64,000 nt of DNA from Orbus hercynius (GTDB lineage Bacteria; Pseudomonadota; Gammaproteobacteria; Enterobacterales; Orbaceae): positions 124,001 through 188,000 of the forward strand of contig NZ_RBWY01000003.1 in NCBI RefSeq assembly GCF_003634275.1, read 5' to 3'. This document shows positions 1 to 64,000 of the stretch, piece by piece. A program made the translations under genes and the position numbers. The stretch's first letter is position 1. Each line of letters begins with the position of its first letter. The notes beneath the pieces are model-generated. The model was not told the origin of the DNA and did no database searches. It saw only the letters and a list, made by a program, of their open reading frames with translations.

Positions 1-194
1 ACGGCAATAATCACGCTCACTAGGTTAAATCCGGTTACGCTTCCAAAACCCAACATGGTACTGAGATATCCCCCAACCACAGCACCGACAACGCCGAGCA
101 CCATTGTTTTAATGATTCCACCAGTCACCGGCATTAATACTCTCGCTATCCAGCCAGCAATTAACCCTAGTACAATCCAACTCAAAATTCCCAT
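1..194 (-). CDS. GlsB/YeaQ/YmgE family membrane protein (C-terminus cut by window edge)
   Basis: Reading leftward from an ATG at 194 gives MGILSWIVLGLIAGWIARV, followed by glycine-rich hydrophobic stretches (PVTGGIIKTMVLGVVGAVVG). This is the pattern of the small GlsB/YeaQ/YmgE (transglycosylase-associated) inner-membrane proteins, which are usually about 80-90 residues with three membrane segments; some 64 residues are visible here. A good ribosome binding site (AAGGAA) precedes the ATG. Family members are often stress-induced, but their biochemical role is not settled. The gene lies downstream of lysC on the same strand, 131 bases away, with no clear terminator between them. Confidence 0.85.
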   Translation of the reverse strand, partial: MGILSWIVLGLIAGWIARVLMPVTGGIIKTMVLGVVGAVVGGYLSTMLGFGSVTGFNLVSVIIA

Positions 195-325
195 TTTTAT
201 TTCCTTCTTTAATCAATATTAGTAATTTATTTTTGCTGATATAAATATCTAGCGGATGTATATATTGGGATTAGATTAGTATTTTTCAACCAATAGGAGA
301 CCCATTGATTGAAATTAAATTAAAT

Positions 326-1696
326 TTATTCAAAGATTGCTTTATGCAGAATTTTAACAATGCTATCGGCATCGCTGCTTTTAACCAGAAAACAGATATT
401 ATGAGTACTTGCCCCAAAGCAGGATAAACGCACACTGAAATCTTCTAATTGACCAAAAATTTGTTTGGTCATTCCTTTAACTGAGGTTAAATGATTACCG
501 ATAATTGCAATTAAAGCCAAATCTTCTTGTACTTCAACACAACACACGGTTGATAACTCATCAAGCAGTGCTTTGGTCAGTAGGCTACTGCCATCGGTAT
601 TGGTTCCTGCTGTGTCAATGGTTAATGCAACGCTCACTTCGGAAGTCGTCACCAGATCGACCGAAATATTGTGTTTAGCCAAAATGGTAAAGACATTGGC
701 TAAGAAGCCTTGTGCGTGTAGCATATTGAGGCTATTTAACGTGAGTAAAGTCTGTTTGCGACGTAACGATACTGATCTAAATAAAGGCAGTTCGGATGTA
801 ATACTATGAGCATTATAAACAATCGTTCCACCGGCTTGTGGGTTTTTACTTGAGCCAACAAATACCGGAATATTGCTGCGCACGGCAGGAACAAGTGTTG
901 CTGGATGAAGTACTTTGGCACCAAAAGTAGCCATTTCAGCTGCTTCAGCAAAGGTAATATCATCAATACGTTTGGCATTGGGCACAATGCGCGGATCGGT
1001 GGTGTAAATACCGGCAACATCAGTCCAAATATCAATTTGTGAGGCATGTAGCGCTTCACCAAGTAGTGCTGCGGTGTAATCACTACCACCACGGCCTAAG
1101 GTTGTGGTTTTACCCGAATTTTCGCTACCAATAAATCCTTGTGTTACTACAATATGTTTTTCTGCTAACGATTTTAAATGCGCACAACAAAGTTGTTTGA
1201 TTTCGTCAATTTGTGGTATTGCCTTGCCAAATTTATTATCGGTACGTATCACTCTACGGACATCAAACCAGATGGCATCTTGTTGTTGTTCTTTTAAAAT
1301 TTCGACAAATAGACGTGATGACATTAGTTCACCATGGCTCACCAGTTCATCGGTTAATGCTGCTGATGTAGCTAGGCTAGCTGCTTCTGATAACGAGGCA
1401 ATATTATTGAGTACTTGATCGATTTCATCGCGTAGTGCAGGATTGGCGGGTAGCGCACTTAGAATGTTATATTGAATCTCGTGCAGTTTAGCAAGGTGCT
1501 GTTGACGGATTTCAGTATCACGACCTTCAGCTAGGGCTACTAATAAATTGGTTACGCCAGCTGATGCCGAAAGTACCACCACTTTAACATCAGGATTGGT
1601 GAGCACGATATTGGCGCTATTTTTCATCGCCTCATAATCCGCAACACTAGTGCCGCCAAATTTTGCGATAACACATGATTGATTAGAACTGTTCAT
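326..1696 (-). CDS. lysC: Lysine-sensitive aspartokinase III
   Basis: Phosphorylates L-aspartate to 4-phospho-L-aspartate, the entry step to lysine, diaminopimelate, threonine and methionine; acts in the cytosol. The 456-residue protein aligns along its length with E. coli LysC (449 residues). Visible are the N-terminal KFGGTSVAD nucleotide motif, SASAGVTNLLVALAEG, TTTLGRGGSDYTAALL and FGAKVLHPATL in the kinase domain, then two ACT regions from about residue 310 (NMLHAQGFLANVF, HNISVDLVTTSEVSVALT). The latter is the lysine-binding signature of the LysC type; no homoserine dehydrogenase domain is fused. GAGGAAAAG precedes the ATG. It is transcribed away from rpsP. I do not see the lysine riboswitch that precedes E. 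coli lysC. Confidence 0.97.
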   Translation of the reverse strand: MNSSNQSCVIAKFGGTSVADYEAMKNSANIVLTNPDVKVVVLSASAGVTNLLVALAEGRDTEIRQQHLAKLHEIQYNILSALPANPALRDEIDQVLNNIASLSEAASLATSAALTDELVSHGELMSSRLFVEILKEQQQDAIWFDVRRVIRTDNKFGKAIPQIDEIKQLCCAHLKSLAEKHIVVTQGFIGSENSGKTTTLGRGGSDYTAALLGEALHASQIDIWTDVAGIYTTDPRIVPNAKRIDDITFAEAAEMATFGAKVLHPATLVPAVRSNIPVFVGSSKNPQAGGTIVYNAHSITSELPLFRSVSLRRKQTLLTLNSLNMLHAQGFLANVFTILAKHNISVDLVTTSEVSVALTIDTAGTNTDGSSLLTKALLDELSTVCCVEVQEDLALIAIIGNHLTSVKGMTKQIFGQLEDFSVRLSCFGASTHNICFLVKSSDADSIVKILHKAIFE

Positions 1697-1863
1697 CTTT
1701 TCCTCATTATTATAATCAGCAAATGCCGTGATAAAATTGATAATTTTTACATTGTATCGGATTTATTTGATTAAAATAATCGCAATTAAAAAATATTATG
1801 TTGTCACGATTATTAAAAAAGAACATGATATCTAACCTCGCTCTTGATTCGTCCCATTAACCA

Positions 1864-1891
1864 TTGCACTTTCTTCAAAAAAGAGTATAAT
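1864..1891 (+). promoter_or_regulatory. Probable sigma70 promoter of the rpsP operon
   Basis: TTGCAC at 1864-1869 and a perfect TATAAT at 1886-1891 are separated by 16 bases, about 95 bases upstream of the rpsP start. The -35 is a weak match and the -10 a perfect one. The rest of the 291-base lysC/rpsP spacer is AT-rich and must also hold the lysC promoter, which I could not place with confidence. Confidence 0.55.
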
Positions 1892-1987
1892 TCTCGGGCT
1901 TTTATTTCTGTTTTGTCTACGCTTTTTTGGTGAAGCCAATGGCAGTTATAAATCAAGCAAAACACAATTTAATTTTAAGAGGAAGTT

Positions 1988-2236
1988 ATGGTAACTATTC
2001 GTTTAGCTCGTGGCGGTTCTAAAAAACGTCCATTTTATCAAGTCGTTGTGACTGATAGCCGTAACCCACGTGATGGTCGTTTTATTGAGCGTATCGGTTT
2101 TTTTAACCCTGTAGCGCAAGGTAAAGCGGAAGAACTACGTTTAGATCTTGATCGCGTAAATCACTGGGTTGGTTTAGGTGCTACTGTATCTGATCGTGTT
2201 AATTCACTGATCAAACAAGCACAAAAAATTGCTTAA
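1988..2236 (+). CDS. rpsP: 30S ribosomal protein S16
   Basis: Small-subunit assembly protein of 82 residues, the usual length for the family. The N-terminus [17 protein letters not shown], the [22 protein letters not shown] stretch and the conserved D-R-V-x-x-W-x-G-x-G-A segment identify it. A purine-rich AAGAGGAAGTT stretch precedes the ATG. It is the first gene of the conserved rpsP-rimM-trmD-rplS operon, with 23 bases to rimM. Confidence 0.98.
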
Positions 2237-2259
2237 TTATACAATTGAGTGATGTGTAG

Positions 2260-2787
2260 ATGAATACAGAAAAATTAATCATTGTAGGCAAGCTTGGTTC
2301 AAGTTATGGCATTCGTGGTTGGCTTAGAGTGTTTTCATTTACCGAAGATTCAGAGAGTCTTTTTGATTATCAACCTTGGTATATCAAAAGAGCTGATACT
2401 TGGCAAGAAGTTGAAGTTGAAAGCTTTAAGCCGCATAATCAAGATACTATTGTCAAAATTAAAGGCATTGATGACAGGGATGATGCTAACGCATTAACTA
2501 ACATTGAAATCTATGTCGATTCAGCTAAGTTACCCAATTTGGAAGCGGGTGATTTTTATTGGAAGGATCTAATTGGCTGTAAAGTGACAACCGTAAATGG
2601 TTATGATTTAGGTCAGGTAACTGATTTAATGGAAACCGGTTCTAATGATGTGCTCGTCGTTAAGGCAAATCTAAAAGATGCATTTGGAGCAAAAGAACGT
2701 TTGATCCCGTATGTTGAAGATCAATTTATTAAACAGGTTGATTTATCAGCGAAACAGATCACTGTTGATTGGGATCCTGCTTTTTAG
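2260..2787 (+). CDS. rimM: 16S rRNA processing / ribosome maturation factor RimM
   Basis: Assists maturation of the 30S head, binding S19 and late 16S rRNA precursors. The 175-residue protein has the N-terminal RimM barrel ([20 protein letters not shown]) and a C-terminal PRC-barrel-like part ([36 protein letters not shown]). Length matches the family (about 180). Its place between rpsP and trmD is the conserved operon order, which supports the call independently of sequence. Confidence 0.97.
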
Positions 2788-2842
2788 TTCCTGAGTATGA
2801 TTTTAGGAATGTTAAGCATAATTAGCTATTGGGGAGCACTGT

Positions 2843-3595
2843 ATGAAAATTGGCGTAATTAGCCTGTTTCCTGAAATGTTCCAAGCAATAACCAATTATG
2901 GCGTAACAGGAAGAGCCGTCAAAAATGGCCGACTGGATGTCTCGTATTGGAATCCTCGCGATTTTGCGTATGACCGACATAAAACGGTTGATGATCGACC
3001 GTATGGTGGCGGGCCGGGCATGTTGATGATGGTTCAGCCATTAAGAGATGCCATTCATGCCGCAAAAATGCAGCTCGGGGATGATACTAAAGTAATTTAT
3101 CTGTCTCCACAAGGGCGTAAACTTGAACAAAAAGGGGTTTGCGAATTATCTAAACAGAACAAGCTTATACTTGTCTGTGGTCGATATGAGGGCATAGATG
3201 AACGGATAATCCAAACTGAAATTGATGAAGAATGGTCAGTTGGGGATTATGTGTTAAGTGGCGGAGAGTTACCCGCAATGGTGATGGTCGATGCAATCGC
3301 TCGGTTTATTCCTGGTGTATTACATCACGAGTCATCAGCAGAAGAAGACTCTTTTGTAAACGGTTTACTTGATTGCCCGCACTATACTCGCCCGGAAGTG
3401 TTAGATGGTATGGCGGTGCCTGATATATTAATGTCTGGTCACCATGAAGAAATTCGTCTCTGGCGATTAAAACAATCACTAGGACGGACTTGGCTTAGAA
3501 GAGAAGATCTTCTAAATAATCTAGCTCTGACTGACGAAGAGCGACGTTTACTTGCTGAGTTCAAGAATGAACACAGTGAAAAATCTCGCGACTAA
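2843..3595 (+). CDS. trmD: tRNA (guanine-37-N1)-methyltransferase
   Basis: Methylates N1 of G37 next to the anticodon using S-adenosylmethionine and prevents +1 frameshifting. The 250-residue protein carries SPOUT-class knot motifs: [13 protein letters not shown] at the N-terminus, [32 protein letters not shown] and [16 protein letters not shown]. These form the trefoil-knot SAM site and the catalytic aspartate region. Third gene of the rpsP operon; the 55-base gap after rimM holds a GGGGAG ribosome binding site. The start and length agree with the family. Confidence 0.98.
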
Positions 3596-3976
<381 letters not shown>

Positions 3977-4009
3977 TTGCGATGTCACGAACATCTTAAA
4001 ATATAAAGA

Positions 4010-4037
4010 AAATAGCTACCTTGGTAGCTATTTTTTT
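4010..4037 (+). terminator. Intrinsic terminator of the rpsP-rimM-trmD-rplS operon
   Basis: AATAGCTACC and GGTAGCTATT form a near-continuous stem that runs straight into seven T residues, 34 bases after the rplS stop codon. The innermost pairs must open to give a loop. It matches the end of the four-gene operon. Confidence 0.9.
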
Positions 4038-4085
4038 GCCGCTAACTATCGGCTGCTCAATCGCTTTGTGTTAGATGCAGTCTAA

Positions 4086-5273
4086 TTACGCTGTTATGAC
4101 ATCATTCGCGCAAGCATAGGCACTGCTCCAGGCCCACTGGAAATTATAACCACCGAGCCATCCTGTTACATCAATCACTTCACCGATAAAGTACAGATTA
4201 GGCACGCTTGTTACCATCATGCTTTTTGACGATAACACATCGGTACTTACGCCACCTAGTGTGACTTCAGCGGTGCGATAGCCTTCCGTGCCGTTAGGGA
4301 TAATCTGCCAATTGGTTAGTTGGTCAATAAGTTGCTGTTGCTGCTTTGAATTAAGCTGCTTTAGCGGCACATCAATAATTATCTGTAACTCAATTAACGT
4401 CTCAATCAGTCGTTTAGGCAATAATTTTGCTAAAATTGTTTTGATATATTGGTTATTGGCTTCTTGTCTTTGAACGGCAAAAAAGGCGTTCATATCATCA
4501 TTAGGCAGCAAATTAATTCTAACAGCCTCACCAACTTGCCAATAGCTTGATAGCTGCAAAATAGCCGGACCTGATAGCCCTCGATGCGTAAAAAGTAGAT
4601 TACCTTTAAACTGCTTTGAGGCAGTGCTGACTTCAGCGAACGTGGCGATGCCGGCAAGTGGGGATAAGCTATCAAGTAGTGATTGTTGTAAGGTAAATGG
4701 CACTAAGCCTGCACGAACGGGTATCACCGGCAGATTAAACTTTTCGGCAATACGATAACCAATCGGGGTGGTACCTAATTTAGGCATAGACAACCCTCCG
4801 GTAGCAATAATGACTTTATCGGACTCAATTTGCCCTTTATTGGTTGAGAGCTGAAAACCCGATTCTGTTTGTTTGATATCATCAAGTTCAGTTTGCATAT
4901 TAAATTTAACCTGACCTTTTTCACATTCCTTAAGTAGCATATTGACAATATCTTGCGCTGAATGTTGACAAAAAAGCTGACCATGCTCTTTTTCATAATA
5001 GGGGATATTGTAGCGAGTCACCAAATTAAGGAAATCCCATTGTGTAAAACGCTTTAGTGCCGATTTACAAAAATGAGGATTTTGTGACAGATAGTTATCC
5101 GCTTCAATGGTCAGATTAGTGAAATTACAATGACCACCGCCGGACATTAAAATTTTCCGTCCAGGCTTTTTGCCATTATCAATGACGGTGACATCAAAAT
5201 GATTTTGGCCAAGCAAACTTGCACATAGCAGTCCAGATGCGCCAGCGCCAACAATGGTAATTTTAGGTTTCAT
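4086..5273 (-). CDS. yhiN: YhiN/HI0933 family FAD-dependent oxidoreductase
   Basis: A flavoprotein of the HI0933/YhiN family; its substrate is not known. The Rossmann FAD site is at the N-terminus (ITIVGAGASGLLCASLLG), followed by DNGKKPGRKILMSGGGHCNFTN, the ATGGLSMPKLG segment and the C-terminal YFIGEVIDVTGWLGGYNFQWAWSS. It aligns with E. coli YhiN over the whole length. I place the start at the ATG at 5273 (395 residues); an in-frame TTG at 5297 would add eight residues that family members lack. Neither start has a strong ribosome binding site. It lies downstream of btsT on the same strand but beyond a strong terminator, so is probably transcribed separately. Confidence 0.93.
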   Translation of the reverse strand: MKPKITIVGAGASGLLCASLLGQNHFDVTVIDNGKKPGRKILMSGGGHCNFTNLTIEADNYLSQNPHFCKSALKRFTQWDFLNLVTRYNIPYYEKEHGQLFCQHSAQDIVNMLLKECEKGQVKFNMQTELDDIKQTESGFQLSTNKGQIESDKVIIATGGLSMPKLGTTPIGYRIAEKFNLPVIPVRAGLVPFTLQQSLLDSLSPLAGIATFAEVSTASKQFKGNLLFTHRGLSGPAILQLSSYWQVGEAVRINLLPNDDMNAFFAVQRQEANNQYIKTILAKLLPKRLIETLIELQIIIDVPLKQLNSKQQQQLIDQLTNWQIIPNGTEGYRTAEVTLGGVSTDVLSSKSMMVTSVPNLYFIGEVIDVTGWLGGYNFQWAWSSAYACANDVITA

Positions 5274-5323
5274 GCATAATCTATTAGAAATAAACAAGGC
5301 AGGTATTATAACGAAATTATCAA

Positions 5324-5356
5324 TAAAAATACCCTACTATTTGTATAGTAGGGTAT
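5324..5356 (-). terminator. Intrinsic terminator downstream of btsT
   Basis: On the minus strand a perfect 12-bp stem (arms at 5345-5356 and 5329-5340) with a four-base loop ends in a T-run (complement of 5325-5329). It lies 78 bases past the btsT stop and before yhiN. This is one of the strongest terminators in the window. Confidence 0.9.
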
Positions 5357-5433
5357 GCGGTTACCGATATTTTTTTAACGACTGTCCTACAGGGATAAAT
5401 TCGTTTACGGCTAATGTAGCAAACAAACTTATC

Positions 5434-7587
5434 TTAGTGAGACATGGATGTCTTCACGCCACCTTCAGGTACAGGAACGTAAGGTGTTTCTTTATCGGTT
5501 CTTTCTGGATTATTACGAACTTTTAATGCCGTTCTAATACCGAAGAAAATAATACTGTAAACAACAACTAGGAATAGAACACTTAAACCAGCATTGGTGT
5601 AATTGTTGATAACAATATGTGTCATATCACTAATTTGTTGTGAGCTTAAGCTTGGATCTTCAGCAATTTTACGGTTGTATTCTTTTGCAAGATATAAGAA
5701 ACCTTCTAATTGTGGATTATCACTAAACAGTTTCAAGCCAAGCGCCCATGTTGTACAAATCAATAACCAAACCGCAGGGATGATAGTTACCCAAATATAT
5801 TGTGCGCGTTTCATTTTGATTAATACAATCGTTGCTAGAACTAATGCGACCGCTGCTAACATTTGGTTTGAGATACCGAATAATGGCCATAAGCTTTTCA
5901 CGCCACCAAGTGGATCAACAACGCCTTGATATAGTAAATAACCCCATAAACCAACACAACCAGCAGTACCAATTACACCAGCAACAATTGAGTCTGTTTT
6001 CTTCAAGAATGGGACAAAGTTACCCAGTAAATCTTGTAACATGAATCGACCAGAACGCGTTCCTGCATCAAGTGCGGTTAAAATAAATAGTGCTTCAAAT
6101 AAGATACCAAAGTGATACCAAAAGCCCATATCAGCACCAGGAAGGATTTGATGGAATACATGCGCAATACCAACTGCAAGCGTCGGTGCACCACCTGCAC
6201 GGTTCAACACTGATTTTTCACCAATATCCGTTGCAGTTTGTAGAATTTCCTCTGGTGAAATTGTAAAGCCCCAAGAACTAATGGTCGCTGCCGCTTGATG
6301 CGTTACATCGTTTAATTGCGCCATAATTAATGGTGCCATCGCGGGATCACTTAATTTGTGTAAATCTGGCATAGTAAAGCCAAGCGCCGCTGGTGGTGTA
6401 TTCATGGCAAAGTATAAACCAGGCTCAATAATTGATGCGGCAACTAATGCCATAATTGCGACAAACGATTCCATTAACATGGCACCATAGCCAATAAAGC
6501 GCGTATCTTTTTCACTGGCTAGTAATTTTGGTGTGGTACCTGAGGCAATGAGCGCATGGAAACCTGATACTGCCCCACAAGCGATAGTGATGAATAAGAA
6601 TGGCATTAATGCACCTTTCCATACCGGGCCGGTTCCATCAACGTATTGGGTAATAGCAGGCATTTTTAAATCAGGGTTTAAAATCACAATACCCACAGCA
6701 AGGCCAACGATTACACCAATTTTTAAGAACGTTGCTAAGTAATCGCGTGGCGCTAAAATTAACCAAACTGGTAATAATGCTGAGATGAAAGCATAACCGA
6801 CTAACACATAAGTAATGGTCGTTGCTTGGAATGTCAATGCATTGCCCCAATATGGGTCGTGCGCGATAACGCCACCAAACCAAATTGATAAAACAAGCAA
6901 AATAATCCCCATGATTGAGACCTCAAGGACTCGACCTGGGCGGATAAATCGCATGTAAATTCCCATAAATAGCGCAATTGGTACGGTCGCACACACAGTA
7001 AATACGCCCCAAGGGCTTTCTGCCAGTGCTTTAACAACGATTAGGGCTAAAACTGCTAGGATAATTAGCATAATTAAGAAACAACCGAATAATGCGATTG
7101 TGCCTGGGATTTGTCCCAGTTCTTGCTTAATCATTTCACCTAATGATGCACCGTTACGGCGTGATGACAGGAATAGCACCATGAAGTCTTGAACGGCACC
7201 GGCTAATACTACACCAGCAAGTAACCATAGCGTACCTGGTAAATAACCAACTTGAGCTGCTAGAACGGGACCAACTAATGGACCTGCGCCTGCGATTGCG
7301 GCAAAGTGATGGCCAAATAAAACGTATTTGTTAGTTGGAACATAGTTTAGACCATCATTATTAATGACTGCAGGTGTTGCACGAGTCGGGTCAAGTCCCA
7401 TCACTTTACTTGCAATATAAAGGCTGTAATAGCGATAGGCAACTAAATAGACAGAAACCGATGCTGCAACAATCCATAGCGCACTTATGTGCTCACCACG
7501 TCTTAATGCAACAACAGCTAAGCAGCATGCACCGATGAATGCAAGTAGCACCCAAGGTAAATGCTTAAGGTATTTGTTATTACTCAT
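5434..7587 (-). CDS. btsT: Pyruvate:H+ symporter, CstA family (BtsT type)
   Basis: High-affinity pyruvate uptake transporter of the CstA (peptide transporter/carbon starvation) family in the inner membrane. The 717-residue protein is almost the same length as E. coli BtsT/YjiY (716) and shares long identical stretches, e.g. ALRRGEHISALWIV, TPAVINNDGLNYVPTNKYV, HHFAAIAGAGPLVGPVLAAQ and the C-terminal KETPYVPVPEGGVK. Many hydrophobic helices are evident along the chain. CstA itself is a close paralogue, but the N- and C-termini match BtsT better. The adjacent btsSR genes encode the two-component system that induces btsT in E. coli, which supports the assignment. Confidence 0.93.
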   Translation of the reverse strand: MSNNKYLKHLPWVLLAFIGACCLAVVALRRGEHISALWIVAASVSVYLVAYRYYSLYIASKVMGLDPTRATPAVINNDGLNYVPTNKYVLFGHHFAAIAGAGPLVGPVLAAQVGYLPGTLWLLAGVVLAGAVQDFMVLFLSSRRNGASLGEMIKQELGQIPGTIALFGCFLIMLIILAVLALIVVKALAESPWGVFTVCATVPIALFMGIYMRFIRPGRVLEVSIMGIILLVLSIWFGGVIAHDPYWGNALTFQATTITYVLVGYAFISALLPVWLILAPRDYLATFLKIGVIVGLAVGIVILNPDLKMPAITQYVDGTGPVWKGALMPFLFITIACGAVSGFHALIASGTTPKLLASEKDTRFIGYGAMLMESFVAIMALVAASIIEPGLYFAMNTPPAALGFTMPDLHKLSDPAMAPLIMAQLNDVTHQAAATISSWGFTISPEEILQTATDIGEKSVLNRAGGAPTLAVGIAHVFHQILPGADMGFWYHFGILFEALFILTALDAGTRSGRFMLQDLLGNFVPFLKKTDSIVAGVIGTAGCVGLWGYLLYQGVVDPLGGVKSLWPLFGISNQMLAAVALVLATIVLIKMKRAQYIWVTIIPAVWLLICTTWALGLKLFSDNPQLEGFLYLAKEYNRKIAEDPSLSSQQISDMTHIVINNYTNAGLSVLFLVVVYSIIFFGIRTALKVRNNPERTDKETPYVPVPEGGVKTSMSH

Positions 7588-7700
7588 TAATTGTTTTCCT
7601 CATTAGATCAAAGAGTATCTAAAATTTTGCCAGCGTATAGTAAATAACTTGCATTGAAAAAAGAATCTTGAAGTGAGTAAAAGGTTCAATAGCAATTGTG

Positions 7701-7751
7701 AGTGGTTTAAATTGGCATGTTAATGGTTTGACAAGATAAACGCCAAACCAT
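7701..7751 (-). promoter_or_regulatory. Candidate BtsR operator upstream of btsT
   Basis: Read on the minus strand, AAACCATT (7729-7722) and AAACCACT (7708-7701) form a direct repeat with a 21-base period, two helical turns. The E. coli BtsR site, as I recall it, is a direct repeat of ACC(G/A)CT; the second copy matches and the first differs by one base. A third, inverted copy (7744-7751) makes an 8-bp dyad with the first. The site lies about 115-165 bases upstream of the btsT start, suitable for activation. Spacing is not identical to what I remember for E. coli. Confidence 0.5.
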
Positions 7752-7809
7752 CTAAGGGGTAAGATGTTAATGATAGAAATGCGAGTTTACATATTCTCGT
7801 TCACTGAAT

Positions 7810-8526
7810 TTATAGCCCGAGCTGTTCTTTCAGGGGTTTTAAGTAGCGCCGGCTCACTGGCACCGCAACAGCGTTATTGAGAATAATTTCAGTATGGCCT
7901 GATTGGTCAAAGCGAATCTCTTTCAATTGTTTCATATTGATGAGATATTGACGATGACAATAGATTAATGGCGTTTTTTCTTCGAGCGTGCGCAGTGTTA
8001 ACTCAGTAAAATATTCGGTATTCTCTTTATTAAAGACATAAACGCCGCTTGGTCTTGAGCTGACATAATACACATCATCTAAATTGAGTAGGTAGATTTT
8101 GCTGTGACCAATACAGGGAATGTATTTGAGCATCGGATCTACGCTTAATTGCGTCAGATTTTGCTGTTTTGGACTATTGAATAATCGTTGAATGGTTTTA
8201 TCTAATCGGCTCGGTTCTATCGGTTTTAATAAATAATCGAATGCTTGTGCTTCAAAAGCTTTAATGGCAAACTCTTCGTAAGCGGTTAAAAACACGATGT
8301 GTGGCATGGTCTGCGTATCGAGCATATTGAGCATTTCCAGACCATTAATTTTCGGCATTTGAATATCTAAAAATACCACATCGGGCTGCAGCTGATGAAT
8401 GGCTTTGACGGCTTCAAATGCATTGCTGCACTCAGCCATGATCGTGATTTTTTCATGTAGAGCGAGTTGGCAGCGTAAATTTTCGCGAGCCAATGGCTCA
8501 TCGTCGACAATAATCGCTTTTAACAT
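7810..8526 (-). CDS. btsR: LytTR response regulator BtsR (YehT)
   Basis: Response regulator of the pyruvate-sensing BtsS/BtsR system. The 238-residue protein has an N-terminal receiver domain ([13 protein letters not shown], the phospho-acceptor aspartate in [16 protein letters not shown] at about residue 55, [14 protein letters not shown], the lysine in [11 protein letters not shown]) and a C-terminal LytTR DNA-binding domain from about residue 135 ([34 protein letters not shown]). Length equals E. coli BtsR (239). Its start overlaps the btsS stop by seven bases, so the pair is translationally coupled. It sits 222 bases upstream of its presumed target btsT. Confidence 0.93.
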
Positions 8527-10217
8527 ATACTTTTATCCTGTTCAATGGGTATGGTGAGTACAACTCGCGTATAACAATCGGGCTCACAATGAATTTGCAT
8601 GCCATATTGTTCACCATAGCGAATTTGTATGCGTTTATGCACTAAATTAATGCCTAATCCACCATTATCTTTATGTTCTTCACGATACATCCCAGCGTTA
8701 TCTTCGACCTCAAGCATTAACACGGTATCGTGTTGATAAGCTCGGATAGTGACGATACCTTTACCTATCATTTGTGATACGCCGTGTTTGATCGCATTTT
8801 CCACAATCGGCTGTAGCGAAAAGGCCGGTAAGTGTACGGTTTGAAATTTTGCCGGTACATCGACGACAATATCGAGTTTATCCATAAAACGCATTTTTTC
8901 GATCTCTAAATACGCCGTAATATGTTCAAGCTCATCGCTTAAATTAACGATTTCGGTGGGCCGTTTTAAATTTTTGCGGAAAAATGTTGATAGATTTTGT
9001 ACCAATGATGACGCTTGCAACTGATCTCGGCGAATAACGGCAAGTAATGTATTGAGCGCATTAAATAAAAAATGCGGATTAACTTGCGCATGCAGTAATT
9101 TAATTTCTGTTTGTGATAACAGCTGTTTATAGCGCTCATTTTGGCCGGCAAGAATCTGCGCTGATAGTAAACTGGCGATACCTTCACCGAGCGTTCGGTT
9201 GATTGAACTAAAAAGCGTATTTTTTACTTCATAGAGTTTAATCGTGCCAACGACGGTATTATTCTCACCGCGCAGTGGGATAACGAGTGTTGAGCCCAAT
9301 CGACAGTTTTTATTGAGCGAACATTGGTAAGGTTGATGTATACCATCAAGGTACTTCACCTCATCGGCGTCGATAGATTGTAGCGAGGCTTTTGAGGTAA
9401 TCGGAGTACCGGGTAGATGGTGATCACTACCGGTACCAATAAATGCCAGAATTTTTTCGCGATCGGTAATTGAAACGGCGCCAACGCCTAGCTCCTTATA
9501 AATAATATAGGCAACTTTGGTACTGTTTTCTTGATTAAAGCCGTTTCTAAGTAAGCCATCAGTGCTAGAGGCAATTTTGAGTGCTCTAGACGAGAAGGCT
9601 GAGGTATACTTTTCAAACATAGCCTTACGATCTAGCAAGATTCGCATAAACATTGCCGCACCGACACTATTGGCAATAATCATTGGGGCGGCAATAATTT
9701 TAACCGTATGAAAAACAACGTCGAATGGTTTAGAAAAAATTAAAATCATCAGCATTTCCAGTGATTCGACCAGAATAGCCAATACCGCAACGACGAATGG
9801 ATTATAAATGAGGTCAACTCGTCTATTTTTCATCAAAAAGTAGTGCACCATACCACTAATGAAGCCGGTTAATATGGTGGCAAACATACAGGTTTCAGCT
9901 GTAACTCCGCCTAACGTATAACGATGGACGCCGCCGGTTATACCGACTAATAATCCAACGGTGGGGCCGCCGAGTAACCCGCCCAAAATGGCACCAATAG
10001 CTCTGGTGTTGGCTAAGGTATCTTCAATTTCCAGACTAAAATAGGTCCCCATAATACAGAAAAAAGAAAAAATTAAATAACACAGCGATTTATGCGGTAG
10101 ATGAACGGTGACCTGCATAACGGGAATAAATAATGGGGTTTTGCTCAGCAAATAGGCGATAACAAGGTAGACGCACATTTGTTGTAAGAGCTGTAAAATG
10201 AGATTAAATTCAAACAT
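8520..10217 (-). CDS. btsS: Pyruvate-sensing LytS-family histidine kinase BtsS (YehU)
   Basis: Inner-membrane sensor kinase of 565 residues (E. coli BtsS is 561). The first 200 residues hold the LytS-type multi-helix domain ([34 protein letters not shown]). A GAF-like region follows (about 210-350), then the His_kinase domain with the H-box [19 protein letters not shown] and a HATPase domain with the N-box [11 protein letters not shown] and glycine box [14 protein letters not shown]. It is expected to sense external pyruvate and phosphorylate BtsR. First gene of the btsSR pair, divergent from trmB across about 107 bases. Confidence 0.93.
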
Positions 10218-10324
10218 AGCTTTTGTTTATTGTATTTCGATTATATTGTCATTGGAATGCTAGCGACAAATTTTAACTTACGTTACACTATTAAGCTAAT
10301 TTATTGTATAACAAAGATCGTGAT

Positions 10325-11053
10325 ATGAATCAAAAAAGTGACATTATGACTACTGAACTAATGGAAGACGGTAGGCCGGTACGGCAAATTAGAAGCTTTG
10401 TCTTGCGTCAAGGACGCTTAACAAAAGGGCAAGAATTGGCCATTACCCAGTTATGGCCAACGTTGGGAATTGACTATGATGCAGCGCATCGTTTTGATTT
10501 TACTAACGTATTTAATAATGCGCATCCCGTTACGCTAGAGATCGGTTTTGGCATGGGGGCCTCATTAGTCGAAATGGCAACTAACATGCCGAATGAAAAT
10601 TTCTTCGGCATTGAAGTTCACCGTCCAGGCGTTGGGGCATGCTTAATGGCCGCGGGTAAACATAATTTACGTAATTTGCGAGTGATGTGTCATGATGCGG
10701 TGGAAGTGTTGCATAATATGGTGAGCGATGGTTCATTAGATAAAGTGCAAATCTTTTTCCCTGATCCATGGCATAAAGCGAAGCATAATAAGCGCCGGAT
10801 TATTCAACCTGATTTTGTCCAATTATTACGACAAAAACTCAAACCTGGTGGCATATTACATTTAGCAACGGATTGGCAACATTATGCTGAACATATGTTA
10901 GCGGTGTTACAAGGCGCGGCGGGATTAGAGAATTTATCCACTGATGGTAGCTATATTCCAAGACCTGATTACCGGCCTATGACGAAATTTGAAAATCGTG
11001 GACTGAATTTAGGGCATGGTGTTTGGGATTTACAGTTTAAACGCATCGAATAA
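10325..11053 (+). CDS. trmB: tRNA (guanine-46-N7)-methyltransferase
   Basis: Forms m7G46 in the variable loop of tRNAs with S-adenosylmethionine. Key segments are [15 protein letters not shown], the SAM site [42 protein letters not shown] and [17 protein letters not shown], matching E. coli TrmB (239 residues). I chose the ATG at 10325 (242 residues). An in-frame TTG at 10304 would add seven residues, and the ATG at 10346 is also possible, since no strong ribosome binding site decides. The gene stands alone, divergent from btsS. Confidence 0.95.
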
Positions 11054-11091
11054 TCATTATCATATTAGATAACGAAATAGAGGGGAGAAAC

Positions 11092-11967
11092 ATGAGAAGT
11101 CTGCAACGGTTAGTCTTATTATTTTCACTAGTTGTTACATTAGCAGCCTGCGCGACGCAGCAAGCGGGTAAAATTAGTCATTTTGATGTTTATAACTCAG
11201 GTAGCAAGGCTATTTTTCCTGTTACTTCAACAATTTTCTATACCCAAAATGAAGCGATGCTAATTGATGCTCAGTTTACCGCGCAAGATGCGGAGCAGCT
11301 TGTTAAGCAAATTCAGCAAAGTGGTAAACCTTTAAGCTTAATTTATATTAGTCAAAGTGATCCGGATTTTTATTTTGGATTAGAAACGATTTTAGCAGCC
11401 TATCCCAATGCACGTGTTGTGGCAACACCGGCGACCGTCGAGCGAATTAAACAGTCCGGTACCGATAAACTTAAATACTGGCGTACCAAGCTAGGTAAGC
11501 AAGCGCCAACTAAAATTGTCATCCCGCAAGCGCTAGCGGGGAATGTGATTCATTTTGGTGATGAAGTGTTTGATATTAAAGGTAGTGATGCGCTACATAC
11601 TTATTTGTGGCTCCCATCGCGCAAAATGATTGTAGGTGGTTCACTGTTATCTAACAATATGTATGTGTGGACGGCTGATGCCAAAACCGTGCGTGATCGA
11701 CTTTATTGGGATAACACGATTTTTGAAATGTTAGCTTTACAACCAAGCTTAGCCATTCCCGGTCACTATTTAGGTAATCAACCAATGGGAATTGAGGCAC
11801 TTGAGTTTACACATCAATATTTAAAAACTTTTGATTATATTCTGCTTACCCGAGATTCATCTAAAGAGGTGATTGCTAGCATGAAAAAACTGTATCCGGG
11901 TTTAGGTGGCGAAATGAATTTGGAGATGAGCACGAAAATCACCTTAGGTGAAATGGCGTTTAATTAA
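11092..11967 (+). CDS. Metallo-beta-lactamase-fold lipoprotein with degenerate metal site
   Basis: The N-terminus is a lipoprotein signal (basic start, hydrophobic stretch, lipobox TLAAC with Cys20), so the 291-residue product should be anchored to a membrane facing the periplasm. The rest resembles the metallo-beta-lactamase fold: LIDAQFTAQDAEQLVKQI, then SQSDPDFYFG at 87-96 where the family has T-H-x-H-x-D-H-x-G, and a conserved late PGHYLGN. The histidines of the first motif are replaced (Gln88, Asp90, Phe93) and only Asp92 and the later His remain, so normal dizinc hydrolysis looks unlikely. Function unknown. GGGGAGA gives a strong ribosome binding site. It stands 38 bases after trmB. Confidence 0.75.
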   Translation: MRSLQRLVLLFSLVVTLAACATQQAGKISHFDVYNSGSKAIFPVTSTIFYTQNEAMLIDAQFTAQDAEQLVKQIQQSGKPLSLIYISQSDPDFYFGLETILAAYPNARVVATPATVERIKQSGTDKLKYWRTKLGKQAPTKIVIPQALAGNVIHFGDEVFDIKGSDALHTYLWLPSRKMIVGGSLLSNNMYVWTADAKTVRDRLYWDNTIFEMLALQPSLAIPGHYLGNQPMGIEALEFTHQYLKTFDYILLTRDSSKEVIASMKKLYPGLGGEMNLEMSTKITLGEMAFN

Positions 11968-11992
11968 AGCATTATTCGTATCATCATTTATA

Positions 11993-12024
11993 TGATATCG
12001 CAGTACAGTATGGCTGCGATATCA
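11993..12024 (+). repeat. Perfect 11-bp inverted repeat after the lipoprotein gene
   Basis: TGATATCGCAG at 11993-12003 and CTGCGATATCA at 12014-12024 pair perfectly around a ten-base loop, 26 bases after the stop codon. There is no T-run behind it, so it may be a 3'-end stabilising hairpin or a weak terminator. A shorter dyad (AGGCA/TGCCT) follows some 20 bases on, within the 273-base spacer before nfsA. Confidence 0.6.
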
Positions 12025-12240
12025 CTCATTATCAAGCTCAGGCAAATCATGCCTAATTCTGTTAAGCTCGTTTTCCAACATGCTTTTTTTCGTTCCGCAT
12101 TGTCGCGATAGTACTATTTCGATTCATGACCAGCTTGCACTTTGTATCATATCAACTTAATTTTACTATTCATGGATTAACGTGATAATGTATACGTTAT
12201 ATCATTATTCCGATTTTTATGTTTGTTGTGGAGTTATTGT

Positions 12241-12966
12241 ATGAGTAATCCAACTATTGATTTATTACGCCATCATCGTTCTATTCGTGCTTATTTACCT
12301 AAAGCGATTAAACAAGATGATATCGATAGTATTATTTCAGCAGCGAGTAGTGCATCAAGTTCCAGTTTTTTACAGTGCTCAACCATTATTCGTATCACTG
12401 ATCAAGATAAACGCACCAAACTTGCTCACTATGCGGGTGATCAATCTTATGTGGCAAGTGCGGCTGAATTCTGGGTGTTTTGCGCCGATTTTAATCGCCA
12501 TTATCAACTTGATCAGACGTTATCACTGGGGAAAGCGGAACAACTGTTATTAGGCTGCGTTGATACGGCAATTATGGCGCAAAATGCGGTTATTGCGGCC
12601 GAATCTTTAGGACTGGGGTGTGTTTATGTTGGTGGTGTTCGCAATAATATCGATCAAGTAACGGAGCTATTGGCATTACCTAAATTTGTATTGCCGTTAT
12701 TTGGCCTGTGTATTGGTCATCCGGATCAAAATCCTGAGATCAAACCCCGTTTACCCAAAGAGTTGGTCTTTTTTAATAATGAATATCAAGCTGTTGATAA
12801 AGATGCGTTGGCACAATATGACCAGCAGATGAATCAATATTATCATCAGCGTTCTGAGCATAAAAAAGCAGGTGGCTGGAGTGATAAACTACCTAGTATT
12901 ATTAATAAAGAGCAACGTGATTTCATGCTCAGTTATCTGCACAAACAAGGCTGGATTACTAAATAA
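12241..12966 (+). CDS. nfsA: Oxygen-insensitive NADPH nitroreductase NfsA
   Basis: FMN-dependent two-electron reductase of nitroaromatics, quinones and related compounds; cytosolic. The 241-residue protein matches E. coli NfsA (240) along its length: HRSIRAYLPKAI, SSSSFLQCSTIIRITD, EFWVFCADFNRHYQ, EQLLLGCVDTAIMAQNA, AAESLGLGCVYVGG, VLPLFGLCIGHP, and the C-terminal LSYLHKQGW. I start at the ATG at 12241, preceded by GTGGAG; an upstream in-frame extension to 12223 is not conserved. The stop overlaps the start of the next gene (TAATG), so the two are probably cotranslated. Confidence 0.95.
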   Translation: MSNPTIDLLRHHRSIRAYLPKAIKQDDIDSIISAASSASSSSFLQCSTIIRITDQDKRTKLAHYAGDQSYVASAAEFWVFCADFNRHYQLDQTLSLGKAEQLLLGCVDTAIMAQNAVIAAESLGLGCVYVGGVRNNIDQVTELLALPKFVLPLFGLCIGHPDQNPEIKPRLPKELVFFNNEYQAVDKDALAQYDQQMNQYYHQRSEHKKAGGWSDKLPSIINKEQRDFMLSYLHKQGWITK

Positions 12967-14135
12967 TGGATTGTTTGCAATTAGATTGCATCATTGTTTT
13001 TAGTCGGCATGGCATTCGAACGCCATTGCCAAATACGGTCGATTTTTTGCAAACCGTTACCCCAAAAAGTTGGCCAACATGGGACTGCGCGGCGGGCTAT
13101 TTAACGACGCGTGGTGGCACATTAGAGAGTTATTTTGGCGATTATTTTGCAAGGCGACTGGCGCAGCAGGGCACGTTGCTTGATGCCGAAGATATTTTTG
13201 TTTATGCCAATAGCTTACAACGCACGCTTGCAACTGCTCAGTATTTTACTTTAGGTGCATGGGCTGGGCAAGATATTGCCATTGAGCATAAGTATTCGAT
13301 CGAACGCATGGATGAAGTGTTTAATCCGGTAGTTTATCAGGCGGATACAGCCTTTAAGCAGACGGTCATTGATGATCTTAAACGTTATACCCGATCGGCT
13401 CAGTTTATTGAAGAGCTCGATCAGCAATTGGCTCCTGCTTATCAATTATTGTCCGATATTTTAGACTATCGGCAGTCGGCCATTTATCAACAATATCAGT
13501 GTGAATTTGCGCAGTTACCGACACTATTTGACTTAAAGCAATATCAAGAACCGATTCTATTGGGCCCATTGGCGCTCGGCACGGCTATTGCTGACGCATT
13601 TACGTTGCAGCACTATTCCGGATTTGCAAAGCATGATATTGCCTGGGGTATGATTCACTGCGATGAACAGTGGCGGTTAATTACCAATATTAAGAACCAG
13701 TATATTAATTTATTATACAAATCACCCATGCTGGCTAAGCATATTGCCAAACCGTTAGTTGGATTGATTAACCAATTATTTAAAACAAGGCAACATAAGC
13801 TCAATATTTTAGTTGGTCACGATAGTAATATCGCCACGTTGCTTGCGGCACTCGGCTTCGATGATTATCGATTGCCACAACAATTTGAGTTAACCCCTAT
13901 CGGTGGTAAGGTCATATTTTACCGTTTATACGATGCAAAAACGGATCAATACTATTTTAACGCTGAGTATCTGTATCCGAGCGTTGAACAGTTACACTTA
14001 GCGTCGCCACTGAGTTTAACCAATCCGCCTAAGCATATGACATTAACGCTGTCTAATATAAAGCCGCATGAAAACGGCCTATATTTGTGGCGGGATGTCG
14101 AGCAGCGTATTGATGATTATTTAGCGGGTGTTTAA
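12966..14135 (+). CDS. Histidine acid phosphatase, glucose-1-phosphatase-like, without signal peptide
   Basis: Branch-2 histidine acid phosphatase of 389 residues. The catalytic RHGIRTP is at residues 14-20 and the proton-donor GHDSN near residue 285. Agreement with E. coli Agp is extensive (YANSLQRTLATAQYFTLGAW, FNPVV, DAFTLQHYSGF, TPIGGKV). Agp is periplasmic, but here the sequence begins only 13 residues before the catalytic motif and has no hydrophobic signal peptide, so as read the enzyme would stay in the cytosol. The first motif is RHGIRTP, as in phytases, rather than the RHNLRAP of Agp. The ATG overlaps the nfsA stop codon. Substrate is not certain: sugar phosphates are likely. Confidence 0.82.
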   Translation: MDCLQLDCIIVFSRHGIRTPLPNTVDFLQTVTPKSWPTWDCAAGYLTTRGGTLESYFGDYFARRLAQQGTLLDAEDIFVYANSLQRTLATAQYFTLGAWAGQDIAIEHKYSIERMDEVFNPVVYQADTAFKQTVIDDLKRYTRSAQFIEELDQQLAPAYQLLSDILDYRQSAIYQQYQCEFAQLPTLFDLKQYQEPILLGPLALGTAIADAFTLQHYSGFAKHDIAWGMIHCDEQWRLITNIKNQYINLLYKSPMLAKHIAKPLVGLINQLFKTRQHKLNILVGHDSNIATLLAALGFDDYRLPQQFELTPIGGKVIFYRLYDAKTDQYYFNAEYLYPSVEQLHLASPLSLTNPPKHMTLTLSNIKPHENGLYLWRDVEQRIDDYLAGV

Positions 14136-14280
14136 TTACCCCGGCTGTCACATGAACGCATTACGTGATATCGGCGAGCAGGATAATCGAACAAATCAGA
14201 TGAATGCCAAAGCAATCTTTTCTTGATACTTTGGTGTATAATACGTCATTATTCATCAGTGATTAAATTTAGGCTGCCGT

Positions 14281-14970
14281 GTGTTACTTCATGTATTAGA
14301 TCATTCACTTACCTTTCCTAAGCCTAGCCATGCCTTAACCGACCCCAACGGATTACTCGCTGTGGGCGGTGATTTATCGGCTAATCGATTGTTGGCGGCC
14401 TATCAAAAAGGGATCTTCCCGTGGTTTAGTGAGGATGAGCCTATTTTATGGTGGTCACCTGATCCGCGAGCGGTGCTTGAACCCGAGCAATTTCATGCCA
14501 ACAGAACATTTAGAAAGTTTTTAAATAAATGTGCTTATCAAGTTACACTAAACCAGCATTTTGCGGCGGTGATAGAAGGCTGTGCAACTTATCATCAAGA
14601 TACGTGGATAACTGATGAAATGATTGCCGCTTATATTCAATTACATCAATTAGGTTTTGCGCATTCGATTGAAGTTTGGCACAATAATCGCCTAATTGGT
14701 GGGATGTATGGTATTGCGCAAGGGGCGCTATTTTGTGGCGAATCAATGTTTAGTATACAAACTAATGCATCTAAAGTCGGTTTATATGCGTTTTGTCAGC
14801 ATTTTTTAAGCAATGGCGGCAAACTGATTGATTGCCAAGTGTTAAATGAACACACCGCCAGCTTGGGCGCGAAGGACATTTCGCGAGATGACTATTTATC
14901 TCGCCTACCACAATTACAAACCGAGCCGGTTGCAAAGCATTGTTATCGTCAGCAAATGATTGCGTATTAG
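14281..14970 (+). CDS. aat: Leucyl/phenylalanyl-tRNA-protein transferase
   Basis: Adds Leu or Phe from aminoacyl-tRNA to proteins with N-terminal Arg or Lys, marking them for ClpS/ClpAP degradation (N-end rule). The 229-residue protein (E. coli 234) contains [71 protein letters not shown] and the C-terminal [16 protein letters not shown]. The start is a GTG at 14281 with an AGG about ten bases upstream; no in-frame ATG lies near enough to keep the conserved N-terminus. Confidence 0.95.
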
Positions 14971-14985
14971 GGAGTGGAGAACAGC

Positions 14986-16890
14986 ATGTTTCAGTATGTC
15001 AAAAATCGGTTGAAACCAGTCATATTATTGAGTTTTATCAGTAGTGTGTTGAGTTTCCAAGCGATGGCTAATCAACATGAGCTAGCCGGGCCACAGCAAC
15101 CAACTGACTCGACGATACAAACGTATACTCTACCTGATGAAAAAATTGTTACAACAACCGCTTTTGCATTAATTGGAGAACCCAAGTATCGCGCTGATTT
15201 TACGCATTTTGACTATGCTTATCCTAATGCGCCCAAAGGGGGGGAGTTAAAGCTGGCCGAAATTGGTACTTATGATAATTTTAATCGTTATGCCAGCCGA
15301 GGTGCGCCAGAGCGTAGTGCTGATGATATGTATGAAACGCTTTTTATGCAATCAGAAGATGAACTCAACAGTTTTTATCCTTTATTAGCTACATCAATCA
15401 CTTACTCTGATGCAGGGAAGTGGGCTGAGGTCACGATAAATCCAACTGCTTATTTTAGTGATGGTATCCCCTTAACTGCTGAGGATGTTGAGTTTTCATT
15501 TACTAAATTCATGACTGAAGGCGTTTCACAATACCGTGTATATAATGAGGGCGTGACGGTTAAAGCGCTTGATAAATACCGCGTTAGATTTGAGCTACCA
15601 ACAGCTAATCGTGAACGATTGCTCACATTAGTCGGCAATTTTACTGTATTACCTAAACATTTTTGGCAAAATAAAAATTTTGCTGAACCGCTAACAACGC
15701 CGCCGATCGGTAGTGGGCCTTATGTGCTCAGTGATTATCAGCTAGGTCAGTATGCCATTTATCGGCGCGATCCTAATTATTGGGCAAAAAATTTATCAGT
15801 TAATCAAGGTCGTTATAATTTTGATACTAAACGCATTGATTATTATTTAGATGATAGTATTGCATTAGAAGCGTTTAAAGCCGGTGAATATGATTTTCGC
15901 CTTGAAGGCCAACCTAAAAATTGGTTTACTCAGTATCAAGGCCATTACTTTGACGATGGATTTATTGTCCGGCAAGAAGATGAGGTGACAACGGCAGTTA
16001 ATACTCGTTGGTTAGCCTTTAATCTTGAGCGCGATGTTTTTCGGGATACTAAGGTTCGTCAAGCCTTAACGTTAGCATTTGATTTTGCCTGGCTCAATCG
16101 TGCATTTTATTATAATAGTTATCAGCAACCGACTAGTTTTTTTGAAAATACACCTTATGCGGCCAAAGGGTTACCGAACGATTTGGAACGCGAATGGCTA
16201 ACACCTTACGCTACGATTATTCCACCGTCAGTATTTGGCTCATCGTATCAAGTGCCACCAAGTGATGGTGATGGTTTTAACCGTAGTCATTTATTACAAG
16301 CTAAGGCGCTATTAGAGCAAGCCGGTTGGGTGATGAAAGATAATCAGTTGGTCAATCAACAAACCGGTAAACCGTTTGAATTTGAACTGCTACTTTATAT
16401 GGGATCGGATATTAAATATGCCATTGCTTATCAACAAAATTTAGCTAAATTGGGCATTAAAATGGTCATCACAACGGTTGATTATGCGCAAATTAATTCC
16501 CGTTTACGTGAACGCGATTACGATATGATGCCAACGAGTTATCCGGCGATTCCTTATCCAACCTCACAGCTGATTATTTTATGGGGCAGTGAATACCTAA
16601 ATTCAACCTGGAATTCGTCGGGATTACATAATCAGGCGATTGATGATTTAATTATGCAAATTCCCAATTATAGTCATGATGAGCAGAAACTGACTGCGCT
16701 TGCACGGGCACTCGATCGTATTTTGACGCAGGAATACCCAATGATTCCAATGTGGTATCCGCGTTATATCTATTATGCATATTGGCATAAATTTGATAAA
16801 CCAGCTGTTAAACCGCGCTACAGTATTGGGCTTGATACGTGGTGGTATGATGCGAATCAAGCGGCTCAATTGCCAAAAAATAATCGATAA
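14986..16890 (+). CDS. yejA: Peptide ABC transporter periplasmic binding protein YejA
   Basis: Family 5 extracellular solute-binding protein (634 residues) of the YejABEF peptide importer, which in E. coli takes up microcin C and in other species influences antimicrobial-peptide resistance. The N-terminus is a signal peptide with likely cleavage after QAMA. Typical features follow: [66 protein letters not shown], and the C-terminal TLARALDR-like helix. The ATG at 14986 has a GGAG eight bases upstream; a GTG at 14974 is less likely. First gene of yejABEF, 15 bases after aat. Confidence 0.93.
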
Positions 16891-16909
16891 GCAAGCAGGA
16901 GCAAAGAGC

Positions 16910-17980
16910 ATGTTAAGTTACCTTATTAGCCGATTATTACTGATTATCCCAACGTTACTGATTATTTTAACGATTAATTTCTTTATCGTGCAAGTTGCGC
17001 CCGGTGGCCCGGTTGATCAGGCTATTGCCCAGCTTGAGATGGGGCCCCAATTAGGCGCTGCATTATTACCGGGCAGTGAATTACCTACGCTCAATAATCA
17101 TCAAATTTATCGCGGTGCGAAAGGGCTTGATCCACAGATTATTGCGGCGATCGAACAACAGTACGGCTTTGATAGACCGATTTGGCAGCGCTATATCGAT
17201 ACGATTAAAAGTTTTATCTGTTTTGATTTTGGGAATAGCTTTTTTAAGAGTGAATCTGTTACCGGTTTAATTATTAAAAGCTTACCGGTCTCTATTTCAC
17301 TTGGTCTGTGGAGTACCTTACTGATTTATATGATTTCAATTCCTTTGGGAATTCGTAAAGCGGTTAAAGACGGCTCTAAGTTTGATTTTTGGTCGAGTAT
17401 GATGATTATTATCGGTTATGCTATTCCCTCTTTTTTACTGGCAGTGCTGTTAATTATTGTATTTGCGGGCAGCCGTTATTTTGATATTTTTCCCTTACGG
17501 GGCTTGATGTCAGCTAATTTTGCTGAGCTTGATACCTGGGGTAAAATTAAAGATTATTTTTGGCATATCTGTTTACCGACTATTGCGATGGTCACTAGCG
17601 GCTTTGCGTCATTGACAATGCTAACGAAAAACGCGTTTTTAGATGAGATTCGTAAGCAATATGTGGTGACTGCTAAAGCAAAAGGATTAAGTAATAAACA
17701 GGTGCTATACCGTCATGTTTTTCGTAATGCAACGCTGTTAATTGTGTCTGGTTTTCCCGCTGCGTTCATCGGAATCTTATTTACCGGCGCACTGCTCATT
17801 GAGATTATTTTTTCGCTTAATGGCTTGGGCTTGCTTGGCTATGAAGCGATCATTTCGCGCGATTATCCAGTCATTTTTGGCACGCTGTATATTTTTACAC
17901 TTATTGGGTTAGTAACCAAATTAATCACCGATTTGACTTATATGTTAATCGACCCTCGTATTGATTTTGAGGCACGTTAA
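16910..17980 (+). CDS. yejB: Peptide ABC transporter permease YejB
   Basis: Inner-membrane permease of 356 residues, start at the ATG at 16910 behind AGGAG. It opens with [17 protein letters not shown] and the [15 protein letters not shown] segment that marks YejB within the DppB family, and carries the EAA-loop motif [21 protein letters not shown] near residue 255 that docks on the ATPase. An open frame reaches back into yejA in another frame, but only the 16910 start gives the family N-terminus. One base separates it from yejE. Confidence 0.94.
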
Positions 17981-17981
17981 T

Positions 17982-19040
17982 ATGACAACCAACAACGCTT
18001 TAAATCAGGCTACTAAGCCGCTCTCGATCAATCAGCTGCGCCTAAGACGTTTTAAACGTAATCGGCGCGGTTATATCTCATTATGGATTTTTGTTATCTT
18101 TTTTCTGATAAGTTTGTGTGCTGAAGTTTGGATTAACAATAAGCCTATCTTAATTAAATACCATGATGCGTTTTATTTTCCCATTGTAAAAGATTATCCC
18201 GAAACTGATTTTGGTGGTGAGTTTGCTACGCCAACCAATTATTTAGATCCGGCTATCAGTCAACATATTGAGCAAGATGGCTTTATGATTTGGCCACCGT
18301 TTCGTTATAGTTACAATACGTTAATCTACAACACCGCCGATACGTTTCCCACTCCGCCATCGGCGGCCCATTGGTTAGGGACGACAGATGCGGGCTTTGA
18401 TGTACTGGCTAATATCGTCTATGGGTTTCGTATTTCGATGTTTTTTGCCATTGCCTTAACCTTTGTCACCTCGATTATTGGCATTGTGATGGGGGCCATG
18501 CAAGGCTACTATGGCGGTAAAGTGGATTTACTCGGTCAGCGTTTTATCGAAATTTGGAGTGGTTTACCAGTGTTATTTATGATCATTTTACTTTCGAGTA
18601 TCATGCCACTGAACTTTTGGTGGTTACTGACCATTACGGTGATATTTGGTTGGATGGCGCTAGTGAGTGTGGTGCGGGCAGAGTTTTTGCGTACCCGTAA
18701 TTTTGATTATATTCGCGCGGCGAAAGCATTAGGGGTTAGTGATAGCCGGATTATGTTCAAGCATATGTTACCTAATGCGATGGTGGCAACATTAACATTT
18801 TTACCCTTTATCTTATGTGGCTCAATTACCACCTTAACGTCATTGGATTTTTTAGGCTTTGGTTTGCCACTTGACTCACCTTCGCTTGGCCGTTTATTAC
18901 TGCAAGGTAAAAACAATTTACAAGCTCCCTGGCTTGGCATTAGTGCCTTTATGGTCATAGCCACTTTGCTGTCCTTATTAATTTTTATTGGTGAAGCGGT
19001 GCGTGATGCTTTTGATCCAAACAAAGAGGGCTTAAGATGA
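17982..19040 (+). CDS. yejE: Peptide ABC transporter permease YejE
   Basis: Second permease of the complex, 352 residues, DppC-like. N-terminal RRFKRNRRGYISLWIF precedes the first membrane helix. The periplasmic part includes WLGTTDAGFDVLANIVYGFRIS, and the EAA loop is IRAAKALGVSDSRIMFKHMLPNA. The ATG at 17982 directly follows the yejB stop. Its TGA overlaps the yejF ATG by four bases, which is strong evidence of coupled translation. Confidence 0.94.
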   Translation: MTTNNALNQATKPLSINQLRLRRFKRNRRGYISLWIFVIFFLISLCAEVWINNKPILIKYHDAFYFPIVKDYPETDFGGEFATPTNYLDPAISQHIEQDGFMIWPPFRYSYNTLIYNTADTFPTPPSAAHWLGTTDAGFDVLANIVYGFRISMFFAIALTFVTSIIGIVMGAMQGYYGGKVDLLGQRFIEIWSGLPVLFMIILLSSIMPLNFWWLLTITVIFGWMALVSVVRAEFLRTRNFDYIRAAKALGVSDSRIMFKHMLPNAMVATLTFLPFILCGSITTLTSLDFLGFGLPLDSPSLGRLLLQGKNNLQAPWLGISAFMVIATLLSLLIFIGEAVRDAFDPNKEGLR

Positions 19041-20737
19041 GCATGCCATTATTATCGATTCGCGATTTAAGTGTTGCATTTAAGCAATCACAAGGTTTAG
19101 CGCAGGTTGTTAATCAGGTCAGTTTGGATATTTTTGATAAAGAAACCGTTGCCTTAGTCGGTGAATCGGGAAGCGGTAAATCGGTGACGGCATTATCGAT
19201 ATTGCAGTTACTTTCGCCAGTGCAAGTGGATTATCCAAGCGGAGAAATTTGGTTTGATAATCAAGACTTGCTCAAAGTTAATGAGCGTGCCCTGCGGCAG
19301 ATTCGTGGTAATCAAATTAGTATGATTTTTCAAGAGCCGATGCTCTCGTTAAACCCACTACATACCATCGAAAAACAGCTTTATGAAGTGTTGTCGTTGC
19401 ACCGAGGTATGCGCGCCAATCAAGCGCGCGCTGAAATTATTGAATATTTAACCCGCGTGGGCATTAAAAACGCCAAGCAGCGCTTAAACAGCTATCCGCA
19501 TCAACTATCTGGTGGTGAGCGACAGCGCGTGATGATTGCGATGGCGATTCTAACCCAGCCTAAACTTCTTATCGCCGATGAGCCAACGACCGCACTCGAT
19601 GTTTCTGTGCAAGCGCAGATTATTCAGCTCCTGAAAGAGCTTAAGCATGAACTCAATATGAGTATGCTATTTATTACCCATAATTTAAGCATTGTGAAGA
19701 AAGTGGCGGATAAAGTGGCGGTGATGAATCAAGGGCAGATTGTTGAATTTAACAATCGTCATCGGATCTTTTTACGACCAGAACATGAATATACCAAGCA
19801 GTTACTCAATGCAGAGCCACAAGGTGAACCGGTGCCGTTACCTCAGTCTCCGGGTATTTTATTGAATGTTAATCACTTAAATGTAGAAATAACGCAGCGA
19901 AAAGGGTTTTTAAGTAAACGTAAACACAACATTGTTGATAATATTGGTTTGACTATTCATCAGGGGGAAACGGTCGGACTCGTCGGTGAGTCAGGCTCTG
20001 GCAAAAGTACCACTGCGCTGGCTATTTTGCGACTAATGGCGTCAACCGGTGATATTTATTTTGATGGTTCGCAGCTTGCAAAGCTTAGCCAGAAAAAGCT
20101 ACTGCCATTTCGTAGTCGTATGCAGGTTGTATTTCAAGATCCCTTTTCATCATTAAACCCACGATTTAGTGTTGAGCAAATTATTAGTGAAGGGTTATTG
20201 ACTCATAAGCAATACTCAGCGCAAGAGCGTGAAGCGGCTGTCATTACGATTATGCAGGAAGTGGGGCTCGATCCAGCTAGCCGTCACCGTTATCCATTTG
20301 AATTTTCTGGTGGACAGCGGCAACGCATTGCGATTGCACGAGTATTAATTTTGCAGCCTGAATTATTGGTGTTAGATGAACCAACATCTTCGCTAGATCG
20401 ATCAGTGCAGCTACAAATTATTGAATTATTAAAAGCTTTGCAGCAAAAGCATCAACTGAGTTATCTGTTTATTAGTCATGACTTAGCGGTTATTTATTCA
20501 ATATGCCATCACGTGATCGTGATGAAAGAGGGGCAAATTGTTGAACAAGGTCCACGTGATCAGATTTTTGACGAGCCACAGCAAGATTGTACCAAAATGT
20601 TATTATCGTTTATTGATAGGCCGGTTAAACCCAAGCCAAGGCTGAATCCTAATTTTGATCCCAATGCGATGCCAAAACCTAAAAAAGATTCGAATAAAGT
20701 GAATTGGAGTGATGCACTACTGATTCGTAAGGAATAG
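19037..20737 (+). CDS. yejF: Peptide ABC transporter ATPase YejF (duplicated ATPase)
   Basis: A single 566-residue chain with two ABC ATPase domains that energises YejBE. The first domain has Walker A GESGSGKS near residue 42, signature LSGGERQR and Walker [13 protein letters not shown]; the second repeats this with GESGSGKST near 318, FSGGQRQR and [13 protein letters not shown]. coli YejF has 529 residues. The extra length here is partly a basic, proline-rich C-terminal tail ([20 protein letters not shown]) of unknown role. Last gene of the operon. Confidence 0.94.
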
Positions 20738-20751
20738 TGTTGCGATTTAAG

Positions 20752-20778
20752 CAAGCAGCAGGATAGGCCTGCTGCTTG
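20752..20778. terminator. Hairpin between convergent yejF and nfsB
   Basis: A perfect stem AAGCAGCAGG/CCTGCTGCTT, extended by an outer C-G pair, encloses a five-base loop in the 47-base gap between two convergent genes. There is no long T-run on either strand. Its location and strength fit a shared, perhaps leaky, terminator. Confidence 0.65.
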
Positions 20779-20784
20779 GTGTGA

Positions 20785-21429
20785 TTATAATCTGGTGAAG
20801 AGCTGTTCATCAGGTAAGCGTGATTTTGGTCGGTGCGCATTACCGTCATCGGCAGCGCGATAGCCCAGTGTGGCGATAACAATGCTTTTAAATCCTTTCG
20901 CGGATAAACCTAAAATTTCATCCATTTTAACCGCGTCATAACCTTCAATCGCAGTTGAATCAATACCAAGTGATGCTGCGGCAAACAGTAACTGACCGAG
21001 TGCAATATACGCTTGTCGGCTTTCCCATTCGAATTGGGTTTGCGGTGTTGCACTATTTTGCTTAACAAAGAAATGACGACCATTATCTTGAGCACTTTTG
21101 AGATCAGCACTTGGGAAGCGACCATCTTTATCTTCTTGTTGTAACAAATTGTGTAAATGCGCTTCATCTAATGGCGTTCTGACCGCAAAGATAATGGTGT
21201 GAGATGAATCAGTCACACGCGATTGATTAAATTCTAAAATTGCCGGTAAAATTTTTGCTTTGGCGGCATCATTATCGGCAATAAAAAAGTGCCATGGCTG
21301 AGAGTTGACCGAAGATGGGCTGTTTTTTAACACCGTTAACAACTGTTCAATTTGCTCAGCTGGAATGGTTTTGCTTTTATCATAATGTTTCGTGGTATAG
21401 CGTTTTTTTGAAATGTCTGCAACATTCAT
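20785..21429 (-). CDS. nfsB: NAD(P)H nitroreductase, NfsB family
   Basis: FMN-dependent nitroreductase/dihydropteridine-reductase-like enzyme of 214 residues. Diagnostic segments are KRYTTKHYDKSK, NSPSSVNSQPWHFFIADN, EDKDGRF, QAYIALGQLLFAAASLGIDSTAIEGYDA and the C-terminal RPKSRLP. E. coli NfsB has 217 residues with the same block order. The ATG at 21429 is preceded by AGGAGTAATA. It is convergent with yejF and lies 92 bases downstream of the fumarase gene on the same strand. Substrate range cannot be read from sequence. Confidence 0.9.
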   Translation of the reverse strand: MNVADISKKRYTTKHYDKSKTIPAEQIEQLLTVLKNSPSSVNSQPWHFFIADNDAAKAKILPAILEFNQSRVTDSSHTIIFAVRTPLDEAHLHNLLQQEDKDGRFPSADLKSAQDNGRHFFVKQNSATPQTQFEWESRQAYIALGQLLFAAASLGIDSTAIEGYDAVKMDEILGLSAKGFKSIVIATLGYRAADDGNAHRPKSRLPDEQLFTRL

Positions 21430-21521
21430 GTTATTACTCCTTGATTAAGTCGATAGCTATGCATAATGGCAACGTCACTGCTCGTTGAGTGAGATTGCCA
21501 ATTTGCAAGAAGTATGTCTGG

Positions 21522-23003
21522 TTATCTATTAGCATAGATAGAATTACCATTGGGGTCAATAGCGACCGTGACGGGCATATTCTCCACGTCAAATTCATAG
21601 ATTGCTTCCATACCCAGTTCAGGAAAGGCAAGCACCCTTGATTTTTTGATCGTTTTGGAAATTAAATAAGCCGCACCGCCCACTGCGATAAAATAGATAG
21701 CATGGTTATGTTTAATATCCAACGTAGTTTGTGGCCCTCGTTCTGCTTTGCCAATCATGCCAAGTAGTCCTGTTTGGGCTAATAATTGCCCAGTGAACTT
21801 GTCCATTCGGGTCGCCGTTGTCGGACCAGCAGGGCCAACGACTTCATCATTGACGGCATCGACTGGGCCGACATAGTAGATAAGTTTATTGTGTAAATCC
21901 ACCGGCAGTGGCTGATTATTGTTTAGCCGCTCAATCAGCTTTTTATGCGCGGCGTCTCGAGCGGTCAAAATTTTACCGGTTAACAAGACGCGATCACCAC
22001 ATTTTAAGCGTTGAACTTTATCTTTGGTTAGCTGATCGACATTGATAATTTGTTGTTTAATCTCGTGACTAAGCGGAATATTGGGCCAGTCGGCTAAATT
22101 GGGCTCAGGTAGTGTAGGTGGACCACTGCCGTCTAAGGTGAATTCGACATGGCGAGAGGCCGCACAATTGGGAATAATGGCCAGCGGTAAGCTAGCGGCA
22201 TGGGTTGGATAATCATTCATTTTGATATCAAGTACCGTACTGAGTCCACCAAGTCCTTGTGCGCCAATATTGAGTTGATTAACTTTTTCATAGAGCTCTA
22301 AACGCAATGTCTCAACGGGTGTTAAAGGTTGTTGTTGGCGCTGTTTTTGATAGAGATCGGCAATATTGATCGGCTGCATGAGTGATTGTTTGGCCATGAG
22401 CATGGCTTTTTCGGGAGTACCACCAATCCCGATGCCAAGGACGCCTGGCGGGCACCAACCTGCGCCCATCTGCGGCACAATATTTAATACAGCATCGACA
22501 ATCGAATCCGAAGGATTAAGCATCAGTAATTTGGCTTTATTTTCCGAGCCTCCCCCTTTGGCTGCGCAAATAATCTCGACTTTATCGCCGGCTGTCATCT
22601 CTATGTGCACAACGGCTGGGGTATTATCTTGAGTGTTTTTGCGCAGTCCTGCTGGATCAGCGACGATTGATGCTCTGAGTTTATTATGTTGATTTAAATA
22701 AGCTTGCCTAACGCCTTCATTCACCATCTCTTCAATGGACAGTTGTGTCTCCCATTGCACATTCATGCCAATTTTGACAAAAACGACAGCAATGCCGGTA
22801 TCTTGGCAAATCGGTCGTTTATTTTGTACGCACATACGGCTATTAATAAGGATTTGCGCAATTGCATCTTTAGCAGCAGGCGAGGTCTCTTTTTGCCATG
22901 CCTGATACATCGCTTTAATAAAGTCAATAGGATGAGCATAGCTGATCAATTGAAAAGCATTAATAATACCGGCGACAAAATCACTTTGTTTTATGATCGA
23001 CAT
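21522..23003 (-). CDS. Class I [4Fe-4S] fumarate hydratase (single-chain)
   Basis: Reversible hydration of fumarate to L-malate by an oxygen-sensitive iron-sulfur enzyme. The 493-residue chain joins the alpha part (Cys66 in PICQDTG, Cys184 in GWCPPGVLGIG, Cys280 in PNCAASRH; these three should hold the cluster) and the beta part (GKILTARDAAHKKL at about 343-356, then VGPAGPTTATRMDKF). I start at the ATG at 23003 behind GGAAGAA. Tartrate dehydratases share this architecture, so the substrate should be checked. It is divergent from the carbamoylase-pyrimidine operon and could pass fumarate made from aspartate on to malate; that link is inference. Confidence 0.88.
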   Translation of the reverse strand: MSIIKQSDFVAGIINAFQLISYAHPIDFIKAMYQAWQKETSPAAKDAIAQILINSRMCVQNKRPICQDTGIAVVFVKIGMNVQWETQLSIEEMVNEGVRQAYLNQHNKLRASIVADPAGLRKNTQDNTPAVVHIEMTAGDKVEIICAAKGGGSENKAKLLMLNPSDSIVDAVLNIVPQMGAGWCPPGVLGIGIGGTPEKAMLMAKQSLMQPINIADLYQKQRQQQPLTPVETLRLELYEKVNQLNIGAQGLGGLSTVLDIKMNDYPTHAASLPLAIIPNCAASRHVEFTLDGSGPPTLPEPNLADWPNIPLSHEIKQQIINVDQLTKDKVQRLKCGDRVLLTGKILTARDAAHKKLIERLNNNQPLPVDLHNKLIYYVGPVDAVNDEVVGPAGPTTATRMDKFTGQLLAQTGLLGMIGKAERGPQTTLDIKHNHAIYFIAVGGAAYLISKTIKKSRVLAFPELGMEAIYEFDVENMPVTVAIDPNGNSIYANR

Positions 23004-23049
23004 ATAATTCTTCCATTTTAATTTACTTAGTAATAGTCTAATCCACAGG

Positions 23050-23150
23050 TGTCTAAAAAAAGATAAAATTATCACACAAATGATATTTATTTTAGCTTAA
23101 TTAGTAAAAAAGGCTTTTTTTTTTGATTATAATGTCTAAAAAATGAGACA
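23050..23150. promoter_or_regulatory. Divergent promoter/operator region, fumarase and carbamoylase operon
   Basis: A perfect -10 hexamer TATAAT (23128-23133) faces the carbamoylase gene. Overlapping its last base and extending downstream is an inverted repeat TGTCT-N8-AGACA (23133-23150), a classical repressor position. TGTCTAAAAAA occurs twice, at 23050 and 23133. A second dyad, TATCA-N6-TGATA (23070-23085), lies between the two genes and contains TCACA, resembling half a CRP site. No -35 is convincing, which suggests activation. No regulator gene lies nearby. Confidence 0.45.
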
Positions 23151-23182
23151 AAAAAGCAGCAAAATGTCACAAAGGAATAGCT

Positions 23183-24430
23183 ATGTCGGCGAAATTAACA
23201 TTATCCCAATTGAATGCGTTATTCGACCATTTATCTACTTTTTCAACATCAAATCACGAAAAAGGCACAACTCGGTTAGCTTACTCGCAGGTTGATGAGC
23301 AAGCACACGAGTACCTGATTACTAAAATGAAAACCTTGGGCCTGACCGTGCGTCAAGACGCGGCAGGTAATGTGTTCGCTCGCTTAGCGGGTTTTGAGCC
23401 ACAGTTGCCGGCAGTTGGCACAGGATCTCATATTGATACGGTGCCTTTAGGCGGTAATTATGACGGTGTGGCAGGGGTTTTATCCGGCATTTATGCATTA
23501 TCACAGTTTGAACCTGGTCAGTTAAAGCGCAGTTTAGAAGTGGTGATTTTCCGCGCTGAAGAATCGAGCCGTTTTGGCTTTTCTTGTATTGGTAGCAAAA
23601 TTTTAGCCGGTCAGGTTGACGCTGAGAGCTGGCGTAAAAATAAAGATAGCAGCAATGAAGATATTTTTCAGGTACTTGATCGCACGCGTTACAGCAGCGA
23701 AGCGGTGTTAAATCAGCAATGTGAACTGGCCAATGATTATTTTGCAGCCTTTGTCGAGCTGCATATTGAACAAGGTAAATGCCTTGAAGCGGCGAATAAG
23801 CAAATTGGTATTGTCACCGGCATTGCCGCGCCAATCCGTTTTTGTGTGACGGTAAAAGGCCATGCGGATCACTCTGGCGCAACGCCAATGAATCAACGTC
23901 AAGATGCGTTGGTTGCGAGTGTTGCCATTATTGCCGATATTCATTTAGCCGCTTGTAAAGAGTCCTGTTACGGCACGGTTGGCACGGTAGGTAAATTAGA
24001 TGTTGTGCCTAACTCGATGAATGTGATTCCTGGCGAGGTCACGTTTTTTGTCGATATTCGAGGTGTTGAACTCGACAGTATGCTGCGGGTTGAACAAAGT
24101 ATGCAGGCGGCGATTCAAAAAGCCAGTTTCGATACCGGAACGGATATTAGCGTACGCAATATTTCTCGTGAGAATCCGGTTAAGCTTGATCTCAATATTG
24201 CTAAAACGATCGAACAAATTTGCCTTGAAAAAGAGATTGCCTATATGACTATGTTAAGTGGGGCGGGCCATGACACCATGAAAATGGCAAGCAAATTCCC
24301 ATCATCAATGATTTTTATTCCGTCTGTATTAGGTATTAGCCATCATGTTGATGAGTTTAGCCAATTTGAGGATATTGCTTTGGGCGCTGAATTGTTAAAG
24401 CAAACATTGGCGGTGTTAGCTAGCGAATAA
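23183..24430 (+). CDS. M20-family N-carbamoyl-L-amino-acid amidohydrolase (possible ureidosuccinase)
   Basis: Zn-dependent amidase of the hydantoinase/carbamoylase family (415 residues). Metal ligands are readable: His83 and Asp85 in GTGSHIDTVPLGG, Asp94 in NYDGVAGVL, Glu126/127 in RAEESSRFG, His194 in VELHIEQG, and a C-terminal SHHVDEFS histidine. The lid-domain motif GHADHSGATPM is present. Relatives hydrolyse N-carbamoyl amino acids, beta-ureidopropionate or allantoate. Because the operon continues with importer, PyrK, PyrDB and PyrC, N-carbamoyl-L-aspartate is the likeliest substrate, giving aspartate, ammonia and CO2. That choice rests on context alone. AAAGGAATAG precedes the ATG. Confidence 0.85.
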   Translation: MSAKLTLSQLNALFDHLSTFSTSNHEKGTTRLAYSQVDEQAHEYLITKMKTLGLTVRQDAAGNVFARLAGFEPQLPAVGTGSHIDTVPLGGNYDGVAGVLSGIYALSQFEPGQLKRSLEVVIFRAEESSRFGFSCIGSKILAGQVDAESWRKNKDSSNEDIFQVLDRTRYSSEAVLNQQCELANDYFAAFVELHIEQGKCLEAANKQIGIVTGIAAPIRFCVTVKGHADHSGATPMNQRQDALVASVAIIADIHLAACKESCYGTVGTVGKLDVVPNSMNVIPGEVTFFVDIRGVELDSMLRVEQSMQAAIQKASFDTGTDISVRNISRENPVKLDLNIAKTIEQICLEKEIAYMTMLSGAGHDTMKMASKFPSSMIFIPSVLGISHHVDEFSQFEDIALGAELLKQTLAVLASE

Positions 24431-24525
24431 TATAACATGAATCAACACTGTGCTCGATAACATGCAATCAATTGTGTTGCGCTAAAAAAGATGAGCATAA
24501 CAAGAATAAGGTAATAAGGATTATA

Positions 24526-25752
24526 ATGAGTCTTAATCACAATGATACCTCGCAAGCAGAGTCGCGTCAGTATCAAATAAAAAGCGTTGCGACATCGATA
24601 ACGGGTTATATGGTCGAGGGATTTGATTTACTGGTAATTGGCTTTTTACTTGCCGCTATTTCAACATCACTATCGGTCAGCCCGACCAGCGCTGCTGCTT
24701 TAGTCACTTGGACATTAATTGGTACCGTGGTCGGCGGCATTTTTTTTGGGGTACTGAGTGATCGCTTTGGCCGAGTTAAAGCATTAAAGTGGGGGATTGG
24801 TTTATATATTATCGCAACGACATTATGCTTTTTTTCATTCGGTTATTACGATCTACTGATTTACCGCTTTTTTGTCGGTTTTGCCTTAGGTGGCGAATAT
24901 GGCATTGGTATGACACTTGTTGCTGAGTCTTGGCCGAGCAGTAAAAGAGGGCGTGTTGCTTCTTATGTTGGCTTAGGGTGGCAAAGTGGTGTGCTGATGG
25001 CGGCAATTTTACCCGCTATTTTAATGCCGTTTATCGGTTGGAAAGGTCTGTTTTTAGTCGGCGTGTTACCTGCGGCTATCGCATTTATGCTGCGTAGCCG
25101 TTTACCTGAGCCAAAAATTTTTACGCAAAAACGTGATCACAAAAAACAAAAGGTGCCAATTAAATTACTGTTTTGTGATGCCCGCACTATCAAAAGTTCA
25201 CTGGGTATTATTATTTTGACCTCAGTGCAAAACTTGGGTTATTACGGCTTAATGATCTGGTTGCCAACTTATATGGCTAAGCAGTTTAACTTTTCACTGA
25301 CTAAATCGAGTTTATGGACAGCCGCCACCATCATTGGTATGGGTGTTGGGATTTGGTTATTTGGTCGCATGGCCGATAAATTAGGCCGTAAGCCGACATT
25401 TCTGATTTATCAGGTTGGCGCCTTTGTCATGGTATTACTCTATTCTCAGCTTAGCTCACCGGAACTATTATTGATTGCCGGTGCATTTATGGGACTATTT
25501 GTCAATGGCATGCTAGCGGGATACGGAGTACTCATCTCTGAATCGTATCCAACGGAGATACGCGGCACAGCGCAAAACGTGTTATTTAATATCGGCCGCG
25601 GGATTGGCGCATTAGGGCCGATTCTAGTTGGTTATTTAGCCCAGCAGTTTTCGTTTTCATTGGCAATTGCATTCTTAGCTTCTATTTATATTTTAGATAT
25701 TATTGCGACTTTATTTTTAATTAAAGAAAGCAAAAACAACATATTAAGTTAA
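24526..25752 (+). CDS. MFS transporter, metabolite:H+ symporter type
   Basis: A 408-residue major-facilitator carrier of the aromatic-acid/sialate:H+ symporter group with 12 expected helices. The first intracellular loop carries GVLSDRFGRVKALKWG and the matching loop in the second half GRMADKLGRKPTF. GFALGGEYGIGMTLVAESWP in helices 4-5 and an early membrane Asp in VEGFDLLVIGF are typical of organic-acid carriers. The ATG at 24526 has AAGGA upstream; a longer frame from 24472 has an unlikely N-terminus. Position in the operon suggests import of orotate, dihydroorotate or ureidosuccinate; the substrate is inferred. Confidence 0.85.
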   Translation: MSLNHNDTSQAESRQYQIKSVATSITGYMVEGFDLLVIGFLLAAISTSLSVSPTSAAALVTWTLIGTVVGGIFFGVLSDRFGRVKALKWGIGLYIIATTLCFFSFGYYDLLIYRFFVGFALGGEYGIGMTLVAESWPSSKRGRVASYVGLGWQSGVLMAAILPAILMPFIGWKGLFLVGVLPAAIAFMLRSRLPEPKIFTQKRDHKKQKVPIKLLFCDARTIKSSLGIIILTSVQNLGYYGLMIWLPTYMAKQFNFSLTKSSLWTAATIIGMGVGIWLFGRMADKLGRKPTFLIYQVGAFVMVLLYSQLSSPELLLIAGAFMGLFVNGMLAGYGVLISESYPTEIRGTAQNVLFNIGRGIGALGPILVGYLAQQFSFSLAIAFLASIYILDIIATLFLIKESKNNILS

Positions 25753-25773
25753 TTTTCAGACTAGGGAATAATC

Positions 25774-26577
25774 ATGAAATATTATGATAGTCAAGCCGTT
25801 GTGCTGAGTAATGAGTGGGTTAATGATGAGTATAAGCATATGGTTGTATTCGTTGGGTCTGAGGCTGCTACCGTTGAACCGGGGCAATTTTTTAATTTAA
25901 TGTGTCCAAGTACAGATAAGGCAACGCCATTTTTTCGTCGTCCGATGAGTACCTATTTTGCCAATTCAGCAACCGGGCAAATTGAATTTTTATATAAAGT
26001 CGTTGGGATTGGCACCGAAGGCTTATCGACTTTACAAGCGCAACAAACCTTTAAAATGCTCGGTCCGTTAGGTCACGGCTTTAATTTAAAACCGACTGAT
26101 AAGCATATTTTAGTATTAGGGCGCGGCGTAGGCTTGGCGACCTTAGCGCCACTGGCGGAATATGCTGCATCAAAAAACGTTCGTGTGACAGCGATTTTGA
26201 GCGCTAAAGATAAAGAACGGCTCATGTCACAACACCGTTTTGCTGATGCCAAAGCGGCCATTATTGAAGTGATTGACAGTGATAGATCGAGTGCGATTGA
26301 TCATGTTGACGCGTTGATTCGTGACGTTCATCACCAGCAGCCGATTGATGCCTTTTTTACCTGCGGCTCAAAGCGGATTGGTAAATTATTACAACAATTA
26401 GCCTTAGAGCTTGGTATTCGCGGTGAAGTGGCATTAGAACAAAATATGGCTTGCGGCATTGGTATGTGCCATGCCTGCGTGATTGCGATTAAAGATCAAG
26501 CGCAAACGCAACTTGTCAGTAAGAAAGTCTGTAAAGATGGGCCAGTATTTGATATTAGGGAAATTGTGTATGAATAA
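25774..26577 (+). CDS. pyrK: Dihydroorotate dehydrogenase electron transfer subunit PyrK
   Basis: FAD and [2Fe-2S] protein that links the class 1B dihydroorotate dehydrogenase to NAD(H). The 267-residue chain has the flavin motif RRPMS (55-59), an NAD-binding HILVLGRGVGLATLAPLAEYA and the C-terminal cluster ligands Cys227, Cys232, Cys235 and Cys253 (ACGIGMCHACV ... KKVC). Its last codons overlap the start of pyrD by eight bases. PyrK-type enzymes are typical of Gram-positive and anaerobic bacteria; enteric gammaproteobacteria normally use the quinone-linked class 2 PyrD, so its presence here is notable. Confidence 0.92.
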   Translation: MKYYDSQAVVLSNEWVNDEYKHMVVFVGSEAATVEPGQFFNLMCPSTDKATPFFRRPMSTYFANSATGQIEFLYKVVGIGTEGLSTLQAQQTFKMLGPLGHGFNLKPTDKHILVLGRGVGLATLAPLAEYAASKNVRVTAILSAKDKERLMSQHRFADAKAAIIEVIDSDRSSAIDHVDALIRDVHHQQPIDAFFTCGSKRIGKLLQQLALELGIRGEVALEQNMACGIGMCHACVIAIKDQAQTQLVSKKVCKDGPVFDIREIVYE

Positions 26578-27508
26578 TTTACTTGCCGTTAAAATCGGTA
26601 ATTTACCGTTACAAAATCCAATTATGCCGGCCTCAGGTACGTTTGATACGACGCTCGAACCATTGATCGATTTCAATCAATTAGGTGCTTTTGTCACCAA
26701 AACTTTTACCCAAAGTCGACGTTCAGGTAATGCGCTACCACGAATTTGTGAAGTCAGTTCCGGTATGCTTAATGCCATTGGTATACCCAGTAAAGGCGTG
26801 GAGCATTACATTAGCGACGTTGTGCCATTTTTTAATCGTTATCAGCCGCCCTTGGTTGCCAGTATTTCCGCCAATACGGCTGCCGAGTTTGCGCAGCTTG
26901 CTGAAATTTTAACTGACGTTAAAGGCATTGCGGCGATTGAAGCTAATATTTCCTGCCCAAACATTGAAGCGCACGGTAAAGCCTTTGCGATTGCCGCCGA
27001 TTCAACCAAAAAAGTCATAAAAATGTTGCGCCGAGCCACGCCATTGCCTTTATGGGCAAAATTAACGCCCAATACCGGCGATATTATCAGTGTTGCTAAA
27101 GCGGTTGAAGATGAAGGTGGCGACGCGATTGTGGTCGGTAATACCTTACTGGGCATGGCGATTGATGTGAAAACGCGCCGTCCTAAGCTCGGTAATATTA
27201 TGGGTGGTTTTTCTGGCCCGGCAATTAAACCAATCAATTTAAGAATGACGTATCAGTGTTTTAAACATGTTTCTATCCCAGTGATTGGCTGTGGGGGCAT
27301 TGAAACACTTAATGATGTGCTGGAATATTTATTAGCCGGTGCAACGGCTGTGCAAGTGGGTACGGCAAACTTTATTGAGCCAACCATTATGACTGATTTG
27401 GTGCAGCAATTAACCGATTATTGTCAAGCCAATAACATTAAGAGTATGACGGATTTAATTGGTCAGGTAGATGACACACCATTTGAACCGTACACGGCAT
27501 TATCGTAG
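26570..27508 (+). CDS. pyrD: NAD-dependent (class 1B) dihydroorotate dehydrogenase catalytic subunit
   Basis: FMN enzyme interconverting dihydroorotate and orotate; cytosolic heterotetramer with PyrK. The 312-residue protein starts MNNLLAVKIGNLPLQNPIMPASGTF. The active-site cysteine is Cys129 in EANISCPNIE (class 1 uses Cys; class 2 uses Ser). FMN contacts lie in the AKLTPNTGD segment, VVGNTLLGM, GGFSGPAIKPI and GCGGIETLNDVLEYLLAGATAVQVGTA. There is no N-terminal membrane helix, unlike class 2 PyrD. The ATG at 26570 overlaps pyrK. With NAD the reaction can run towards dihydroorotate, as needed for orotate breakdown. Confidence 0.93.
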   Translation: MNNLLAVKIGNLPLQNPIMPASGTFDTTLEPLIDFNQLGAFVTKTFTQSRRSGNALPRICEVSSGMLNAIGIPSKGVEHYISDVVPFFNRYQPPLVASISANTAAEFAQLAEILTDVKGIAAIEANISCPNIEAHGKAFAIAADSTKKVIKMLRRATPLPLWAKLTPNTGDIISVAKAVEDEGGDAIVVGNTLLGMAIDVKTRRPKLGNIMGGFSGPAIKPINLRMTYQCFKHVSIPVIGCGGIETLNDVLEYLLAGATAVQVGTANFIEPTIMTDLVQQLTDYCQANNIKSMTDLIGQVDDTPFEPYTALS

Positions 27509-27521
27509 AAGGTCACTATTT

Positions 27522-28571
27522 ATGTCTGAACGACTAAGCATTACCATTAAAAAACCCGATGACTGGCATCTGCATTTACGCGATGGCGAGATGCTAAAAG
27601 GGGTGTTACCGTATTCTAGCCTTGATTATGCCCGTGCGATTATTATGCCCAATTTAGTGAAGCCGTTAAAAAGGTTGCCTGATATTATCGCCTACCAGGA
27701 GCGCGTGTTAGCTGCGCTGCCGGTAGGGCACCGTTTTACGCCATTAATGACCGCTTATTTATCGGATGATACGGTAGCGAGCGAGATTGTTGAAGGCTAT
27801 CAGCATGGCATTTTAAAAGCGGTAAAACTCTATCCAGCACATGCGACCACCAATTCAGCGCATGGGGTGAGTTCAATTTCGGCGGTATTACCGGTGCTCG
27901 AAAGCATGCAAAAGCATGGTATTGCATTACTGATTCACGGTGAAGTGACTGACTCATCGGTTGATGTCTTTGAGCGAGAAGCGCGGTTCCTTGACACGGT
28001 TTTACTCCCTTTAATGAAATTGTTACCTGAACTTAAAATCGTGCTGGAACACGTGACAACGACAGAAGCCGCCGATCTTATTATGGACGGCCCCGCTAAC
28101 TTAGCGGCGACGGTGACACCACAACATATTTTTCTAAATCGTAACGCGTTATTTCAAGGCGGATTAAGGCCACATAATTACTGCTTACCCATCTTAAAAA
28201 AAGAGCAGCATCGTGCTAGATTGATGCAGGCCGTCACGTCAGGTTGTCAGCGTTTCTTTTTGGGAACGGATTCCGCGCCACACGAAAAACACCGTAAAGA
28301 ATCTGCATGTGGCTGCGCGGGCGCGTTTAATGCACCGGTGGCTTTATCTGTTTACGCGCAGGTGTTTGAACAGGCTAATGCACTCGATAAATTAGAAGCA
28401 TTCACCTCGATTAATGGGCCTAAATTTTATCAAGTGCCGGTTAATGATGAGTCAATAACGTTGCTGAAAAAAAACTATGTTGTGCCTAATTCGATCGCGA
28501 TTGCTGGGATTGGAGAGGTGATTCCTTTTCTGGCCGGTGAAACATTAAGTTGGTCGATTAAACGTGAATAA
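27522..28571 (+). CDS. pyrC: Dihydroorotase, class II (PyrC type)
   Basis: Zn enzyme interconverting dihydroorotate and N-carbamoyl-L-aspartate. The 349-residue protein (E. coli PyrC 348) has DWHLHLRDG with His16 and His18, the carboxylated lysine at about 102 in KAVKLYPAHATTNS, LLIHGEVTD, VLEHVTTTEA and GTDSAPHEKHRKES with the catalytic aspartate. I use the ATG at 27522, 13 bases after the pyrD stop, with GAAGG upstream; a longer in-frame start lies inside pyrD. Last gene of the operon, followed by a strong terminator. Biosynthetic and catabolic roles use the same chemistry. Confidence 0.95.
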   Translation: MSERLSITIKKPDDWHLHLRDGEMLKGVLPYSSLDYARAIIMPNLVKPLKRLPDIIAYQERVLAALPVGHRFTPLMTAYLSDDTVASEIVEGYQHGILKAVKLYPAHATTNSAHGVSSISAVLPVLESMQKHGIALLIHGEVTDSSVDVFEREARFLDTVLLPLMKLLPELKIVLEHVTTTEAADLIMDGPANLAATVTPQHIFLNRNALFQGGLRPHNYCLPILKKEQHRARLMQAVTSGCQRFFLGTDSAPHEKHRKESACGCAGAFNAPVALSVYAQVFEQANALDKLEAFTSINGPKFYQVPVNDESITLLKKNYVVPNSIAIAGIGEVIPFLAGETLSWSIKRE

Positions 28572-28591
28572 CGGTTATTTTTATTAAACAT

Positions 28592-28632
28592 AATGGAGGA
28601 AATTGCTATCAGATATGGTTTCCTCCATTTTT
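28592..28632 (+). terminator. Intrinsic terminator after pyrC
   Basis: AATGGAGGAAA and TTTCCTCCATT pair over 11 bases around a 16-base loop and end in a T-run. It marks the end of the carbamoylase-MFS-pyrK-pyrD-pyrC operon. A second small hairpin (CCCCTA/TAGGGG, 28694-28708) follows just before prmB. Confidence 0.88.
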
Positions 28633-28729
28633 AGCTGATTAACGACAGACAGCATATTTCTTCATAACTATTCGTTGTGTTATAGCCACATTGCCCCTAG
28701 AATAGGGGTAAAACAGCCGATGCAATTTT

Positions 28730-29632
28730 GTGGAAAAGATGATTAACCAATTACATACTATTCAAGATTTTATTCGTTGGGCTGCCTCAACGTTTAACCG
28801 TTCAGATATCTATTACGGTCACGGTAGTGATAACGCGATTGATGAAGCAAAACAATTAGTGTTACCTAGCCTTAATTTGCCGTTAACTATTCCAACCGAA
28901 TTTTATTCAGCCAATCTGACTGTTGATGAAAAGCAGCTGATTATTGATTGTGTGACTGCAAGAACGGAGCAGCATATACCAACGCCATATTTGACTAATA
29001 CAGCATGGTTTTGTGGTCATCAATTCTATGTTGATGAGCGCGTACTTATTCCTCGCTCACCCATTGGTGAGCTGATTCAAAATCATTTAGCTGGTATTAT
29101 TGATTTTGAGCCACATAATATGCTTGATTTATGCACCGGTAGCGGCTGCATTGGTATTGCTTGTGCGTATGAATACCCTGACGCTGAAGTTGACGTCGCG
29201 GATATTTCTGATGACGCGCTTGAAGTGGCACAAATTAATATCGACGCGCATCAACTCTCTCACCGCGTTTTACCGGTTTTATCTGATCTGTTTAATGATC
29301 TGCCTGATGTGGAATATGATGTGATTATCTCCAATCCGCCTTATGTTGATCAAGAGGATATGGATGATTTACCGCTGGAATTTAGAACCGAGCCGGAACT
29401 GGCATTAGCCGCCGGTAATGATGGACTTGATATTGTCAGACGCATTTTAAAATCCTCTGCTGCTCATTTATCTAAATTTGGTGTACTCATTTGTGAAGTG
29501 GGTAATAGTAGCGTTGCCCTACAAGCCCAATACCCGCAGATACCGTTTAAATGGATCAAGTTTGCTAATGGCGGTGATGGCGTTTTTATGCTAACAAAAA
29601 AACAACTTATTGAATTTGAAGATATTTTATAA
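28730..29632 (+). CDS. prmB: Ribosomal protein L3 glutamine N5-methyltransferase
   Basis: Methylates a glutamine of ribosomal protein L3 using S-adenosylmethionine. The protein (297-300 residues) has the N-terminal helical domain ([31 protein letters not shown]), the [18 protein letters not shown] motif, the SAM site [19 protein letters not shown] and the catalytic NPPY in [13 protein letters not shown]. It follows E. coli PrmB closely. The start may be the GTG at 28730 or the ATG at 28739. prmB followed by aroC is the order seen in enteric bacteria. Confidence 0.95.
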
Positions 29633-29669
29633 TTATATTACTAACTAAAAATAAATAAAAAGGTTACGT

Positions 29670-30752
29670 ATGGCTGGTAATTCTATTGGAACACTGTTTA
29701 AAGTCACCACATTTGGTGAATCACACGGACTTGCGTTAGGTTGTATTGTTGATGGCGTGCCGCCGGGACTGGATTTGTGTGAGGACGACTTACAAAAAGA
29801 TTTGGATCGCCGTAAACCGGGCTCATCGCGTTACACGACGCAGCGCAGAGAAGCCGATGCAGTGAAAATTTTATCGGGTGTCTTTGAAGGTAAAACAACC
29901 GGCACTAGCATTGGGCTGATGATTGAAAATACTGATCAGCGCTCGCAAGATTACAGTCGTATTAAAGAGATTTTCCGTCCAAGTCATGCTGATTATACTT
30001 ATCAACAAAAATATGGCATACGTGATTATCGCGGTGGCGGGCGCGCGTCAGCAAGGGAAACGGCGATGCGCGTTGCTGCTGGCAGTATTGCTAAAAAATA
30101 TTTACATGATCATCTTGGCATTACCATTCGTGGTTATTTAGCGCAAATGGGGGAGGTAGCATGCCCACTGCAAGATTGGCAACAAGTGGGACAAAATCCA
30201 TTTTTTTGTGGTGATGAATCAAAGTTAGATGATCTCGAGCAATTGCTACGTTCACTAAAAAAATCGGGTGATTCGATTGGCGCTAAAGTGACTATTGTGG
30301 CCGAAAACGTGCCAGTTGGTCTTGGCGAACCTGTTTTTGATCGCTTAGATGCGGATATCGCGCATGCTTTAATGAGCATTAATGCAGTGAAAGGGGTTGA
30401 AATTGGTGATGGTTTTGCCGCCGTGAGTAAACGCGGCAGTGAAAACCGTGATGAAATCACCTCGGCGGGATTTAGATCCAATCATGCGGGCGGCATTTTA
30501 GGCGGCATTAGTTCTGGCCAAACCATTACTGCCAATATTGCGTTAAAGGCAACACCAAGCATTGAAATTGCGGGGCAATCGATTGATATTCATGGCCAGA
30601 CCGTTGAGGTGTCAACGCATGGGCGTCATGATCCTTGTGTGGGGATTCGCGCGGTGCCTATCGCTGAAGCCATGATGGCCATTGTGCTGATGGATCACTA
30701 TTTACGTTACCGTGCACAGTGCGGTGATGTGCAGCCAAAACGCTATTTTTAA
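29670..30752 (+). CDS. aroC: Chorismate synthase
   Basis: Last step of the shikimate pathway: converts 5-enolpyruvylshikimate-3-phosphate to chorismate using reduced FMN. The 360-residue protein shows all three family signatures: [18 protein letters not shown] near the N-terminus, [19 protein letters not shown] at about 125, and [16 protein letters not shown] with the late [17 protein letters not shown]. It sits 37 bases after prmB, and four bases separate its stop from the next small gene, suggesting one transcript. Confidence 0.98.
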
Positions 30753-30756
30753 TCGT

Positions 30757-30966
30757 ATGATGAGCGATGATAGGTTCGATGGATTATTACTTGCTGCCTT
30801 GGCAGTCATTATTTTTGCGATATTGGTAATGCTCGATAAGCGTTACTTAAATGGCAGGGTTGCACATTATTTTACGCGGTCTAAATTCAGAGTCCTGTTC
30901 ATGATATTAGTTTTTATTACAGTGATGTTTTCGAGTATTTATTGGCAAACTTACATACGGTTATAA
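30757..30966 (+). CDS. Small two-helix membrane protein of unknown function
   Basis: A 69-residue frame (MMSDDRFDGLLLAALAVII...) lies exactly between aroC and yfcA, four bases after one and two bases before the other. It has two hydrophobic stretches (about residues 9-26 and 45-60) joined by a basic loop (DKRYLNGRVAHYFTRSKFR). The tight spacing with both neighbours supports translation. I do not recognise the family; enteric bacteria have other genes here. A longer in-frame start inside aroC (30712) is less likely. Confidence 0.65.
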   Translation: MMSDDRFDGLLLAALAVIIFAILVMLDKRYLNGRVAHYFTRSKFRVLFMILVFITVMFSSIYWQTYIRL

Positions 30967-30968
30967 AT

Positions 30969-31733
30969 ATGGATATATCGATTAGTTATCAATTGCTTTT
31001 ACTATTATTTGTGGTCGCCCTGTTAGCCGGCTTTATTGATTCGATTGCTGGTGGCGGTGGGCTATTAACGGTGCCGGCGCTGCTTGCTGTGGGTATTGCA
31101 CCTCAAGCCGCTTTGGCAACCAATAAGTTACAAAGCTGTGGTGGATCGTTCTCGGCGAGTTGGTATTTTATCCGCCGGCGTATGGTGAATCTTAGTGAAA
31201 TGAAACTATCGATTCTGCTGGCTTTTGTCGGTTCTGCTTTAGGCACACTCTTAGTATTACATATTCAGTCCGATTTTTTACGTGTCTTGTTGCCGATTTT
31301 GACGATCAGCGTTGGCCTGTATTTTTTATTCTGCCCCAAAATTGGCGAACACGATCGTCAACGCCGTCTATCTGAAGCACAATTTGCAATTGTTGCCGCT
31401 ATGGTAGTTGGTTTTTATGATGGGTTTTTTGGCCCGGGAGCCGGTTCATTTTATGCCCTTGCTTATGTGACACTAGCTGGCTTTAATTTGACTAAAGCAA
31501 CGGCTCACACTAAGGTACTCAATTTCACCTCTAATATAGCGGGATTACTGTTTTTTGTGTTCAGTGGTCAGGTGCTTTGGACGATCGGTCTGACGATGTT
31601 AGTTGGTCAAGTGATTGGTGCCCGAATTGGCGCTAAAATGGTATTATCAAAAGGAAAAAAATTGATTCGGCCAATGCTCATTATCGTTTCAACCGTCATG
31701 AGTTTAAAACTGATTGGTGAAAATTTTTTTTAA
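30969..31733 (+). CDS. yfcA: TSUP/TauE-SafE family membrane transporter YfcA
   Basis: Inner-membrane protein of 254 residues with two internally repeated halves typical of the TauE/SafE superfamily. The first half has LLAGFIDSIAGGGGLLTVPALLAVG and LATNKLQSCGGS; the second has VVGFYDGFFGPGAGSFYALAYV and AHTKVLNFTSNIAG. It matches E. coli YfcA, also near aroC. Family members export organosulfur or organic anions, but the YfcA substrate is unknown. The ATG at 30969 follows the small membrane gene by two bases. Confidence 0.92.
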   Translation: MDISISYQLLLLLFVVALLAGFIDSIAGGGGLLTVPALLAVGIAPQAALATNKLQSCGGSFSASWYFIRRRMVNLSEMKLSILLAFVGSALGTLLVLHIQSDFLRVLLPILTISVGLYFLFCPKIGEHDRQRRLSEAQFAIVAAMVVGFYDGFFGPGAGSFYALAYVTLAGFNLTKATAHTKVLNFTSNIAGLLFFVFSGQVLWTIGLTMLVGQVIGARIGAKMVLSKGKKLIRPMLIIVSTVMSLKLIGENFF

Positions 31734-31977
31734 CCGCTTAATGATGGCAAAATCTGTCAGCTATTTGGCGGGTAACTGGTCGATAGTTAGTATTGAAAAA
31801 CCAGGCAATATAACCTAGTAAATGACTCAGTTATTGTTTATGATATTTACTGGTTTCATGGGTTGATTTAGATGATATGCCTTGAATGTATCTAGCGAGC
31901 TAGCTGTAATTGTATTGTGATTATGCTGATTTTATGTTCTTAACTTATGTTGTTAACTAAAGCTGCGAGGAGCGAAG

Positions 31978-33234
31978 ATGTTTACTAAACAAATGACAAT
32001 AGCCGAGTATGACCAAGATTTGTGGAATGCCATTCAACATGAAAATAAACGTCAAGAAGAGCATATTGAATTAATTGCTTCAGAAAACTATACCAGTCCA
32101 AGGGTCATGCAAGCTCAAGGCTCACAGCTTACTAACAAATATGCCGAAGGTTACCCAGGTAAACGTTACTATGGCGGATGTGAATACGTTGATATTGTCG
32201 AGCAGCTAGCTATCGACCGTGCTAAAGCACTATTTGGTGCTGATTACGCCAACGTTCAACCGCATTCGGGGTCACAAGCCAATTTTGCTGTTTACACTGC
32301 CTTATTACAACCCGGTGATACGGTACTGGGAATGAATTTATCCGAAGGTGGTCATTTAACTCACGGTTCACCGGTCAATTTCTCTGGTAAACTTTATCAT
32401 ATTGTTGCCTATGGTGTTGATGACTCGGGCCATATCGATTATGACGAAGTGGCTAAGATCGCTAAAGACAGCAAGCCTAAAATGATCATTGGTGGCTTCT
32501 CTGCTTACTCAGGCGTGGTTGATTGGAAAAAATTACGTGAAATCGCTGATAGTGTTGGTGCTTACTTATTTGTTGATATGGCGCATGTTGCCGGTTTAAT
32601 TGCCGCGGGTGTTTATCCTAATCCGGTGCCACATGCGCATGTGGTGACAACCACAACGCATAAAACACTGGGTGGACCTCGTGGTGGCCTTATTTTGGCT
32701 AAAGGGGGCAGTGAAGAGCTGTATAAAAAACTCAATTCCGCGGTTTTCCCTGGTGCGCAAGGCGGTCCACTGATGCATGTGATTGCGGCAAAAGCGGTAG
32801 CGCTTAAAGAAGCGATGGAACCAGCTTACAAAACCTATCAACAGCAAGTGGTTAAAAATGCTAAAGCGATGGTCGAGGAGATCATCAAACGCGGCTACAA
32901 AGTGGTTGCGGGTGAGACACAAAATCACCTCTTTTTAATCGATTTAGTGAATAAAAATATTACGGGTAAAGAAGCGGATGCGGCATTAGGTCGCGCGAAT
33001 ATTACGGTGAATAAGAATAGTGTCCCCAAAGATCCACAAAGCCCATTTGTGACCTCTGGTATTCGTTTAGGTACGCCGGCTATTACCCGTCGCGGCTTTA
33101 AAGAAGCAGAAGCGAAACAACTAGCAAATTGGATTTGTGATGTGCTTGATAATATTCATGATGAAGCGGTGATTAACCAAGTTAAAGCGCAAGTTTTAGC
33201 TATTTGTCGTCGCTTACCTGTTTATGAACAATAA
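31978..33234 (+). CDS. glyA: Serine hydroxymethyltransferase
   Basis: PLP enzyme converting serine and tetrahydrofolate to glycine and 5,10-methylene-tetrahydrofolate, the main one-carbon source. The 418-residue protein has [70 protein letters not shown] and the PLP lysine in [28 protein letters not shown] ribosome binding site precedes the ATG. The 244-base upstream spacer is AT-rich; I saw no clear PurR or MetR site in it. Confidence 0.98.
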
Positions 33235-33262
33235 TTATCACTAACTGGCTGACGAGATAAGT

Positions 33263-33291
33263 GGGGATATCATATGATGTCCCCTTTTTTT
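33263..33291 (+). terminator. Intrinsic terminator of glyA
   Basis: GGGGATATCAT and ATGATGTCCCC form an 11-bp stem with one T-G wobble (the central pairs open as loop), followed by seven T residues, 28 bases past the glyA stop. Confidence 0.92.
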
Positions 33292-33409
33292 CACTTGCGG
33301 GGATTAAACTCGACCTAATAGCGATAAAATATCACGGCACATTTGTATCATGGCCTGATAGCCTGCTATAGTATGATCTGCATTGTCATCATCGTCGGGG
33401 AATCACGTA

Positions 33410-34345
33410 ATGAGCCAAGAGGTCGAATTAAAATTTGAACTAGATGAATCATCCATTGAGTATCTATTATCTTTTTTGCAAACCCAGACTATACATGAGC
33501 AGCATTCGTTACATTTAACGAATACCTACTACGACAGAAAGGACAATATTTTACGTAACCACGGCTTAAGTGTGCGCATTCGTGGCACACATGAAGCAGG
33601 TAAGCAAGATGAGTATGAAATTACCGTTAAATCTTCCGGCCAAGCGGTGGCGGGTTTACACGCCCGTAAAGAGTTTAATGCAAGATTGCCTTATCGGCGC
33701 CTCGATTTATCACTATTACCCGCTGAAGTGTTTGCTGATGAGTTAGATGTAGCAACGTTATCGCAACAGATAATTGCGATATTTACCACCGATTTTCATC
33801 GCCAAACGTGGTTGATTGATTTCAAACAGAGCAAAATCGAAGTTGCCCTTGATCAAGGGAAAATTTCTGCTGCGCAGCTTAGCGTGCCGATCTTTGAACT
33901 GGAATTAGAATTGAAAACGGGTTCTCAGTTTGATTTGATCTTATTTGCTTTAGCGTTAAGTCGCTTTAATGTGCATCTTTTTTCACAAAGTAAAGCTGCC
34001 AGAGGCTACCGTTTATTACAAGGTAAAGCGATCAATAAAGCCGTTTTACCGACAAGTGCTAACACCGTATCGTTAGCGGATTTATTACAATATTGGCAAA
34101 CAAATGAAGAATATGCATTAGCCAATCACGATACGGTGATTTATCAACAAACATTACATTGGGCCGCCGAGCGTTTACAACACTTGTTGCCAACAGCGCA
34201 AAATGAATATTCCACTCAATTAAATCAACTTTATCGTTATTGGAATAAAAAGCGTCAATTGATGAGTGATATTAAAATGTTTGCGTTTAGTGAAATCAAT
34301 ACTCAATTTAAATTGTATTTAATTCTTCTTAGCCTCAATGATTAG
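33410..34345 (+). CDS. ygiF: CYTH-domain inorganic triphosphatase YgiF with shortened C-terminus
   Basis: The CYTH (triphosphate tunnel) domain fills residues 1-200: ExExK motif EVELKFEL at the start, SLHLTNTYYDRKDNILRNHG, LSVRIRG, ITVKSS and the later VPIFELELELKTG and SKAARGYRL. E. coli YgiF hydrolyses inorganic triphosphate and has 433 residues with a full CHAD domain; this protein has 311, so only about half of the CHAD region remains. The ATG at 33410 follows GGGGA. It is followed after 14 bases by glnE, as in E. coli. Confidence 0.9.
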   Translation: MSQEVELKFELDESSIEYLLSFLQTQTIHEQHSLHLTNTYYDRKDNILRNHGLSVRIRGTHEAGKQDEYEITVKSSGQAVAGLHARKEFNARLPYRRLDLSLLPAEVFADELDVATLSQQIIAIFTTDFHRQTWLIDFKQSKIEVALDQGKISAAQLSVPIFELELELKTGSQFDLILFALALSRFNVHLFSQSKAARGYRLLQGKAINKAVLPTSANTVSLADLLQYWQTNEEYALANHDTVIYQQTLHWAAERLQHLLPTAQNEYSTQLNQLYRYWNKKRQLMSDIKMFAFSEINTQFKLYLILLSLND

Positions 34346-34359
34346 CTAAATGGTGATCT

Positions 34360-37179
34360 ATGTCCATACTGACAACACAGCAACATAAAGTGATGACACA
34401 GTTAGTCAATTGTGATCAAGTATTAGTTTGCCAATATATTGATATTTTAAGCAGAAGTGATTTTATCGTTGAATCATTATCACGCTTTCCCGCTTGGTTA
34501 GCCGAAATCAACATTAATGCCCCTACAGAGGATGAATATCTGGCTTATCAACGCTGGTTAGATGAGCTAATTATGAGGATTCAATCTGAAGAGCAATTGC
34601 TGGCCGTGTTACGCCAGTTTAGACGCAAAATATTGCTGAGAATTAACTGGTCACAAATTGCCAATACGAGCACCACCGAGCAAACACTGGTTCAGTTAAG
34701 CACCTTAGCGGAAGTGCTCATTATTACCGCTCGTGATTGGTTGTATAAACTGAGCTGTCAAGAATGGGGTACACCTTATAGTCATCAAGGCATTGAGCAA
34801 GCATTAGTGATTTTAGGGATGGGGAAACTTGGTGGGGGGGAACTGAACTTTTCGTCCGATATTGATTTGATTTTTGCCTATCCCGAACATGGTGTTACCA
34901 AAGGTGAACGTCGTGAACTTGATAATTCGATCTTTTTTACTCGCCTTGGACAACGCTTAATTAAAGCACTTGAGCACATCACTCAAGATGGCTTTGTCTA
35001 CCGCGTAGATATGAGGCTAAGACCGCTCGGTGACGGCGGGCCGTTGGTGTTGAGTTTTGCATCAATGGAAGATTATTATCAAGAACAAGGCCGAGATTGG
35101 GAGCGTTATGCGATGGTCAAAGCCAAAGTGCTTGGTGATCAAAATTCGCCTTATGCCAAAGAACTCTATCAAATGCTTAAGCCGTTTGTGTATCGTCGAT
35201 ATATTGATTTTAGCGTCTTACAATCTTTACGTAATATGAAAGGGATGATTGAACGTGAGGTCAGACGTCGCGGTTTGCATAATAATATTAAGCTCGGGGC
35301 GGGTGGTATTCGAGAGATCGAATTTATCGTACAAGTCTTTCAATTGATTCGTGGTGGCCGCGTGCCAGCTTTACAAACGCGCTCACTACTGGCAGCATTA
35401 CGTGCGATTGAACATGAAAAGCTGTTAACCATTGATGATGTTGATAAGCTGCATCACAATTATTTATTTCTAAGGCGGTGTGAGAACTTATTGCAAGGGA
35501 TTAATGATGAGCAGACCCAAACTTTACCAGAGGATACCACTGATCAGCAGCGCTTAGCATTAGGCATGGGATTTGATGATTGGCATGATTTTCAACATGC
35601 ACTTGCTGAGCGGATGTTATCGACTCGGGTAATTTTTAATGAGTTAATTGGCATCGATGACCATCAAGGTGAACAAGCAAACTACGACCAACAATTTGAT
35701 GAGCTGTGGGCAACTGATTTAGCTCACAGCGATATTGGCCATGTGTTGCCGCAGCTCAATGCGGAGCAGTCACAGCAGCTTTATCAGCTCATTGTGCAGT
35801 TTAGAGATGGCATTAGTAAACGGACGATTGGCGTTCGCGGGCGTGATATTCTCGATCAATTAATGCCAAGAGTGTTTGCCCTGGCATGTGGAGATGATAA
35901 TCGAATTACGATCTTATCAAGAACACTGCAACTTTTAGTCAATATAGTCAGTCGCACGACGTATTTAGAGTTATTGGTTGAATACCCAAATGCATTAAAA
36001 CAGTTAATTCGCTTATGCGCTGCGTCACCGATGATTAGTGAGCAGCTCATGCGTTATCCGCTATTATTAGATGAGCTGATTGATTTTAATTCGTTATACA
36101 AAACTGTGCCAATGGATAGTTATAAAAGTGAATTATATCAATACTTATTGCGCATTGAGTCTGACGATGAAGAGGCGCTAATTGAAGCGCTAAGGCAGTT
36201 TAAGCAAATGCAATTGTTACATATTGCCGCCAGTGATATTGCCCATATTTTGCCGACGATGAAAGTCAGTGATCATTTAACGTATCTGGCTGAGGCGATG
36301 TTGGATTTTGTGGTACAAATCGCCTGGAATCAAATGGTTTCGCGTTATGGTAAACCCGATTATTTAGCGGAAGATGAGCAAAAAGGCTTATTAGTGGTAG
36401 GGTATGGTAAATTGGGCGGCATTGAGCTAGGTTATGGCTCTGACTTGGATTTGGTTTTTTTATACGATTGCCCAGCAAACAGTATGACCACTGGTCAGAA
36501 AGTCATAGATAGCCGTCAGTTTTATCTGCGCTTAGTACAGCGTATTATTCACTTGTTTAGTATTCGTACCAATTCCGGTATTTTATACGAGGTGGATGTC
36601 AGGCTGCGTCCACAAGGTGATGCTGGATTATTGGCATGCAGTATAGATGCCTTTGCGGATTATCAAAATAATGATGCTTGGACGTGGGAGCATCAAGCGT
36701 TAGTCAGAGCAAGGGTAGTCTATGGTGAACCATTACTCCAAGCGCGCTTTAATCAGATTCGTCATCAGATTTTAATGCAGCCACGAGATAAAGTGTCACT
36801 AAAACAAGATGTGCGCGAAATGCGCGAAAAAATGAGAAGTCATTTAGGCTCTCATGAGAAGACGCAATTTAACATTAAAGTTGATAGTGGTGGTATTGGT
36901 GATATTGAGTTTATATCACAATATTTAGTGCTCAATTATGCGCATCAAGAACCTAAGATGACCACTTGGAGCGATAACGTGCGTATTTTAGAATTAGCTA
37001 AAAAATATCACATTATGCCGGATGATGAGGCTGAAAAATTAACGCAAATTTACATTAATATGCGTAATGAAATTCACCGTTTATCACTGCAACAGCTATC
37101 GAGTAAAGTTGATGGTCAGCTTTTTCAAACCGAGCGGCAATATGTGAGGCATAGCTGGCAACAGTGGCTAATCAATTAG
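34360..37179 (+). CDS. glnE: Bifunctional glutamine synthetase adenylyltransferase/deadenylase
   Basis: Adds or removes AMP on glutamine synthetase in response to PII proteins and glutamine, tuning nitrogen assimilation. At 939 residues it is full length (E. coli 946). The two nucleotidyltransferase halves are plain: [24 protein letters not shown] near residue 165 (deadenylation) and [24 protein letters not shown] near 685 (adenylation), each with the catalytic D-x-D, plus [12 protein letters not shown] and [12 protein letters not shown]. Both [10 protein letters not shown] and SGGIGDIEF are present. Confidence 0.97.
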
Positions 37180-37232
37180 TACAGTTAATCAGCTAACGAT
37201 AAAAATAGCATCAAAAAAAAGACAATGTTGAC

Positions 37233-37269
37233 TTGTGCATTGCACAATTTTCCTGATAATCATTATAAT
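37233..37269 (+). promoter_or_regulatory. Promoter with perfect palindrome and Fur-like dyad before lipoprotein gene
   Basis: TTGTGCATTGCACAA (37233-37247) is a perfect 15-bp palindrome. It overlaps a -35-like TTGCAC (37240-37245), 18 bases from a perfect TATAAT (37264-37269). The dyad GATAATCATTATA (37255-37267) overlaps the -10 and resembles the GATAAT-N-ATTATC core of Fur boxes. The lipoprotein ATG is 32 bases downstream of the -10. Assignment to Fur, or to any regulator of the TTGTGCA palindrome, is inference. Confidence 0.5.
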
Positions 37270-37301
37270 ATTAAATATAAATAATGATATAAGGAATCCT
37301 G

Positions 37302-38690
37302 ATGCGATTATTGTTACTAGCCCTGTCGATTTTTATTTTGGTGGGGTGTGCCTCACCCCGCACAGCACAAGACGCTTACAAAGAAGGTCAATATGTCGAA
37401 AGTATTGAATTAGCAGCGTTATCGGTAGAAGAGAAAGGAGAGTCTAAACTCGATGCCGCTGATTTAGAGGAATTTCGAACCCTTGTCGGTAATGTGATGG
37501 CACATTATGAAAATCAATTACTAACCGCCAATAGAACGGACTACGCAAGTCGCATTAACAGCTATGAAGCTTTACTCCAGATCAAAAATCGTTTGAGTAA
37601 TCGTTTTTATAGCCAGCAAGTTTATTTTTTTAATAATAAGTATGATATTAAGCAGCTTAGACAAGTGATTGCTGAAGAGTATTATGTGTATGGTAATTCT
37701 ATCGATGCTAAAGATGGTGATAGTTATCGTCTTAAAACTAATTTATATCGCAAAGGCTTAGAACAATATAACTATAAAGATATTGAAGCGCTGTATAACA
37801 AGACTAATAAAAAGTATATGCAAGTTGCGGCAAAAGAGTATTACGATAAAGGCACTATACTGGCTGAGTCTGGTTTATACCAATATGCAGCGGAGTCTTT
37901 TGCCAGTGCATCGGAAGTTTATAAACCACTGGGTAAATATAAAAATAGTGATGAACTGTTTGTGGTGTATGATAAAAAATATCGCGCTATTGAAGCTGGC
38001 AAACTTTATCAGCAAGCTGAAGCAATCCGAAAATCGGCGACGACCCATGCTGAATATCGTGAGATAGCCCAGCTTTATCACGACGCTGGGGAAATCTACC
38101 AACCTTATGGCGATTATAAAGGATCAGCAAAATTATTTGAGCAATATCAACAAAAAGGTCAACTAAGAATCTATTTTCCACCAAGCAAATATAGCCAATT
38201 GATACAAGCTAATCTAAAGGATGATTATATTAAGTTTGTGACCAATCCCTCAACGGCAGACCTTGTTATTAATATTAAAGAGCAGAGCCGTTATCGAGAA
38301 TTACCACCAGATATTAGCAAAAAAGCGATGAGTGAAAATCTGGTTGAAAAAACCATTAATGAAACCAATGCTGATGGTGTGACACAATCTAAAGATGTCT
38401 ATAAAACGTATTATTACAATTTACAAACAACGGTACTTGAGAATACGTTTGAATTGACGACCGATATTGATGTTAGTGGTATTTATCGTTACAAAGACTC
38501 AGATCAAATTAGGAAAAGCTCGAGCATGACGAAATATGCTTATTCCGGGCAGGTACCTAATAATTATCGTGATCATAATTCTGGCTCATACGTCTCGCAA
38601 AATAAATTGGCAGAGCAGGCTAAAAAAGAGCAAGAGCGGTATGTTCAAAGCCAATTGTCGAATCTAGCCACTATTTTTGAACGGTTATAA
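37302..38690 (+). CDS. Unrecognised periplasmic lipoprotein with TPR-like helical repeats
   Basis: A 462-residue lipoprotein: short signal peptide with the lipobox ILVGC (Cys16). Residues 20-290 look all-helical, with repeated A/Y/G-rich pairs such as YYDKGTILAESGLYQYAAESFASASEVY and YHDAGEIYQPYGDYKGSAKLFEQY, suggesting TPR or Sel1-like repeats. After about 295 the chain changes to a strand-rich part (LRIYFPPSKYSQLI, DLVINIKEQSRYRELP) and a C-terminal helix. I cannot name a family. The gene stands alone between glnE and feoA; an elaborate promoter precedes it. AAGGAA is its ribosome binding site. Confidence 0.7.
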   Translation: MRLLLLALSIFILVGCASPRTAQDAYKEGQYVESIELAALSVEEKGESKLDAADLEEFRTLVGNVMAHYENQLLTANRTDYASRINSYEALLQIKNRLSNRFYSQQVYFFNNKYDIKQLRQVIAEEYYVYGNSIDAKDGDSYRLKTNLYRKGLEQYNYKDIEALYNKTNKKYMQVAAKEYYDKGTILAESGLYQYAAESFASASEVYKPLGKYKNSDELFVVYDKKYRAIEAGKLYQQAEAIRKSATTHAEYREIAQLYHDAGEIYQPYGDYKGSAKLFEQYQQKGQLRIYFPPSKYSQLIQANLKDDYIKFVTNPSTADLVINIKEQSRYRELPPDISKKAMSENLVEKTINETNADGVTQSKDVYKTYYYNLQTTVLENTFELTTDIDVSGIYRYKDSDQIRKSSSMTKYAYSGQVPNNYRDHNSGSYVSQNKLAEQAKKEQERYVQSQLSNLATIFERL

Positions 38691-38777
38691 AAGTGGCGTT
38701 ATTTTGTAAAATTGAGGCAGGTAAAATTAAATTTTTAGTAGTGCGTATTTCATTCTAAAGTGATTTGTATTAATATC

Positions 38778-38796
38778 GAGAATAATTCGCATTATT
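38778..38796 (+). promoter_or_regulatory. Candidate Fur box upstream of feoA
   Basis: The 19 bases GAGAATAATTCGCATTATT agree with the Fur consensus GATAATGATAATCATTATC at 13 of 19 positions, counted by eye, including the CATTAT half. The site lies 44 bases upstream of the feoA ATG. feo operons in enteric bacteria are Fur-repressed and FNR-activated; I saw no convincing FNR site. Confidence 0.55.
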
Positions 38797-38839
38797 ATTA
38801 TTGTTCTTAACGTATGTTGTTTTAGCAGGATGTTATGAT

Positions 38840-39088
38840 ATGGATACTCAAGAGTTAACGTTAGATCGCCTCACGTTTGGCAAAGAAGCCGTTATTGCCA
38901 AACTATTACCTGACTCATTACCTTTTCGTCGCAAACTACTGGCTATGGGTATTACGCCTGGATGCAAAGTATCGGTTGTGAGAGTTGCGCCACTGGGTGA
39001 TCCGCTCGAAATTAATATGAGAGGATTTTTATTGTGTTTAAGACGTCAAGAGGCTGCGTCAATTGCCGTGGTGGAGATTGAAAAATGA
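38840..39088 (+). CDS. feoA: Ferrous iron transport protein A
   Basis: Small cytosolic SH3-like protein of 82 residues required for FeoB-mediated Fe(II) uptake. The pattern LLAMGITPGCKVSVVRVAPLGDPLEINMRGFLLCLRRQEA is the family core. I use the ATG at 38840 rather than the open frame from 38801, as it gives the usual length and an AGGA stands upstream. The stop overlaps the feoB ATG by four bases (ATGA). Confidence 0.95.
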   Translation: MDTQELTLDRLTFGKEAVIAKLLPDSLPFRRKLLAMGITPGCKVSVVRVAPLGDPLEINMRGFLLCLRRQEAASIAVVEIEK

Positions 39089-41415
39089 GTATAGCATTAA
39101 TCGGTAATCCAAACTGTGGTAAAACGACGCTATTTAATTTACTCACCGGTGCTAAACAGCGTGTTGGTAACTGGCCAGGTGTCACTGTTGAGCGTAAAAC
39201 AGGGATTTTTAGTTATAATAAAAAATCGTATGAAATCGTCGACTTACCAGGTACTTATGCTATAGAAAGTGATACCGAAACCACCTCGCAAGACGAAATG
39301 ATTGCGCGCGATTACGTCTTAACTGAAAAAGATAGTGTGATTGTCAATATTATTGACGCAACCAATTTACAACGCAGTTTATACTTAACATTTCAGCTAA
39401 TTGATCTCAATCTTCCCCTGATTGTGGTATTAAATATGATCGATGCCGTTAATGAGATCGGTGAGCATATTGATACAGAGCAATTATCGCAGCTGTTAGG
39501 CTGCCCAGTGGTGGCAATTTCATCCACCAAGAAGAAAGGTATCGATAATTTGTATCGTGAGCTTGAACGCTTGGCGGTGACTAAGTCAACGGCTAAACCA
39601 ACAATTACTACCTTAGCGGATGCGCAAAATCAAGCGATTGAAAAATTGTTATCATCAGTACCAGCAGAGAGCTACATTAATCAACTTAGTCGTTGGCAAC
39701 TGCTTGAAGCGCTGCTTGATTCACAAAATTTTGCCTTTGATAATGATGAATTGTTGCACATTGAAGCTTGTCGACAAGAGATTGCCGCATGGTGTGACAA
39801 TGAAGTGGATATTGCCATTGCAAGTAGCCGCTATGAAGCGATCGATCAAATCTGTAAAACCGTGATTGATAATCCGCGGGTTGCCAGCTACTCACTGTCA
39901 GATAAAATTGATAGGGTTGCGCTAGGGCGGATTACGGGTATTCCATTCTTTTTATTAGCAATGTACCTGATGTTTATCATTGCCGTTAAATTTGGCTCGG
40001 TCTTTATTGACTTTTTTGATGTGTTATTTGCCACAATCTTCGTCGATGGTCTGTCTCATGTATTAAATATGCTGCATGCGCCTGATTGGTTAACGGTGAT
40101 TTTAGCCGATGGTATCGGCACTGGTGTACAAACTGTCGCGACATTTATTCCCGTAATTGCAGCAATGTTTTTCTGCCTATCTTTTTTGGAGGACTCTGGT
40201 TACTTAGCCCGCGCTGCAATGGTGGTCGACCGGGGAATGCGTGCAATTGGTTTGCCGGGTAAAGCCTTTGTGCCAATGTTAGTTGGATTTGGCTGTGGTG
40301 TACCGGCGATTATGGGCACTCGAACATTAGAGAGCACGCGCGATCGCATCATGTCAATTTGCATGATTCCATTTATGTCGTGTGGGGCTCGTTTGCCTGT
40401 GTATGCGCTTTTAGCGGTTATTTTCTTCCCGAATAATGCCTCAACGGTCGTTTTTATTCTGTATCTTTTGGGTATTGTGGTGGCGATCGTGACCGGCTTT
40501 GTGCTCAAATTTACTTTACTTAAAGGCGATGTCACACCATTTATTATGGAAATGCCGGTTTATCGCATTCCAACTTTACGTAGTATGGCTAGCTTAACTT
40601 GGCAACGACTCAAAAGTTTTATCTTTAAAGCCGGTAAAGCCATCATTTTAATGGTCACCGTACTAAGCGTACTAAACTCGCTTGGTACTGATGGTTCATT
40701 CGGTAATCAAGATTCTGATAATTCGGTGCTTTCCGTAGTCAGTCAAAAAGTAACGCCAGTGTTTGAACCAATGGGCGTGACGGCTGAAAACTGGCCTGCG
40801 ACGGTGGGTATTTTTACTGGTATATTTGCTAAAGAAGCTGTCATTGCAACCCTTAATTCGCTATATTCTATGCAAGATGACAGTGAAGATGATGGCGATG
40901 AGTTTAGCTTAGTAGGTGGTATTAAAGACGCCTTTTTAACTATTCCAGAGAACCTAGCAGGGCTTGGCGAAGCATTCTTAGATCCGCTGGGATTATCTGC
41001 TGTCGATGAAGATATTGATTCCTTACAAAGTAATTTAGATGTGACACCAAGTGCCGTGAGCAAGATTGAATCATCGTTTGGTAATAGCGCGGCGGCTATG
41101 GCATATTTAATTTTCATTTTACTCTATACACCGTGTGCAGCGGCACTCGGGGCGGTTTATCGTGAAGCGGGCGCTAAATGGACTGCATTTGTTGCGGTTT
41201 GGACATTTATTGTGGGCTGGATATGTGCAACAGCTTATTTCCAATTCACGTTGCTCGGTACCTCGTCTTCAGCCATAGCCTGGTTAGTTGGCTTAATGGT
41301 GATATTTGCGCTGATTGTATTAATCATGAAATTTGTTGGCAGACACTGCGCATTTGCGGCGCCGACTTTAGCCAATAAACCGGCTAAATGTAGCAAATCT
41401 AGCTGCTGTTGTTAA
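39085..41415 (+). CDS. feoB: Ferrous iron transporter FeoB
   Basis: Fe(II) permease of 776 residues with an N-terminal GTPase domain: G1 GNPNCGKTT, G2-region WPGVTVERKTG, G3 DLPGTYAI and G4 NMID. The membrane domain contains two Gate motifs (FVPMLVGFGCGVPAIMGTR, MSCGARLPVYALL) and EAVIATLNSLY. The chain ends in a cysteine cluster (CSKSSCCC) often seen in enteric FeoB. Coupled by overlap to feoA, and followed after a hairpin by feoC. Confidence 0.98.
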   Translation: MSIALIGNPNCGKTTLFNLLTGAKQRVGNWPGVTVERKTGIFSYNKKSYEIVDLPGTYAIESDTETTSQDEMIARDYVLTEKDSVIVNIIDATNLQRSLYLTFQLIDLNLPLIVVLNMIDAVNEIGEHIDTEQLSQLLGCPVVAISSTKKKGIDNLYRELERLAVTKSTAKPTITTLADAQNQAIEKLLSSVPAESYINQLSRWQLLEALLDSQNFAFDNDELLHIEACRQEIAAWCDNEVDIAIASSRYEAIDQICKTVIDNPRVASYSLSDKIDRVALGRITGIPFFLLAMYLMFIIAVKFGSVFIDFFDVLFATIFVDGLSHVLNMLHAPDWLTVILADGIGTGVQTVATFIPVIAAMFFCLSFLEDSGYLARAAMVVDRGMRAIGLPGKAFVPMLVGFGCGVPAIMGTRTLESTRDRIMSICMIPFMSCGARLPVYALLAVIFFPNNASTVVFILYLLGIVVAIVTGFVLKFTLLKGDVTPFIMEMPVYRIPTLRSMASLTWQRLKSFIFKAGKAIILMVTVLSVLNSLGTDGSFGNQDSDNSVLSVVSQKVTPVFEPMGVTAENWPATVGIFTGIFAKEAVIATLNSLYSMQDDSEDDGDEFSLVGGIKDAFLTIPENLAGLGEAFLDPLGLSAVDEDIDSLQSNLDVTPSAVSKIESSFGNSAAAMAYLIFILLYTPCAAALGAVYREAGAKWTAFVAVWTFIVGWICATAYFQFTLLGTSSSAIAWLVGLMVIFALIVLIMKFVGRHCAFAAPTLANKPAKCSKSSCCC

Positions 41416-41421
41416 TCCGGT

Positions 41422-41458
41422 TTGACGCTGCTAGGTGATTGGTTTGTGGCAGCGTCAA
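41422..41458 (+). repeat. Perfect inverted repeat between feoB and feoC
   Basis: TTGACGCTGC (41422-41431) and GCAGCGTCAA (41449-41458) are exact reverse complements around a 17-base loop, within the 67-base feoB-feoC gap. No T-run follows. It may be a partial terminator or mRNA-stabilising hairpin setting the FeoC to FeoB ratio. Confidence 0.6.
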
Positions 41459-41482
41459 TCATTACCATAAAGGGCAATTGCG

Positions 41483-41725
41483 ATGTTAATGACCGATATC
41501 TCTCAGTACATTGAACTTAATGGTCGTGCGACGTTATTGGATTTATCGCGTCGTTTTCAGATTCAAGAAAGTGCGATGCAGCAAATGCTGTTGTTTTGGC
41601 TCAAGAAAGGTAAGATTGAACTGGTCGATGCGACGGCGATCGATAATTGTAGTACCGGCAAAAAATGCAGCGACTGCTTTGAGTGTAGCGATAGTGCTCA
41701 TCAAGTGTATATTTGGCGCGGTTAA
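41483..41725 (+). CDS. feoC: Ferrous iron transport protein C
   Basis: An 80-residue winged-helix protein with a cysteine-rich loop (CSTGKKCSDCFEC, residues about 56-68) that can bind an iron-sulfur cluster. FeoC is found in enteric bacteria at the end of feoABC and protects FeoB from FtsH in Salmonella. The N-terminal DISQYIELNGRATLLDLSRRF is the helix-turn-helix part. The start is the ATG at 41483 or 41489. Its TAA overlaps by three bases the stop codon of the convergent zevB gene. Confidence 0.9.
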   Translation: MLMTDISQYIELNGRATLLDLSRRFQIQESAMQQMLLFWLKKGKIELVDATAIDNCSTGKKCSDCFECSDSAHQVYIWRG

Positions 41726-42732
41726 CGCATTAATAGTGGATTACCTAGCGGTACGTAAGTATGACTCATGCCAAGGCACAGCACTAACCCCATAATGACA
41801 AAAACTATTCCGCCAATAAGCGCTAGTGAATGAGTCACGACCGGTATGAGTTCGCTGACGAGTGAACGCTGCTTGTGTTTGACCAATTGTTCGGCCAATT
41901 TTCTGGCGTGATAAACTAGCAATGCGATTAACGATGTGGTTAATGCCGTACCGATTGACATCGCGAGTGTTGCAATAATTCCCCAATGGTACACGCCGAG
42001 CGTATAAGCAAAAATCAGCATCAGTAGTGCGCCAGAACATGGGCGAATACCGATAGCTAAGATAATCCCTAAATCACCTAGCCAACCTTTTTTGTGCTCA
42101 ATGTCTGTCGCAGCCGGAATATGCTGATGACCACAACAATCACAGTTTAGCTGATGTTGATGCTCGGCTGATTGTAAGGGGTTTATTGAATTAATGGTGA
42201 TTTTACTGTGATGGCGAGAAAATAGCTGTTGCACGAGCTTTTTGATAGCTTTATAGCATAAAAATACGCCAACAAACATAATGACAAGATAACTTGCTCG
42301 TTCTAGCTGATATTCACCTATGGTTAAATACTTGGTGGATAAATTGAGCATCATTAATAAAATAGTGATTAAGGCAATCGCGACAATACCTTGTAATATG
42401 GCGGATAATACCGTAATTAACAGGCATTTTTTAAAATGACGTTTTTGGGTAGCAAGATAGGTGGTAATAATCACCTTTCCATGACCAGGACCTGCCGAAT
42501 GCAATATGCCATATAATAAACTAAAGCAGACCAGCAGCCATCCGGTGTCCCAAGGTGCCTGTTTGGTTCGTAATAAAAATTGCACTAATTGCTGATGAAA
42601 ATAGCGTTGCCATTGTTGCGCCACGGTAATGAGTTCAAACCAATAGTAATAAACCGCGAATGCTGAGGCAATAATGATGATAACAAGCAATATCACTGTC
42701 AGATAACACGGCTTACTTTGGCTTACTGGCAT
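41722..42732 (-). CDS. zevB: NicO-family membrane transporter ZevB (zinc uptake)
   Basis: Inner-membrane protein of 336 residues in the NicO/RcnA superfamily. It has HSAGPGHGKVIITTYL near residue 78, a cytosolic histidine/cysteine-rich loop (HQHQLNCDCCGHQH) and IGIRPCSGALLMLIFAY. The partner zevA is immediately upstream and overlaps it by ten bases. This pair matches the H. influenzae HI1249-HI1248 (ZevAB) locus described for zinc acquisition. A Zur-box palindrome on the shared promoter favours zinc over nickel or cobalt as substrate. Confidence 0.85.
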   Translation of the reverse strand: MPVSQSKPCYLTVILLVIIIIASAFAVYYYWFELITVAQQWQRYFHQQLVQFLLRTKQAPWDTGWLLVCFSLLYGILHSAGPGHGKVIITTYLATQKRHFKKCLLITVLSAILQGIVAIALITILLMMLNLSTKYLTIGEYQLERASYLVIMFVGVFLCYKAIKKLVQQLFSRHHSKITINSINPLQSAEHQHQLNCDCCGHQHIPAATDIEHKKGWLGDLGIILAIGIRPCSGALLMLIFAYTLGVYHWGIIATLAMSIGTALTTSLIALLVYHARKLAEQLVKHKQRSLVSELIPVVTHSLALIGGIVFVIMGLVLCLGMSHTYVPLGNPLLMR

Positions 42733-43355
42733 GATATCACCACTTTTTGCGCAAATAATTTACCCAAAATAAAATCGTCGCTCTCAGCAGGCGTATCATC
42801 AGTATCGAGCGCTTGGGCGTAACTAAGCGTTGCATCATCCGGCGTTGGTTTATCGAGCATAATTTGGCAACTGTTGTTATTGATTGTGGCGTCTTGATCT
42901 TGTTCGTAATACATATCGACATAAAACGTTTTTTCGTATGTAACAAGTTCAAACTCTTGACCTGAGATCGCAATTGGTTTGGCTAATGTTGCCCAAAATG
43001 TCAACATCCCTTTATTATGGTCAAAATTCAAAATAGCGCTGCTTTTCTCTGCGGTTAATGCAATTGGGATAGGTTGGTCACTAGTATTGAGCGTAAATTG
43101 TGAAAATAGATGATTTTCTTCAATATTATTCATTAAATCATCAAAGGTTTGTTGCGGATGTTGTTCATACTCAAGTTTAAGGTAACTCGATGTGAGCTCA
43201 TCCATTGCCCATGTGAATTGAATTTTAGTCAGCTGATTTTGGCTAACATAAAATGCAGTTTTCAGGGTCATAAAACTGTGAGGATGGCTATAAGATTGCG
43301 TTGATATTAATATTATAAAAAAGAAGCAATATTTTAAATAGTGATGTCGAATCAT
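42723..43355 (-). CDS. zevA: Periplasmic zinc-binding protein ZevA (DUF1007 family)
   Basis: DUF1007 family protein of 210 residues. A signal peptide (hydrophobic YCFFFIILIST, cleavage probably near YSHPHS) is followed by HPHSFM, a likely N-terminal metal site exposed after processing. Further family features are FTWAMDELTSSYL and FYVDMYYEQDQDATI. In H. influenzae ZevA is the periplasmic zinc binder working with ZevB. First gene of the zevAB operon; its promoter carries a Zur box. Confidence 0.87.
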   Translation of the reverse strand: MIRHHYLKYCFFFIILISTQSYSHPHSFMTLKTAFYVSQNQLTKIQFTWAMDELTSSYLKLEYEQHPQQTFDDLMNNIEENHLFSQFTLNTSDQPIPIALTAEKSSAILNFDHNKGMLTFWATLAKPIAISGQEFELVTYEKTFYVDMYYEQDQDATINNNSCQIMLDKPTPDDATLSYAQALDTDDTPAESDDFILGKLFAQKVVISCQ

Positions 43356-43382
43356 GTAACAAATGTTGTTTATATACGGTTT

Positions 43383-43397
43383 TGTTATATTATAACA
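43383..43397 (-). promoter_or_regulatory. Zur box overlapping the zevAB promoter
   Basis: On the minus strand TGTTATAATATAACA is a perfect palindrome and contains the core GTTATAATATAAC of gammaproteobacterial Zur boxes. TG-T-TATAAT within it makes an extended -10, so a bound repressor would block RNA polymerase. It lies 28-42 bases upstream of the zevA start codon. Confidence 0.85.
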
Positions 43398-43471
43398 TGG
43401 TTCCTATTTTTTTAATCAATAATATTAGTATAAAATGTAAATTTCACGTTTTAAAATTTTTATAGCTAATT

Positions 43472-43495
43472 AAAAAGGCGTGATAAACACGCCTT
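43472..43495 (-). terminator. Intrinsic terminator of tkt
   Basis: On the minus strand AAGGCGTG-TTTAT-CACGCCTT is followed by further T residues (complement of the A-run at 43472-43476). It lies 19 bases past the transketolase stop. Confidence 0.9.
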
Positions 43496-43514
43496 AACAT
43501 GATGTGACTTAACG

Positions 43515-45521
43515 TTATTTTAATAATGCTGTTGCTTGTGCAATCACATTCTCAACGGTAAAGCCAAACTCTTTGAATAACAGTTCTGCCGGTGCTGACT
43601 CACCAAATGAGGTCATGCCAATGACTTTGCCATTTAAACCAACATACTTGTACCAAAAATCAGCTATACCCGCTTCAATCGCAATACGTTTTGTTACTGC
43701 TGCCGGTAAAACAGATTCTTTATACGCGGCATCTTGTTTATCAAATGCATCTGTTGCTGGCATAGAAACAACGCGAACTTTTTTACCGTTATTGCTGAGT
43801 TGTTCATAAGCTTCAACGGCAAGCTCAACTTCAGAGCCCGTTGCAATTAGAATCAGTTCAGGCGTGCCTGTGCAGTCTTTAAGAACATAACCACCACGAT
43901 AAACATTATCAAGTTGCGTCGGAGTGCGTTCTTGTTGTTTCAAGTTTTGTCTTGAAAAAATTAATGCGGTTGGTCCATCGTGACGTTCAATTGCATATTG
44001 CCATGCAATTGCTGACTCAACTTGGTCACATGGACGCCATGTGCTGACATTTGGGGTTAAACGTAAGCTTGCGATCTGTTCTACCGGTTGATGCGTTGGA
44101 CCGTCTTCACCAAGGCCAATTGAGTCATGGGTATAAACAAATAGCGTGCGGATTTTCATTAATGCCGCCATACGTACTGCATTACGCGCATATTCCATAA
44201 ACATTAGGAATGTTGCGCCGTAAGGGATAAATCCACCATGTAATGCAATACCATTCATAATCGCAGACATACCAAATTCGCGTACACCATAATGAATATA
44301 GTTACCATTTGGGTTAGCTAAAATTTCTTTAGACCCTGACCACATCGTTAAGTTACTTGGCGCAAGATCGGCGCTACCACCAAGGAATTCGGGGAGCAGT
44401 TTAGCAAAATCCTCAATCGCATTTTGTGACGCTTTACGCGTTGCAATCGTTGCTGGATTGGCTTGTAATTTATTGACAAATGCTTTGGCATCATGCTGCC
44501 AACTTTGTGGTAATTGTCCTGTTGTGCGGCGCACAAATTCTTGGGCAAGTTCTGGATACGCTTTTTGGTAAGCGGCAAATCGCTGATTCCACTGTGCTTC
44601 TAGTTGCTGACCTTTGGTTTTGCCATCCCAAGCCGCATAGTACGTTTGTGGAATGTCAAATGGTGGATAATTCCAGCCTAATGCTTTACGTGTTGCTTCG
44701 ATTTCGGCATCACCCAATGGCGCACCATGACAGTCATGGGTACCGGCTTTGTTTGGCGAACCAAACCCAATCACGGTTTTACACATCAGTAATGATGGTT
44801 TATCGCTGACGGCTTGAGCTTGCTCGATTGCTGTTTTAATTGCTGTGGCATCATGGCCATCAATACCACGAATAACATGCCAACCATAAGCTTCAAAGCG
44901 TTTTGCTGTATCATCAGTAAACCAGCCTTCTACGTGACCATCGATAGAGATACCATTGTCATCATAGACGGCAATTAATTTACCTAATTTTAGTGTACCG
45001 GCAAGTGAACATACCTCATGAGAAACCCCTTCCATTAGGCAACCATCACCTAAGAACGTATACGTATAATGATCAACTATTTCATGACCGGGTTGATTAA
45101 ATTGCGCGGCTAACGTGCGCTCTGCAATTGCCATACCTACGGCATTAGCAATGCCTTGACCTAATGGACCTGTTGTTGTTTCGATGCCTGCAGTATAGCC
45201 ATACTCTGGATGACCGGGTGTTTTTGAATGCAATTGGCGGAAATTTTTAAGATCATCGATAGAGAGATCATAGCCAGTTAAATGTAATAGGCTATAAATC
45301 AACATCGAACCATGACCATTTGATAACACAAAGCGATCGCGATTTGCCCAGCTTGGATTAGAGGGGTTGTGTTTTAAAAATCCACGCCATAATACTTCGG
45401 CAATATCAGCCATACCCATTGGTGCGCCGGGATGACCCGATTTTGCTTTCTGGACGCCATCCATACTCAGGGCACGAATAGCATTGGCTAGCTCGCGATG
45501 AGATAATGTTGTTGCATTCAT
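43515..45521 (-). CDS. tkt: Transketolase
   Basis: Thiamine diphosphate enzyme transferring two-carbon ketol units in the non-oxidative pentose phosphate pathway. The 668-residue protein shows [30 protein letters not shown], the ThDP site [12 protein letters not shown] ... [31 protein letters not shown], and [19 protein letters not shown]. It corresponds to E. coli TktA (663). It lies downstream of tal with 82 bases between; a weak dyad (AGCGAT/ATCGCT) is in that gap. Confidence 0.97.
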
Positions 45522-45603
45522 GTTATTTTCTCTCCAGTAAAATAATAATAAACGATAAAGCGATTGATGGTTTGGGATGAATCGCTAATCAAAGTTCAGT
45601 TAA

Positions 45604-46554
45604 TTAAAGTAACTTAATAAGCATATCTTCAAGTTTACCTTGGTCGACTGCAAATGCGCGAATACCTTCAGATAATTTCTCTATCGCCATTGCATCTGAA
45701 TTATGTTGCCATCTGAACTCGGCTTCAGTCATTGGCGCTGGGCGTTCTTTCACGGATTGATTAGGATCAAGTTTTCTAACGACCGGCGCAGTTGAGTTTT
45801 TCATTTCAGTCAGTAAATTCGGGGCAATAGTTAAGCGATCACAGCCTGCTAATGCGAGGATTTGGTCTACTTTACGAAAGCTTGCACCCATAACAATGGT
45901 TTTATATCCATGTTGTTTATAATAGTTATAAATGGTACGAACCGACACAACGCCAGGATCTTCATCAGCAACGTAAGGTTGTATTGGTTGCTTAGCTTGA
46001 TACCAATCATAGATTCGTCCAACAAACGGTGAAATCAAGTAAGCACCAGCTTCAGCACATGCTCTAGCCTGAGCAAAAGAGAAAAGTAAGGTTAAGTTAC
46101 AATTAATTCCTTCTTTCTCTAATTTTTCTGCTGCGCGTATTCCTTCCCATGTTGACGCTAATTTGATTAAAATCCGTGACTTATCAATACCTTTTTCGTG
46201 ATAAAGTTTGATAATTTTACGTGCTTTTTCAATACATTTTTGTTCATCAAATGAGAGCCGCGCATCGACTTCTGTTGAGATGCGGCCTGGTACAGATTTT
46301 AAAATTTCAGCGCCGATATTCACTGCAACTAAATCACTGGCATTAATGAGTTGTTCTTCTTTTGTGCCACCTAGTTTTTTTGTTGCTTCAATAGCTGAAT
46401 CAATTAAATATTGATATTGTGGTAATTGCGCCGCTTTTAACACAAGTGATGGGTTAGTTGTCGCATCTTCAGGAGAGAATTGCTTTATTGAATCGATATC
46501 GCCCGTATCGGCTACAACGACAGTATATTTTTTAAACTCATCTAATTGACTCAT
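45604..46554 (-). CDS. tal: Transaldolase (TalB type)
   Basis: Transfers the dihydroxyacetone unit from sedoheptulose-7-phosphate to glyceraldehyde-3-phosphate. The 316-residue protein (E. coli TalB 317) contains [14 protein letters not shown], the Schiff-base lysine in [17 protein letters not shown] near residue 132, [29 protein letters not shown] and [23 protein letters not shown]. The 226-base spacer to the upstream regulator gene probably carries its own promoter. A TAACA-TT-TGTTA dyad is at 46676-46687. Confidence 0.97.
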
Positions 46555-46780
46555 ATGAATATCCTTATAAAGAAAGCGTGTATGAAAAGTGTGTTAAATT
46601 TGACTATTATAGTAGAGTTATTCGGTGAATAACATCATATTATATTCGATTAATATGCTCAAAAGTTCAATAATGTAACATTTGTTATTATGTAATATAA
46701 ATGGAAATAAGCAAGTGATCAAGTACACAGTTTTATCTTTTCGAGCAAAGAGCCACTACTATCGATAATTTAAGCAACAA

Positions 46781-47755
46781 TTATGAGCGATTATTTAAAT
46801 GTAAGCGAAGTATTTTTTGAGCATTTGAAGCACTGGTCGCAATAATATCAATTACTCCTGATCTTAAAGCACCGAGTATTGCCGTTGCTTTGGTATTTTC
46901 AGCGGCGATGGCAATCACACAGGGAATATTTTTTAGTTCATCAATATTAAGCCCAATAACACGATCATTCATGACGGTATCTACCAGCTGACCTTGGATA
47001 TTAAAAAAGCTATAGCCAGCGATTTCACCAATCACACCTTGGTGTTGATTGGCATTTTTGATTTCTTGCGGTGTAAACCAACCCAATTGAACCATGTAGC
47101 TATTTTTACTCATATCACCGAGTCCAACTAAAGCAATATCTGCTTTACTTGCGCGTTCAAGGGTTTCTTTAATCACCCGGTTTTGTAAAAACGCTTTTTT
47201 TAGTTCGCTATTTTCTACATAAGCGGGTGCATAAAGAGTTTCACTCGTTGCATTGAATTTTCGTGCAAGATTTCGGCTGATATGATCGGCATCAATCAAT
47301 TCGCCATCACGCAGTGTGCCACCAATACCACAGATAAATTTACATTGTTTTTCAGGAAAAATACCAATGTGACTTGCTACGGCGGCGACATTTCGTCCTT
47401 GTCCCACAGCAATGGTCATTCCATCTTTTAGTGTGCTGGATAGATAGTTAGTTACAAGCGCTGCCACTTGCCTGCGTTGCTCAGCCTCATCTTGATGATC
47501 GATGGCAATAAGGGCGCGTTTTATGCCAAAAGCATTAACAAATTGCTGTTCTATTTTAGAGCTAAAAACAGGATGATATTTGACGCTAATTTCAACAATT
47601 CCTTCGGTGCGAGCCTTTTTTAATAGCCGACCTACTTTGATGCGTGAAATGCCAAACCGTTGGGCAATCTCTTCTTGTGTTTGCTCGTGCTCATAATAAG
47701 CAATGGCAATTTCAGTTAAGATATCGGTATCTTGTGGGTTGTCAAATACATCCAT
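46781..47755 (-). CDS. SorC-family sugar-binding transcriptional regulator
   Basis: Regulator of 324 residues. The N-terminal helix-turn-helix is at about 20-50 (YYEHEQTQEEIAQRFGISRIKVGRLLKKARTEGIV). The rest is the SorC effector domain, related to sugar-phosphate isomerases, with MTIAVGQGRNVAAVASHI, ICGIGGTLRDGELIDADHISRNLA, ADIALVGLGDM, DRVIGLNIDELKNIPCVIAIAAENTKATAILGALRSGVI. Such proteins respond to phosphorylated sugars. Its place inside the zwf-pgl-tal-tkt block makes these its likely targets. It begins 21 bases after pgl, so it is probably transcribed with zwf-pgl. Confidence 0.88.
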   Translation of the reverse strand: MDVFDNPQDTDILTEIAIAYYEHEQTQEEIAQRFGISRIKVGRLLKKARTEGIVEISVKYHPVFSSKIEQQFVNAFGIKRALIAIDHQDEAEQRRQVAALVTNYLSSTLKDGMTIAVGQGRNVAAVASHIGIFPEKQCKFICGIGGTLRDGELIDADHISRNLARKFNATSETLYAPAYVENSELKKAFLQNRVIKETLERASKADIALVGLGDMSKNSYMVQLGWFTPQEIKNANQHQGVIGEIAGYSFFNIQGQLVDTVMNDRVIGLNIDELKNIPCVIAIAAENTKATAILGALRSGVIDIIATSASNAQKILRLHLNNRS

Positions 47756-47776
47756 TGTGTTTTCCTTTGTGATTAA

Positions 47777-48472
47777 CTATTCACACCAAAAGCCAGTTAC
47801 GTCAACGTTCTTTTGTTGTAAAATAGCGCGTATCGGCATATCGGTGATATTGTTGCCTTGTATCGCTTGTTCTAACACAGTTTTTTTACTTGTTCCAACA
47901 AGCAATAAATAGATGTTATGACTATTTAAAATCGCTGGTAGTGTTAACGTTATGCGATCAAGGGGCGCGGTTAATGGCGTCATACCAACTACCTGTTTGC
48001 TCGAATGCATGTCCAACCCCAGCGGTAAATTTTTAGCATGAGGGAAGAGTGAGGCAGTATGACCATCTTCACCCATTCCTAAAATCACCACATCAAGTGG
48101 CATTGGGATCTCAGCTAATTTTTTCTGTGTGATTGACTCGCCAGCAAACGGCGTTGTGGCACTGTTTTTTAAGCCAATAAAATGAGCTTGTTTAGCTTCA
48201 TTTTGCAATAAGTGCATGAAAACTAATTTCTCATTACTAGCATCATCATTGCTATCTACCCAGCGATCATCGACTAGCGTAATATAAACTTTACTCCAAT
48301 CTAAATGCTGTTGACTTAATTGTTTAAATAGTGGAATTGGTGTTTTACCACCAGACACCGCAATTGAGGCAAAACCACGGGTTTTTATGCCGTTATTTAA
48401 TGCACTGACAATATGGTCAGTCATCGCTTGTGTAAGCTGTGCTGCTGAAGCATATTCATTTAATTTAAACAT
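47777..48472 (-). CDS. pgl: 6-phosphogluconolactonase
   Basis: Hydrolyses 6-phosphogluconolactone, the second step of the oxidative pentose phosphate branch. The 231-residue protein is of the DevB/NagB-like type, not the E. coli YbhE beta-propeller type. It has IAVSGGKTPIPLFKQLS, VYITLVDDRWVDSNDDASNEKLV, ILGMGEDGHTASLFPHA and PLDRITLTLPAIL. It lies 12 bases downstream of zwf, a common pairing. Confidence 0.95.
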   Translation of the reverse strand: MFKLNEYASAAQLTQAMTDHIVSALNNGIKTRGFASIAVSGGKTPIPLFKQLSQQHLDWSKVYITLVDDRWVDSNDDASNEKLVFMHLLQNEAKQAHFIGLKNSATTPFAGESITQKKLAEIPMPLDVVILGMGEDGHTASLFPHAKNLPLGLDMHSSKQVVGMTPLTAPLDRITLTLPAILNSHNIYLLLVGTSKKTVLEQAIQGNNITDMPIRAILQQKNVDVTGFWCE

Positions 48473-48484
48473 GTTTTTACCTTA

Positions 48485-49957
48485 TTATTCGAATTCATTC
48501 CAAGAACGGCCGTCTTTAGTAATTAGTGCAACAGACGCTACCGGTCCCCATGTGCCTGCTTGGTATGGTTTTGGCATCTCTTTATCATCAGCCCAAGCAT
48601 TTAAGATCGAATCAACCCATTTCCAAGCGGCTTCAACTTCATCGCGATGGACAAACAGCGCTTGGCGACCACGCATCACTTCAAGTAATAAACGTTCGTA
48701 AGCATCGGCAATATGTTGATGAAATGTTTCGCTAAAACTTAAATCCAGTTTAGTCATCTGTAAGTTGTTATTGCTTTCAAGGCCAGGCACTTTATTGAGG
48801 ATTTCGATATCAACCCCTTCGTCGGGCTGTAAACGAATGGTGAGTTTATTTTGCGGTAATTGAGGGTAAGATTCGCTAAATAAATTAAGCGGTTGATTTT
48901 TAAAATAAATAACGACTTCAGAGCATTTACTTGGTAAACGTTTACCGGTTCTTAAATAGAATGGTACTCCAGCCCAGCGCCAGTTATCAATATCAACACG
49001 TATTGAGATAAAGGTTTCAGTATTGCTTGATTTATTTGCGCCGTCTTCTTCAAGATAGCCTGGGACTTTCACGCCATTGACAAAACCAGCGGTATATTGA
49101 CCTCGAACGGTGACATCGCGGACATTACTTTTGGTTATAGGTCTTAATGCTTTTAATACGGTGATTTTTTCTTGTCTGATGCTATCATCTTGTAAATTGG
49201 CTGGTGGTGACATCGCAATCATGGTTAAAATCTGCAACAAATGATTTTGTACCATATCACGCATTTGACCGGCTTTATCAAAGTAGCTCCAGCGACCCTC
49301 GATACCAACTTGTTCGGCCACTGTAATTTGCACATGATCGATTGAATTACGATCCCAAAGCGCTGAAAAAATTGAGTTAGCAAAGCGTAGCGCTAATAGG
49401 TTTAGTACGGTTTCTTTTCCTAAATAATGGTCGATACGATACACTTGCGATTCATCAAAATATTCGGCAACAGCATCATTAATATCACATGATGATTGTA
49501 AATCGGTACCAAGCGGTTTTTCCATCACAATACGGTTAGCGATTTGATTCAATCCGGCATGAGCAAGACCTTGGCAGATGGTACCAAATGTACCGGGGTG
49601 CATTGCAAAATAGAAAATAGCTGGTTTATCTTGGTCTAATTGCGCCTTTAATCCTTCGAACGCAGCCATGTCGTTAACATCTAATTTATGAAAATCTAAT
49701 CTTGCACAAAAACGTTGCCAAATTTCTTCATCAATAGGGTCTTTCATGAAGGTGACTAATGCATCTCTGGCGATTTCGGCATAAGCTTTCTGATCCCAAT
49801 CTGCTCGACCAACACCTAAGATTTTGGTTTTTTCAGGTAAATGACCATATTTTTCCAATTGATATAAAGACGGCAGTAATTTTCGTCTGGTCAAATCCCC
49901 TTTGGCACCAAAAATAACTAAGTCACATGCTGGAATATCCAAGTTATCACGGGACAT
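48485..49957 (-). CDS. zwf: Glucose-6-phosphate 1-dehydrogenase
   Basis: Oxidises glucose-6-phosphate to 6-phosphogluconolactone with NADP, the entry to the oxidative pentose phosphate branch. The 490-residue protein has the nucleotide site VIFGAKGDLTRRKLLPSLY, EKPLGTDL, the catalytic RIDHYLGKETVLNLLALRFAN, and IRVDIDNWRWAGVPFYLRTGKRL. I use the ATG at 49957, preceded by GGAG; a frame nine residues longer exists. First gene of zwf-pgl-sorC, with a dyad some 80-100 bases upstream. Confidence 0.97.
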   Translation of the reverse strand: MSRDNLDIPACDLVIFGAKGDLTRRKLLPSLYQLEKYGHLPEKTKILGVGRADWDQKAYAEIARDALVTFMKDPIDEEIWQRFCARLDFHKLDVNDMAAFEGLKAQLDQDKPAIFYFAMHPGTFGTICQGLAHAGLNQIANRIVMEKPLGTDLQSSCDINDAVAEYFDESQVYRIDHYLGKETVLNLLALRFANSIFSALWDRNSIDHVQITVAEQVGIEGRWSYFDKAGQMRDMVQNHLLQILTMIAMSPPANLQDDSIRQEKITVLKALRPITKSNVRDVTVRGQYTAGFVNGVKVPGYLEEDGANKSSNTETFISIRVDIDNWRWAGVPFYLRTGKRLPSKCSEVVIYFKNQPLNLFSESYPQLPQNKLTIRLQPDEGVDIEILNKVPGLESNNNLQMTKLDLSFSETFHQHIADAYERLLLEVMRGRQALFVHRDEVEAAWKWVDSILNAWADDKEMPKPYQAGTWGPVASVALITKDGRSWNEFE

Positions 49958-50034
49958 AAAAAAATCTCCTACATTTGTCAACAATTAAAATGAAATTACG
50001 ATTATCTTCGTGACTATGGCAGATATCAGGGATA

Positions 50035-50062
50035 TTGATTACTCAGTAGTATGAGTAATCAA
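50035..50062. promoter_or_regulatory. Perfect 11-bp dyad upstream of zwf, candidate operator
   Basis: TTGATTACTCA (50035-50045) and TGAGTAATCAA (50052-50062) are exact reverse complements with a six-base spacer, about 78 bases upstream of the zwf start. Arm length and spacing suit a dimeric regulator; the SorC-family protein encoded in the same operon is an obvious candidate, but this is inferred from position only. Confidence 0.5.
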
Positions 50063-50326
50063 ACTATCATAGCGAGTTGGTTATTTCAACCATCAAGCTT
50101 AGGCTATGTCCGAATATGTTAAGTACGATGATTAATTAAAATTTATTAATTATTATCGTTGTTTGCGATGAAAGATCCAGTTATTTCTTTTTATTTATGC
50201 AATAGCTTGATGAAATTGGTGAAGTAATTACGGCGGTGTACTAATCAGTGTCAATTGGGATACTTGATGTGCTGTTATCGATTTAGGGGGGAAAGAGTTA
50301 CTTATATAAACAGATATAAAAAATGT

Positions 50327-50368
50327 ACCTCAAAATCGCATTACTATTGCTTATTTGTCGGTACATTT
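50327..50368 (-). terminator. Intrinsic terminator of rplY
   Basis: On the minus strand AAATGTACC and GGTACATTT pair over nine bases around a 20-base loop and run into six T residues, 35 bases after the rplY stop. The loop is long, but the stem and T-run are clear. Confidence 0.75.
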
Positions 50369-50402
50369 AATCATATCATTGAATAAAATCAAAGACGGGT
50401 TA

Positions 50403-50687
50403 TTACGCTCTTACAAAGTCCATGTGTAATAATTTTGGTTTGAAAGCATGGCGCTGAACAGCTTGAACTTTAACTTTCACTTCTTTACCATCAACCGCAA
50501 TTGTTAACACTTCAGAATAAAATTCTGCTTTTTCTTGCATGTTAAAAACTTGGTTATGGTCAAGTACAACAGAGATAGGTTCTTGTGAACCACCATAGAT
50601 GATCGCTGGGAATTTACCCGCATGACGCAGGCGGCGGCTCGCACTCTTTCCCTGCTCTTTTCTTGCTTCTGCTTTTAATGTAAACAT
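50403..50687 (-). CDS. rplY: 50S ribosomal protein L25
   Basis: 5S rRNA-binding large-subunit protein of the short single-domain type (94 residues, same as E. coli), not the longer CTC form. It reads [50 protein letters not shown] and ends HMDFVRA. The ATG at 50687 lies behind AAGAGAGATATT; a frame ten residues longer is not conserved. Confidence 0.97.
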
Positions 50688-50811
50688 AATATCTCTCTTC
50701 TTAAGAATAAAAATCAATTACAGGCGACCCAGCAATTGACAAAAAGTTATTGCCCTAAAAGGCTGGGCGATTATAGCGGTTTCAGCAGTATATCGCAACT
50801 TAATCTTAGTT

Positions 50812-51384
50812 TTACGCTGTAATAATTTCGGGTAATTGGATATCCCAAGGCTGGTTAGGGAGATGATCAAGTTTTTGGCAAGCGAAAGCCAGACCAATTG
50901 GGTAAGTGCGCGTTAAGTTCTGATTAGCTAAAAGACGATCATAATAACCACCGCCCATACCGATACGATAATTTCGCTGATCAAAAGCCACTAGCGGCGT
51001 AAAAATAAGATCGAGTTTTTGATAAGGAATAACCTCATTAACATTGAGTTTAGGTTCAGCAATACCAAATTGATTAATGTTTAGTTTTGTTTGTGGATGA
51101 TAGCGTATAAATAGTAACGAATGGTGATGAAAAGGGTGGATGCGCGGCAGGTAAACCGCCTTGTTTTGTTGCCATAGGTACTCAATAATCGGTTTGGTCT
51201 CTAATTCGCCATCAAAAGAGAGAAAAATTGCGATATGATTAGCCTTAGCGACTTTAGGATGGTGTTGTATTTGTTGATAAATCGATTGCTGAGCTGATAA
51301 ACGTTGTTGTGGAGATAAATCACGTCTTAGTTTACGAACTTGTGTTCTGATTTGCGCTGTAGTGAATGCTGAAGGTGATTGCAT
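50812..51384 (-). CDS. fau: 5-formyltetrahydrofolate cyclo-ligase
   Basis: Converts 5-formyl-THF to 5,10-methenyl-THF with ATP (E. coli YgfA/Fau). The 190-residue protein has QVRKLRRDLSPQQRLSAQ, IAIFLSFDGELETKPIIEYLW, the ATP-site region PLVAFDQRNYRIGMGGGYYDRLLA, and a final PWDIQLPEII. It starts eight bases after the 6S RNA 3' end, the conserved ssrS-fau arrangement, so it is probably expressed from the same transcript. Confidence 0.94.
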   Translation of the reverse strand: MQSPSAFTTAQIRTQVRKLRRDLSPQQRLSAQQSIYQQIQHHPKVAKANHIAIFLSFDGELETKPIIEYLWQQNKAVYLPRIHPFHHHSLLFIRYHPQTKLNINQFGIAEPKLNVNEVIPYQKLDLIFTPLVAFDQRNYRIGMGGGYYDRLLANQNLTRTYPIGLAFACQKLDHLPNQPWDIQLPEIITA

Positions 51385-51391
51385 AACATTA

Positions 51392-51572
51392 AAGACTCCA
51401 AGATGCCGTTACGGATTGTAACCCTTGAACCCGAAGTTCAAGGTGAGCACTACGCTTACTCTTTAGGTTTCCTTAACAAGAAGGCATACACACCGAGTAA
51501 TAACCATAGATGCTCTATCATAAAGATTATCGGCTCAGGGGACAAACCCATTGGCGAACATCTCAGAGACAG
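51392..51572 (-). ncRNA. ssrS: 6S RNA
   Basis: The minus strand carries blocks shared with E. coli 6S RNA in the same order: CTCTGAGATGTTCGCC near the 5' end, GTCCCCTGAGCCGATA, the central region ending GTGCTCACCTTGAAC, GGGTTCAAGGGTTACA and the 3' GGCATCTTGGAG. The 5' and 3' ends pair (CTCTGAGATG with CATCTTGGAG), closing the long stem whose central bubble mimics an open promoter and binds sigma70 RNA polymerase. About 181 bases; ends are placed by comparison. It lies between zapA and fau, the usual position. Confidence 0.93.
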
Positions 51573-51577
51573 TTACC

Positions 51578-51605
51578 ATAATACAAAATTTATGAAAGGA
51601 AACAA
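51578..51605 (-). promoter_or_regulatory. Probable sigma70 promoter of 6S RNA
   Basis: On the minus strand TTGTTT and TATTAT are separated by 16 bases, and the -10 ends five bases before the predicted 5' end of the RNA. The spacing supports the start chosen for ssrS. Confidence 0.65.
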
Positions 51606-51637
51606 ATGCATTTATGCAATTTTTACGATAGAGATCA

Positions 51638-51934
51638 CTAATCGATGCATTTTAACGCATTATCTAATTGCTGTTGTAAATTTTTTAACCTTTCATTTAG
51701 ATCATTATCTATTTGACCGTGATTGAGTTTTTCTTTTGTCAATTCGTATGAAATATTCAGCGCAGCAGTAATAATTAATTGATCGCTATTCATGATTTGT
51801 GTTTTTCTGCGTAGTTCATTCAATCGATCATCAAGATCTTTGGCTGCTAAATTAAGCGCTTCGACTTCATCAACAGGACAAGAGAGCTTTAACGTTCTGC
51901 CAAAAACATGAATATTAACAACTTGAGTACTCAT
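51638..51934 (-). CDS. zapA: Cell division protein ZapA
   Basis: FtsZ-ring stabiliser of 98 residues. The N-terminal globular part (VVNIHVFGRTLKLSCPVDEVEALNLAAKDLDDRLNELRRK) is followed by a coiled-coil helix (ELTKEKLNHGQIDNDLNERLKNLQQQ). It lies seven bases after dxs on the same strand, so it may be transcribed with the isoprenoid operon, and just upstream of the 6S promoter. Confidence 0.94.
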   Translation of the reverse strand: MSTQVVNIHVFGRTLKLSCPVDEVEALNLAAKDLDDRLNELRRKTQIMNSDQLIITAALNISYELTKEKLNHGQIDNDLNERLKNLQQQLDNALKCID

Positions 51935-51941
51935 ATATAAC

Positions 51942-53798
51942 CTATTGATTTATAAATTGTGTAATTTTTTCAATTAATTTATCTGCACTTAGACCGATAT
52001 CATGTCGTATTTCTGCTTGTGTACCTTGTGAAACAAACATGTCCGGCAATCCAATGTTCAACATATCACATTTGCATTTTTTCGACAAAATAAATTCGTT
52101 AACCGCGCTACCCGCTCCGCCTTGAATCGCATTTTCTTCAAGGGTGACTATTGTATGATGCTGCTGCGTGATACCTAAAATAGCTGTTTCATCTAAGGGC
52201 TTAATAAAACGCATATCAATCACCGTTGCATCAAGTTTTTCTGCTGCTTTAAGTGCTTCTGGTAATAGCGAACCAAAATTCAAAATAGCAATATCATGAC
52301 CTTGGCGAATTTGCTGGCTTTTACCGATTTCAAGTAATTGAACGGGTTTTAGCACTAATTCATCGACATCACCTTTTGGATAACGGACAACGGCGGGGCC
52401 TTGGTAGTGATAGCCGCTATAAAGCATATTACGACACTCACTGCCATTACTTGGCGCCATGATGACAAGATTGGGAATACAGCGCAAAAAGCTAATATCA
52501 AACGCGCCCTGATGTGTTGGTCCATCTTGCCCGACAATCCCTGCGCGATCGATAGCAAATAGCACCGAGAGATTTTGGATAGCAATATCATGAATAACTT
52601 GATCGTACGCTCGTTGTAAAAAAGTCGAGTAGATGGCAATAACCGGTTTTTGACCACTAATCGCCAGTCCCGCGGCAAAAGTTACGGCATGTTGCTCAGC
52701 AATTGCCACATCAAAAAACTGCTGAGGGTAGCGCTCAGCAAAGTCTGTCATACCCGAGCCTTCGCTCATGGCTGGCGTTATCGCAACCAGTTTATTATCG
52801 TGCTCAGCGGTATCACATAACCATTGACCAAATATTTGTGAATAACTCAGGTGATTATTCGTCGCTTTACTTAAGATCCCTTCTGTGGGATTGAATTTGG
52901 GAACACCATGCCAAAGAATTGGATTTTGTTCCGCTGGCGCATAACCTTTACCTTTTTGAGTAATGATATGTAATAGTTGTGGTCCTTTTTGCTGGCGCAC
53001 TTTACTCAGCACGTGAACCAAATTTTCGATATCGTGACCATCAACAGGGCCACTATAGTGAAAGCCTAATTCTTCAAATAAAATAGCCGGCGTCATTAAA
53101 CTTTTAAGGTGTTCTTCCGTTTTTTTTAAAAATTGTTTGACAGGCGGAATCCCCGATAACACTTTTTTACTGCTTTCTCTAAAGCTTGCATAAGTGCGAC
53201 TTGATAAAATCTGTGTGAGATGTTGATTTAGCCCACCAACATTTTTCGAGATAGACATATCATTATCGTTGATAATTACCAACATGTCGGGCTTGATATG
53301 CCCAGCATGATTCATGGCTTCAAATGCCATTCCAGCAGTTAACGCACCATCACCAATCACACAGGCGACTTTGCTACCCGAGTGTTTTTGTTGCTCTGCA
53401 ACGGCAATACCTAATGCTGCACTGATTGAGGTTGATGAATGACCCGTACTAAGCACATCAAACTCACTTTCTGCTCGCCATGGAAAAGGGTGTAATCCAT
53501 CTTTTTGCCGAATTGTTAGCATGTTATCACGGCGACCGGTTAGAATTTTATGTGGGTAGGCTTGATGGCCCACATCCCAAATAAGGTGATCAAAAGGGGT
53601 ATTGTAGACATAGTGTAGTGCGACAGTGAGTTCAATTACCCCTAAACCTGAGGCTAAATGGCCGCTCGAGCGGCTTACACTGTTTAATAAAAAACATCTT
53701 AATTCTTCGCAGATCTGTGGCAACTGGTTTTTAGTGCATCGCCTTAAATCCGCTGGTGAATCAATGTGTTTTAGTAAGGGATAGTTATCAAGATTCAT
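51942..53798 (-). CDS. dxs: 1-deoxy-D-xylulose-5-phosphate synthase
   Basis: Thiamine diphosphate enzyme condensing pyruvate and glyceraldehyde-3-phosphate, first step of the MEP isoprenoid pathway and a source for thiamine and pyridoxal. The 618-residue protein has [37 protein letters not shown], the ThDP motif [20 protein letters not shown] ... NDNDMSIS, and the later [17 protein letters not shown] and [15 protein letters not shown]. It follows ispA by 40 bases, as in enteric xseB-ispA-dxs. Confidence 0.97.
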
Positions 53799-53838
53799 TT
53801 TGATATTCTTTAATATCCTTGGGTTGTCTCAAAATAAG

Positions 53839-54726
53839 TTATTTACTACGCGTAATGACAAAATCAGCTAGTTGGCGTAATACATCACTATTGTACGGTA
53901 TTCTATCTAATGCTTCGATAGCTTGTTTATATAGATTTTGACTGGTCTGTATTGATTGTTCCAGTCCGATTAATGAAGTATAGGTGTTTTTGGCCAGTTG
54001 CTGATCTGCACCTTGGTTTTTGCCCATGATATCTTTATTGCCAATGACATCAAGAATATCATCTTGAATTTGAAAAGCCAGACCGATACTGTATGCATAT
54101 TCTCTTAAGTCTTGCTCATACAGCATTGCTGTTTTACCCGCAGCGAGCATACCTAAGTAAACAGCAGCGTGAATAAGTGCGCCAGTTTTATTGATATGAA
54201 TATGATTTAATTGCTCAAGAGAAACAATTTTACGTTCCGCCTGCAAATCTAACAATTGCCCTAAACACATGCCTTGTACGCCACTTGCTTTGGCGAGCTC
54301 TTTAATCATAGCAATTTTATTGCTGTCAGATAACGTTGGTGCATTAGCCAATAGTGAGAAAGCATAGGTCTGTAAGGCATCACCCGCTAAAATTGCCGTG
54401 GCTTCATCAAATTTAATATGGCATGTGGGTAAACCGCGTCTTAACTCGTCATTATCCATTGCGGGCAAATCATCATGAATCAATGAATAAGTATGAATTG
54501 CTTCTAGTGCAGCTGCCGGTGCATCCAATTTTTCAAGTTCACAAGCAAACATCTGCCCTGTTGCATATACTAAAAGTGGGCGAATGCGTTTACCTTCTGC
54601 AAGTAAACTGTACTCCATCGCTTGTTTTAAGAGAGAAGGGGCAATTTTGGCCAGTTCATCGACTAAAACCGTATTTATGCGCTGAGTATAGTGCTCATAT
54701 GCAAAATCAAATGATTCATTTAGCAT
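53839..54726 (-). CDS. ispA: Farnesyl diphosphate synthase
   Basis: Builds geranyl and farnesyl diphosphate from IPP and DMAPP. It has GKRIRPLLVYATG, the first aspartate-rich motif in HDDLPAMDNDELRRGLPTCH and the second in FQIQDDILDVIGN. I start at the ATG at 54726 (295 residues; E. coli 299). Further in-frame starts at 54741 and 54783 would overlap xseB and add a non-conserved N-terminus. Middle gene of xseB-ispA-dxs. Confidence 0.95.
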   Translation of the reverse strand: MLNESFDFAYEHYTQRINTVLVDELAKIAPSLLKQAMEYSLLAEGKRIRPLLVYATGQMFACELEKLDAPAAALEAIHTYSLIHDDLPAMDNDELRRGLPTCHIKFDEATAILAGDALQTYAFSLLANAPTLSDSNKIAMIKELAKASGVQGMCLGQLLDLQAERKIVSLEQLNHIHINKTGALIHAAVYLGMLAAGKTAMLYEQDLREYAYSIGLAFQIQDDILDVIGNKDIMGKNQGADQQLAKNTYTSLIGLEQSIQTSQNLYKQAIEALDRIPYNSDVLRQLADFVITRSK

Positions 54727-54730
54727 GATA

Positions 54731-54976
54731 TTACGATTCATTCTCAGCGTTAAAGTTTTGCAATTGGGCATCACTACTTTCACTCAATAATATTTGGATG
54801 CGTTGTTCTGCTTTTTGTAACTGAGTTTGACCTTGTTTAGCCAGTTTAACACCTTTTTCAAATTCAGTGAGTGCATCATCCAAAGGCAGGTTACCAACCT
54901 CTAGTTTACTGACAATATTTTCAAGCTCTTTTAGTGTTTGCTCAAAGGATTGTGATTTCTCTTGCGCTTTAGCCAT
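54731..54976 (-). CDS. xseB: Exodeoxyribonuclease VII small subunit
   Basis: Small subunit of ExoVII, a single-strand DNA exonuclease, 81 residues. The family pattern is clear: [51 protein letters not shown], a helical hairpin. It is the first gene of the xseB-ispA-dxs operon, divergent from hpt, and only four bases separate its stop from the ispA start. Confidence 0.95.
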
Positions 54977-55173
54977 ATTCTCTCTCCAGACTTAACATCG
55001 CACACAGTATATACTCAAATCCAAGCAAGGTGTACCCTTTGTAAAATATTTGATAAATTTTGCACCTTACTGTTATTAATGTCTATTATTTGAATAGAAA
55101 AGATAACTGTACTATGATTTAAGACTAAATATTGTTAGAATTTGTACTATTTATATAATGAGTTGATTAATCG

Positions 55174-55710
55174 ATGAAAAAACATACTGTGGATATCATG
55201 ATATCCGAGCAAGATATTCAAAATAGAGTTCAAGCACTTGGCAAACAAATTAGTGAGGATTATGCAAATAGTCATAATGAGTTAGTCTTAGTTGGACTGT
55301 TGCGTGGTTCATTTATTTTTATGGCCGATTTAAGTCGTTCTATCACGGTTGGTCATGAAGTCGATTTTATGACAGCTTCAAGTTATGGTAGTGCGATGAG
55401 CAGTAACCGTGATGTGAAAATTTTAAAAGACCTTGATGAAGATATTCGAGGTAAAGATGTGCTCATTGTTGAAGATATTATTGATACCGGTAATACCTTG
55501 AGTAAAGTGAAAGAGTTACTTGAGTTACGTGGCCCAAGGTCATTACAAATTTGTACGTTACTTGATAAGCCGTCACGCAGAGAAGTGCCGGTTCCAGTAA
55601 AATACATCGGTTTCTCTATTCCTGATGAATTTGTTGTTGGCTATGGCATTGATTATGCACAACATTATCGTCATCTTCCCTATATCGGTCATGTGGTAAT
55701 ACAAGAATAA
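55174..55710 (+). CDS. hpt: Hypoxanthine phosphoribosyltransferase
   Basis: Purine salvage enzyme making IMP (and GMP) from free base and PRPP. The 178-residue protein equals E. coli Hpt in length and carries the PRPP-binding signature [17 protein letters not shown] near residue 100, [17 protein letters not shown], and [22 protein letters not shown]. The 197-base spacer to xseB is AT-rich and contains both promoters. Confidence 0.96.
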
Positions 55711-55819
55711 TTGAATAAAGAGTGAACTTTTTTCGTTCGACTTAGGTCAAATACATCATCAATTAGTAACCAATAATTCAAAGACTAAATTGTTTAGTCT
55801 TTGTTCTTATGGAGTAAAT

Positions 55820-57535
55820 GTGCGCAGATTTATTCTTTTTATCATAGCATCATTAATGTTTGCCCGTGTCGTTTCGGCACAGATGGATTTGTCCGTTGAA
55901 GGCTTATCGGGCGCGTTAGAAGATAATGTTGATGCGCGGTTATCCATGATCAAAAGTGAGCAAGTTGATGATACGCCCTACTTTAAGCGTTACTTAGAAA
56001 AGGAAATTAAAAAAGGGCTACGAGCTCTTGGCTATTATGATCCCACTTTTAGTTATAGCATGCCAGATGGTAAAAAATTGCTTGTGGTCAAAGTTGACCC
56101 AGGTCAGCCTGTTTTAATCGAGCAAACCGAGGTAGATATTACGGGTCAGGGTGCTAAAGATCCTGACTATATTAATCTGCTCAAACAAGATTTACCCAAA
56201 AAAGGCACGGTATTAAACCACGGTGAGTACGATAGTTTTAAGAAAAAATTACAAAGTATTGCGTTACGTAAAGGTTACTTTGAAGCCGATATGACAAAAA
56301 ATCAGCTGGCGGTGAGTGATTCACTGCATCAAGCCTTTTGGAAAATTGATTTTAATACCGGGCAACGTTATAAATTTGGTGCGGTCACATTCAATGAGTC
56401 CTCGATTCGCCAATCTTATTTGCGAAATATCATCCCGTTCAAAGAAGGCGAGCCGTATAGCTCAGAACAATTGTCGCTACTGAGCCGCCGTTTATCTTCA
56501 ACCAATTGGTTTAGTTCTGTTGCAGTCATACCTTTGTTTAAGAAAGTGAATGCAGAAAAAGATTTGCCTATATATGTGATGACGGCACCAAGAAAGAAAA
56601 ATGTTGTTGATACCGGGATTGGGTACTCAAGTGATAGTGGGGTTAGAGGAACTATTAGTTGGAATAAACCTTGGTTAAACGATCGTGGCCACAGTTTTCA
56701 AACTGACTTAGCATTATCTTCTCCCGAAAAAACTATCACAGGCGTGTATAAAATTCCGCTGTATGAATCGCCGTTAGAAGATTACTATACGATTCAAGGT
56801 GGCTATAAAAAAATTGATAATAATGACACCAACTCTAACTCTTATACCTTTGGGGTACTACGAAATTGGGACAGCTTTGAAGGCTGGCAAAAAGCAATCG
56901 GCTTGAATGTGATGTATGATAACTTTACCCAAGCTAGCGATAGTTACGAAACATTCTTATTGTATCCTTCTTTCAGTTTTTCTCGTGCCAGAACTGACGG
57001 TAAATTATTTCCATTGTGGGGAGACTCGAAACGCTACTCGTTAGAAGTTGCGGCAGAAAGCCTCGCTTCTGACATTAATTTTGTCCGTTTCCAATTCCAA
57101 CAAGTATGGATTCGCACCATTGAAGAATCTCATCGCTTTGTAGTTAGAGGAAATTTAGGCATTATCCAAGCGAGTGATTTTGATCGTGTTCCGCCATCTT
57201 TTCGATTCTTTGCTGGAGGGGATAGAAGTATTCGTGGCTTTGGCTATCAATCTATTTCACCTGAGGATAAAGCAGGCAAGTTAAAAGGGGCATCAAAATT
57301 GGTTACGGGATCTTTTGAGTATCAATATAATTTTACCGGTGCTTGGTGGGGAGCAACATTTGTTGATACGGGCGAGGCAATCGATAAGTTTGATAAAACG
57401 GATTTTTACACAGGGGCAGGTGTTGGTATTAGGTGGGTCTCACCGATAGGTCCAATTAAATTTGATGTTGCCATGCCGGTTGACAAAGGCAAAAAATCGC
57501 CACACTTTTATATTGGTTTAGGTGCGGAGTTATAA
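55820..57535 (+). CDS. tamA: Outer membrane translocation and assembly module barrel TamA
   Basis: Omp85-family outer membrane protein of 571 residues. A signal peptide (RRFILFIIASLMFARVVSA) precedes POTRA domains (about 25-260), followed by the 16-stranded barrel with the GDRSIRGFGYQSISPE (RGF/Y) motif and a C-terminal strand ending in GLGAEL. I prefer the GTG at 55820, just after GGAG; a TTG further up at 55790 would spoil the signal peptide. TamA works with TamB in lipid or protein transport to the outer membrane. Confidence 0.94.
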   Translation: MRRFILFIIASLMFARVVSAQMDLSVEGLSGALEDNVDARLSMIKSEQVDDTPYFKRYLEKEIKKGLRALGYYDPTFSYSMPDGKKLLVVKVDPGQPVLIEQTEVDITGQGAKDPDYINLLKQDLPKKGTVLNHGEYDSFKKKLQSIALRKGYFEADMTKNQLAVSDSLHQAFWKIDFNTGQRYKFGAVTFNESSIRQSYLRNIIPFKEGEPYSSEQLSLLSRRLSSTNWFSSVAVIPLFKKVNAEKDLPIYVMTAPRKKNVVDTGIGYSSDSGVRGTISWNKPWLNDRGHSFQTDLALSSPEKTITGVYKIPLYESPLEDYYTIQGGYKKIDNNDTNSNSYTFGVLRNWDSFEGWQKAIGLNVMYDNFTQASDSYETFLLYPSFSFSRARTDGKLFPLWGDSKRYSLEVAAESLASDINFVRFQFQQVWIRTIEESHRFVVRGNLGIIQASDFDRVPPSFRFFAGGDRSIRGFGYQSISPEDKAGKLKGASKLVTGSFEYQYNFTGAWWGATFVDTGEAIDKFDKTDFYTGAGVGIRWVSPIGPIKFDVAMPVDKGKKSPHFYIGLGAEL

Positions 57536-57538
57536 TTG

Positions 57539-60500
57539 ATGAAAAGTCCACACAGAATAAAGAAAGTTAAGCGCATTAAACGGATTCGTAAATGGAAAAA
57601 ACGCAGTCTGGTTGTACTTTGTTCATTTATTTTTCTAATTTGCTTTTTACTGATTTTAATCTATACCAGTTTAGGGATTAAGATCATTAGTAGTATCATT
57701 GAAAAAGTGATGCCTGAAATTCAAATTCAGCATGTTAGTGGTGCATTGAATGACCTTAAAATAGAAGGTTTTTCAATGAATATTGAAGGCGTGGACGTTA
57801 AGGTTGGTAAAGCGGCTTTATCATTATCGGGTTTATGCCTTATTGAAGGTAAGATTTGTATTAAAGATCTGGACGTGGATGATGTGCTAGTCAATGTGCA
57901 CACTGATGCATTTACAACTGATGAAAATCAAACCACTGAACCAGTATCAACTGAGCGCTCTGTGATCAATATGCCGCTGCCACTGGAGTTGCGTAAGGCA
58001 AATTTAAGCAATGTGGTTGTTAATGTCGATGATATGCAGTTTGGCTTAACGCAGTTTACAGGTAGTGCGACTTGGATAAATGAGAAAGTATATGTTTTTC
58101 CGGCTAATGCCGATGGCGTTAAAGCGCTATTCCCTGATACGCCAACAAATGCGGCGGTGACGATGCCGGTTAATAACGCCGACTCTAGCAATCAATCGAT
58201 CAGTGATACGATCAATGCCATTTTTAATCAACCTTTACTCTCGTCTTTACCCACGGTAAATATTCCTTTAGATGTTTACGTCAATAACTTATCTGGCGAT
58301 GATTGGTTATTACATATTGGGGGTTCGGATTATCAATTTAATGCTCTGACTATTCAAGCAACGACCGAAAATAATGTGATTAATGCCAAGTTATTGAAAA
58401 CATCCGCAAAAACGCCTTATGGTGATGGTGATATCGCGGTTAAAGGCAAAATTATTTTAGGTGATGCCTGGCCAGTATCAGCGAATATTTCGCTGAAAAC
58501 GCAGGCGCAACGTGATCAGGCCTCAACCGAGATAACAAGTGTGATTGATGGTCGATTATTGGGTGAGCTGACAATGCAAACGCAAATCAAAGGGCTCAAT
58601 CAAGCGAACATTGATGCTAAAATCGATTTTTCTGAAAAATATATGCCCGCAACGGTACAAGCCAGAGGCAGTATGATTCAGTGGCCAATATTTGGTCAGC
58701 CAGAATATCAATTAAAAAACTTTAATGTTGATTTATCGGGCGCGGTGACGAATTATCATCTTAATGCGAAAGGTGATTTTTATGGTCAATCGTTGCCGAC
58801 AATCTTATTTGATATGCAAACCGTCGGCACAAATGAAGCACTCAATATCAATTCGCTATCGGTAAAATTACCACAAGGTGAATTTGATTTATCCGGTAAT
58901 GTTGATTGGCTCAGCACATTAAAATGGGATGCGGTTGCCTATTTCAAAAAAATTGATCTGACTAAAGAAATTCCAAATTATCCAATTAAATTGGATGGTC
59001 AATTAAAAACGCATGGTTCTTTTGACCCAAGTGCTTGGACCATGAATATTGATGCTGCGCACATCACCGGTTCACTTAACCAAGCGCCATTGCAAGTCAG
59101 TGGTAATGTTGGTTTTAGCTCAAATCAATTTGTTACCGCCAATAAATTCAATGTGAAATGGGGCGGCAACACTATTGACATTAATGGTTCAAGTCGTCAG
59201 GATAATTTGCTGGCTGATCTACGCTTGCCCGATCTCAGTGTTATTGAACATGGTCTGGTCGGTAATATTTCCGGTAAGTTAACAGTGAAAGGCTCGATCA
59301 ATGAACCGATTATCAAAAGCCATTTAGTGATTGATGATTTCTCTTGGCAAGATATTGTGTTAGAACAAGCACAGTTAAATCTTGATGCTAAATATAGCAA
59401 TTTATTAAGTGGCAAGCTGCAATTGACGGCGAAGCACCTAGCAACATCAAGCTTGGTAGTTGATAATGCTGAGATTGAAGTTTCTGGTAATGAGCTTAAT
59501 CACATTTTAACAGTGCGAACACAAGGTAAGCCAATCTCAACCTCGATTAATTTAGAGGGTCATGTCAATAAAGAGCGCACACAGTGGCAAGGTGCTTTAT
59601 CTGAGGCGATTATCGCTTTTAATCCTAAAAATAGTTGGAAAATCAACCAACCAGTTAAGTTACAATATAATTTAACAACGCAACAAGGCAGTATTTCTTC
59701 ACATTGTTGGGTTAATAAACAATCGCAAATCTGCTTAGATAAAAATCTGATTATTGCTGATAAGGGCCAAGCCTCGCTTGTTTTATCGAATATCGATCTG
59801 ACTTTGTTTGAAGTGATTAATCAAGGTGAAACGCGTTTATCGGGTACCGTTCATGGTAAGGCGAGCATAAAATGGAGTCCTGAGCAAAAAATACCAACTA
59901 TCGTAGCAAATATAGAAAGTAAAGATGTCTATATTAGTCAGCAAATTGCATCGCAAACCTTAGCAATTCCCTTTGATTTGTTTGCTATTAATGCCAATAT
60001 TAATGACACTCAAGCGAAGTTAGATTGGAATTTTAGCATTAAAGAGTTCGGCCGTTTTAATGGTTATGTCAATGTTGCCGATCCTGTTGGTAAAAAGACA
60101 CTCAGTGGTCAAGTGGTAATCGATGAATTATCTTTATCAATTATTAATCCGTTACTCGATAACAGTGAACATGCCGATGGCATTATTAATGGTAAAGTTA
60201 AATTCTCAGGTACACTGTTAGATCCCTATATAACCGGCAATATTGATCTTGAACATAGTGATATCAAAACGACCCAATTACCTGCCGATATTCAATCAAT
60301 TATGATTGATATTGATTTCAATGGTAAATCATCGACCTTGAATGGCAAGTTACAAACTAAAGCTGGAATTGTTGATATTGTTGGGCGGGCGGATTGGACG
60401 ACTATCGATAATTGGAGTGCTAATGTATCGGTTAATGGTGCCGCAATTGAAGTTACCATTCCGCCAATGGTTACAATGACGGTTGTACCCGATATTCGCT

Positions 60501-61372
60501 TACAAGCCAATCAAGATGAATTAAACTTGACCGGTAAAATTAGTATTCCACAGGCCAGTATTAAAGTTGAATCATTACCACCATCAACCATTGATGTGTC
60601 ATCGGATGAAGTGATGCTCAACTCTAACTTGGAAGAGATTGAACCGCAAGATTTGGGCATGAAAATTAATAGCCGTGTTTTTGTCTCATTAGGGGATAAA
60701 GTCAGTATTGATGCCTTTGGTTTGATTGCGCGCTTAAGTGGCGGTGTCTATGTCTCTCAGACATCTAAAGGTTTATCTGTTAATGGGCAAATCAATATTC
60801 CTCAAGGTCAGTTTAAAGCGTATGGTCAAGATCTTATTGTACGTAAGGGCGAAATCTTCTTTGCCGGACCAGTTGATCAACCTCGATTAAATATTGAAGC
60901 AATTCGAAATCCTGAATCGATTGAGAATAATGTTGTTGCAGGTATTCGTGTAACAGGTTTAGCGGATGAACCTAAAACAGAAATATTTTCAGAACCCGCC
61001 ATGTCACAGCAAGAGGCTTTATCTTATCTATTACGTGGACAAGGGCTTGATGGCGGCGATCAAAGCGAAAATGATATGATGACTGCTCTTCTTATTGGGT
61101 TAGGTACGGCACAAAGTGGTCAACTGATCGGAAGTATTGGTTCGACATTTGGAATCAAAAATCTAACGCTTGATACCCAAGGCGTAGGTGATAGTCAAAA
61201 AGTCGTGGTGAGTGGTTATATTCTGCCACATCTCCAGTTAAAATATGGGGTGGGCATTTTTGATTCGCTAGCGACATTTACACTGCGTTATCGGTTATTA
61301 CCTCGCCTCTATTTAGAAGTCATTTCCGGTTTAGATCAAACGGTCGATTTAATTTATCAGTTTGAATTTTAA
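57539..61372 (+). CDS. tamB: Translocation and assembly module inner membrane protein TamB
   Basis: AsmA-like inner-membrane protein of 1277 residues spanning the periplasm, partner of TamA; current work links it to phospholipid transport. A basic N-terminus (KKVKRIKRIRKWKKR) is followed by one membrane anchor, then long beta-rich repeats forming a groove. The DUF490 C-terminus is recognisable: GQINIPQGQFKAYGQDLIVRKGEIFFAGPVDQPRLNIEAIRNP, then QEALSYLLRGQGL and FTLRYRLLPRLYLEV. The ATG at 57539 follows the tamA stop by three bases. Confidence 0.95.
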   Translation: MKSPHRIKKVKRIKRIRKWKKRSLVVLCSFIFLICFLLILIYTSLGIKIISSIIEKVMPEIQIQHVSGALNDLKIEGFSMNIEGVDVKVGKAALSLSGLCLIEGKICIKDLDVDDVLVNVHTDAFTTDENQTTEPVSTERSVINMPLPLELRKANLSNVVVNVDDMQFGLTQFTGSATWINEKVYVFPANADGVKALFPDTPTNAAVTMPVNNADSSNQSISDTINAIFNQPLLSSLPTVNIPLDVYVNNLSGDDWLLHIGGSDYQFNALTIQATTENNVINAKLLKTSAKTPYGDGDIAVKGKIILGDAWPVSANISLKTQAQRDQASTEITSVIDGRLLGELTMQTQIKGLNQANIDAKIDFSEKYMPATVQARGSMIQWPIFGQPEYQLKNFNVDLSGAVTNYHLNAKGDFYGQSLPTILFDMQTVGTNEALNINSLSVKLPQGEFDLSGNVDWLSTLKWDAVAYFKKIDLTKEIPNYPIKLDGQLKTHGSFDPSAWTMNIDAAHITGSLNQAPLQVSGNVGFSSNQFVTANKFNVKWGGNTIDINGSSRQDNLLADLRLPDLSVIEHGLVGNISGKLTVKGSINEPIIKSHLVIDDFSWQDIVLEQAQLNLDAKYSNLLSGKLQLTAKHLATSSLVVDNAEIEVSGNELNHILTVRTQGKPISTSINLEGHVNKERTQWQGALSEAIIAFNPKNSWKINQPVKLQYNLTTQQGSISSHCWVNKQSQICLDKNLIIADKGQASLVLSNIDLTLFEVINQGETRLSGTVHGKASIKWSPEQKIPTIVANIESKDVYISQQIASQTLAIPFDLFAINANINDTQAKLDWNFSIKEFGRFNGYVNVADPVGKKTLSGQVVIDELSLSIINPLLDNSEHADGIINGKVKFSGTLLDPYITGNIDLEHSDIKTTQLPADIQSIMIDIDFNGKSSTLNGKLQTKAGIVDIVGRADWTTIDNWSANVSVNGAAIEVTIPPMVTMTVVPDIRLQANQDELNLTGKISIPQASIKVESLPPSTIDVSSDEVMLNSNLEEIEPQDLGMKINSRVFVSLGDKVSIDAFGLIARLSGGVYVSQTSKGLSVNGQINIPQGQFKAYGQDLIVRKGEIFFAGPVDQPRLNIEAIRNPESIENNVVAGIRVTGLADEPKTEIFSEPAMSQQEALSYLLRGQGLDGGDQSENDMMTALLIGLGTAQSGQLIGSIGSTFGIKNLTLDTQGVGDSQKVVVSGYILPHLQLKYGVGIFDSLATFTLRYRLLPRLYLEVISGLDQTVDLIYQFEF

Positions 61373-61745
61373 TCTTTAAACGTTGCGCTTTCCCGTCAGT
61401 AGCCCGGTTAGTTCGCTACTGACGGCGACTATTGATAGGGTGTTTTCTATTATTTTTAAGCTTAACAAGATGAGTTTAATGCTTTGAGTTAATTCATAAT
61501 TACGATTTTTTGGCAAGATTACAATAAACAAGATCCACCAAAAATCGCATAAATAACGCTGTACAATATTAAATTTAGCAGTATGATAGCAATTTCTAAT
61601 TTTGATTAAATGATTCTATAAAATGAATACAGTAAATAGAATGATGTCCTCTAAATCATATCGATATTTTCAACTCTCATGTTGTGCAGCATAATTCTCT
61701 TATTAACGATTAAATAACGATCTAACTCAACTAATGTAAAATATT
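61373..61745 (+). other. 373-base spacer tamB-kup with a perfect hairpin
   Basis: No coding frame is credible here. CCGTCAGTAGC (61393-61403) and GCTACTGACGG (61415-61425) pair perfectly over 11 bases around an 11-base loop, 21 bases after tamB, but no T-run follows; it probably ends or protects the tamAB transcript. The remaining AT-rich sequence must hold the kup promoter; I cannot assign hexamers reliably. Confidence 0.6.
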
Positions 61746-63764
61746 ATGAATAATTCAAATCATAGAATTCCGGTTGGAATGCTGGGTATTATCAGTGCTA
61801 TTGGCATTGTTTATGGTGATATTGGTACATCACCACTTTATGTTTTAAAAGCCATTATTTATGGATTGCCTGACAACCAATGGTCAAATGCCGAATATAT
61901 TTTGGGGGCGGTATCTTGTATTATCTGGACATTGACACTTCAAACAACTCTTAAATATGTCATTATCACGTTAAAAGCAGATAACAAAGGCGAGGGGGGA
62001 ATCTTATCGCTTTATGCCTTGATTAGGCGCCGTTATCGCTGGGCTTTTGTGGTAGCCATTATTGGAGCGGCAGCGTTACTTGCCGATGGTGCAATTACGC
62101 CCGCGATTACTATCATTACCGCCGTTGAGGGATTAAATTCCCTGTACTCAAATATTCCTATTATTCCGGTGACTTTACTGATTATTTTCGTATTATTCCT
62201 GATTCAGCCATTGGGCACTGCTGCGCTTGGTCGTTATTTTGGGGTTGGGATGACGATTTGGTTTAGTACCTTAGCGATTTTAGGTTTAAATCGGTTATTA
62301 CCGAACTTAGATGTGCTTGCGGCCTTTAATCCAATGTATGCCATCGAATTTATCATTAAAGCACCTGATGCGCTGGTGATTCTTGGTGCGATTTTTATGT
62401 GTACAACCGGTGCAGAAGCACTTTACTCCGATCTAGGTCACTGTGGACTAAAAAATATCCGTATTTCATGGGGCTTTGTTAAAGTGTGCCTCATCGTGAA
62501 CTATTTAGGGCAAGCGGCATGGATTATTCATAATCCAGAACTGGTTGATCCAACGATTAACCCGTTTTATATGATGATGCCTGAGTGGTTTAGATTAATC
62601 GGTATCATTATGTCGACCGTCGCTGCGTTTATTGCTTGCCAGGCACTAATTAGTGGTGCATTTACGATTATTAGTGAAGCGATCTCACTGGAACTCTGGC
62701 CAAATGTACATATTCGATATCCGACCTTGATTAAAGGACAAATGTATATCCCGTCAATTAACTATACGCTGTTTGTGTTATGTGCATTGATGGTGATAGG
62801 ATTTGGTTCATCAGTCAACCTCGAAGCGGCCTATGGTCTGGCAATTACGCTGAGCATGCTCATGACAACGATTTTATTATTTTTCTATTTTATGAAAAAT
62901 AATAAGCCGCTATGGTATAGCGTGCCATTAACATTTTTCTTTTTGTTAATTGAGAGCGGTTTTTTTGTTGCTAATGCACAGAAGTTCTTCCACGGTGGTT
63001 ATGCTTCCATTTTGATTGCTGGATTGATCTTCGTTATGATGTATGCGTGGTATTGCGGTCGACGGATAAAACGCGAATATAATACCTTCGATAGGCTCGA
63101 TAAAGATTATTTAGCCAAGATTGTGGCGGTAAGCCATGATAAAACCATTGAGAAAGTGGCAACGCATCTGTTTTACTTAACCCGAGCACAAAGCCCGCAT
63201 TCGATCGAGAGTAAAATCAGCTTTTCGTTGTTTGAGAAAAAACCAAAGCGGGCTGATACTTACTGGTTCGTCGGTATTAACCGAATGGATGAACCTTATC
63301 AGTTTGATTATGAAATCGAAATTTTGGTGCCTTATAAGGTTTTTAGAATCAATATTAATCTCGGTTTCAAAGTCGATATGCATGCTGAGCAATATATCCA
63401 ATTAATTGCGACTAAAATGGAACAGCAAAATTTAGTCTGCTTATCTTCCAGGTACTCTTCATTAAAAGAGAAACGGGGCGATAGCTTGTACGTTATTGTG
63501 GAGCGTACATTACGTAATGTTGATATCTATTTTGTGCAAAAACCGTTGTTAGTACTTTATACATTTATTAAACGTAAATTTACCTCAGATACGGAAATGT
63601 TCGATCTCGATCCAACGTCAACGTTGATTGAGTATGTACCGATTGTGGCTAATGAGTATGAGAATGACTGTGATACCTTAAAGCAGCTTATTGAGCAATC
63701 GCACATGAGTATTACCGGCCAGTTACCAGAAGAAGAGATTAACGAAAATCCTCAGCAATCTTAA
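61746..63764 (+). CDS. kup: Low-affinity potassium uptake protein Kup
   Basis: K+:H+ symporter of the KUP/HAK family, 672 residues. The family signature GIVYGDIGTSPLYVLKA is at the N-terminus, followed by TLKYVIITLKADNKGEGGILSLYALIR, ADGAITPAITIITAVEGL, TTGAEALYSDLGHCG and FHGGYASILIAGLIF. Twelve helices are expected in residues 1-440, and a cytosolic C-terminal domain follows. E. coli Kup has 622 residues; the extra length is at the C-terminus (EEEINENPQQS). The gene is monocistronic by position. Confidence 0.95.
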   Translation: MNNSNHRIPVGMLGIISAIGIVYGDIGTSPLYVLKAIIYGLPDNQWSNAEYILGAVSCIIWTLTLQTTLKYVIITLKADNKGEGGILSLYALIRRRYRWAFVVAIIGAAALLADGAITPAITIITAVEGLNSLYSNIPIIPVTLLIIFVLFLIQPLGTAALGRYFGVGMTIWFSTLAILGLNRLLPNLDVLAAFNPMYAIEFIIKAPDALVILGAIFMCTTGAEALYSDLGHCGLKNIRISWGFVKVCLIVNYLGQAAWIIHNPELVDPTINPFYMMMPEWFRLIGIIMSTVAAFIACQALISGAFTIISEAISLELWPNVHIRYPTLIKGQMYIPSINYTLFVLCALMVIGFGSSVNLEAAYGLAITLSMLMTTILLFFYFMKNNKPLWYSVPLTFFFLLIESGFFVANAQKFFHGGYASILIAGLIFVMMYAWYCGRRIKREYNTFDRLDKDYLAKIVAVSHDKTIEKVATHLFYLTRAQSPHSIESKISFSLFEKKPKRADTYWFVGINRMDEPYQFDYEIEILVPYKVFRININLGFKVDMHAEQYIQLIATKMEQQNLVCLSSRYSSLKEKRGDSLYVIVERTLRNVDIYFVQKPLLVLYTFIKRKFTSDTEMFDLDPTSTLIEYVPIVANEYENDCDTLKQLIEQSHMSITGQLPEEEINENPQQS

Positions 63765-63771
63765 GCTGAGG
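63750..63771 (+). repeat. Hairpin spanning the kup stop codon
   Basis: CCTCAGC and GCTGAGG pair over seven bases around an eight-base loop that contains the TAA stop. No T-run follows, so it is at best a weak terminator. Confidence 0.4.
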
Positions 63772-63889
63772 CGCTCTGGGCATTGAAATAAAATTGCCAC
63801 TAAAATAGTAATCAACCGGTGATTAAGTTATACTAGAACAATGATTAATTCTAAGCATATCTTTAGTCAAGAATGTTATGAGGTGATGT

Positions 63890-64000
63890 ATGTCAAATTT
63901 AAATAAATGTAAAAGCAATGAAACCGCAGCGTGTTGTTGTACTGATATTGGCACAATCATTGACAATGATGATTGTGTTGCTGAATATGAGAACGTGTTT
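63890..64000 (+). CDS. yfcZ: YfcZ/YiiS family protein (N-terminal part, cut by window edge)
   Basis: The visible 37 residues include CKSNETAACCCTDIGTIIDN and DDCVAEYENVF. They match the start of E. coli YfcZ (triple cysteine, then the C-C-x-D-V-G-T-I-x-D-N pattern), a DUF406 family member of about 95 residues whose function is unknown. An AGGTGATGT ribosome binding site precedes the ATG. The paralogue YiiS shares the motif, so the exact symbol is tentative. Confidence 0.8.
   Translation, partial: MSNLNKCKSNETAACCCTDIGTIIDNDDCVAEYENVF

Follow-up and report, generated by a model that had tools for sequence, protein, structure and literature searches.

Our analysis of a 64,000-nucleotide stretch of the Orbus hercynius genome (hereafter the window) assigns a fold and a distribution to a lipoprotein family without a name that occurs commonly among Orbaceae, an insect-gut family, and also in Snodgrassella. 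The protein joins a helical half of the tetratricopeptide repeat (TPR) type to a C-terminal domain with an LptE/TraT/CsgG-like fold, and its sequence reaches no curated family. At the same time, an attractive story of dual and iron-responsive control, which had been built on the promoter of the window gene, had to be removed as unsupported.

The original prediction had announced a 462-residue lipoprotein, and a reading frame of 462 codons with a signal peptide and a lipobox is indeed found where it had been placed. The gene and the parts of its product are the following:

37302..38690, + strand: lipoprotein reading frame, 462 aa, with an ATG start and an AAGGA-type ribosome-binding site just 5'; homologues in 28 of 60 near genomes
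37302..37349, + strand: signal peptide and lipobox LVGC (Cys16, invariant; residue +2 is Ala, not Asp)
37359..38156, + strand: helical TPR-type half, residues 20-285, with repeated (L/Y)GxYKDS-like motifs, supported by model helices 22-285 and a family-profile match to designed TPR proteins
38157..38687, + strand: beta-alpha-beta domain, residues 286-462, comprising three long strands plus a C-terminal helix; by the model, Foldseek and VIA-align its fold is LptE/TraT/CsgG-like
38262..38480, + strand: very long beta-hairpin, residues 321-393 (strands 321-355 and 361-393), 22 alignment columns shorter in some members

C16 is invariant in alignments of 27, 22 and 15 proteins, the window lipoprotein among them. 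The +2 residue is never Asp in the 24 proteins caught by the lipobox pattern, and by eye it is T and A in the 2 of 26 proteins that the pattern missed. Lipoproteins without Asp at +2 are sorted to the outer membrane. Judged on sequence, the window protein has both marks of an outer-membrane lipoprotein, a lipobox Cys and no Asp at +2, and because its N-terminal Cys would be lipidated with no Asp behind it, the protein is predicted to reside in the outer membrane.

Sequence searches led to no curated family. The window lipoprotein stayed below every Pfam and NCBIfam cut-off, with 15 bits vs 35 for the Pfam TPR gathering score, and its NCBIfam match to an IS5 transposase (20.4 bits vs a cut-off of 275) was dismissed as chance. 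Likewise, nothing rose above cut-off among the further members viewed together with cut-offs (10 proteins for NCBIfam and 10 for Pfam), the best Pfam TPR match of these 10 members being 20.9 vs 30.1. TPR_12 was the commonest Pfam match among 22 members (8 members; best E 4.1e-4). Other NCBIfam matches of the 22, namely PA5502_lipo (E 3.8e-4), TviA (0.0071) and YqiH (0.0096), concerned one member each, and none of them recurred in 10 proteins rescanned against NCBIfam. The LptE family, PF04390, was absent from the matches of the window lipoprotein (E up to 10) and from those of the 22 members (E up to 0.1). Hence the earlier statement that the protein belongs to no recognisable family stands for sequence, where no Pfam or NCBIfam cut-off was reached, but not for structure, where the C-terminal fold resembles a known class; it is only as such a fold resemblance that a known family comes into view. 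A literature search found no work joining Gilliamella, tetratricopeptide and outer membrane, and the main text of PMC10104596 contains neither "lipoprotein" nor "TPR".

AlphaFold2, run as a monomer on 22 sequences, yielded a confident full-length model (pLDDT 93.7, pTM 0.71), and the C-domain modelled alone reached a pLDDT of 95.4 and a pTM of 0.77. In the model, helices extend from residue 22 to 285 and are followed by a beta element at 288-291, a helix at 298-305, a beta element at 310-312, strands at 321-355, 361-393, 397-416 and 425-429, and a helix at 433-461. Both the helical repeats and the strand-rich C-terminal module that had been foreseen are thus visible. The helical half can be taken as a helix-turn-helix repeat solenoid on the strength of the model helices and of the match between the family profile and designed TPR proteins (E 5.2e-8 for the best stretch, residues 177-205). 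A full-length Foldseek search returned two TPR proteins and nothing else within E 0.001; in VIA-align of the full-length model, LptE, HpaA and TPR chains share the top ranks with Z about 8, and chain 8bvq_D of the E. coli BAM complex appears in the full-length structural list at Z 7.5 for residues 175-285. The helical half is also the more conserved of the two, with a mean pairwise identity of 0.42-0.47 vs 0.32-0.33 in the C-domain.

For the C-domain, Foldseek gave no match at 1e-3, the best being LptDE (E 4.8e-3, TM 0.28), with TM-scores about 0.3. VIA-align, which re-examines the top chains already chosen by Foldseek itself, showed 50 entries, 37 of which are by title of the LptE/TraT/HpaA/CsgG/PelC/FlgT class (LptE/LptDE/RlpB, 21; CsgG/curli, 7; TraT, 3; HpaA type, 2; PelC, 2; FlgT, 1; DUF330, 1). 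The best Z-scores were 8.5 for TraT (9fs5_A; rmsd 5.0 over 132), 8.5 for LptE (5iva_B, LptDE; rmsd 4.1 over 115), 8.3 for HpaA, 7.9 for CsgG, 7.8 for FlgT, 7.5 for DUF330 and 7.1 for PelC, values to be read with the caveat that a Z near 8 is close to VIA-align's stated background and that many rows are LptE solved repeatedly. Among the other entries shown, 9 have uninformative titles and 4 have unrelated ones; these 4 rank last at Z 5.5-5.8, where one CsgG chain (5.8) also stands. The weight of the fold argument therefore lies in the consistency of the structural list and not in any single score, and families missing from these lists stay among the candidates. Searched against PDB sequences, the C-domain profile found at best an unrelated match (E 0.71), and hhalign against the LptE of the same genome returned a probability of 2% (E 0.024). 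Taken as a likeness and not as proof of kinship, the modelled C-domain resembles the LptE/TraT/HpaA/CsgG/PelC/FlgT class of outer-membrane lipoproteins. The outer part of its long hairpin has no hydrophobic face in the window lipoprotein (means -0.07/-1.21 for residues 338-355 and -1.91/-0.82 for 361-376), which disfavours insertion into the membrane; polarity values calculated for 7 of 22 rows show a stronger alternation in some relatives (L041, 1.09/-1.09; L057, -3.19/1.46), which may differ in this regard.

The reading that we favour, and to which we would give an even chance, is that of an accessory outer-membrane TPR adaptor or scaffold with an LptE-type domain, which docks on an envelope complex or forms one. 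A TPR superhelix combined with an LptE-like docking domain suggests an envelope adaptor or scaffold rather than an enzyme. The TPR half would provide a superhelical protein-binding surface and the LptE/TraT/CsgG-like domain would dock on an envelope partner, such as an outer-membrane barrel or an assembly machine; as an alternative to docking, the protein may self-assemble through its unusually long beta-hairpin. If the scaffold reading is true, the gene would be a tractable removal target in bee-gut symbionts, for which genome engineering has been published, as described in the accessible part of PMC11389375.

All of the near genomes with a homologue are Orbaceae (28 of the 36 there), a family whose sampled members include Gilliamella, Frischella and Zophobihabitans. 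A scan with the single protein matched none of 136 stretches. An alignment search of the genome collection recovered 31 loci, including 7 with Snodgrassella in the title, whose identity is 26-33%. Compilation of the counts at wider ranks revealed that (i) in the order, 29 of 394 matched at E 0.01, 26 strongly and from the same family as the window, and 3 weakly and through the TPRs only, (ii) in the class, one alignment (A2) matched 2 of 369, namely the window and one weak TPR-only case, the other alignment (A5) matched 1 of 369, the window itself, and thin draws of the class gave no further full-length member, (iii) in the phylum, 7 of 398 matched, the window and G988 over the full length and five through the TPRs only, (iv) in Snodgrassella's family, 15 of 83 genomes had a homologue, and (v) in a third family, that of G988, 8 of 195 genomes did so, in one of 44 genera. 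These patchy counts across order, class and phylum show that the lipoprotein family is real, patchy and accessory, and since the gene is absent from 8 of 36 Orbaceae genomes, it is dispensable at the level of that family.

This dispensability bears on a very improbable reading in which the protein would work in the periplasm to activate a peptidoglycan synthase, its C-domain being a spacer or docking part. LpoA and LpoP are TPR lipoproteins that activate a peptidoglycan synthase (a class A penicillin-binding protein), and a TPR half on a lipid anchor would suit the same role; however, no such family is among the Pfam and NCBIfam matches, the gene is missing from those 8 Orbaceae genomes, and the structural rows of the C-domain are mostly LPS-transport and secretion lipoproteins.

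The number and the length of the copies vary within the family. Tandem arrays of three to five family ORFs, some of them short or broken, occur in G022, G027, G033 and G035 (all under the Gilliamella genus code) and in the Gilliamella MAG L053; the tandem loci are L021 3967-9325, L022 3873-7810, L023 3738-7675, L024 3873-8592 and L053 3395-8735. One tandem Gilliamella ORF type is devoid of about 53 residues of the helical half, and L024 carries extra family pieces interrupted by stops. Snodgrassella harbors 528-aa variants with one extra internal helical repeat (L067 6055-7641 and L068 6001-7587), a natural repeat gain. In two genomes of Snodgrassella's family, short C-domain pieces with stop codons lie at second places (L085; G842:C4:47738-47899) and are likely gene remnants. 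The third family contributes, from one genus, a distant full-length member (L103 1459-2721) whose helical half is short of about 54 alignment columns; the missing stretch overlaps, but is not identical to, the one absent from the short Gilliamella copies. The TPR lipoproteins of another family, code f225 (L104-L108), were rejected as members, as only their repeats matched and the three that were translated have C-termini that differ by eye; they measure 458-477 aa and have similar repeats (L104 1015-2448, L106 1081-2481, L107 868-2244).

In the tree, the window sequence falls with its own genus (support 100/99), and Snodgrassella's family appears as two separate groups. Since the fork between Orbaceae, Snodgrassella and the other groups has a support of 52/31, horizontal transfer between Orbaceae and Snodgrassella is a possibility only. 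A mobile origin of the gene is without support, tblastn of the plasmid and phage collections with the window lipoprotein having found nothing. A bolder extension, whose probability we set low, is a new class of outer-membrane complex in which LptE/TraT-like hairpins would form a TPR-crowned ring; the gene would have passed between insect-gut symbionts, here Orbaceae and Snodgrassella, and tandem amplification in Gilliamella would have varied partner recognition in gut colonisation.

Around the gene, the window contains these features:

34360..37179, + strand: glnE, a name given by reading, which lies immediately 5' of the lipoprotein gene in the window's genus and in one other genus
37233..37247, no strand given: perfect 7-1-7 palindrome TTGTGCATTGCACAA, also a 6-bp stem with a 3-nt loop, then TTTT
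37249..37273, no strand given: Fur-like site on the -10, made of two overlapping 19-mers of 14/19 (37249-37267 and 37255-37273) and including GATAATCATTATA; not found in the relatives checked
38778..38796, no strand given: 14/19 Fur-like box belonging to feo, seen again in some relatives
38840..41415, + strand: downstream genes feoA, so named by reading, and feoB, which has its FeoB_C domain at 40450-40608; they adjoin the lipoprotein gene in only 6 of 28 carriers

Pfam analysis of 17 flanking ORFs from 6 loci disclosed no recurring neighbour that would point to a partner. Among the matches in the flanks are, for one Gilliamella, genes of the pseudouridine synthase, Sua5, PHP and amidohydrolase kinds and, for a second Gilliamella, one for GAPDH; Zophobihabitans has a histidine kinase there, and Snodgrassella has metallo-beta-lactamase-fold, TetR and phosphate acetyltransferase genes. 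The flanks of two distant members hold a DEAH-type helicase, an amidohydrolase and a xanthine/uracil-type permease, and a third distant member has ORFs of similar lengths. The lack of any export gene among the 17 ORFs tested tells against a part in an export or exopolysaccharide apparatus, where the protein would be a ring-forming outer-membrane lipoprotein like PelC or CsgG and its TPRs would guide the cargo. CsgG and PelC do figure in the structural list of the C-domain, parts of the hairpin alternate in polarity in some relatives, and TPR domains accompany PelC in the Pel system; yet the outer hairpin of the window lipoprotein has no hydrophobic face, and we regard this role as quite unlikely.

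Six genomes from two genera (G000-G003, G006 and G009) show the order glnE-gene-feo. The remaining 22 carriers, many of them draft assemblies, have the lipoprotein gene and FeoB on separate contigs or at a distance of over 15 kb. FeoB is present in 35 of 36 Orbaceae genomes, including 7 of the 8 without the lipoprotein gene, and therefore feo and the lipoprotein gene do not track each other. The proximity to feo that had been put forward thus holds in the window, where feoA and feoB with a Fur-like box of their own lie directly downstream, but it does not extend beyond the window's genus and one other.

A promoter-like site, TGCACA-17-TATAAT (10/12), whose second hexamer ends at 37269, spans TTGTGCATTGCACAA and GATAATCATTATA; sites of this kind number 11 in 2.2 kb vs 9.1 expected in shuffles. 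Of the two overlapping palindromes described on this promoter, both TTGTGCATTGCACAA and GATAATCATTATA (37255-37267) do lie over promoter elements, but they are 7 nt apart and do not overlap each other. A search for other copies of TTGTGCATTGCACAA found a single perfect one in the 2.36-Mb genome, the palindrome itself, and 7 sites with up to 2 mismatches vs 9 for the reversed control, hence no sign of a regulon, and the reading of the palindrome as a regulon operator was rejected; within the window, the pattern with up to 3 mismatches has 4 sites vs 6.2 expected. The 140 bp upstream of the gene were compared in 21 rows representing 20 distinct relatives (L005 and L041 being one genome), three same-genus genomes included. 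No TGTGCA or TGCACA half-site and no Fur-like site scoring at least 14 (best 13) was present there, so that the Fur box is conserved in 0 of 21 rows. The proposal of two regulators on one promoter is not supported, the palindromes, on whose conservation it had been made to depend, being absent from this interval in the relatives checked.

TTGTGCATTGCACAA may instead be a weak intrinsic terminator or attenuator at the glnE end, with the gene partly expressed by read-through, although on balance we think this unlikely. Its stem folds at -5.6 kcal/mol and is the sole terminator-like site found in 36900-39100, but 1.4 would be expected in shuffles, the fold z-scores are unremarkable (-1.38 for 31 nt and -0.09 for 49 nt, with -2.04 for the whole 122-nt gap), the T tail is short and the hairpin was not found in relatives. 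The position of the gene directly 3' of glnE in six genomes agrees with read-through, as does the gap in one same-genus genome (L033 4154-4190; also L004), where only 35 bp separate the two genes, suggesting that they are co-transcribed in that genome. The lipoprotein gene is probably expressed from an ordinary promoter of its own and/or by glnE read-through.

A Fur score of at least 14 is reached at 13 positions in the 64-kb window, and no 19-mer in the window has 3 or fewer mismatches to the Fur consensus. By chance, 14 is attained in 2.5% of trials by random 122-bp sequences of promoter composition, in 0.8% by those of window composition, and in 4.3% by random 140-bp sequences. As for the feo box, two same-genus genomes have GAGAATAATTCGTATTATT (13/19; P about 0.2 each, not unusual), G009 has GATAATAATTCGCATTATC (16/19; 0/300 random trials), Frischella japonica has the core only (best 12/19), and no box was seen in the examined gap of G001. 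On these data, an iron-responsive envelope protein, with Fur repressing at the -10, a second regulator on TTGTGCATTGCACAA and a coupling to FeoABC uptake, is improbable. It can appeal to the 14/19 site in two overlapping registers on the -10, expected by chance in 0.8-4.3% depending on the background, and to the shared gene order in the two genera, but it has to face the single perfect copy of TTGTGCATTGCACAA, the absence of Fur-like sites of at least 14 and of TGTGCA half-sites upstream in all 20 relatives, the adjacency of feo in so few carriers, and the near-universal FeoB of the family. We reject iron control as a family trait on the upstream comparison together with the distribution of FeoB and feo; as far as these sequences tell, the family as a whole offers no support for iron or dual control, and what was read from the promoter and the feo genes most likely reflects coincidence in this one species or a local feature of minor weight.

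Turning back to the adaptor or scaffold that we favour, the known proteins nearest to it include TPR outer-membrane lipoproteins, of which BamD and LpoA/LpoP are examples. The window lipoprotein shares with them a TPR solenoid on a lipid anchor, with no family match, and these proteins are not known to have an LptE-type C-domain. HpaA, CsgG, PelC, FlgT and the DUF330 proteins belong structurally to the same fold class (Z 7.1-8.3), with no sequence match, and the membrane-spanning hairpins of CsgG were not seen in the window lipoprotein, although some relatives may differ. The modelled C-domain is like the beta-alpha-beta core of LptE (RlpB, PF04390), with its long antiparallel strands and C-terminal helix, and both proteins are lipoproteins; the window protein differs in the TPR half in front, in its very long hairpin and in having no sequence similarity to LptE. 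Identity as LptE is ruled out, because the genuine LptE of the same genome is encoded at G000:C1:177503-177868 (51.7 bits, cut-off 23), between ORFs read as leuS and holA, and the role of binding LptD and LPS is already filled. TraT, a decameric surface-exclusion lipoprotein, has in common with the window protein an LptE-like core and a long beta-hairpin (here strands 321-355 and 361-393), but TraT possesses membrane-spanning helices, whereas the C-domain has only the helices 298-305 and 433-461, the latter rich in charged residues by reading, and a TPR half is added. Identity as TraT is therefore ruled out, and the plasmid collection contained no relative of the window lipoprotein. The TraT decamer and its chromosomal homologues are described in the accessible part of PMC11733297. 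According to the part of PMC12658005 available, the TraT core fold occurs in proteins binding anionic oligosaccharides, LptE is its closest structural homologue, and the long TraT hairpins join neighbours into a ring.
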